Assembly: GCA_029098205.1 (NCBI GenBank)
Contig: JAQXNW010000006.1
Location: 1 to 35,697 of the forward strand
Source: Eubacteriales bacterium
GTDB lineage: Bacteria; Bacillota; Clostridia; Peptostreptococcales; Anaerovoracaceae
Direction: 5' to 3'
DNA length: 35,697 bases
Part shown: positions 1-35,697 of the stretch, one piece after another
Numbering within the stretch: position 1 is the first letter of the stretch
How the letters are laid out: each line of letters begins with the position of its first letter
Translations under genes and position numbers: made by a program
The notes under the pieces: model-generated
Databases searched by the model: none
What the model saw: the letters and a program-made list of their open reading frames with translations, nothing else
What the model was told of the DNA's origin: nothing

Positions 1-21
1 CTTGGCGACAAGAGTTCCATC

Positions 22-270
22 ATGGACAATGCCCGCAGCATCTTCGGCACTCCGCACAAGAAGACGCCTGCTGAGGAACGCCTGGCAGAGCTTCGTGATA
101 CCTGGTCTGAAAGCTGGCAGGAAATTTACGACCGCGTCCTAATAGAAGGCGAAACGGTTGTCAGCATTGCCCGTGAGCGCGGCGTTAATGAATCTGCAGT
201 CAGGAAAACTGTCCGGAAAATCCATGCGGCGATTGCTGCCGATCCGGTACTTCAAAAATTAATGAAGTAG
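22..270 (+). CDS. Small HTH / sigma-70 region 4-like DNA-binding protein (phage-type)
   Basis: 82-aa ORF; 'GETVVSIARERGVNESAVRKTVRKIHAAI' reads as a sigma-r4-like helix-turn-helix; located upstream of a phage replication module. Confidence 0.6.
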   Translation: MDNARSIFGTPHKKTPAEERLAELRDTWSESWQEIYDRVLIEGETVVSIARERGVNESAVRKTVRKIHAAIAADPVLQKLMK

Positions 271-303
271 GGGTACGGATTTGCCCCGGAACCTTTGACG
301 GAA

Positions 304-338
304 GACTCAGGAGGAATTTTCACCTCCTGAGTCTTTTT
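304..338 (+). terminator. Intrinsic terminator
   Basis: Perfect 11-bp stem GACTCAGGAGG / CCTCCTGAGTC with 8-nt loop followed by TTTTT. Confidence 0.8.
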
Positions 339-356
339 GGAAAGGAGGAACGATGC

Positions 357-776
357 ATGTCAATAAGAAATTCTGAAGGTTATCCTGACCCGACAGCATA
401 TCAGGCGCTGAAAAACGTCTCTGCTCATAAGTTCATGCCAGTTGTCTACGTCTGCAGTCCGTATTCCGGTGATGTTGAAGTAAACGTCATGAACACAAGG
501 CGCTACTGCCGCTTTGCTGTCGATCAGGGATGTATTCCGATTGCGCCGCACCTACTGCTTCCGCAGTTCATGCGCGACAACGATCCGGCAGAACATGGTC
601 TCGCCATTTTCATGGATCTGGTCCTGCTCAGTAAGTGTGCAGAGCTCTGGGTATTCGGAGACCGGGTCTCAACCGGTATGGGAATCGAAATTACAAAAGC
701 AAAACAAAAGAACATGACTATCCGGCACTTCACGTCGGGATGCAAGGAGGTAACGAAATGTACGAAACAAAACTGA
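357..776 (+). CDS. DUF4406-like (nucleoside 2-deoxyribosyltransferase-like) phage protein
   Basis: 139-aa ORF after AAAGGAGG; 'VVYVCSPYSGDVEVNVMNTRRYCRFAVDQGCIPIAPHLLLPQFM...ELWVFGDRVSTGMGIEI' is typical of this family. Confidence 0.7.
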   Translation: MSIRNSEGYPDPTAYQALKNVSAHKFMPVVYVCSPYSGDVEVNVMNTRRYCRFAVDQGCIPIAPHLLLPQFMRDNDPAEHGLAIFMDLVLLSKCAELWVFGDRVSTGMGIEITKAKQKNMTIRHFTSGCKEVTKCTKQN

Positions 777-1087
777 GCACCAGAAAAGTGAATGGCAAGG
801 AAATCGAGACCTGGGAGCGCGAAATCTATGACGCAAACATTCTCTCCGTTGAAGCCGGAACAAATGGCTATCAGGGGGGTGACACCGGCCATGGCAGCCG
901 CACCTATATTCGCATCTCCGATGAAGGCGGCACGGACATCACAGCCAGAGCCATCACTGATCGTTTTGGAGATACGCATGGTGTGGAAATCGCACTGGGT
1001 GGTGATTCTGAACTCTCCACCATTATCGAAGCCATGAAATTTGCCACCAAGGTCCTCGAGGATCAGATCAAGGAGGCTGAGATATGA
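758..1087 (+). CDS. Hypothetical phage/element protein
   Basis: Internal ATG at 758 with AAGGAGG just upstream gives ~109 aa (MYETKLSTRKVNGKEIETWEREIYDANILSVEAG...); stop overlaps the start of the VapE ORF. Confidence 0.6.
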   Translation: MYETKLSTRKVNGKEIETWEREIYDANILSVEAGTNGYQGGDTGHGSRTYIRISDEGGTDITARAITDRFGDTHGVEIALGGDSELSTIIEAMKFATKVLEDQIKEAEI

Positions 1088-3441
1088 AGATCTCCCTCGG
1101 AAACAGCCACAAAGAAACCCACTGGAAAAACGCGGACATCAGCTGGGATGCCTTTAACAAGCGCGTCCAAAGCACCATCATCACCACGGAGACCGTGGAA
1201 GAATTCAGGAAGATGACGAAGGCCCAGCAGGCCGATATCAAGGATGTCGGCGGATATGTCTTCGGACACTTAAGCGGCGGCAGGCGGAAGAAAAAGCACG
1301 TCCTCTGCCGCTCCGCCGTCACGCTGGACATGGACTACGGCACGCCCGGTATCTGGGACAACTGTCTGGCCAAACAGCCCTACCGGTTATGCGCCTACAG
1401 CACGCACAAGCATGCGCCAGACCATCCGAGGCTCCGTATCATCATCCCGCTCTCCCGTGAGGTCAGTGAAGCGGAATACCCCGCCCTCGGCAGGATGATC
1501 GCCAAGGATATTGGCATCGACCTGTTCGATGACTCCACCTACGAGGCCCACCGCCTGATGTACTGGCCGAGTACCAGCAGCAATGGGGTGTTCTTCTATA
1601 AGGCGAAAGACGGCCCGGAACTGAATCCGGACGAATACCTCTCCCGCTACGATGACTGGCAGGATGAGTCCACTTGGCCGTTATCTTCCAGACAGTCAGC
1701 CATCAAGTGCCACGGCACGAAGGAGATGGCCGATCCGCTGACGAAGCCGGGGATCATCGGTGTCTTCTGCCGCGCTTACCCCATGACGGAAGCCATCGGC
1801 ACGTTTCTCTCTGATATCTACGTGCCTTCTTCAACGGAAGGACGATACGACTATGTTACGGGCGAGGCCGCTGCCGGCGTTGTGATCTATGATGACAAGT
1901 TCGCGTACAGCCATCACGCCACCGATCCGGTCTGCGGGAAGCTCCTGAACGCGTTCGACCTGGTACGGCTCCATAAGTTTGCGGAGCTTGATGACAACTG
2001 TCCAGAAGACGCGCCGGTCACGAAGCTGCCATCCTATAAGGCCATGTCGGAACTGGCTCTTTCCGATGCAAACGTCAAATCCCTGCTGGCAAAGGAGCGG
2101 AAAGCCGAGGCCAATGCGGACTTCACGGACGGGAGCTGGCAGGGGCAGCTCACCTATGACAGGGCCGGGAATCTTCAGAACACCCTCCGGAACCTGATAC
2201 TGGTCCTGGAGCATGACGAGAACCTGAAAGCCATCGTCTTCAACCAGCAGCTCGACGGCATGGAGATCAAAGGCGAGGTTCCGTGGAAGCACCCGTCCAA
2301 ATTCTGGAGGGATGCCGATGACGCGCAGCTGGTGAGCTATATCGATACGAACTACGGCACTTTCTCACAGCGGAACTATCAGATCGCCGTAGCAAAAGTC
2401 GCCGATGACCGTTCCTACCATCCGATCAGGGAATATCTGAAAAGCCTGCCGGGCTGGGACGGAATCCCGCGCGCGGATACGCTCCTGATCAACTATCTCG
2501 GTGCGGACAACAACGACTATGTAAAGGCGGTGACAAGGAAGACGCTCTGTGCCGCTGTCTGCTGTGTCCTGAATCCCGGTTGTAAGTTTGACTCCATGCT
2601 GGTTTTAAACGGTCCGCAGGGAATCGGCAAATCGACGCTGATCGCAAAGCTGGCGGGCGAGTGGTTCTCCGACTCTTTAAGCCTTAATGACACGAAGGAC
2701 AAGACCGCTGCCGAAAAGCTGCAGGGCTACTGGATTCTTGAAATCGGCGAACTGGCAGGCCTTCGGAAAGCCGAGGTGGAAACGCTCCGCTCTTTTCTAT
2801 CCCGCCAGAACGACATCTACTGGGCGTCCTTCGGCAGAAGGCCGACGCCGCACCTGCGCCAATGCGTGTTCTTCAGAACGACCAACGCGGAAAGCGGCTA
2901 CCTTCGCGATACGACCGGGAATCGCCGTTTCTGGCCGGTAAAAACACCAGGCGGGACGGACAGACATTCATGGGAAATCGACAGGCAAGAGATTGACCAG
3001 ATCTGGGCTGAGGTTTTGGAAGACGTCTATCAAGGCGAGAAACTCTATCTTGATTCCAGCCTTCTGGACTTTGCGGCCACGCAGCAGCGCGATGCCCTTG
3101 AGTCGGATGAACGCGAAGGCATCGTCCGAGAGTATCTCACGCAAAAACTCCCGGATAACTGGGATGCCATGACGCTCTATGAACGCAGGAACTTCTTAAA
3201 CGGCGAGTCTGAATTCGGCGGAGGGAAGCTCACGGGCACCAGGGTCCGCACCAGAGTTTCCAATATGGAGGTCTGGTGCGAATGCTTCGGGAAGGATCGC
3301 GCCGATCTCTCCATATCGGAAGGCAACCGGATCAAGGGCATCCTGATCAAGCTCGGATGGCACCGCTACGAAAAGAAGGTGCGTCTTCCCATTTACGGGG
3401 CGCAGTGGGTCTACGTCCCGGACGGGGAAAACAGCCCGTGA
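1084..3441 (+). CDS. Virulence-associated E (VapE) family primase/helicase
   Basis: 785-aa ORF; C-terminal P-loop 'LVLNGPQGIGKSTLIAKLAGEWFSDSL' and 'LEIGELAGLRKAEVETLRSFLSRQNDIYWASFGRRPTPHLRQCVFFRTTNAESGYLRDTTGNRRFWPV' are hallmark VapE motifs. Confidence 0.93.
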   Translation: MKISLGNSHKETHWKNADISWDAFNKRVQSTIITTETVEEFRKMTKAQQADIKDVGGYVFGHLSGGRRKKKHVLCRSAVTLDMDYGTPGIWDNCLAKQPYRLCAYSTHKHAPDHPRLRIIIPLSREVSEAEYPALGRMIAKDIGIDLFDDSTYEAHRLMYWPSTSSNGVFFYKAKDGPELNPDEYLSRYDDWQDESTWPLSSRQSAIKCHGTKEMADPLTKPGIIGVFCRAYPMTEAIGTFLSDIYVPSSTEGRYDYVTGEAAAGVVIYDDKFAYSHHATDPVCGKLLNAFDLVRLHKFAELDDNCPEDAPVTKLPSYKAMSELALSDANVKSLLAKERKAEANADFTDGSWQGQLTYDRAGNLQNTLRNLILVLEHDENLKAIVFNQQLDGMEIKGEVPWKHPSKFWRDADDAQLVSYIDTNYGTFSQRNYQIAVAKVADDRSYHPIREYLKSLPGWDGIPRADTLLINYLGADNNDYVKAVTRKTLCAAVCCVLNPGCKFDSMLVLNGPQGIGKSTLIAKLAGEWFSDSLSLNDTKDKTAAEKLQGYWILEIGELAGLRKAEVETLRSFLSRQNDIYWASFGRRPTPHLRQCVFFRTTNAESGYLRDTTGNRRFWPVKTPGGTDRHSWEIDRQEIDQIWAEVLEDVYQGEKLYLDSSLLDFAATQQRDALESDEREGIVREYLTQKLPDNWDAMTLYERRNFLNGESEFGGGKLTGTRVRTRVSNMEVWCECFGKDRADLSISEGNRIKGILIKLGWHRYEKKVRLPIYGAQWVYVPDGENSP

Positions 3442-3443
3442 CC

Positions 3444-3534
3444 TGTTCCACTCATGCCCGGACTGGAACAGCGGAACCGGAACAGAAATGTTCCGTTCCA
3501 GTCTGAACCATTCTGGAACAGGAAATCCGGAACA
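3444..3534. repeat. Cluster of GGAAC(A)/(T)GTTCC direct and inverted repeats
   Basis: Eight copies read directly: TGTTCC 3444, GGAACA 3465, GGAACC 3473, GGAACA 3479, TGTTCC 3489, GTTCC 3495, GGAACA 3515, GGAACA 3529; ACTGGAAC(3462)...GTTCCAGT(3502) encloses GGAACA-GAAA-TGTTCC. Confidence 0.8.
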
Positions 3535-3543
3535 CGAAAAACA

Positions 3544-3897
3544 TCAGATTCGATGAACCTTCTTCACGGTCTGTTTTTGCGTTGTGCAAAGTCCTTCCGT
3601 CAGCCATCGGAACTGCTGGGCGGTCATCTTTTCCACATCGGATCGGTCCCGCGGCCACCGGAATTTTCCATCTTCCAGACGTTTGTACAGCAGAAGAAAT
3701 CCATCTCTTTCCCAGAGCAATCCTTTAATTCTGTCTGCTCTTCTTCCGCAAAAGAGAAACAGTGTCCTTTCCGTGAATGGATTCAGATTCGTTTCCGACT
3801 GTATGATCCCGGCGAGACTGTCGATACCATATCTCAGGTCTGTGTATCCGCAGGCGATATATACCGTTATCTGATCGGTATGAAGATCATTAAACAT
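3544..3897 (-). CDS. tnpB: IS66 family accessory protein TnpB (Orf2)
   Basis: 'GYTDLRYGIDSLAGIIQ...LNPFTERTLFLFCGRRADRIKGLLWERDGFLLLYKRLEDGKFRWPR' is the IS66 Orf2 signature. Confidence 0.93.
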   Translation of the reverse strand: MFNDLHTDQITVYIACGYTDLRYGIDSLAGIIQSETNLNPFTERTLFLFCGRRADRIKGLLWERDGFLLLYKRLEDGKFRWPRDRSDVEKMTAQQFRWLTEGLCTTQKQTVKKVHRI

Positions 3898-3907
3898 TAC
3901 TCAGTAC

Positions 3908-4261
3908 CTACAGAATCGTTCTGACCTGGCTGACTGGAGCGTCATAAGGAAGCTTAAGCGTTGCCTTATCAAAGTAAATGACAATGCAGGATTCAGTGGC
4001 AGGCTCATCCGTTGCTTCCTGCATTTCTGTTTCCTGCTGCAAAGAAGGCGCAACCATGACAAATCTTGACGGTTCCTCGTCATTATGCTGTTCATATTCC
4101 TTCGCGGCATGCCGCACGCGAGTACAGCGATAACTAAACGTATTGATGTTAATGCCGTGAATCTCGCACCATTGTTTTCTGGTCAGCCGGCTGTTCTGGC
4201 AATCGACCATATCCGATGCCCATTGCTGTAACCTCATTTTTTCAAAAACATCCATATTCAC
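3908..4261 (-). CDS. tnpA: IS66 family TnpA-like (Orf1) protein
   Basis: 117-aa ORF directly upstream of tnpB; 'RLTRKQWCEIHGININTFSYRCTRVR' resembles the IS66 Orf1 HTH. Confidence 0.8.
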   Translation of the reverse strand: MNMDVFEKMRLQQWASDMVDCQNSRLTRKQWCEIHGININTFSYRCTRVRHAAKEYEQHNDEEPSRFVMVAPSLQQETEMQEATDEPATESCIVIYFDKATLKLPYDAPVSQVRTIL

Positions 4262-4486
4262 ACCACCTTGTAAATTTCGGTCAAATTTTGTTGACCATAT
4301 TTTACAAGATTTTAGAGTGTGGTGGTAGACACGTGCTATTTACCGCTTACGAACGATCTGGAAAAATAAGCGGATATGTTCTATGAACCTGAGGAAGAGG
4401 CGCACCGGATGTGCATCGGTGAGGTTCTGAAAAGCAGCCCGTTTAATCCCCTGTCTTTTTCAATAATCCCTTCTACTGGAAACCAA

Positions 4487-5131
4487 TTAGAAATCGATAT
4501 CTTTTCCGGTCAGATCTTTTGAGGTTCCATAGCCTTTTTCCAAAATAATCAGGTCCGAATTTACCTTGAATAAATCGCGGACATCAAAAACGGCGAACGT
4601 GGAGGGGTTGTCTCCTGCATATTTTTTGTTTCGCTGTAGTCCTCCAATCAGAATGCCGTTCCTGAATTCCGACTGCCTGCTGTTTCCGACGGCGATTTTT
4701 CCTTCATCGACTAGAAGGGAAAAACGGCGTAAATCAATGACAGCCAGTTTGACAAAGCGGTTATTTCTGGTGATCTGCTCAGCATCCTTTGTATCCGTAT
4801 CCGCGATTCCATAGATCATATAATCCGCGGTTATCTTAAACCATTCGCTGTTTTTCCGATCCTCTGTATTATCCGGATAGGTGTAACGGAAAGTTATGTC
4901 ATTGTAGCGCGCATAGGACTGTCTTCGGAATCTTTCCTGAACGGTGCGGTGGTGGCCGCCGACTAAGATATAGTAGTCAATTCCATCCGTTAAATCGGCG
5001 TTTCGTCGGTAATCCTCATCCCGGACATTGTCTAATTCCCACCCAAGATATTGATAGACCTTGGGCGCAATATTGCTGTGCACCGCGTCGGAAAATTTTC
5101 TGCGGTCGGGATAGCGTTTAAAATCTGCCAT
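4487..5131 (-). CDS. Uncharacterised protein downstream of EcoRI-type methylase; candidate restriction endonuclease
   Basis: 214-aa ORF with RBS (minus strand ACAAGGAGAAAG) ~57 bp after the methylase; 'DGIDYYILVGGHHRTVQERFR' could supply a D...(Q/E)xR/K core, not verified. Confidence 0.5.
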   Translation of the reverse strand: MADFKRYPDRRKFSDAVHSNIAPKVYQYLGWELDNVRDEDYRRNADLTDGIDYYILVGGHHRTVQERFRRQSYARYNDITFRYTYPDNTEDRKNSEWFKITADYMIYGIADTDTKDAEQITRNNRFVKLAVIDLRRFSLLVDEGKIAVGNSRQSEFRNGILIGGLQRNKKYAGDNPSTFAVFDVRDLFKVNSDLIILEKGYGTSKDLTGKDIDF

Positions 5132-5147
5132 TTCTCTTTCTCCTTGT

Positions 5148-5189
5148 AATAATTTTTTCGTATTATTTAATAATTTTTTCGTATTATTT
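5148..5189. repeat. Perfect 21-bp tandem duplication
   Basis: AATAATTTTTTCGTATTATTT at 5148-5168 and again at 5169-5189. Confidence 0.9.
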
Positions 5190-6349
5190 TATTTCTTATT
5201 TCCGGAGTTTTCTGTCTTCGTGCGGGTGCCCTGCCGGACTCGAATGAAGATCCGCTTGTAAATCCGCTTCCCGTCCACCAGGCACTGTTTGACGCCGCCG
5301 GTAAATAATCCGTTCGAAAATCCGGTTCCTTCGGCTTCGTCCGCGCCTACAATCTCAAACTGATCGGGATTGTATTTCCCCATGAATGAAATCGGAACGC
5401 CCATGACTCCGCTGTAATCGCAAGGAATGTCCGATGTCCGGCTGACTTCGACCGCCTTGTAATTGTCGTAACGCGGGTACTCTTCGGGCGTGTATCTCTT
5501 TACTAGAGTTATTTTTTCATGCCGCTTTTTAAGGTCGAGATTCGTATACCAGCATACATTCCCGAACTTTGCCATCAAAGTGCCGTCGGATTTTATATAT
5601 GTGTTACTGCGGCCTTCCATATTCTCCGGAATGATGAACTCTTTCGGGTAAGAAGTGCCCAGCCACATCTCGTTATGCATCACCAGCGGAAAAACTTCTT
5701 TATATGTAATCGCGTTCTGGTTTCCGATGATGATAAATTTCTTATTATGGCTCATCAGGGCAGCGATGTATTCCCGGAACAAAGAGAAAGGAGGATTTGT
5801 CACGACAATGTCCGCTTCATCCATCAGCTTTAAGCATTCCGGAGACCGGAAGTCGCCGTTCCCTTCGAGTTCCGTGAGTTTGTTCCCGTCGATTCTGAAC
5901 AGTTGATCGATATCCAGTCTGTGAGCCGGCCGCCTGTCATCCGGCGGATCCTCACTGTCTTTTCTCTCTTCGTCCGGGCTGGCCGTATTATAACCGGGTG
6001 CATTAAGAATAGCTGCATCAGGAACAGCGGTCACCTCTGCCATATAGGCTGTATTCCGCAGGGATTCATCGTGGCTGTCCTTGTCGAATGGGGATAGCAG
6101 CAGCTTTCCGGCGGCCGGAGAACCGGCATAGCCGGTCGTAATTAATTTCCTGAGATGCAGCTTATGGAAATTCAGAACGAAATATTTGAAAAAATTGCTT
6201 TCAAAAGGATCATCACAGTTGCAGAGCACGGTTTTTCCGTCGAAATGATTTGAGTAGTGCTTCAGTTCTCTTTCGATATCGGGAAGGAGCGTGTAGAATT
6301 CATCCTTTTTCGCCCGCGCGGCCGTATTCAAACTTTCGTTTCCTGCCAT
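5189..6349 (-). CDS. EcoRI-type adenine-specific DNA methyltransferase
   Basis: 386-aa ORF; 'ADIVVTNPPFSLFREYIAALM' NPPF motif; 'MAGNESLNTAARAKKDEFYTLLPDIERELKHYSNHFDGKTVLCNCDDPFESNFFKYFVLNFHKLHLRKLITTGY' matches the EcoRI methylase family. Confidence 0.9.
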   Translation of the reverse strand: MAGNESLNTAARAKKDEFYTLLPDIERELKHYSNHFDGKTVLCNCDDPFESNFFKYFVLNFHKLHLRKLITTGYAGSPAAGKLLLSPFDKDSHDESLRNTAYMAEVTAVPDAAILNAPGYNTASPDEERKDSEDPPDDRRPAHRLDIDQLFRIDGNKLTELEGNGDFRSPECLKLMDEADIVVTNPPFSLFREYIAALMSHNKKFIIIGNQNAITYKEVFPLVMHNEMWLGTSYPKEFIIPENMEGRSNTYIKSDGTLMAKFGNVCWYTNLDLKKRHEKITLVKRYTPEEYPRYDNYKAVEVSRTSDIPCDYSGVMGVPISFMGKYNPDQFEIVGADEAEGTGFSNGLFTGGVKQCLVDGKRIYKRIFIRVRQGTRTKTENSGNKK

Positions 6350-6607
6350 TCGTCCGTGATGACCTTTCTGCGGGAATTTGGGTAATTTACTTTCCTTTCC
6401 CGATCCTGCTGTCTTTTTCTTTGTCCTGGAGTTTCTATTTTGAAATTATACACTCTGGGTTTCAAAAAATCCCGGAAATTTGAAAAACGGATTTTTCAGC
6501 ATCTCCCTCTAATCTCATGAAGTTGCTGTCTCCGATCCGGGTATATTCGTGGTAAAATAAATATGTCTTGAGTTTTTTATTTGTATATAAGTATGAATGG
6601 AGAAATC

Positions 6608-7636
6608 ATGAGATACCCTGAATTTTTGAAACCCGGCGGCACAGTTTATTTTGTCGCGCCTTCCTTCGGGCTGGCTGATGAGAGCGGACGGGAAGGAATG
6701 GAGAGGAATAAGAGAAGGCTGGAGAGCGAGGGATACCGCGTCGTACTCGGGCCGAATGTATTTCGGGATGACGGCGTCGGAATCAGCAGCAAACCGGAGA
6801 ACTGCGCGCAGGAGCTTACGGATGCCTGGCTTTCAGAGGATCCGGGCGTTCTGGTATCGGTGAGCGGCGGAGAGCTGATGTGCGATGTGATTGAGAGGCT
6901 GGACTGGGAGAAAATCCGGGCGGGACGTCCGAAATGGTACATGGGATTCTCGGATAATACGAATATGACGTTCCTTTTAACGACGCTCTGCGATACCGCG
7001 TCCGTCTACGGACCGAACGGCGGAAGCTATGGAGCGGAGACTTTGTACCCGTCTCTTCTTGATGCCGCGGCGGTTCTCAAAGGAGAAAAGACAGAGGTTC
7101 ATAGCTACGGCGAATGGCAGATGATTGCGCGTTCGATCGACGGCGGGTGGCCGAAAAAACTCGGAATATTCCCGGATCATAAGCTCGTGCTTCATAATTA
7201 TCCGGAGAATGACATGAAATTCTCCGGACGGCTTCTCGGAGGATGCATCGATATTCTGAACGTTCTTCTTGGAACGGAGTACGACCGTGTTTCGGAATTT
7301 CTTGAAAAATATAAAGAAGACGGATTCATCTGGTTCCTGGAGTCGTGCGACCTTACGGTGCTCCAGATCCGGCGCTCGCTTTGGCAGATGAAGCATGCGG
7401 GCTGGTTTAAGTACGCGAAGGGATTTCTGATCGGAAGGCCGATGATTTTCGGAGAGTCAATTCTCGGCGTGGATCAATACAATGCGGTGACGGATATGCT
7501 CGGCGATCTGGATGTTCCGATTGTGATGGACGCGGATATCGGGCACCTTCCTCCGGCGATGCCTCTGATTACAGGATGCTTCGCGGATGCGGAAGTGCAC
7601 GGAAACGATCTTCGGGTGAAGATGACACTGAGATAG
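6608..7636 (+). CDS. S66 family peptidase (LD-carboxypeptidase / MccF-like)
   Basis: 'GGTVYFVAPSFGLADE...LVSVSGGELMCDVIERLDWEKIRAGRPKWYMGFSDNTNMTFLLTTLCDTASVYGPNG' S66 signatures; ATG at 6608 after GGAGAAATC. Confidence 0.9.
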   Translation: MRYPEFLKPGGTVYFVAPSFGLADESGREGMERNKRRLESEGYRVVLGPNVFRDDGVGISSKPENCAQELTDAWLSEDPGVLVSVSGGELMCDVIERLDWEKIRAGRPKWYMGFSDNTNMTFLLTTLCDTASVYGPNGGSYGAETLYPSLLDAAAVLKGEKTEVHSYGEWQMIARSIDGGWPKKLGIFPDHKLVLHNYPENDMKFSGRLLGGCIDILNVLLGTEYDRVSEFLEKYKEDGFIWFLESCDLTVLQIRRSLWQMKHAGWFKYAKGFLIGRPMIFGESILGVDQYNAVTDMLGDLDVPIVMDADIGHLPPAMPLITGCFADAEVHGNDLRVKMTLR

Positions 7637-7650
7637 GGATTTTGTTTGCA

Positions 7651-8985
7651 ATGGATTATCGAAGAATGTACAGAGAAAAGCTCCGCACGCCCGACCAGGC
7701 GGTGCAGGTTGTCAAAAGCGGAGACTGGGTGGATTATTCCACGAATATGGGATTTCCGGTTCTTCTGGATCAGGCTTTGGCCAAGAGAAAAGAAGAGCTT
7801 ACGGATGTTAAGATCCGGGGGAATCTGATCTTCGGGCCGATCCAGACCGTCGAATGCGATCCGGAGCGGGAGCATTTCATTTATAACTCGTGGCACTGCT
7901 CGGCTTATGAGAGAAAACTCGGCGACCGGGGACTTTGCAATTTTATTCCGATGATTTTCCGGAATCTTGTTCCGTATTACCGGGCGTTTCTGACGGTGAA
8001 CGTCGGCATGGTGTCAGTTTGCCCGATGGATGAGCATGGATGGTTTAATCTGTCCGGCGCGTCCGGCGTCGCGAAGGGGATCCTTGAAACTGCGGATGTC
8101 GTTATTGTAGAAGTGAACGAGCGTCTTCCCAAAGTCTGCGGCGGATACGGGCAGGCGATTCATATCAGCGACGTGGACTATATTGTGGAAGGCGACCATG
8201 ATCCGCTTCCGGTCATTCCGGTTTCGGAACCGACGGATGCGGACCGGAAGGTGGCGGAAGAAATCATTAAGCTGATCCCGGACGGCGCGACCCTGCAGTT
8301 CGGAATCGGCGGCATGCCGAATACACTGGGCATGATGCTGGCGGAATCGGATCTTAAGGATCTGGGCATGCATACCGAGCTTGCGTCCGACGCGTATGTG
8401 GCGCTGGATGAGGCGGGAAAGCTTACGAATAAGAAGAAGCGGTTTCTGCCCGGAACCGGTGTGACGGGGATGGCGTTCGGAACCGAGAAGGTCTACCAGT
8501 GGGTGAATGAAAACCCGGGGGTTGCGTTTATGCCGCTGGAGAGGGTGAACTCGCCGGAAATCATCGGGGAAATTGACAACATGATTTCGATCAACAACTG
8601 CATCGCGGTGGATCTCTATGGACAGGTCAGCGCGGAGAGCGTGGGCGCCCGGCAGATCAGCGGAACCGGTGGGCAGCTGGATTACCTGACCGGTGCGGCG
8701 ATGTCCAGGGGGGGCAAAGCCTTTGTCTGCATGACTTCGACCTTTACGGATAAGGAAGGGGTCGTTCATTCCCGGATTCGTCCGACGTTCCAGGGAGATA
8801 TTGTTACGGATCCCCGGAGTCAGGCATATTATCTCGTAACTGAGTACGGGCTTGTAAATCTGGTTGGAAAGACGACCTGGGAACGCGCGGAGATGCTGAT
8901 CTCCATCGCGCATCCGGATTTTCGGGACAGACTGATCAAAGACGCGGAAAAACTGGGGCTTTGGAGGCGGTCGAACAAGCGGTGA
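7651..8985 (+). CDS. Acetyl-CoA hydrolase/transferase family CoA-transferase (butyryl-CoA:acetate or 4-hydroxybutyrate CoA-transferase type)
   Basis: 'VCGGYGQAIHISDVDYIVEGDHDPLPVIP', 'LQFGIGGMPNTLG', 'GTGGQLDYLTGAAMSRGGKAFVCMTST' typical of the family; likely start at 7651 (MDYRRMYREK). Confidence 0.9.
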   Translation: MDYRRMYREKLRTPDQAVQVVKSGDWVDYSTNMGFPVLLDQALAKRKEELTDVKIRGNLIFGPIQTVECDPEREHFIYNSWHCSAYERKLGDRGLCNFIPMIFRNLVPYYRAFLTVNVGMVSVCPMDEHGWFNLSGASGVAKGILETADVVIVEVNERLPKVCGGYGQAIHISDVDYIVEGDHDPLPVIPVSEPTDADRKVAEEIIKLIPDGATLQFGIGGMPNTLGMMLAESDLKDLGMHTELASDAYVALDEAGKLTNKKKRFLPGTGVTGMAFGTEKVYQWVNENPGVAFMPLERVNSPEIIGEIDNMISINNCIAVDLYGQVSAESVGARQISGTGGQLDYLTGAAMSRGGKAFVCMTSTFTDKEGVVHSRIRPTFQGDIVTDPRSQAYYLVTEYGLVNLVGKTTWERAEMLISIAHPDFRDRLIKDAEKLGLWRRSNKR

Positions 8986-9056
8986 AATTCTTGAGAGATC
9001 CCAGGGGGCACTTACTTTGTGAAGCTTATATTCCATTATTCCCATAGCTGAAAAGA

Positions 9057-9097
9057 AATCCCGTATCCACGGAATTTTCTGCGGATACGGGATTTTT
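9057..9097. terminator. Bidirectional intrinsic terminator between convergent genes
   Basis: Perfect 12-bp stem AATCCCGTATCC (9057-9068) / GGATACGGGATT (9083-9094) followed by T run; AAAAG on the opposite side. Confidence 0.85.
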
Positions 9098-9168
9098 CTC
9101 GGGTGCTTTACCAATAATTTTTGATGATTTACGTTTTTCGATCGGGCAGAGAGTTACGCCTCTTGCGG

Positions 9169-9486
9169 TTACTGTCCCAACTTCTCCTGGATCGCCTGCT
9201 TCATGATTTCCTTCGGCTGGAATCCGACCAGGCGGCCTGCTTCTTCTCCATTCTTGAGAATCAGCACCGTCGGAACGCTCATAATTCCGTATTTCATCGC
9301 GAGTTCCTGAGAATCGTCGACATCGACGTTATAGAACTTCGCGTCGGTCAGCTCCTCGGAGATGTCCGCGATAACCGGTCCCAGCATCTTGCACGGACCG
9401 CACCATGTCGCGGAGAAATCGATGACGGCTCTTTCGTCTTTCATTGCTTCATTCCGAAATTCTTCAGCGGAAATTTTCTTGATCAT
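9169..9486 (-). CDS. trxA: Thioredoxin
   Basis: 'VIDFSATWCGPCKMLGPVIADISEEL...VDDSQELAMKYGIMSVPTVLILKNGEE' with WCGPC active site. Confidence 0.96.
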   Translation of the reverse strand: MIKKISAEEFRNEAMKDERAVIDFSATWCGPCKMLGPVIADISEELTDAKFYNVDVDDSQELAMKYGIMSVPTVLILKNGEEAGRLVGFQPKEIMKQAIQEKLGQ

Positions 9487-10379
9487 CTGGAACCTTCCTT
9501 TCTCTTCTGTTCATCCAGATAGGCGGCAGCCGAAAGCGCGGCGACATTTCCTTCTCCGACGGCTTTCGCGTCCTGATAAGGCTGCCCGGTGATATCTCCC
9601 GCCGCGAAGCAGCCTGCAATATTTGTTGCCATATTCCGGCCGGTCACGATGTGCGCGCCGTCCGTTTCGAGCCCGGGCACCAGACGGGAAGGCGCGATGC
9701 TTTCCCGAAGGACAAAGACTCCGTTTGTAACATATTCATTACCCGATTCGGTGCGGAGGCAAACACCTTCCGTAGGATTTGAAGGATTCTGAAGATGGAT
9801 TTCCTTCGGTTTCTCCCGAAGAATCTCGACATTCTCCGGAAGTCCTTCTGGCTCTTCCGGATACTGCGGAAAATAGAATACCTTCGCCGCGACCTCCGCC
9901 AGGAATGCGGCTTCGGCTTCTTCCTTCGGAGCATAGCCGATGACCGCAGAGGTCTTTCCATGATAAAGTGTTGCGTCGCAGGTCGCGCAGTAGCTGACGC
10001 CCCGTCCGAGATTCTCTTCCTCACCGGGAAGGGTCTTTCCCATTACGACGCCGGACGCGAGGATGACGGCGGAAGCTGTGTACATATTTTCGCCGGCCTG
10101 AATGGCAAATTCGCTTCCCATTGCGTAGACGGCGCTTACGCGCTCTTCAGTAACAGGAATTCCGCGTGCGTCAAGATGCGAGAGAAATGTTTTCGCCAGA
10201 TCCTCTCCGGTAATCGAAGGAAGCCCCGGGTAATTTTCGATTAAATGACTCTTCTTTACTTTCTGGCTGATTTCCCGGCTTCCGAAAAGAAGAATCTTCT
10301 TATTTCTGTTTTTCGCGGTGAGCGCCGCAGACACGCCCGCAGGACCGGTGCCGATGATGGCGATATCGTATTTTTCCAT
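9483..10379 (-). CDS. trxB: Thioredoxin reductase-like FAD/NAD(P) oxidoreductase
   Basis: 'YDIAIIGTGPAGVSAALTAKNRNKKILLFG', 'YCATCDATLYHGKTSAVIG', 'GCFAAGDITGQPYQDAKAVGEGNVAALSAAAYL'; stop overlaps start of trxA; start taken as the internal Met preceding EKYDIAIIG. Confidence 0.9.
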   Translation of the reverse strand: MEKYDIAIIGTGPAGVSAALTAKNRNKKILLFGSREISQKVKKSHLIENYPGLPSITGEDLAKTFLSHLDARGIPVTEERVSAVYAMGSEFAIQAGENMYTASAVILASGVVMGKTLPGEEENLGRGVSYCATCDATLYHGKTSAVIGYAPKEEAEAAFLAEVAAKVFYFPQYPEEPEGLPENVEILREKPKEIHLQNPSNPTEGVCLRTESGNEYVTNGVFVLRESIAPSRLVPGLETDGAHIVTGRNMATNIAGCFAAGDITGQPYQDAKAVGEGNVAALSAAAYLDEQKRKEGSR

Positions 10380-10655
10380 ATCGGATTCCTTTCCGATGTT
10401 TTTAATAATGAGTAAAAAATTAAATAATAATGTAATGAGTAAAATTTTCGGAAGCAAAGCAGGCCGCGGTATCTGCTGTCTGCCTTTCTGCATCCATGTT
10501 AAGTTATTTATTCTCAGTTTTTTTTAAAATGAAACCGCCCGTGTAAAATTTTCGATGATCCTGAGCGCCGATGCCGAAAAAACGCGCACTTTCCTGTATT
10601 CTGTGGTAGAATCAGCATAGTACATAAAAAAATTGAAGTAGAAGGAGAGAGCGGC

Positions 10656-13600
10656 ATGAACAGTAAGCGGTACGATGGCGTATATTATCCGGTTCGTCCG
10701 ATTACGGATTTGAAAGATATCCTGGTACAGAGCACAGAGATGTTCGCGGACCAGACAGCATATTTGACAAAAGACAAGAAAGAAGGACGGTTCGTTCCAA
10801 TTACATATCGGAAGGTCGGAGAGGACTACCGTGCTCTCGGCACGAAGTTTCGGAGCATGGGGCTCCATGGGAAGAAAATCGGCGTGATCGGGGAAACGCG
10901 CTACGAATGGATTCTGACATACTTTGCGGTCGTTGCGGGCGCGTCGGTGATCGTGCCTTTGGACAAAAATCTTCCGCAGGGCGAACTTCTCGGGCTGATC
11001 GAACGCTCCGAGATGTCCGCACTCGTATTTTCGGATAAATGCCGTAAGAACGTGGAGCCTTTGACGGAAGAGGCCGGGAAAGAAGGAAAGATTCAATATT
11101 TCATCTCGATGGATCAGGAAGAGGAGCAGGACGGCGTCCTGTCTTTCTGGGGCCTTGTGGAGGATGGAAGAGATCTTCTGGAAACGGGCGAAACCGAGTA
11201 TCTGGATCAGGTTGTCGACCCGGATCAGATGTCGACGCTTTTGTTTACGTCCGGGACGACCGGCATGGCGAAGGGCGTTATGATTTCGCACCGGAATATC
11301 GCGTCGAATGTGTATGAGATGTCGAAATTCTTCCATATTCCGGAGCCGGGCATCGTATATTCGGTTCTTCCGATTCATCATGTGTATGAGATGACCTGCG
11401 ATATCTGGACGACGTTCTATCAGGGAAAGACCCTCGCGAACTGCGAAGGTCTGAAATATATTCTGAAAGACATGCAGGAGGTGCATCCGAATGTCATGCT
11501 GGGCGTTCCTCTGATTTTCGAGAAGATGTATAAGGGAATGCTGAAACAGGCGAAACGCCGCGGAGAGGATGAAAAGCTTCTTCGGGCGATCGATCTTTCC
11601 AAGAGACTGAAGCTGTACCGGAATTCCTTCGCGGTGAAGCGGATGTTCCGCGCGATTCACAGCTCCTTCGGCGGCGATATCAAGGCCTTTGTCGTCGGTG
11701 GCGCGGCGGCGGATCCTAAGATCATCGAGGATTTTGAAGCGATGGGATTTCCGATGGTGCAGGGATACGGCATGACGGAAAACTCGCCGATCGTCGCTTT
11801 GAACCCGGACCGCTACCGGAAGGCGGACGCGGTCGGGCAGCCGCTACCGGGAACGAAAATCCGCGTGATCAATCAGGACGAGGATGGAATCGGCGAATTG
11901 ATCGTTAAGGGTCCTTCCGTGATGATGGGATACTATCAGAATGAGGAAGCTACGAAGGAAGCCCTGCAGAACGGCTGGCTTCATACGGGGGATCTGGGAT
12001 ATGAGGATGCGGACGGCTTCTTCCATCTTACGGGACGCAGCAAGACCGTCATTGTTACGAAGGGCGGAAAAAACATCTTCCCGGAGGAAGTGGAAGATAC
12101 GATCCTGAAAAACGACTTGGTGAAGGAAGTTCTGGTACATGGAGTTCCGGACGAACGCGTCGGAAATGTGATCGTCACAGCGGATATTTTCCCGGATTAC
12201 AGTCTTCTTAAGGAACAGCAGGGGGAGATGACAGACAGTGAAGTCTACCATTTCTACCGGAAGCTGATCGATGACGTAAATGAAACGATGCCGCCGTACA
12301 AGCAGGTGAAGCGGATCAACATTCGGAAGACGGAGTTCACCAAGACGACGACCGGAAAAATCAAACGGTATGGAAACCGTCTCTCTGCGGGTGAGATCGC
12401 GTCGGTGGACGAAGGCAAGGGCGAGTATTACGCCGTGAATAAGATCGAGGAAGGAAGAATCCGTGATCTCGTAGAACAGATCAAACAGTCGGATGATCCG
12501 ATTGTGTTGCACCGCGACCTGGAACCTGTTTCGACGGTGAAGGGAATTCTGAAAAGAGCGCTTGAGAAGTATCCGACGCGGATCGCGTTCGCGCAGCGGT
12601 TCGATGAGAGCGGCGATTCCGCGGAGCTCAGCTATGAGCAGGCGATCGCGGATATCGAAGGGCTGGGCACGGCGCTGATCAACCGCGGACTTTCCGGAAA
12701 ACGGATCGCGATTCTTGGGAATAATACGTATTCAGAGGAAATTTCGTTCCTTTCGATTTCGGCAGGCGTCGGATCGGTGGTTCCGATTGACCGGCAGCTG
12801 GATCCGGAGGAAATCCGCCGGCAGATGCGGAAGGTGGACTGCAGCGCGGTGATCTACGATGAGCGGTGCGGGGACCTCATGGATGAGGTTTTGAGCAGCG
12901 AAGAAATGAGCGGAGTGAAGCGCATCGTGTCCGGATCCATCGATGAATCTTTGTTCCGGGAAGAGGAAAGTAAAGAACTCGGCATGAAGGGCGTCTGGTC
13001 CTGGCAGGCTCTGGTAGAGGAAGGAAAGAGGCAGATCGGTCAGGGAGACCGGCAGTACCTGGACGCGAATGTAACCGGCAAAGATGAGGCGGCTGTTTTT
13101 TTCACATCCGGTGTTACGGGCCCTGCGAAGGCGGTCGGACTCACGCATATGAACCTGATGGCGGATCTTATTTCCACGGCGTCGGTTCTGGATATACGGG
13201 AGGATGACACGGTATATTCCGTCATCCCGCCGAACAATATTTATCAGTGCGCGCTGGGCATTCTGATGCCGATGTACAAGGGGGCCAGGATCGCGAACTT
13301 CGAGAGCGTTCTTTCGCTGGAAGAGGATCTTGGAAACTCGCAGCCGACGGTGCTTCTTGCGGAACCGGTTATGATGCAGGAAATTTATGTCCGCATCGAG
13401 GATGAGATCAAGGAGAGCACGCGTCCGGGAAGGCTGGATAACATCCGGCAGCTCCGGAAGATCGCTTCCCGCTTTAACAGCGTAAATCCGCTCCGTGTCT
13501 ATAACAGGACCGCGGAGAAGAAGTTGGGCGGGAAAATGCGTCTCATGATTTCCGGCGGCGGAAAGATCGATCCGGAGGTACTGGATTTCTTTAATGATCT

Positions 13601-13934
13601 TGGAATTACGGCGATTCAGGGATACGGAATGACGGAGTGCGGCGCGGTCGCGGCGATGAATCCGGACGATTCCAAGCTTTCAAATTCCGGATCCTGCGGA
13701 CATATTCTTCCTGGAATCCGGATCCGGATCGCGTCTTCGGAGAAAGGACGCTCCGGCGAGATCTGCATAAAAGGCCGGAATGTCATGAATGGATATATCG
13801 GGGATGAAGAGAAGACAAACGAGGTTCTTCAGAACGAGTGGTTCCATACCGGAGACATCGGATACCTGGACGATAACGGATTCCTATATATTGAAGGACG
13901 GCTGGCGGATTCGGATTCAAGCGAGGAAGAGTAA
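10656..13934 (+). CDS. Tandem AMP-binding protein: complete long-chain acyl-CoA synthetase domain plus a second AMP-binding domain lacking the C-terminal lid
   Basis: 1092 aa; unit 1 has 'LLFTSGTTGMAKGVMISH', 'VQGYGMTENSP', 'LHTGDLGYEDADGFFHLTGRSKTVIVTKGGKNIFPEEVE', 'TKTTTGKIKRYG'; unit 2 has 'FFTSGVTGPAKAVGLTH', 'IQGYGMTECGAV', 'FHTGDIGYLDDNGFLYIEGR' then stops. Confidence 0.92.
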   Translation: MNSKRYDGVYYPVRPITDLKDILVQSTEMFADQTAYLTKDKKEGRFVPITYRKVGEDYRALGTKFRSMGLHGKKIGVIGETRYEWILTYFAVVAGASVIVPLDKNLPQGELLGLIERSEMSALVFSDKCRKNVEPLTEEAGKEGKIQYFISMDQEEEQDGVLSFWGLVEDGRDLLETGETEYLDQVVDPDQMSTLLFTSGTTGMAKGVMISHRNIASNVYEMSKFFHIPEPGIVYSVLPIHHVYEMTCDIWTTFYQGKTLANCEGLKYILKDMQEVHPNVMLGVPLIFEKMYKGMLKQAKRRGEDEKLLRAIDLSKRLKLYRNSFAVKRMFRAIHSSFGGDIKAFVVGGAAADPKIIEDFEAMGFPMVQGYGMTENSPIVALNPDRYRKADAVGQPLPGTKIRVINQDEDGIGELIVKGPSVMMGYYQNEEATKEALQNGWLHTGDLGYEDADGFFHLTGRSKTVIVTKGGKNIFPEEVEDTILKNDLVKEVLVHGVPDERVGNVIVTADIFPDYSLLKEQQGEMTDSEVYHFYRKLIDDVNETMPPYKQVKRINIRKTEFTKTTTGKIKRYGNRLSAGEIASVDEGKGEYYAVNKIEEGRIRDLVEQIKQSDDPIVLHRDLEPVSTVKGILKRALEKYPTRIAFAQRFDESGDSAELSYEQAIADIEGLGTALINRGLSGKRIAILGNNTYSEEISFLSISAGVGSVVPIDRQLDPEEIRRQMRKVDCSAVIYDERCGDLMDEVLSSEEMSGVKRIVSGSIDESLFREEESKELGMKGVWSWQALVEEGKRQIGQGDRQYLDANVTGKDEAAVFFTSGVTGPAKAVGLTHMNLMADLISTASVLDIREDDTVYSVIPPNNIYQCALGILMPMYKGARIANFESVLSLEEDLGNSQPTVLLAEPVMMQEIYVRIEDEIKESTRPGRLDNIRQLRKIASRFNSVNPLRVYNRTAEKKLGGKMRLMISGGGKIDPEVLDFFNDLGITAIQGYGMTECGAVAAMNPDDSKLSNSGSCGHILPGIRIRIASSEKGRSGEICIKGRNVMNGYIGDEEKTNEVLQNEWFHTGDIGYLDDNGFLYIEGRLADSDSSEEE

Positions 13935-13949
13935 CAGGCAGGAGAAGGA

Positions 13950-15053
13950 ATGAACAGGATGCGATATCCCCGTCTTACCATGAATCTGGATAAGCTCCGG
14001 GAGAATGCGGCATACGTTGCGGACCAGTGCGAAGCATGCGGAATTGAAGTGACCGGTGTTGTCAAAGGCTTTTTCGGCGTCCCCGAAATATCCCGGGAGT
14101 TTCTCAATGCCGGAATCAAGACGCTGGCTTCTTCCCGCGTGCGGCAGCTGGCACGTCTTCGGGAATCCGGGATCGATGCCCGGCTGCTTCTGATCCGAAT
14201 CCCGATGATGCGGGAAATTCCGGATGTGATCCGGTATGCGGACGGATCCTTAAACAGCGAGGTTTCTGTGCTTCGCGCGCTCGATGAAGAGGCCGGACGG
14301 CAGGGAAAAATCCATGATGTAATCCTGATGGATGATATCGGAGATCTCCGGGAAGGCTTCTGGGAGCGAAAAGACTTGATCGAATGCGCGCTCGCTGTAG
14401 AGAAGGAGATGCCGAATCTTTATCTGAAAGGGATCGGAACGAACGTAGGATGTTACGGATCTCTGGTTCCGACAAAAGAAAAGCTGCAGGAACTGGTGGA
14501 TGACCACCGGGCGGTCGAAGAAGCGGTCGGCCGGACACTGGACATCTGCTCGGGCGGAGCGACGTCCAGTCTGATGAGGGTCTTTGACGGAGACATGCCG
14601 GAGGGGATTAATCACCTCCGGATCGGAGAGGGAATCATCGTCGCGAGGGATCTTGACAAGCTGTTCGGATATGATCTTTCCAAAATGCACGAAGATATAT
14701 TCCGTCTGGAGGCAGAGATTGTTGAAGTAAAGGACAAGCCCACCTATCCGGTGGGCACGCTCGGGGTTGACGCGTTCGGGCATAGACCGGTTTACGAGGA
14801 CCGCGGCATCCGGAGACGCGCGATTGCGGCGCTTGGAAAGGCAGATTTTGGAAGCAGTCCGGAGGAAATTTTCCCGCTGGATTCGGGCGTGACCGTGATC
14901 GGCGCGTCCAGCGATCATACGCTTCTGGATGTGGAAGATGCGGATCGGGATTTTCACCCGGGCGATATTGTGTCTTTCGCGATTGATTACGCGTCGATGC
15001 TTTATCTTACGAATACGCCGGAAGTTTCGTTTGAGCTGGTTCATAGCAGCTGA
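13950..15053 (+). CDS. PLP-dependent amino-acid racemase (alanine racemase fold; Orr/YhfX-like)
   Basis: 'YPRLTMNLDKLRENAAYVADQCEACGIEVTGVVKGFFGVPEISREFLNAGIKTLASSRVRQLARLR' N-terminal Lys region; 'LDICSGGATSSLMRV...INHLRIGEGIIVA' typical of the ornithine-racemase/YhfX group. Confidence 0.85.
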   Translation: MNRMRYPRLTMNLDKLRENAAYVADQCEACGIEVTGVVKGFFGVPEISREFLNAGIKTLASSRVRQLARLRESGIDARLLLIRIPMMREIPDVIRYADGSLNSEVSVLRALDEEAGRQGKIHDVILMDDIGDLREGFWERKDLIECALAVEKEMPNLYLKGIGTNVGCYGSLVPTKEKLQELVDDHRAVEEAVGRTLDICSGGATSSLMRVFDGDMPEGINHLRIGEGIIVARDLDKLFGYDLSKMHEDIFRLEAEIVEVKDKPTYPVGTLGVDAFGHRPVYEDRGIRRRAIAALGKADFGSSPEEIFPLDSGVTVIGASSDHTLLDVEDADRDFHPGDIVSFAIDYASMLYLTNTPEVSFELVHSS

Positions 15054-15060
15054 AAAAATG

Positions 15061-15101
15061 GCCGCATGGAGTAAAGAAGCTCCATGCGGCTTTTGGCTTT
15101 T
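15061..15101 (+). terminator. Intrinsic terminator
   Basis: Perfect 11-bp stem GCCGCATGGAG (15061-15071) / CTCCATGCGGC (15080-15090) followed by TTTTGGCTTTT. Confidence 0.88.
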
Positions 15102-15249
15102 AAATTCGTATCAGTAAATTACATCAACTGCGGCATCTTTTTCTATTTCCAAAAAGATTTATAGGTTTTCAGGAAACGGATCGTCGATGAGCCTGGTCCA
15201 GTGAAAATCATTCTTCTCCAGTAAATAAAGCTGAAGGAGGGAGGACGCG

Positions 15250-15351
15250 ATGCCCATATACAGTCCAACAGAGGTGCCGGGCGCGATTCACACGAATATG
15301 TCCGGAAATAAGCCGAACGACAGTCTGTTCGGGTTACGGACGGAGGGATGA
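15250..15351 (+). CDS. Possible 33-aa small ORF
   Basis: ATG at 15250 after AAGGAGGGAGGACGCG; MPIYSPTEVPGAIHTNMSGNKPNDSLFGLRTEG; not in supplied ORF track because of size. Confidence 0.35.
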   Translation: MPIYSPTEVPGAIHTNMSGNKPNDSLFGLRTEG

Positions 15352-15558
15352 CCTGCAATTAGAGAACGCGCCGCGGTTTAATTCCTTGTATTTCTTTCCC
15401 GGTCCTCTTTATCTTTATTGTCTTACAGCGCCGGAAACTGTGCTAATATAGAGCTGTGCGGACATTTCTGGCTGCGCGGATATGACAAGCTGTGAGGATA
15501 TCGCTGAGATCTGAGATAATAGAAATCATAATAAAATGGCAGCAGAAATGAGGCGTCC

Positions 15559-16077
15559 ATGAAATACTTGATTATTGTAGATGTGCAGAATGACTTTGTC
15601 GACGGTGCTCTGGGAACGGCGGAGGCGCAGGCAATGCTTCCTGAGCTCCTGAAGAAGGCGGAGAATTTTCAGGGAACCATTATCCTGACGAAAGACACGC
15701 ACACAGAGGATTATCTGAATACGCAGGAAGGGCGCCTGCTTCCGGTTCCTCACTGCATCCGGGGAATGGAAGGATGGGAATTCCCGGAGCCGGTCGCAAA
15801 GCTGGCGGCGACGCGGAATGCCCGCGTTTATGAAAAACCGTGTTTCGGAAGCATGGAGCTCGCAAGGGATCTTGCGGAGGCAGGAGATGCGGAATCGGTG
15901 GAACTTGTCGGACTCTGCACGGATATCTGCGTTATTTCGAACGCGCTTCTGATAAAAGCGGCGCTTCCGGAGGTTCCTGTGTCGGCAGATGCAAGGTGCT
16001 GCGCGGGTGTTACGCCGGAGAAGCATAAGGCGGCGCTTGAGGTGATGCGGAGCTGTCAGGTTCTGGTTGAAGGATGA
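15559..16077 (+). CDS. Isochorismatase/nicotinamidase family cysteine hydrolase
   Basis: 'YLIIVDVQNDFVDGALGT', 'TKDTHTEDYLNTQEGRLLPVPHCIRGMEGWEF', 'VELVGLCTDICVISNALLIKAALPE'. Confidence 0.92.
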   Translation: MKYLIIVDVQNDFVDGALGTAEAQAMLPELLKKAENFQGTIILTKDTHTEDYLNTQEGRLLPVPHCIRGMEGWEFPEPVAKLAATRNARVYEKPCFGSMELARDLAEAGDAESVELVGLCTDICVISNALLIKAALPEVPVSADARCCAGVTPEKHKAALEVMRSCQVLVEG

Positions 16078-16165
16078 GGCCGGAAGGAGTCCGGGCCGCG
16101 GCGGAAAAGCGGCGGGCTTTGTCAGGGCAGACCCCAGGCCCTTACGTAAAGAGAAGGAGACGGTG

Positions 16166-16369
16166 ATGAGCGAATACGATCCGCTATGGCGATATATACA
16201 GGTGAACGCAGAACCGCACGAAATCATTGATTTTGACAAAGCCGAGGAGGTTTCGGATGTCCGGATCGAGCCTTCTTTTCAGGAACATACAAAGGAACTG
16301 ATCGAATACGGTTTTAAGGTCGAGCGGATTTCCTGGAAGCACCGGTGGTTTGAAATCCGGATGTTATAA
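16166..16369 (+). CDS. Small conserved-type hypothetical protein
   Basis: ATG at 16166 with AGAAGGAGA upstream; MSEYDPLWRYIQVNAEPHEIIDFDKAEEVSDVRIEPSFQEHTKELIEYGFKVERISWKHRWFEIRML. Confidence 0.65.
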   Translation: MSEYDPLWRYIQVNAEPHEIIDFDKAEEVSDVRIEPSFQEHTKELIEYGFKVERISWKHRWFEIRML

Positions 16370-16386
16370 CCCGGGAGCTTTGACGG

Positions 16387-16620
16387 GAGTTTGCGGGAAT
16401 CGGAGTCGCCATGAAAATTGTCATGATTACCGGCATGGTTTCTATGGGAATCGGACAAGGCGTACAGCCGCTTTTGGGATATTCATTCGGCGCCGGGAAC
16501 AGGGACCGCTTTAAAAAATATATGAAGTTCTCGCTGCTTTTCGCGACAGGTCTTGGCATCGCGCTTACCGTTCTATGTTATGCTTTTGTGCATTCGATCG
16601 TCGCTGCGAAAGAGATGGAG
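16387..16620 (+). pseudogene. Fragment of a MATE-family transporter
   Basis: 'FAGIGVAMKIVMITGMVSMGIGQGVQPLLGYSFGAGNRDRFKKYMKFSLLFATGLGIALTVLCYAF' aligns by eye with the mid-region of MATE proteins, including the intact MATE at 28940; lacks both ends. Confidence 0.75.
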
Positions 16621-16735
16621 CTGAGTCAAAGGGCCGGCGCTGCGGTAAGCCGACCGGACATTTGCTTTTGCAGCGATCCGGCCGGACGCCTGTAAGACCG
16701 CTGCTTTGCCCGCGGTTCGGCGCCTGCCGCTCGAA

Positions 16736-16764
16736 TTGACAATAATAAAAGCGTAAAGTATAAT
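16736..16764 (+). promoter_or_regulatory. Consensus sigma-A promoter upstream of greA-lysS
   Basis: TTGACA (16736-16741), 17-nt spacer, TATAAT (16759-16764). Confidence 0.85.
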
Positions 16765-16845
16765 ACCAAAGCAAGTACACCTTTTTTGTTTTTTGAGAAA
16801 TTTCGGGATTCGGGAAGGGTGTTTTTCGCGGAAAGCGGGGTTTAT

Positions 16846-17325
16846 ATGGCTGAAAAAATTACAATGACCCAGCAGGAGTTTGAGAAACTTCAGGAAGAGC
16901 TGGAAGCGCAGAAGTCTCGGCGGAAGGGAATCGCAGAGGAAATCGCGATCGCAAGAGGTCATGGAGACTTGTCCGAGAACGCGGAATATGACGCGGCGCT
17001 GAATGAGCAGGCTGAGCTGGAAGAAAACATCAGCAAGCTGGAAGAGCGTGTGCATAATGCGCATATCATTACAGAAGAAGAACTGAGCGAAGGAAAGGTA
17101 AACGTAGGGCATGTCGTGAAAGTGAAGGATCTTTCGACGGAAGAAGAGCTTTTGTTCGAGATCGTCGGACAGGATCCGGATCCGTTCGCGGACATCCCGA
17201 AGATTACACTGAACAGTTCGATTGGACGGAATCTGAATGGAAAGGAAGAAGGAGAAGTCGCGGAAATCATGCTTCCGGACAACCGGGTGCTTCATTATCA
17301 GATTGTTGAAATCCGTCAGAAATAA
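16846..17325 (+). CDS. greA: Transcription elongation factor GreA
   Basis: 'MTQQEFEKLQEELEAQKSRRKGIAEEIAIARGHGDLSENAEYDAALNEQ...' GreA coiled coil and C-terminal FKBP-like domain. Confidence 0.95.
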   Translation: MAEKITMTQQEFEKLQEELEAQKSRRKGIAEEIAIARGHGDLSENAEYDAALNEQAELEENISKLEERVHNAHIITEEELSEGKVNVGHVVKVKDLSTEEELLFEIVGQDPDPFADIPKITLNSSIGRNLNGKEEGEVAEIMLPDNRVLHYQIVEIRQK

Positions 17326-17343
17326 AGGAGTGAGAGAAAGAAT

Positions 17344-19320
17344 ATGAGTAACGAAACACCGGATAACGGCGTACGATCGGATGAGACGGTCTTGTCGGAG
17401 GAAGAACTCAGCGAGCAGCGGCAGATCCGAAGAAACAAGCTGAAGGATCTGCAGGATGCGGGAAGAAATCCGTATCTGCAGGAGACTTGGGATGTAACGG
17501 CGCACAGCGCGGATATTAAAGAGAATTTCGAAGCGATGGAGGGCGAGGAAGTTTCCGTTGCGGGGCGGATCATGACGAAGCGTGTCATGGGAAAGGCTGC
17601 CTTCTTTGATATCCAGGATAAGCAGGGCCGGATTCAGTGCTATGTAAGAAGAGATGACATTGGTGCTGAGGAATATAAGTGGTTTAAGACCTACGACATC
17701 GGTGATATCGTCGGAATCGTGGGAACGATTTTCAAGACGAAAACCGGAGAAGTCACGGTGCATACGAACCGCCTGGTGCTTCTGACAAAGTCGCTGCAGG
17801 TGCTTCCGGATAAATGGAGCGGTCTTAAGGATCAGGATCTCCGCTATCGGCAGAGATATGTGGATTTGATCGTAAACCGCGACGTGCAGGATACTTTTGT
17901 CAAGCGCGCGCAGATTATCCGTGAATTCCGCCGCGTACTGGAGGAGGAATACGGATTCCTGGAGGTTACGACTCCGGTGCTGCATACGATTGCGGGCGGC
18001 GCGGCTGCGCGGCCTTTCGTTACCCATCACAATACACTGGACATCGACATGTATCTCCGCATCGCGACGGAGCTTTATCTGAAGCGCTGCATCGTAGGAG
18101 GTCTGGACCGTGTCTATGAGCTGGGACCTGTTTTCCGGAACGAAGGCATGGATCAGCGCCATAACCCGGAGTTTACTTCCATGGAGTGCTATATGGCGTA
18201 TGGCAACATGGAAAATATGATGGATGTTACAGAGCAGATCGTATATCGTTCGCAGATGGCGGTAAACGGTACTCCGGTCATTCATTTCCAGGGAAAAGAA
18301 TTTGACGTTACACCTCCGTGGCGCCGTCTGGATATGACGGATGCCGTGAAGGAAGTTACCGGCATTGATTTCCACCAGATTGACAAGGACGAGGACGCGC
18401 GGAAGGCGGCCATCGACTATGGCATGGATCCGGCGGAGGTCGGAAACTGGACACGCGGTAAAATCATTGCGGAGATGTTTGAGGATTACTGCGAAGAGTA
18501 TCCGGGACTGATGGACGGACCGATTTTCCTTACGGGTCATCCGGTGGAGATCTCTCCGCTTGCCAAGAGAGATCCGAAGGATCCCAGAATTACCCGCCGT
18601 TTCGAAGCGTACATTAATGGCTGGGAGATCGGAAACGCGTTCTCGGAACTGAACGACCCGATTGATCAGTATGAACGGTTTGCGGAGCAGCAGAGAGAAC
18701 GGGATACCGGAGAGGATGATGAAGCGCATCCGATGGATCTTGACTTTGTAAACGCGCTGGAGGTTGGCATGCCTCCGACGGGCGGCCTCGGTATCGGCGT
18801 AGATCGTGTGATTATGCTTATTACGAATCAGCCGACCATCCGTGACGTACTTCTTTTCCCGACAATGAAGCCTTTGGATATCGAGAAGAAGGCGGCGCAT
18901 ACGGATGCGGCTGCTACGGCGCCTGAGAAGCCGGAAGAGAAAATCGATTTCTCCAAGGTTACGATTGAGCCTTTGTTTACAGATTATGTAGACTTTGATA
19001 CCTTCAGCAAATCGGATTTCCGCGCCGTGAAGGTGAAAGACTGCTTCGAGGTTCCGAAGAGCAAGAAGCTTCTTCAATTTACCTTGGATGACGGAACCGG
19101 AACCGACCGCACGATTCTTTCCGGAATAAAAGCATACTACGCGCCGGAGGATCTGATCGGAAAGACGCTGATCGCCATCGTAAATCTTCCGCCTAGGAAG
19201 ATGATGGGTGTGGATTCGTGCGGAATGCTGCTTTCGGCGATTCATGAAGAGGAAGGGGAAGAGAAACTGAACCTTCTGATGGTGGATCCCCGGATTCCGG
19301 CGGGCGCGAAGCTGTACTGA
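17344..19320 (+). CDS. lysS: Lysyl-tRNA synthetase (class II) with C-terminal tRNA-binding (Trbp111/EMAP-like) extension
   Basis: 658 aa; class II motifs 'FRNEGMDQRHNPEFTSMECYMAY' and 'GGLGIGVDRVIMLITNQPTIRDVLLFPTMKP'; extension 'DFDTFSKSDFRAVKVKDCFEVPKSKKLLQFTLDDGTGTDRTILSGIKAYYAPEDLIGKTLIAIVNLPPRKMMGVDSCGMLLSA'. Confidence 0.95.
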   Translation: MSNETPDNGVRSDETVLSEEELSEQRQIRRNKLKDLQDAGRNPYLQETWDVTAHSADIKENFEAMEGEEVSVAGRIMTKRVMGKAAFFDIQDKQGRIQCYVRRDDIGAEEYKWFKTYDIGDIVGIVGTIFKTKTGEVTVHTNRLVLLTKSLQVLPDKWSGLKDQDLRYRQRYVDLIVNRDVQDTFVKRAQIIREFRRVLEEEYGFLEVTTPVLHTIAGGAAARPFVTHHNTLDIDMYLRIATELYLKRCIVGGLDRVYELGPVFRNEGMDQRHNPEFTSMECYMAYGNMENMMDVTEQIVYRSQMAVNGTPVIHFQGKEFDVTPPWRRLDMTDAVKEVTGIDFHQIDKDEDARKAAIDYGMDPAEVGNWTRGKIIAEMFEDYCEEYPGLMDGPIFLTGHPVEISPLAKRDPKDPRITRRFEAYINGWEIGNAFSELNDPIDQYERFAEQQRERDTGEDDEAHPMDLDFVNALEVGMPPTGGLGIGVDRVIMLITNQPTIRDVLLFPTMKPLDIEKKAAHTDAAATAPEKPEEKIDFSKVTIEPLFTDYVDFDTFSKSDFRAVKVKDCFEVPKSKKLLQFTLDDGTGTDRTILSGIKAYYAPEDLIGKTLIAIVNLPPRKMMGVDSCGMLLSAIHEEEGEEKLNLLMVDPRIPAGAKLY

Positions 19321-19414
19321 TCCGGGTCGAAGCATCGGTAGAAAAAAGCTGTTATGACGAAAAGCAGCGCTCTGCGATAAACAGAGATTCATAGTTTCGT
19401 TTTGGAAGTTCAGA

Positions 19415-19463
19415 GAGGCACTCCTTTCTCGGAATCAATCTGAGAAAGGGGATGCCTCTTTTT
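19415..19463 (+). terminator. Intrinsic terminator after lysS
   Basis: GAGGCA..CCTTTCTC / GAGAAAGG..TGCCTC stem followed by TTTTT. Confidence 0.8.
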
Positions 19464-19646
19464 GGGTGCGCCCAAGAAATGTGTATATCAATCATGAGCC
19501 GAAAAATATTCGGGTTTTGGCGACAAAAGCTATACACATCAAGAAAAATGCATGGCTTGGAGCAAGAAGGAGTGTTGCCCCGGCGTGACTATTGGCGGGA
19601 ATGCCATTATCGGAACCGGAAAGGTATTCCTGTTTTCGAAAATTTA
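19464..19646 (+). pseudogene. Frameshifted remnant of a hexapeptide-repeat (left-handed beta-helix) acetyltransferase
   Basis: One frame reads '...NVYINHEPKNIRVLATKAIHIKKNAWLGARRSV', then a shifted frame reads 'CPGVTIGGNAIIGTGKVFLFSKI*'; together these recreate the usual '..PI.IKKNAWIGA..V.PGVTIG.NAIIG.G' pattern. Confidence 0.7.
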
Positions 19647-19764
19647 ACATATAATTAAAAATAATCCGGTCGAGACTGGCTTATAAATGACATAAAATAT
19701 GCTGAATGTGATGGGCGGCGGAATGAGCCGGCGCGTGCTGCATTTGAAAACTTGGAAGGATACT

Positions 19765-21048
19765 ATGAGCAGGAATCAGTCAGACGGTAGGCTTACGAAA
19801 TTGGAAAAATCCTGGATCCTCTATGATGTCGGAAACTCCGCGTTTACGATGCTCGCGTGTTCTTTGATCCCGATCTGGTTCAAGACGCTTGCCGTCGGTA
19901 CGAATCCCGGTCAGATCTCATCGGACCGCGCGACTGCGTACTGGGCGCTTCTTACCTCTGCAGTGACAATTGCCACCGCGGTGCTTGGGCCTGTCTTGGG
20001 GACGTTTATGGATTACGAGGGACGGAAGAAGAAATTCTTTACGGTGACTCTTTTGATCGGAGTGATCGGCTGCATCGCAGCCGGATTCTCGCGGACTTGG
20101 GGAATATTCCTTCTCCTCTATGCGGTCAGCCGTGCAGCGTATTCGATTACGCTTCTCGTTTATGACGCGATGCTGGGAGATGTTACGACGGATGACCGGC
20201 TGGACGCGGTATCGACGTATGGATACGGATGGGGATATATCGGCTCCTGCGCACCGTTTCTTGCCGCGCTGGGCGCGTATATCCTGGGGCCGGATATGCT
20301 TGGAAAAATCTCGAACCGCATGACGATGCTCATCGGATTCGGCGTGACGGGCATCTGGTGGTTCGCGGTGACCATACCGCTTCTCCGTAATTATAAGCAG
20401 ACACACTTTGTCCCGAAAGAATCCCATACGGTTCGGCATACATTTCGAAAATTAGGAAGAACGGCGGTTCGGATCTGCACAGAGGACCGGAAAGTCATGT
20501 GGTTTCTGATTGCGTTCTTCCTGTATATTGACGGTGTTGGAACGATCATTGATAACTGCATCAATGTAGGGACGGATCTTGGACTCAGCACGGTCGGACA
20601 GGTCGTGACGCTTCTTTTGACGCAGGTTGTCGCGTTCGCGTTTTCGCTTCTTTTTGTCCGTCTTACGCGGAAGTACCGGACGGTTACTTTGATCAAAGTA
20701 TGTATTCTAGGGTATTTCGCGGTATGTCTCTATGCGCTCACGCTTCACAGCATTCTGGGGTTTGCGGTTCTCGCATTCGGCGTCGGGATGTTTCAGGGAT
20801 CGATTCAGTCCCTTTCCAGAAGCTATTATACGAAGATCGTCCCGAAGGACCGGCTTGGGGAATATTTCGGAATTTACGATATTTTTTCGAAAGGCGCTTC
20901 CTTTCTTGGTTCGGCGGTGCTCGGCGTGGTAAAATTAATGGGAGGGAGCGCAAACATCGCGGTAGCGTCCCTGGCTGTGTTTTTTATCCTGGGTTTCTTC
21001 TTCCTCCGCATTGCGGACAGAGTACAAGAGAGGAGAGCGGAATTATGA
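19765..21048 (+). CDS. MFS transporter, UMF1 family
   Basis: 'KSWILYDVGNSAFTMLACSLIPIWFKTLA...AVLGPVLGTFMDYEGRKKKFFTV...YDAMLGDVTTDDRLDAVSTYGYGWGYIGS' typical UMF1; start at internal Met (MSRNQSDG). Confidence 0.88.
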   Translation: MSRNQSDGRLTKLEKSWILYDVGNSAFTMLACSLIPIWFKTLAVGTNPGQISSDRATAYWALLTSAVTIATAVLGPVLGTFMDYEGRKKKFFTVTLLIGVIGCIAAGFSRTWGIFLLLYAVSRAAYSITLLVYDAMLGDVTTDDRLDAVSTYGYGWGYIGSCAPFLAALGAYILGPDMLGKISNRMTMLIGFGVTGIWWFAVTIPLLRNYKQTHFVPKESHTVRHTFRKLGRTAVRICTEDRKVMWFLIAFFLYIDGVGTIIDNCINVGTDLGLSTVGQVVTLLLTQVVAFAFSLLFVRLTRKYRTVTLIKVCILGYFAVCLYALTLHSILGFAVLAFGVGMFQGSIQSLSRSYYTKIVPKDRLGEYFGIYDIFSKGASFLGSAVLGVVKLMGGSANIAVASLAVFFILGFFFLRIADRVQERRAEL

Positions 21049-21773
21049 GAATATGGGCGCATCGCGGGTGCAGTCTCCGGTATCCGGAAAATACGCTTTC
21101 GGCATTTCGGGCGGCGGCGGAGATTCCGGGGCTCGCCGGAATCGAGACAGATGTGCAGATGGCAAAGGATGGGGAGCTGATCGTTCTTCACGATGAGAAG
21201 GTGGATCGGACGACGAATGGAACCGGATGGGTGAAGGATTTTACGCTCTCGGAGATTCAGGCGCTTTCGGTAGATGTAAAAGACGGCGGTGCGCCGGAGC
21301 ATATTCCGACGCTTGAGGAAGTGCTGGATGTTCTGGCCCCGTATATGAAAAACGGGCTTAAGCTGAATATTGAGCTTAAGAACAGCAAGGTCCAGTATCC
21401 GGGCATGGAAGCCCGTGCGATCGCCACGGTTGGATCCTACGGGGTTCTGCGCCAGACAGTGTGGTCGAGTTTTTACGCGAAGTCTTTGTCCATCGTACGG
21501 TCGTTCCTTCCGGACGCGGAGATCGGGATTCTTGATATCAAGGCGTCGGACTGCCTGTATAAAATGAAAGGCGGCTGCGGCGCGGATGTGATTCATCCGT
21601 ACGCGAAGGCAATGGATGTTACGGCGGCGGAAGTTTCGGGGCTTACGGTCCGCGGGTGGCTTACGGAGAAGCTGTATCCGGCGGAGAAAACGGAAGAGGC
21701 GCTGGATCTTGAAGCGCTGGAGAAATCCGGCGTAACGGATGTGTTTATGAATGAACCAGAGCGGTTTCTCTGA
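21045..21773 (+). CDS. Glycerophosphodiester phosphodiesterase
   Basis: 'MRIWAHRGCSLRYPENTLSAFRAAAEIPGLAGIETDVQMAKDGELIVLHDEKVDRTTNGTG' GDPD signature; ATGA overlap with upstream stop. Confidence 0.95.
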   Translation: MRIWAHRGCSLRYPENTLSAFRAAAEIPGLAGIETDVQMAKDGELIVLHDEKVDRTTNGTGWVKDFTLSEIQALSVDVKDGGAPEHIPTLEEVLDVLAPYMKNGLKLNIELKNSKVQYPGMEARAIATVGSYGVLRQTVWSSFYAKSLSIVRSFLPDAEIGILDIKASDCLYKMKGGCGADVIHPYAKAMDVTAAEVSGLTVRGWLTEKLYPAEKTEEALDLEALEKSGVTDVFMNEPERFL

Positions 21774-21879
21774 GAAGATTGGCCGGGAAAGGCCGGGAAG
21801 TGATTTCCTCTGAGAGCGGCAGCCGGGAATTGGCTGAGGTGGTTTCTCTTAGGGCAAGTGTTCGGGAAAGCCGGTGCGG
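21763..21879 (+). repeat. Three degenerate ~39-bp tandem repeat units
   Basis: Units starting at 21763, 21802 and 21841, each of form G(G/A)TTTC(C)TCT(G/T)AG...CGGGAA... Confidence 0.5.
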
Positions 21880-22859
21880 AGAACCCTTCCGGCGGATGGA
21901 TTCAGGTGAGCGATACGGATTTTTCAACATGGATGAATGAAACGGTGTGCCCGTATATTACCCTGCGGCGCACCGAAAATTATTTTCGGACAAAGGACGG
22001 CCTCCGCCTTCGGTACCGCATATTTCGGGCGGAGAACCCTTCCGGATCGGGCATGCGGAAGAAACGCGTCATGATTTTCCATGGATTCAGTGAATTTCTG
22101 GAGAAGTACGACGAGGCCGTCTGGCACTTTCTTCGGGAAGGCATGGATGTCTATATGCTGGAGCTTCGGGGGCACGGCTATTCGGACAGGGAAGTGCAGA
22201 ATAAAGACCTTGTTCATGTGGATTCGTTTGACCAGTATACGGAGGATCTTCATGCATTCCTGAAAGAAGTGATGGAGCCGGAAGCGGGAGAGCGGAACTC
22301 GGAAACGATTCTTTTCGCGCATTCGATGGGCGGCGGAATCGGCGCTGTCTATGCGGACCGTTATCCGGATGATTTTGACAAAGTGCTTCTGTCTTCTCCG
22401 ATGATTCGAATGCGGACGGGATCTGTCCCGGGATGGCTGGTGCCGCTCCTGGCCTGGTTCGGATGCGCCCGCGGGAAAGAGAAGGATTTCGCGATCGGGC
22501 AGGGGCCGTTTCCGGGCGAAGGCAATCCCTCTCCGATGAGCAGGAAAGTACGTTTTTTTTACGAAAAGCGGCTCGAAAATCCGAAGTTCCAGATGTGGAG
22601 CGCGTCATACGGATGGATCCGCGCGGCGCTTGAGAATTCGAAAAAGGCTGCACGTGTGTCCGGTCTTACGGTTCCGATGCTGCTTCTCGCGGCGGGACAG
22701 GATAAAATGGTTTATCCGGATAATATCCGAGAATACGCGAAGCGGCAGCAGAATGCGAGGTTCGTATTCTTTCCGGAAGGGCATCATGAGCTGTTTAATG
22801 ATAATGAAGAAATTTCAGATCGTTTCTGGAAGGAAGTTTTTTCTTTTATCCGGGCGTAA
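21858..22859 (+). CDS. Alpha/beta hydrolase, lysophospholipase-like
   Basis: 'VMIFHGFSEFLEKYDEAVWHFLREGMDVYMLELRGHGYSDRE', 'ETILFAHSMGGGIGAVYADRYPDDFDKVLLSSPM', 'LLLAAGQDKMV...FPEGHHELFNDNEE'; start codon uncertain (GTG 21858 or downstream). Confidence 0.88.
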   Translation: MFGKAGAENPSGGWIQVSDTDFSTWMNETVCPYITLRRTENYFRTKDGLRLRYRIFRAENPSGSGMRKKRVMIFHGFSEFLEKYDEAVWHFLREGMDVYMLELRGHGYSDREVQNKDLVHVDSFDQYTEDLHAFLKEVMEPEAGERNSETILFAHSMGGGIGAVYADRYPDDFDKVLLSSPMIRMRTGSVPGWLVPLLAWFGCARGKEKDFAIGQGPFPGEGNPSPMSRKVRFFYEKRLENPKFQMWSASYGWIRAALENSKKAARVSGLTVPMLLLAAGQDKMVYPDNIREYAKRQQNARFVFFPEGHHELFNDNEEISDRFWKEVFSFIRA

Positions 22860-22942
22860 AGGCCGGGAATGAGGATCCGGGAGCAAGGGCTGGAAAAAGA
22901 GTATCCGGAGGATCTCTTATAATACAAAAAGGAGAGAGAATT

Positions 22943-23128
22943 ATGCTGGAAGTACTGCTTCAGGAATACGAAGCGTCGTTTGGAGAGCCTTTTCCGCTGG
23001 CGAAGTTTGAGGGTGCGGCGGAAATTGATGTAATCAGTATTGTATATACATGCATTTATGAAGGGCACCCTTACGTGCCTGGCATGAAGGTGAAAGAGGA
23101 TCTTTTCCCGGACGCGCCCAAAAGCTGA
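22943..23128 (+). CDS. Small hypothetical protein (61 aa)
   Basis: ATG with AAAGGAGAGAGAATT upstream; MLEVLLQEYEASFGEPFPLAKFEGAAEIDVISIVYTCIYEGHPYVPGMKVKEDLFPDAPKS. Confidence 0.6.
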   Translation: MLEVLLQEYEASFGEPFPLAKFEGAAEIDVISIVYTCIYEGHPYVPGMKVKEDLFPDAPKS

Positions 23129-23170
23129 TAGTTTTGGAGGGCGCAATTCCGAAAGAAGCGGAAAGACCAG

Positions 23171-23229
23171 AAAAGGCAGAGGTTCCCGACCGGACAGTTT
23201 CCGGCGGGAAAGCTCTGTCTTTTGTTTTA
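23171..23229. terminator. Intrinsic terminator between convergent genes
   Basis: GGCAGAG-G-TTCCCG-A-CCGGA / TCCGG-CGGGAA-AG-CTCTGTC long hairpin followed by TTTTGTTTT. Confidence 0.82.
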
Positions 23230-23344
23230 TTACGGGTTTGTGTCTGGAATCCGGCGTATAGGATAAAAAACGTGCCGAAACCGCCGTAATCATTGAAAAT
23301 TCAATGACCGAAGCAGTTTTATCTTTTTTAGCGGATTCACTGAA

Positions 23345-24247
23345 TCATCGCTGATCCAAAGTCTCCGGAATAAACGGATGAGGGAAATTTTCGGTGCATT
23401 TCGATAAATGATCCAGAAAATGAAGGGAAGCCGAAGAAAGTGCATCCTTATTTTTATAGATGATGCCGACAGTTCTGTGAATCGCAGGTTCGAACGGAAT
23501 TTCGCGGAAATCCGCCCGGCTGGCAAGAATCGCGAGCTCCGGAAGGATCGCATACCCAAGCCCCTGCTCAATCATATTAAGGATGCTGTTGTCATCCGCA
23601 AGCCGGAACTGGATGTTCAGCGAAATCCCCTGGCTTTCAAGCGTATTCAGAAAATCCTTCTCGTCCCCTTCGTTCAGGACGATGAACGGATGATCCTGAA
23701 TCGCGCGGAGATCGACGGATTTTTCGTTCGCCAGAGGATCGTCCGAAGGAACAACAAGGCGAAGCGGTTCCTTGAACAGAAGCTTTGTCTGAAAGTCGCG
23801 GATGTCGGATATATTTGTGATGCCAAAGTCTGAAACATCCTTGGAAACCCAGTTTTCGATCTCCCGGTAGTATCCCTGCTTGAAGTCAAAGTTAATATTC
23901 GGCCACGCGGCGTGGAAACTTTTCAGAACGGATGGAAGAATGGAACCCGTCAGCGTCGCGAACGTCGCGATTCGTACAACGCCGCTCTTTCCGTCCCGAA
24001 GAGACCGGCATTTTTGAGAAAGATTCTTCTCTGTCTGCACCATCTCCCGAATCAGAGGAATGACCTGTGTGCATTCATAGGTCATCTGAAGACCGCTTTT
24101 GGAGCGGATGAATAAAGGAATTCCTAGTTCCTCTTCCAGAGAATGAATCATATGGCTGATTGCGGACTGGCTGTAATTGAGTTCGCGCGCAGCGTCTGTG
24201 AAACTTCCTAATTCCACAATTTTCAGGAATGTCTGGTATTTGTTCAA
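23345..24247 (-). CDS. LysR-family transcriptional regulator
   Basis: 'LNKYQTFLKIVELGSFTDAARELNYSQSAISHMIHSLEEELGIPLFIRSKSGLQMT' LysR HTH; TTG at 24247 has AGGAG spaced appropriately (ORF can extend to 24310). Confidence 0.93.
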   Translation of the reverse strand: MNKYQTFLKIVELGSFTDAARELNYSQSAISHMIHSLEEELGIPLFIRSKSGLQMTYECTQVIPLIREMVQTEKNLSQKCRSLRDGKSGVVRIATFATLTGSILPSVLKSFHAAWPNINFDFKQGYYREIENWVSKDVSDFGITNISDIRDFQTKLLFKEPLRLVVPSDDPLANEKSVDLRAIQDHPFIVLNEGDEKDFLNTLESQGISLNIQFRLADDNSILNMIEQGLGYAILPELAILASRADFREIPFEPAIHRTVGIIYKNKDALSSASLHFLDHLSKCTENFPHPFIPETLDQR

Positions 24248-24474
24248 GGTCGTTCTCCTGCTCTCTGTTTCCCCGCCTCGGTTTCCCGCCCGGGGCATCT
24301 GTTTCCCCAAGCGCCTTCGAATTTTGGAAATGTCTCCAGAAATGATTCACCTAATTTGTTTTATTATATCATTCAGCGGCTTGGTACGGACATGCTCTCT
24401 CCGCTTTAGGGATTTGAAAAAAATCGATGCAGAAAATGAAAAATGTTCATGTGAAAACAGGATGAAAAATATTG

Positions 24475-24509
24475 TTTTATCTCATCGATTTTTGGCGTTT
24501 GCGATAAAA
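24475..24509. promoter_or_regulatory. Candidate dyad in LysR/AGCS divergent intergenic region
   Basis: TTTTATC (24475-24481) and GATAAAA (24503-24509) form an inverted repeat. Confidence 0.3.
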
Positions 24510-24619
24510 ATGCCCTTCATGTATCGTAATAAGTACAAAAACGGACGCGTCAAATTCATCATCAGCTTAAAGCGTGCTTCCAATCCGGGTTGGAGGCATG
24601 AGCAGCATGGAGGGAAAAA

Positions 24620-26176
24620 ATGACTTTGGGGAAAGTGTTTTTCTGGCTGGACGATTTTCTATGGGGAACCCCGTTCATCGTCTTCTGTCTGTTTATTGGA
24701 TTCTACTTCTTCCTTCGGGGAAAATGTTTTACGATTGTACATTTTCCGCATATCTGGAAGCATACGCTGGTCGCGCAGATTCATAAAGATAAAGATGCTG
24801 AGCAGAAGAAAGCAGGAACCGTATCTCCGATTGAAGCGGTCTGCATCGCGATCGGAGGATGTGTCGGCGCCGGAAACATCGGCGGCGTCGCGACCGCAAT
24901 CGCTACCGGAGGCCCGGGCGCGGTATTCTACCTTTGGGTGTGGGCTTTTCTCGGCATGATGATTAAATGCGTCGAGATCACGCTTGGCTGCCATTATCGT
25001 ACAACCAATGAGAAGGGTGAATATTTCGGCGGCGGCACCTACTGCCTGGAGCGCGGAATCGGCCGTGAGCAGCATCATCCGAAGCTTGGACTTTTCCTTG
25101 CGGTTCTTCTGGCCGTCTGCTTCTGGATGCAGTTCCTGGCAGGTTCGCAGGCTTATACGATCTCGGAAGTTCTGCACTATTCTTTCGGCATTAACATGGT
25201 CGTCGTGACGCTGCTTTATTCCGTAATGCTCTGGTATGTCATCTGGAAGGGCGTTCCCAGAATCGCGAAGCTCGCGACGATGGCGGTTCCGTTCATGTGC
25301 GTCGCATTCATCATCGGAGGACTTGGACTGATCATCGCGAATATTGCAACGCTTCCGTCGGTTTTCGTCAGCATTTTCAAGTATGCGTTCACACCGCACG
25401 CGGCCGTCGGCGGATTCGCCGGGTGCGCTGTATCCGAAGCGATCTCCCGCGGACTTTCCCGTTCGATCAACTCCGGCGAAGCTGGACAGGCGTCGTCTCC
25501 GTTCATTCACGGTTCGGCGGATACCCCGCATCCTGTGGCAGAGGGTCTCTGGGGCGCGTTTGAGATTTTTATGGACACAGTCGTTGTCTGCTCGATTTCC
25601 GCACTGGCTGTGCTCTGCACCGGTGAATGGACAAGCGGTGCGGATGGCGCTACGCTTTCGATTATGGCATACCATACGCTGTATGGACGTTTTGCAGATT
25701 ACTTCATCGGCTTTATCATGGTTCTGTTCGGAATCACATCGACCGCCGGATGGTTCACGTACTACTGCACCGTTATCCAGTGGCTGTTCCGTTCGCATCC
25801 GATTCTAAGAGACCGCATTCTGTTCATCTTCAAGCTGGTATTCCCGATCCCGAACATCGTGATCGTAACCTCTATCACTGTCGGAGGATACAGCGCGGAT
25901 CTGTTCTGGGCAATCGTAGACGTTTCGCTGGCGCCGGTTGTATTCAGCAACCTGCTCGGACTGTTCCTGCTCAGAAACAAGTTCTTTGACCTTCTGAAGG
26001 ATTACAAGGCCCGTTACATGGGCATCGGCAAAGTCGATCCGAACTTCCGCGTCTTCTACGAAGATGATCCGAAGGTATTCGAGCAGGAAGAGGCGCTCCG
26101 TCAGCACTTCCGAAAGATCCAGGAAGATGCGTACGCGAAGCGCGGCAAGACATTTAAGACCGTAGACGAAGCTTAG
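24620..26176 (+). CDS. AGCS family sodium:alanine/amino acid symporter
   Basis: 'PIEAVCIAIGGCVGAGNIGGVATAIATGGPGAVFYLWVWAFLGMMIKCVEITLGCHYR', 'SEAISRGLSRSINSGEAGQASSPFIHGSADTPHPVAEGLWGAFEIFMDT'. Confidence 0.94.
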   Translation: MTLGKVFFWLDDFLWGTPFIVFCLFIGFYFFLRGKCFTIVHFPHIWKHTLVAQIHKDKDAEQKKAGTVSPIEAVCIAIGGCVGAGNIGGVATAIATGGPGAVFYLWVWAFLGMMIKCVEITLGCHYRTTNEKGEYFGGGTYCLERGIGREQHHPKLGLFLAVLLAVCFWMQFLAGSQAYTISEVLHYSFGINMVVVTLLYSVMLWYVIWKGVPRIAKLATMAVPFMCVAFIIGGLGLIIANIATLPSVFVSIFKYAFTPHAAVGGFAGCAVSEAISRGLSRSINSGEAGQASSPFIHGSADTPHPVAEGLWGAFEIFMDTVVVCSISALAVLCTGEWTSGADGATLSIMAYHTLYGRFADYFIGFIMVLFGITSTAGWFTYYCTVIQWLFRSHPILRDRILFIFKLVFPIPNIVIVTSITVGGYSADLFWAIVDVSLAPVVFSNLLGLFLLRNKFFDLLKDYKARYMGIGKVDPNFRVFYEDDPKVFEQEEALRQHFRKIQEDAYAKRGKTFKTVDEA

Positions 26177-26186
26177 AGGAAAAGAT

Positions 26187-27341
26187 ATGGAATATGGGAG
26201 AGACCGTGCCTGGCTGGATGTGGACCTGGCCAAGGTGCGGGCGAACATTCGAACGATTCAGGCGTCTCTTACAAACGGTGTGAAGATGATGTGCGTCACG
26301 AAATCAGACGCATACGGACTTGGTTCTGTACCGATCGCAAAAGCGGCACGATCCTGTGGCATCATGGAATTCGGCGCGGCGAGCATCGAGGAGGCGGCGG
26401 AGCTTCGTGAAAACGGGATTGAAGGGGATATTCTGGTTCTCGGAAAAATTCCGGATGAGAAGATTCCATATGCAGTAAAAGAAAATATCACGTCAGCGAT
26501 GAGTACTCCGGAGGACGCGAGAAGGCAGGGGAAGATCGCGGTGGAGTGCGGCGGAACGCTTTCCGTTGAAATCGCGGCTGACTGCGGTATGGGAAGATTC
26601 GGAGTTGTTCTTGACGGAGGCGGAATGGATCAGGCGGTGAAGGATGCGCTTTCGATCGCGGAATGCAGTGGGATTCGGGTGAAAGGCACATTTTCGCATA
26701 TGACCGTTATGTCCGAAAAGAAACTTCGGGAGTTTGACGAACATCAGATCGGACTTTACCGGGAATTCACCGACCGTCTCCGCGAAGAAGGTCTTGCGGT
26801 GCGGAGGCATTGCTGCTGCAGCGCGATGACGATTCTGTTTCCGGAGGAGCATATGGACATGGTTCGTGTCGGCGCGCTTCCGCTGGGACTTCAGGCTCCA
26901 CTTTACGGAACGCTGGCACTTCCGGAGACTGCATCTCTGAAGACGAAAATCTGGCATATCAAGGAAGTCCCGATGGGATCCACTGTCGGATACGGCCCGC
27001 ATTATACGAAGCGGAGGACGAAGATAGCGGTGATTCCGATCGGATTCGGCGACGGACTTCACAGAAGTCTATCGGACAAAGCCCCTGTGATGATCCGCGG
27101 ACGCCGCGCGAAGGTGTTCGGAAAGCTCTGCATGGACTATACGATGGTTGATGTAACGGATATTCCGGATGTTTCAGTCGGAGACGAGGTGACTTTGTTC
27201 GGGGACAGCGGATGGGAGAATCCGGCCGATCCGGAGATCTCGATTTTCGAGTACGCGGCGATCTACGGCGGTACATCGTGCGAGGTTACAACTTCCATCG
27301 GAAAAAGGATTCCGCGTTTTTATCTTCATGAGGAGGATTGA
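26187..27341 (+). CDS. alr: Alanine racemase
   Basis: 'RAWLDVDLAKVRANIRTIQASL...MMCVTKSDAYGLGSVPIAKAA', 'STVGYGPHYTKRRTKIAVIPIGFGDGLHRSLSDK', 'VFGKLCMDYTMVDVTDIPDVSVGDEVTLFG'. Confidence 0.93.
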   Translation: MEYGRDRAWLDVDLAKVRANIRTIQASLTNGVKMMCVTKSDAYGLGSVPIAKAARSCGIMEFGAASIEEAAELRENGIEGDILVLGKIPDEKIPYAVKENITSAMSTPEDARRQGKIAVECGGTLSVEIAADCGMGRFGVVLDGGGMDQAVKDALSIAECSGIRVKGTFSHMTVMSEKKLREFDEHQIGLYREFTDRLREEGLAVRRHCCCSAMTILFPEEHMDMVRVGALPLGLQAPLYGTLALPETASLKTKIWHIKEVPMGSTVGYGPHYTKRRTKIAVIPIGFGDGLHRSLSDKAPVMIRGRRAKVFGKLCMDYTMVDVTDIPDVSVGDEVTLFGDSGWENPADPEISIFEYAAIYGGTSCEVTTSIGKRIPRFYLHEED

Positions 27342-27366
27342 TTGTCCGGATTTCAGCGGGTATACT
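27338..27366 (+). promoter_or_regulatory. Candidate promoter overlapping the alr stop codon
   Basis: TTGATT (27338-27343), 17-nt spacer, TATACT (27361-27366). Confidence 0.45.
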
Positions 27367-27412
27367 TATATCAATAAGTATAATCGGATCAGGGAATGCG
27401 GAATATGGGGTG

Positions 27413-28363
27413 ATGAATATGCAGGGTGGTTTTTCGGAGCAGGCCGTTTGTATGGCGGCGCCGGAAAGCGCCCTGTTTTTTTGCGTTTTCTGGAAAGACT
27501 GCCCGCATTTTCCAAAGGCCTGCAGGCCTGATGATACGGTCTTCCATCTGGAAGGGCAGGAAGATGCAGACCGGCTGCTGGGGCGCTTTCTTCCGGCGTG
27601 CCGCAGAAACGGAAGCCAGGATGCGCAGAAGAGCCTGGATTCGCAGGAATGCGAAAAGGCGCAGGAAGCGGAAAATCCTGCTTCCGACGCCGGGCCGGGG
27701 AGGCATCCCGGAGGACCGGTCCGGATTCTTTTTCAGCCGCTTCCGGAGGAAGTGCACATAGAGAGACGTCTGGAGACCGGAAAAATCAGGAGCGTCTTTG
27801 TCCGCGGCGAGTCCGGCGAAAGCGCGCCACGGATGGATTTTGAATGGGTTCGGAAGCTTCGGCTTGAGTGCGCAAGAACGAATGTCGATTTTTCCTTTCT
27901 TTCAACCGGCGAACAGTTTGTGAAGGATGGAAAATTATATCATATCCCGATCCGGATTCAGGAAGAGCAGGCCAAGAAAGCAGATATGGATTTCCGGGCC
28001 TCTGAGGATCCTCTTTATCGTCTTTCGCAGTCTGATTTTCGAAGAAAATTCCATCTGGATTCCAAGGATATGGAGTATATTGATAAGAAAGGAATGGATG
28101 TCATCCGGGATCATGCGGCGGACTTTGTCTTAAAACGTCTGGCTTCGGCGGAGATTCCGAACGACGGAAGGCAGACGCCGTTCCGCGGCCATCCCGTATT
28201 CAAGGCGCAGCATGCGTCGGCCTGCTGCTGCCGCGGATGCATGCAGGCCTGGCATGGGATCCCGAAAGGCCGGGCGCTCACGAAAGAAGAGCAGTCTTTT
28301 GCCGTGGACCTTATGATGGAATGGATTCGCAGACAGATGGAGGAGAAAAAATCGAAGAGGTAA
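27413..28363 (+). CDS. DUF5131-like C-terminal segment fused to DUF4186
   Basis: 'VRILFQPLPEEVHIERRLETGKIRSVFVRGESGESAPRMDFEWVRKLRLECARTNVDFSFLSTGEQFVKDGKLYHI' resembles the DUF5131 C-terminus; 'SQSDFRRKFHLDSKDMEYIDKKGMDVIRDHAADFVLKRLASAEIPNDGRQTPFRGHPVFKAQHASACCCRGCMQAWHGIPKGRALT' is DUF4186. Confidence 0.75.
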   Translation: MNMQGGFSEQAVCMAAPESALFFCVFWKDCPHFPKACRPDDTVFHLEGQEDADRLLGRFLPACRRNGSQDAQKSLDSQECEKAQEAENPASDAGPGRHPGGPVRILFQPLPEEVHIERRLETGKIRSVFVRGESGESAPRMDFEWVRKLRLECARTNVDFSFLSTGEQFVKDGKLYHIPIRIQEEQAKKADMDFRASEDPLYRLSQSDFRRKFHLDSKDMEYIDKKGMDVIRDHAADFVLKRLASAEIPNDGRQTPFRGHPVFKAQHASACCCRGCMQAWHGIPKGRALTKEEQSFAVDLMMEWIRRQMEEKKSKR

Positions 28364-28398
28364 AGGATAAAAAAGAGGCAAGGAGAAGAGGTAAAGAA

Positions 28399-28947
28399 AT
28401 GAGCAGAATCGTTTTGATCACCGGCAGTCCCCGATTGAATGGGAACAGCAGTCGTATGGCCGCAACGTTTGCGATTGAAGCGGCCGACCAGGGACATGAA
28501 GTGAAGCGCTTTGACGCGTTCCAGATGAATCTTTCGGGCTGCCGCGCCTGCGGAGCCTGTTTTCAGGAGATGAAACCCTGTCCGTTTGAGCCGAAATTTA
28601 CCGAGCCGGCCCGCGCGGCCATGGACGCGGGTGCGATTGTGCTCGCGTCGCCGCTGTACTGGTACGGGTTCCCCGGAAGGCTTAAGAATTTTATAGACCA
28701 GTTCTACTGTCTGATCGAGGGCGGCGCTGATTTTCACGGAAAGAAGACCGCGTTGATGGCGTGCTGCGCGGATGAGAGTGTGGATGCTTTCGAGGGTATG
28801 CTCGCTTCCTACCGGAAGACGGCGGATTTTCTGGGAATGGAAATTGTCGATGAAATTCTGATTCCGAATGTGTCCGGTGCGGGCGACATTCGAAAGACAG
28901 ACGGCCTTCAGAGGGCCAAGGTGCTGGCAGGCAGATTTCATGAGTGA
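28399..28947 (+). CDS. Flavodoxin-family / NADPH-dependent FMN reductase (CxxCxxC-containing)
   Basis: 'MSRIVLITGSPRLNGNSSRMAATFAIEAADQGHEVKRFDAFQMNLSGCRACGACFQEMKPCPFE...GAIVLASPLYWYGFPGRLKNFIDQFY'. Confidence 0.9.
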   Translation: MSRIVLITGSPRLNGNSSRMAATFAIEAADQGHEVKRFDAFQMNLSGCRACGACFQEMKPCPFEPKFTEPARAAMDAGAIVLASPLYWYGFPGRLKNFIDQFYCLIEGGADFHGKKTALMACCADESVDAFEGMLASYRKTADFLGMEIVDEILIPNVSGAGDIRKTDGLQRAKVLAGRFHE

Positions 28948-30457
28948 TCGGAACCTGAACCGGCAGGCATTGTTTGAAACGATGCCGGTGCACCAGGCTG
29001 TGTGGACAATGGCGATTCCAACGATTGTAACGCAGCTGATCAATATTGTTTATAACTATGCGGATACCTGGTTTGTAGGAAGAAGCGGGAATGCGGCGAT
29101 GGTCGCGGCCATGGGCGTGAGCTTCCCGATGTATGTAATTCTGGCCGCGCTTGCGAATTTATTCGGAATCGGCGGATCCAGCGTGATTTCGCGCTCGCTG
29201 GGCGAGAAAAACATGGACAAGGCACGCCGGACATTCACCCTCTGCTTCTGGATGGGGATGTGCGCCGCGGTACTGTTTTCGGTCCTGATTTTTACGTTTC
29301 GGTCGCCGCTGATTTATCTGGTGGGCGGGGACAAAGCCGATTTTGACTATGTCTCTTCCTATATGTTCTGGACGATGGCCATCGGCGCGATACCGTCGGT
29401 GGGAAATGTCCTCTGCGGTCATCTGATCCGATCCGTCGGGGCTTCAAAAACGGCGGGATTCGGGATGTCCATGGGCGGCATACTGAATCTTTTCCTAGAT
29501 CCTCTGTTCATGTTTGTGATTCTTCCGGAAGGGATGGAAGTGACCGGAGCCGCGGTTGCGACGCTTTGCTCGAACATAGTGGCATTCCTGTTTTTCCTTC
29601 GTTATATGTACCGTATAAACAAGCGGCGGAAAAGTTTGAACAGCCGCGGGGGCAACGCAGAACCGGGCAATGCGGATTCAAGTTTTGGGAGCGGCGAAGA
29701 GCCGGGAAGTGCGGAGGCATCGGATCTCCGTCTGCAGGTGGTCGATATCCGGCCTTCCAATCTTCACGGGGCGTTTTCCATTGTGCCGGAGGTTCTGGCA
29801 GTGGGAATTCCGGCGGCGCTTCAGACTACGCTGGCGATGCTTTCCAATATTTTCGCGAACCGGCTGATCCGCTCTTACGGCAGCAGCGCGGTGGCAGGCA
29901 TGGGCATCGCGAAAAAAGTGAATATGATCGCGTTCAACACCTGCATGGGAATGACAATGGGCGTGCTGCCGCTGCTGGGGTACAGCTTCGGCGCGAAAAA
30001 CTTCGATCGTTTCCGGAAAATCGTCCGGTATACAGGAACGGTGGTTGTTATTTACGGAATCTGCTGCACAGCCGTCTTTATCTCTACAGCTCCGTATCTT
30101 GTGAAATTCTTTATCGATGAAGCGGGAGCGGTTCACTACGGATCGGAATTCCTCCGGATCATCGGCTACGCAGCGCCGTTTGCCGCGTTTACGTACTTGA
30201 GTTATACGGTGTTCCAATCCGCGGGAATGAAATGGTCGGCTTTTTTGACGTCTGTAATGCGGAAAGGCGGCCTGGATATTCCGCTCATGTTCCTGCTCCG
30301 GGCGCACTTCGGCGCGCGGGGGGTCTGCTATGCGACACCGGCGGCTGAAGTTCTCGGGGTATTGTTCGCGCTTCTTCTTTACCGGCGTTTTCGGAAGAAT
30401 ATACGGAAGGAAGAGGCGGTAGAGCGGGATCTGGAGCAGAAAAGCAAAAACAGATAG
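28940..30457 (+). CDS. MATE family efflux transporter
   Basis: 'AVWTMAIPTIVTQLINIVYNYADTWFVGRSGNAAMVAAMGVSFPMYVILAALANLFGIGGSSVISRSLGEKN'; start overlaps upstream stop by 8 nt. Confidence 0.94.
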   Translation: MSDRNLNRQALFETMPVHQAVWTMAIPTIVTQLINIVYNYADTWFVGRSGNAAMVAAMGVSFPMYVILAALANLFGIGGSSVISRSLGEKNMDKARRTFTLCFWMGMCAAVLFSVLIFTFRSPLIYLVGGDKADFDYVSSYMFWTMAIGAIPSVGNVLCGHLIRSVGASKTAGFGMSMGGILNLFLDPLFMFVILPEGMEVTGAAVATLCSNIVAFLFFLRYMYRINKRRKSLNSRGGNAEPGNADSSFGSGEEPGSAEASDLRLQVVDIRPSNLHGAFSIVPEVLAVGIPAALQTTLAMLSNIFANRLIRSYGSSAVAGMGIAKKVNMIAFNTCMGMTMGVLPLLGYSFGAKNFDRFRKIVRYTGTVVVIYGICCTAVFISTAPYLVKFFIDEAGAVHYGSEFLRIIGYAAPFAAFTYLSYTVFQSAGMKWSAFLTSVMRKGGLDIPLMFLLRAHFGARGVCYATPAAEVLGVLFALLLYRRFRKNIRKEEAVERDLEQKSKNR

Positions 30458-30540
30458 AAGGTTTCAAAATTCGGACCTGAAAGCGGTTTCGAAGAAAAGA
30501 TTTTGAAGTTTTCAAGCAAGTAATCGAGTAAAAAGTGAGT

Positions 30541-33030
30541 ATGAGCAGAGAAACTTTTGCGACGGATTTTCAGAACGCGGAGAATGCACCGCGTAAAATA
30601 GAGCTTCTGGCGCCCTGCGGAAGTGAAGAGGCGTTCATCGCGGCGGTGGAGAACGGAGCGGATGCGGTTTATGTTGGCGGACAGCTGTTCAACGCCCGCG
30701 CGCATGCGCACAATTTCGACAGGGAAACAATGCGGCGCGCGATTTCCTATGCGCATCGGAACGGGGTTTTCGTGCATGTGACGATGAACACGCTTCTTCG
30801 GGACGACGAGCTGGAGGACGCGCTCCGCTATGCGGAATTTCTGTATGAAACCGGCGCGGATGCTTTGATCGTGCAGGATCTTGGCCTTGCTTCTCTTATA
30901 CATCAGGCGATGCCGGATTTTGAGCTCCACGAGTCGACGCAGGGGACTGTCAGCGATCTCGCTTCCGCCGGAGCGGCGCGGAAGTTTGGATTTTCCAGAG
31001 TTGTCCTGTCCCGAGAGCTTTCTCTTTCTGAAATCCGGAGCATTGCGTTGTCGGCGGGAATCGACACCGAAATCTTTGCGCATGGCGCGCTTTGCTTCTG
31101 CTACTCCGGGCAGTGTCAGATGAGCCGGTATTTCGGCGGGAGGAGCGGAAATCGGGGCGAATGCGCGCAGCCATGCCGGCTCCGGTGGAAAACGGAGAAT
31201 GCGAAGGGGGACAAAGCGCAGGCGGCATTGTATCCGCTCAGCATGAAGGATCTCTGCCTGCTTTCGGATCTTCCGGATTTGATTCAGGCGGGCGTTCGCT
31301 CTCTGAAAATCGAGGGGCGGATGAAGTCTCCGGAATATGTCGCGGTTACCGTGGCCATGTACCGAAAATATATCGATCAGTATTACCGGGAAGGCCGGGT
31401 TTCGGTGGCAACGCCCGATCTGGAAGCGCTTTACCAGATCTTTAACCGCGGTCAGTTTACCGATGCTTATCTTCGCGGCGGACAGGGAGGAGAGCTGATC
31501 TCCGGGGAAATTCCGAAAAATCAGGGGATCCGGATCGGAACGGTTATCGGAAGGCCGAGGCGCGGCCGCGGAGAGAAGGAATCGCTGGTGGACATCAAGG
31601 TCGGCGAAGGCGGCCGCCGGGCGGGGCACGGCGGTGCAGAGGCCGGACTTGAGATCGGGGACGGCGCGGAAATCCGGGAGGCGCGTCCGAAAGGAGAGCG
31701 GCCGCGTATTTCAGGAAATGTGATCAGCTACCGGAAGGAAATCGGGAGGAATGAACTTCGTATCGGGGATCTTCGGGGAGATATCCGTCCCGGGGACCTT
31801 GTTTACCGGACATCATCGAAGAAGCAGCTGGAGGATGCCAGGAGGACCTTCCGCGGAAAAAGCTTTGATTCTCTGGAGACGAAGCGGAAGATTCCGGTGC
31901 TGGTGCGGGTTTCCTGTACAGGCCATACCCTGGAAGCGGAAGCTTCGGCTGCGGGGAAAACGGCGAGAGCTTCCTCAGGGGCTTTCGAGGTTCTTCCGGA
32001 TGGCCAGGCTGATTCATTTTCGGCATTCTCGGAAAAGCTTCAGAAAGCATTTTCCAAGACAGGAGGCACGCCGTTTTACCTCGACGATTTTCAGTTTCGG
32101 GGGAGTTCGGTTTTTCATGGAAAGCGGTCCGAAATGAACGCGCTCCGAAGGGAAGTCTATGAATCTCTGATGAACCAGCTGTCGGAAGGAAGAAAGGCAC
32201 CGGTTCATGAAGACCCGGCGTTGATTTCAGAAATGGAATTGTTAAGAGACCGGGCGGAAAAACGGGCTGATTCAGCGGATTCAGAGCCGAAGTATAAAGA
32301 AATCGTTTATTACCGATACGAAGATCTGGAGAAGGATTTTCAAGGTGCGGGCAAAGTTTTCGCTCCGCAACCGGCTCATGGAAAGAAAATCTCCGTTCTT
32401 CTCCCCGCGTCGGAGATGCTGCTGTACGAAACAGAGCTTCGGAGGCTGAAAGAGGATCTGTCTGGTTTGAAGAACCTGCCCGAACGGAAGGATCCACCCG
32501 GATTGAAGGAGGATTCATCCTATGAGGATCCTTCCTATAAAGAAGAAATCCGTTTGATTCCGTATATCCCTTCGGTGGTCCGGGGAACCGAAGAGCGGAT
32601 CCTTCGGGAACGAATGGAAGATCTTCGAAGAATCGCGGCGGAAAATGGGATTTACTCCGGAAATATCGGATGGGCGCTGGAGCTTGCGGAAATGGGCGCA
32701 GAGGTTCATATCGGATCCGGTCTTAATGTGTATAATTATGAATGCGAAAAGGCGCTCCGGAGAGCCGGGCTTCTTCCGGGCGCGGAAAGTCTGGAGACAC
32801 TAGATCATACGGCGGGGGCCTATCCGCTGATGGTTTCAGAGCATCGGCCGGAGGGAAGCCGGCTGGTGTCGGGGGACAAGGCAGCGCGGATTCTGAAGCG
32901 GTCCTCCAGCCGGCAGACAGTGCTCCTCCCGGATACGGGCGAAGCGTACTGGGTCCGGTATTCCCGCTGGGACGGGGAAATTCAAGGCCGTCTTGCGGGG
33001 TCCGAATTGGTTGACAGTGTGAAAAAATGA
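30541..33030 (+). CDS. U32 family peptidase (collagenase-like, DUF3656-type long form)
   Basis: 'IELLAPCGSEEAFIAAVENGADAVYVGGQLFNARAHAHNF', 'IFAHGALCFCYSGQCQMSRYFGGRSGNRGECAQPCRLRW', 'IKIEGRMKSPEYVA'-like motif (SLKIEGRMKSPEYVA). Confidence 0.93.
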   Translation: MSRETFATDFQNAENAPRKIELLAPCGSEEAFIAAVENGADAVYVGGQLFNARAHAHNFDRETMRRAISYAHRNGVFVHVTMNTLLRDDELEDALRYAEFLYETGADALIVQDLGLASLIHQAMPDFELHESTQGTVSDLASAGAARKFGFSRVVLSRELSLSEIRSIALSAGIDTEIFAHGALCFCYSGQCQMSRYFGGRSGNRGECAQPCRLRWKTENAKGDKAQAALYPLSMKDLCLLSDLPDLIQAGVRSLKIEGRMKSPEYVAVTVAMYRKYIDQYYREGRVSVATPDLEALYQIFNRGQFTDAYLRGGQGGELISGEIPKNQGIRIGTVIGRPRRGRGEKESLVDIKVGEGGRRAGHGGAEAGLEIGDGAEIREARPKGERPRISGNVISYRKEIGRNELRIGDLRGDIRPGDLVYRTSSKKQLEDARRTFRGKSFDSLETKRKIPVLVRVSCTGHTLEAEASAAGKTARASSGAFEVLPDGQADSFSAFSEKLQKAFSKTGGTPFYLDDFQFRGSSVFHGKRSEMNALRREVYESLMNQLSEGRKAPVHEDPALISEMELLRDRAEKRADSADSEPKYKEIVYYRYEDLEKDFQGAGKVFAPQPAHGKKISVLLPASEMLLYETELRRLKEDLSGLKNLPERKDPPGLKEDSSYEDPSYKEEIRLIPYIPSVVRGTEERILRERMEDLRRIAAENGIYSGNIGWALELAEMGAEVHIGSGLNVYNYECEKALRRAGLLPGAESLETLDHTAGAYPLMVSEHRPEGSRLVSGDKAARILKRSSSRQTVLLPDTGEAYWVRYSRWDGEIQGRLAGSELVDSVKK

Positions 33031-33039
33031 TAGTATATT
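33011..33039 (+). promoter_or_regulatory. Consensus sigma-A promoter for the ABC transporter operon, overlapping the end of the U32 gene
   Basis: TTGACA (33011-33016), 17-nt spacer, TATATT (33034-33039). Confidence 0.85.
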
Positions 33040-33109
33040 CATTTACATGGTAAAATATTTACAGGAGCGGTGCGTCTTTGCCGCTTCAAAATGAGAGGAT
33101 GATCGGAAA

Positions 33110-33943
33110 ATGAAAAAATTTGGTTTGAAAAAGGTGCTGGCAGTCGGTGTTGCCTGCGTCATGGCTTTGTCCTTGGCAGCCTGCGGCAGCAGTTCGTCTT
33201 CCAGCTCGAGCAAGAAGGAATCGACGAAGTCCACGGGGAAGTCTTCCGGAACGCTGATTGTTGTTACGGAGCCTACGTTCCCGCCGTTTGATACAACGAA
33301 TGATCAGGGCGAGATCGATGGATTCGACCGCGATGTCATGGAAGCCATCGCGAAGGATCAGGGTCTCAAGCTGGAGTTTAAATCCATGGAGTTCCAGTCT
33401 CTGGTTCCGGCGATTCAGGCCGGAAATGCGGATATCATTGCGGCAGGCATGAACGCGGAAGATCCGGAGCGCCGCAAGAAGGTCGATTTTACGGATACGT
33501 ATTATGACAGCGGTCTGGTTGTCATGGTAAAGAACGATAACAATACGATTAAGAGCGAAGATGACCTTACGACCGATATGAAGGTGGCCAGCCAGACAGG
33601 TACCACCGGCGCGGATGAGGCGAACCGTCTTAAGGATGATGGCAAGATTCAGGAAGCGGTTATTCTGGACGGATTTGATACATGCATCCTGCAGCTCCAG
33701 AACGGCGATGTGGACGCGATTATCATCGACAAGCCGGTTGCTGAGAACTATATGAAGCAGCATGAAGGACAGTTCAAGACAGTTGGAAAAGTTCTGAATG
33801 CGGAGTCTTATGGATTCGCGGTCAAGAAAGGCAATACGAAGCTCCTCAAGAAACTGAACACAGGACTTAAGGACATTGTAAAGAGCGGAGAATTCAAGAA
33901 GCTCTGCGACAAATGGGGAATTGACTCTAAGTTTGATAAATAA
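33110..33943 (+). CDS. Polar amino acid ABC transporter substrate-binding lipoprotein
   Basis: Lipobox 'VMALSLAACGSSSSSSSSKKES'; 'LIVVTEPTFPPFDTTNDQGEIDGFDRDVMEAIAKDQGLKLEFKSMEFQSLVPAIQAGNADIIAAGM'. Confidence 0.95.
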   Translation: MKKFGLKKVLAVGVACVMALSLAACGSSSSSSSSKKESTKSTGKSSGTLIVVTEPTFPPFDTTNDQGEIDGFDRDVMEAIAKDQGLKLEFKSMEFQSLVPAIQAGNADIIAAGMNAEDPERRKKVDFTDTYYDSGLVVMVKNDNNTIKSEDDLTTDMKVASQTGTTGADEANRLKDDGKIQEAVILDGFDTCILQLQNGDVDAIIIDKPVAENYMKQHEGQFKTVGKVLNAESYGFAVKKGNTKLLKKLNTGLKDIVKSGEFKKLCDKWGIDSKFDK

Positions 33944-34066
33944 TGAAGGCGTGATACAGCCTGACAAGATGTCTTCGGGGCGCTGCCCCTGCTGTGACAG
34001 ATGCCCGGTCTTCCGTTTCAGGGAGGCAGGGCAAATTTTGTTATTATATAGTTAAGAGGAAAGAAC

Positions 34067-34738
34067 ATGGAATTTTTATCTGATCTCTGGCTCGGCATTA
34101 TAAATGCCTTCCAGGGAATTCCGATGACGCTTGCGGTCAGCGCGATCGCGGTGGCGGCGGGACTCCTCCTGGGATTTGTGGTCGCGTTTCTTCGAAAATC
34201 GAAATTCAAAGTGCTTCGCGCGATCGCGATGGTCTATGTCGACGTTCTCCGCGGTACTCCGCTTGTCGTTCAGGCTTTGATTATGGCGTACGGAGTTCCG
34301 GTGCTTTTGCAGCAGCAGGGGGTTGACTTTAAGTGGCCGTATCTTACGATCCCTGCTACGATTGTATGCAGCCTTAACAGCGCGGCGTATATGGGAGAAA
34401 TCGTTCGGGGCGGACTGGAAGCGGTCAGCAAGGGACAAAGGGAAGCTGCGGCGTCCCTTGGCATGACGCAGCGGCAGGCGAACCGGCTGATTGTGATCCC
34501 GCAGGCGGTTCGGATTATTCTTCCGCCACTCGGAAATGAGTTTATTACGATGATCAAGGAGACCGCCGTGCTGTCCTGGGTCGGCGTTGTGGAAACGATG
34601 CGTATGGGAACGCTTCTGGCTTCCAGAAGCTTCGATACATTTACCGCGTACGGCGGCGTTGCCATTGTGTATTTGATCTTTACCATTCCGCTTTCTAAGC
34701 TCGTGCTCTATCTTGAAAAACGAATGAAGCTTCAGTAG
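34067..34738 (+). CDS. Polar amino acid ABC transporter permease
   Basis: 'VDVLRGTPLVVQALIMAYG...SAAYMGEIVRGGLEAVSKGQREAAASLGMTQRQANRLIVIPQAVRIILPPLGNEFITMIKETAVLSWVGV'. Confidence 0.96.
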   Translation: MEFLSDLWLGIINAFQGIPMTLAVSAIAVAAGLLLGFVVAFLRKSKFKVLRAIAMVYVDVLRGTPLVVQALIMAYGVPVLLQQQGVDFKWPYLTIPATIVCSLNSAAYMGEIVRGGLEAVSKGQREAAASLGMTQRQANRLIVIPQAVRIILPPLGNEFITMIKETAVLSWVGVVETMRMGTLLASRSFDTFTAYGGVAIVYLIFTIPLSKLVLYLEKRMKLQ

Positions 34739-34747
34739 GAGGACGAC

Positions 34748-35473
34748 ATGATTGAAATTAAAGGCCTGCGAAAGGTTTATGAAAATACAGGATTAGAGGT
34801 TCTCAAAGGAATCGATGCGACGGTGAAGGATCAGGAAGTAGTCTGTGTGATCGGGCCGTCCGGCGGAGGAAAATCAACGTTCCTTCGGTGTCTTAACCGG
34901 CTGGAGGTGCCTACGGAGGGGGAAATTCTGATCGACGGCACGCCGATTACAGAGGATAACATCATCGGCGTCCGTGAAAAAATGGGAATGGTGTTCCAGA
35001 ACTTCAATCTTTTCCCGCATCTTAACGTACTTAATAATGTAACGGTCGCGCCGATCAACGTAAAAGGGCAGTCCCAGCAGGAAGCGGAGAAACATGCGAA
35101 GGAGCTTCTGGACCTGGTCGGACTGGGGGATAAGCTTCAGGAGATGCCTTATTCTTTGTCCGGCGGTCAGCAGCAGCGTGTGGCAATCGCCAGGGCACTT
35201 GCGATGGATCCGGAAATCATGCTGTTTGACGAGCCGACATCCGCGCTGGACCCGGAGATGGTGGGAGAAGTGTTGGATGTCATGAAGCATCTGGCAAAGC
35301 AGGGAATGACGATGATTATCGTTACCCATGAGATGCGTTTTGCGCATGATGTCGCGGACCGGATTTTCTTTATTGATGGCGGCGTGATTGCGGAGCAGGG
35401 CACGCCGGAAGAGGTTTTCGAACATCCGAAAAATGCGCGGACTGAGGAGTTTCTGCGCCGTGAAAATTATTAG
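34748..35473 (+). CDS. Polar amino acid ABC transporter ATP-binding protein
   Basis: '[20 protein letters not shown]' Walker A, '[44 protein letters not shown]' signature and Walker B. Confidence 0.97.
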
Positions 35474-35506
35474 TAAAGAAAAAATCAAAAAAAGTGAAAA
35501 AAACAC

Positions 35507-35534
35507 TTGCAAAGAATTTCCGAAAGAGTATAAT
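35507..35534 (+). promoter_or_regulatory. Sigma-A promoter upstream of structured RNA candidate
   Basis: TTGCAA (35507-35512), 16-nt spacer, TATAAT (35529-35534). Confidence 0.7.
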
Positions 35535-35540
35535 AATGAA

Positions 35541-35697
35541 GTCGCCTGATGAGGGCGGCGCCGCGGAAGCGGCTGAACCTAGAAAAATCCATAGATTAGG
35601 AAACTAGTCGTCAAAGAGTTTCTCATTTAAGAGGAACAAAAAGACGAACACCATCAAGTAGATGGGTTCTTAGACAATTTCCGAAAACAGTAATTCA
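35541..35697 (+). ncRNA. Candidate structured non-coding RNA (5' part; truncated by window end)
   Basis: Consecutive hairpins without an evident ORF: GTCGCC-TGATGAG-GGCGGC; GCCGC-GGAA-GCGGC; CCT..AATC-CATA-GATT-AGG; TCGTC..GTTTCTC-ATTTAA-GAGGAAC..GACGA; CCATC-AAGTA-GATGG. Confidence 0.6.

What the first reader, a model, noticed from the sequence alone, without database searches (positions are those of the whole stretch)
35507..35697. Promoter followed by a dense chain of hairpins: probable structured non-coding RNA at the window edge
Seen: TTGCAA-16-TATAAT, then five local helices back to back, including one with a GGAA tetraloop (GCCGC-GGAA-GCGGC) and one two-tier arm (TCGTC...GTTTCTC-ATTTAA-GAGGAAC...GACGA, 5+7 bp). 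No ORF or good RBS is apparent in the visible part. The A-rich single-stranded joints between helices are typical of folded bacterial RNAs rather than simple attenuators. Inference: this is the 5' portion of a larger RNA, or a long leader of a gene beyond the window. I cannot assign it to a known class; it does not show the tmRNA, RNase P or T-box signatures I would expect. The raiA-motif, ROOL and similar large Firmicutes RNAs are classes worth testing.
Basis: partly seen in the sequence, partly recalled or inferred. Interest (0 to 1): 0.68.

Follow-up and report, generated by a model that had tools for sequence, protein, structure and literature searches.

The report
Ribosomal RNA operon promoter and leader
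The hairpin-rich RNA at the edge of the window is the ordinary start of a ribosomal RNA operon (its promoter and the precursor leader before 16S rRNA), cut off because the assembly broke at this repeated operon.

Summary
In detail: TTGCAA-16-TATAAT followed by a chain of stable hairpins (fold z = -4.7), with no Rfam family matching. The interpretation as an unassigned large non-coding RNA (ROOL, raiA or similar) is not. It is the promoter and 5' leader of pre-16S rRNA in an rrn operon.

The window is a whole MAG contig, and the feature lies at its 3' end. Two more near-identical copies also end at or near contig ends, each with different DNA upstream. The MAG has no 16S or 23S gene; its two 5S genes lie 22 bases from contig ends. 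In Eubacterium pyruvativorans i6 the last 25 bases of the window occur exactly, about 85 nt before the start of 16S. Five congeners and more than 20 other genomes of the family carry the same order: promoter, GC-rich hairpin(s), boxA-like GAACCTNGAAAACTNCATAG, a closing GGAAA/UUUCC helix around variable hairpins, then 16S. Complete congeners have three rrn operons, equal to the three copies here.

The leader presumably carries boxA antitermination and pre-16S folding and processing, as in other bacteria. Ordinary. The only mildly new point is a clade-specific leader fold absent from Rfam.

The parts
35507..35534 (+). rrn promoter: -35 TTGCAA, 16-nt spacer, -10 TATAAT
   Evidence: Sequence. Rrn promoters stand at the same place before the leaders of congeners. 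Copy C74 of the same genome has a different promoter (TTGACA) before the same RNA.
35541..35559 (+). Leader hairpin 1, just after the inferred transcription start (about 35541)
   Evidence: Fold. C74 has another sequence here (GTTCGCT-AGAG-AGCGGGC) that still pairs. A GTCGC...GCGGC-type hairpin stands at this place in many rrn leaders of the order.
35560..35573 (+). Leader hairpin 2, GCCGC-GGAA-GCGGC
   Evidence: Present in all three copies of this genome; absent or replaced in congeners.
35575..35594 (+). boxA-like element GAACCTAGAAAAATCCATAG
   Evidence: Counterpart GAAC[ACT]T[TA]GAAAAC[N2-3]CATAG is found in rrn leaders of five congeners and most family members examined, with 192-217 nt from it to 16S in the congeners. 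Order-level leaders carry CTTTGAAAACTgAACAG.
35599..35609 (+). 5' strand of the closing helix of the central leader domain (GGAAA CUA GUC)
35610..35645 (+). Central hairpin a (GTC, GTTTCTC-ATTTAA-GAGGAAC, GAC)
   Evidence: The sequence is replaced in congeners, but hairpins remain there.
35646..35669 (+). Central hairpin b (GAAC.CCATC-AAGTA-GATGG-GTTC)
35673..35682 (+). 3' strand of the closing helix (GAC AA UUUCC)
35673..35697 (+). Conserved GACAATTTCCGAAAACAGTAATTCA, identical upstream of 16S in Eubacterium pyruvativorans; the contig ends here, before the 16S gene

Best explanation
This is the promoter and pre-16S 5' leader of one of about three rRNA (rrn) operons in a Clostridia bacterium congeneric with Eubacterium pyruvativorans and E. 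minutum. Transcription starts near 35541. The nascent leader folds into hairpins, presents a boxA-like element to the Nus antitermination complex, and then forms a closed multi-hairpin domain. That domain precedes the 16S gene by about 85-120 nt and is removed when 16S matures. The 16S gene is missing from the window only because the assembly broke at the multi-copy operon. Shown here: identity, position, conservation and predicted structure. Inferred from known rrn leaders (for example PMC10250234): boxA antitermination, help in 30S folding and processing.
For: The window is contig C6 of the MAG and the feature is at its very 3' end. Two more 99%-identical copies are at C41:16010-16237 (contig of 16,314) and C74:7533-7650 (contig of 7,650), with different upstream DNA, and C74 has a different promoter. 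There is no 16S or 23S in the MAG, but two 5S genes lie 22 bases from contig ends (C70:23-139 of 7,173; C73:28285-28401 of 28,423), so the missing operon cores fit these gaps. In E. pyruvativorans i6 (G004 = NZ_FNBF01000019/20) the window's last 25 bases occur exactly in both rrn leaders, followed by AAGAGTTTGATCCTGGCTCAG. Congeners G004, G006, G008, G012 (= E. minutum CP016202) and G015 carry the same boxA-like element and TTTCC..ACAGTAAT motif at fixed places before 16S. G006, G008 and G012 have three rrn operons each. In all six species the domain after boxA folds with a closing GGAAA/UUUCC-type helix (z -3.3 to -5.2). Native strands pair better than strands swapped between species (14 of 10,000 permutations as good).
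Against: The 16S gene itself is not in the MAG, so the link in this very genome is by homology; the longest copy (C41) stops just short of where 16S should begin. The -35 TTGCAA is weaker than the TTGACA of the congeners. The swap test ignores relatedness and is modest. No transcript data were available.
Confidence: 0.985

Rival explanations
1. A free-standing large structured ncRNA (ROOL, raiA motif, OLE-like or an unknown class) starting at 35541.
For: Strong fold, promoter-like sequence directly upstream, no ORF.
Against: No Rfam match at gathering scores, and none of these classes even at E <= 10. Homologous leaders either run into 16S or stop at contig ends.
Confidence: 0.005
2. A mobile or repetitive element (group II intron, IStron, HEARO-like) whose near-identical copies break the assembly.
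For: Three near-identical copies at contig ends with different flanks.
Against: The copies share a promoter-proximal boundary and are orthologous to rrn leaders at fixed positions in relatives. No intron or ribozyme family matches. The copy number equals the rrn number of complete congeners.
Confidence: 0.005
3. A riboswitch or cis-regulatory leader of a protein gene beyond the window (for example a c-di-GMP-I aptamer).
For: A weak c-di-GMP-I-UAU hit, 17.6 bits, E = 0.23.
Against: The gathering score is 65.9 bits and the alignment breaks many pairs. Relatives have 16S, not a protein gene, downstream.
Confidence: 0.003

Closest known systems
Pre-16S rRNA leader of bacterial rrn operons (boxA leader, with leader hairpins hA/hB in E. 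coli; PMC10250234)
   Same: Promoter, leader hairpins, a boxA element and structured spacer directly before 16S, in several near-identical copies per genome.
   Different: Helix sequences and the closed GGAAA/UUUCC domain are specific to this clade; E. coli leaders have other helices. The leader-trailer helix was not examined here.
rrn leaders of Eubacterium pyruvativorans i6 (NZ_FNBF01000019/20) and E. minutum ATCC 700079 (CP016202)
   Same: Same order of elements; the 25-nt motif is identical in E. pyruvativorans.
   Different: Central hairpin sequences are replaced and hairpin 2 is absent in E. pyruvativorans.

Membership tests
rrn operon promoter and pre-16S leader | Lies directly upstream of a 16S rRNA gene | tested here: inconclusive
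   In this genome all three copies are cut by contig ends and no 16S is assembled. Orthologous leaders in five congeners do lead into 16S.
rrn operon promoter and pre-16S leader | boxA element in the leader | tested here: met
   GAACCTAGAAAAATCCATAG at 35575-35594 aligns in place with GAAC[ACT]TNGAAAACTNCATAG of relatives. Nus binding not testable.
rrn operon promoter and pre-16S leader | Several near-identical copies per genome, different upstream flanks | tested here: met
   Three copies, equal to the three rrn operons of G006, G008 and G012.
rrn operon promoter and pre-16S leader | Sigma-70 promoter just upstream | tested here: met
   TTGCAA-16-TATAAT; TTGACA-type promoters in C74 and relatives.
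rrn operon promoter and pre-16S leader | Leader-trailer helix enclosing 16S | not tested
   The 16S 3' trailer of this genome is not assembled, and the trailers of relatives were not examined.
ROOL / raiA / other large Firmicutes ncRNAs in Rfam 15 | Match to the covariance model | tested here: not met
   No match at gathering scores or at E <= 10.
c-di-GMP-I riboswitch (RF03168) | Match at or above the gathering score | tested here: not met
   17.6 bits against 65.9.

The most novel reading that the evidence does not exclude
The pre-16S leaders of this family share a clade-specific domain: boxA, then a GAAA/UUUC-type closing helix around two or more freely replaced hairpins, then (A)AACARTAAT. 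No Rfam model covers it; it may be a defined protein-binding or assembly-checkpoint element of 30S biogenesis in these Clostridia.
Probability: 0.2. Interest if true: 0.3.

Novelty: already known. Interest (0 to 1): 0.08.

Why it matters
It removes a false lead: a strong fold, a good promoter and no Rfam hit at a contig end can be the start of a broken rRNA operon. Rfam has a model for mature 16S, but nothing in it matched this leader. A check for multi-copy contig ends and absent 16S should precede any claim of a new large RNA in a draft genome.

Tried and rejected
A 17-nt motif scan of genome contigs mostly gave chance matches in unrelated phyla, but named G004 and G012 by their contig lengths. 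A first strand-pairing test with loose anchors was weak (520 of 10,000); with anchors on boxA it was 14 of 10,000, though at least one row in that run is still mis-anchored (L168), and the anchors were tightened after seeing the first result. The first MAFFT alignment (A1) used wrong coordinates for the relatives and was discarded. The ungapped comparison of the window and C41 copies was off by one base and is not used. GTTCTTAGACAA at 35666-35677 was considered as boxA and rejected, since relatives place boxA upstream of the central hairpins. The local hairpin GATTAG-GAAA-CTAGTC (35594-35609) from the minimum-energy fold of the whole leader conflicts with the closing helix and is not kept in relatives. 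Paper searches for rrn leaders in Firmicutes found little.

Full report
Observation. The promoter and helices are present as described. The 157-nt RNA from 35541 folds far better than shuffles (z = -4.71), has no ORF of 60 aa or more through it and matches no Rfam family.

Context. The window is the whole of contig C6 of a 196-contig MAG (1.67 Mb, 86% complete), and the feature abuts the contig's 3' end. The same sequence occurs twice more: at C41:16010-16237, 77 bases from that contig's end, and at C74:7533-7650, exactly at the end. Upstream DNA differs in each, and C74 uses a different promoter and a different but still pairing first hairpin. Such a multi-copy, contig-breaking repeat with a promoter suggests an rRNA operon. 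The MAG lacks 16S and 23S, yet has two 5S genes, each 22 bases from a contig end. That short-read MAGs miss multi-copy rRNA operons is documented (PMC7648391).

Identity. Complete congeners have three operons, as many as the copies here. Leaders of other genera of the family show a related pattern (GAACCTTGAAAACTNCATAG...CAATTTCT...AACAATAAT). Leaders across the order keep the promoter, often a GTCGC-type hairpin, and CTTTGAAAACTgAACAG.

Structure. Folding the segment after boxA gives, in each of six species, a closing helix GGAAA/UUUCC or its variant (GAAAUCU/AGAUUUC in G006; GAAAUU/AAUUUC in E. pyruvativorans) around two or three hairpins of otherwise unrelated sequence (z -3.3 to -5.2). Across 26 leaders the native strands pair better than strands swapped between species (mean score 13.0 against 11.8; 14 of 10,000 permutations). 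The test does not correct for relatedness, at least one row is mis-anchored, and it followed a weaker first version, so it is support and not proof.

Function. By homology this is the pre-16S leader. In E. coli boxA recruits the antitermination complex, and leader helices aid the fidelity and folding of the 30S subunit (PMC10250234). That this leader does the same is inferred, not shown.

Verdict. What may be new is only the description of a clade-specific leader fold.

Noticed in passing
L156:939 and 1301 (G012, E. minutum CP016202, near 1.743 Mb): Two copies of the rrn leader (boxA starts 362 nt apart) stand before one 16S gene, separated by a masked N run; either a duplicated promoter-leader or an assembly artefact.
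   Followed up: no
L181 and L184 (rrn leaders of G127 and G078): Leaders of two different genera contain a similar inserted hairpin, GACACCTAC...GTTAGGGGTTC, as if a small repeat element had entered the pre-16S leader.
   Followed up: no
window 33110-35473: An amino-acid-type ABC transporter operon (SBP_bac_3, BPD_transp_1, ABC_tran) ends about 33 bases before the rrn -35 box, so the rRNA operon follows it in the same direction.
   Followed up: partly
G000:C74:7470-7550 (L003:1440-1518): The third copy has a TTGACA-type promoter and different first hairpin arms that still pair, a within-genome compensatory change in rrn leader hairpin 1.
   Followed up: partly
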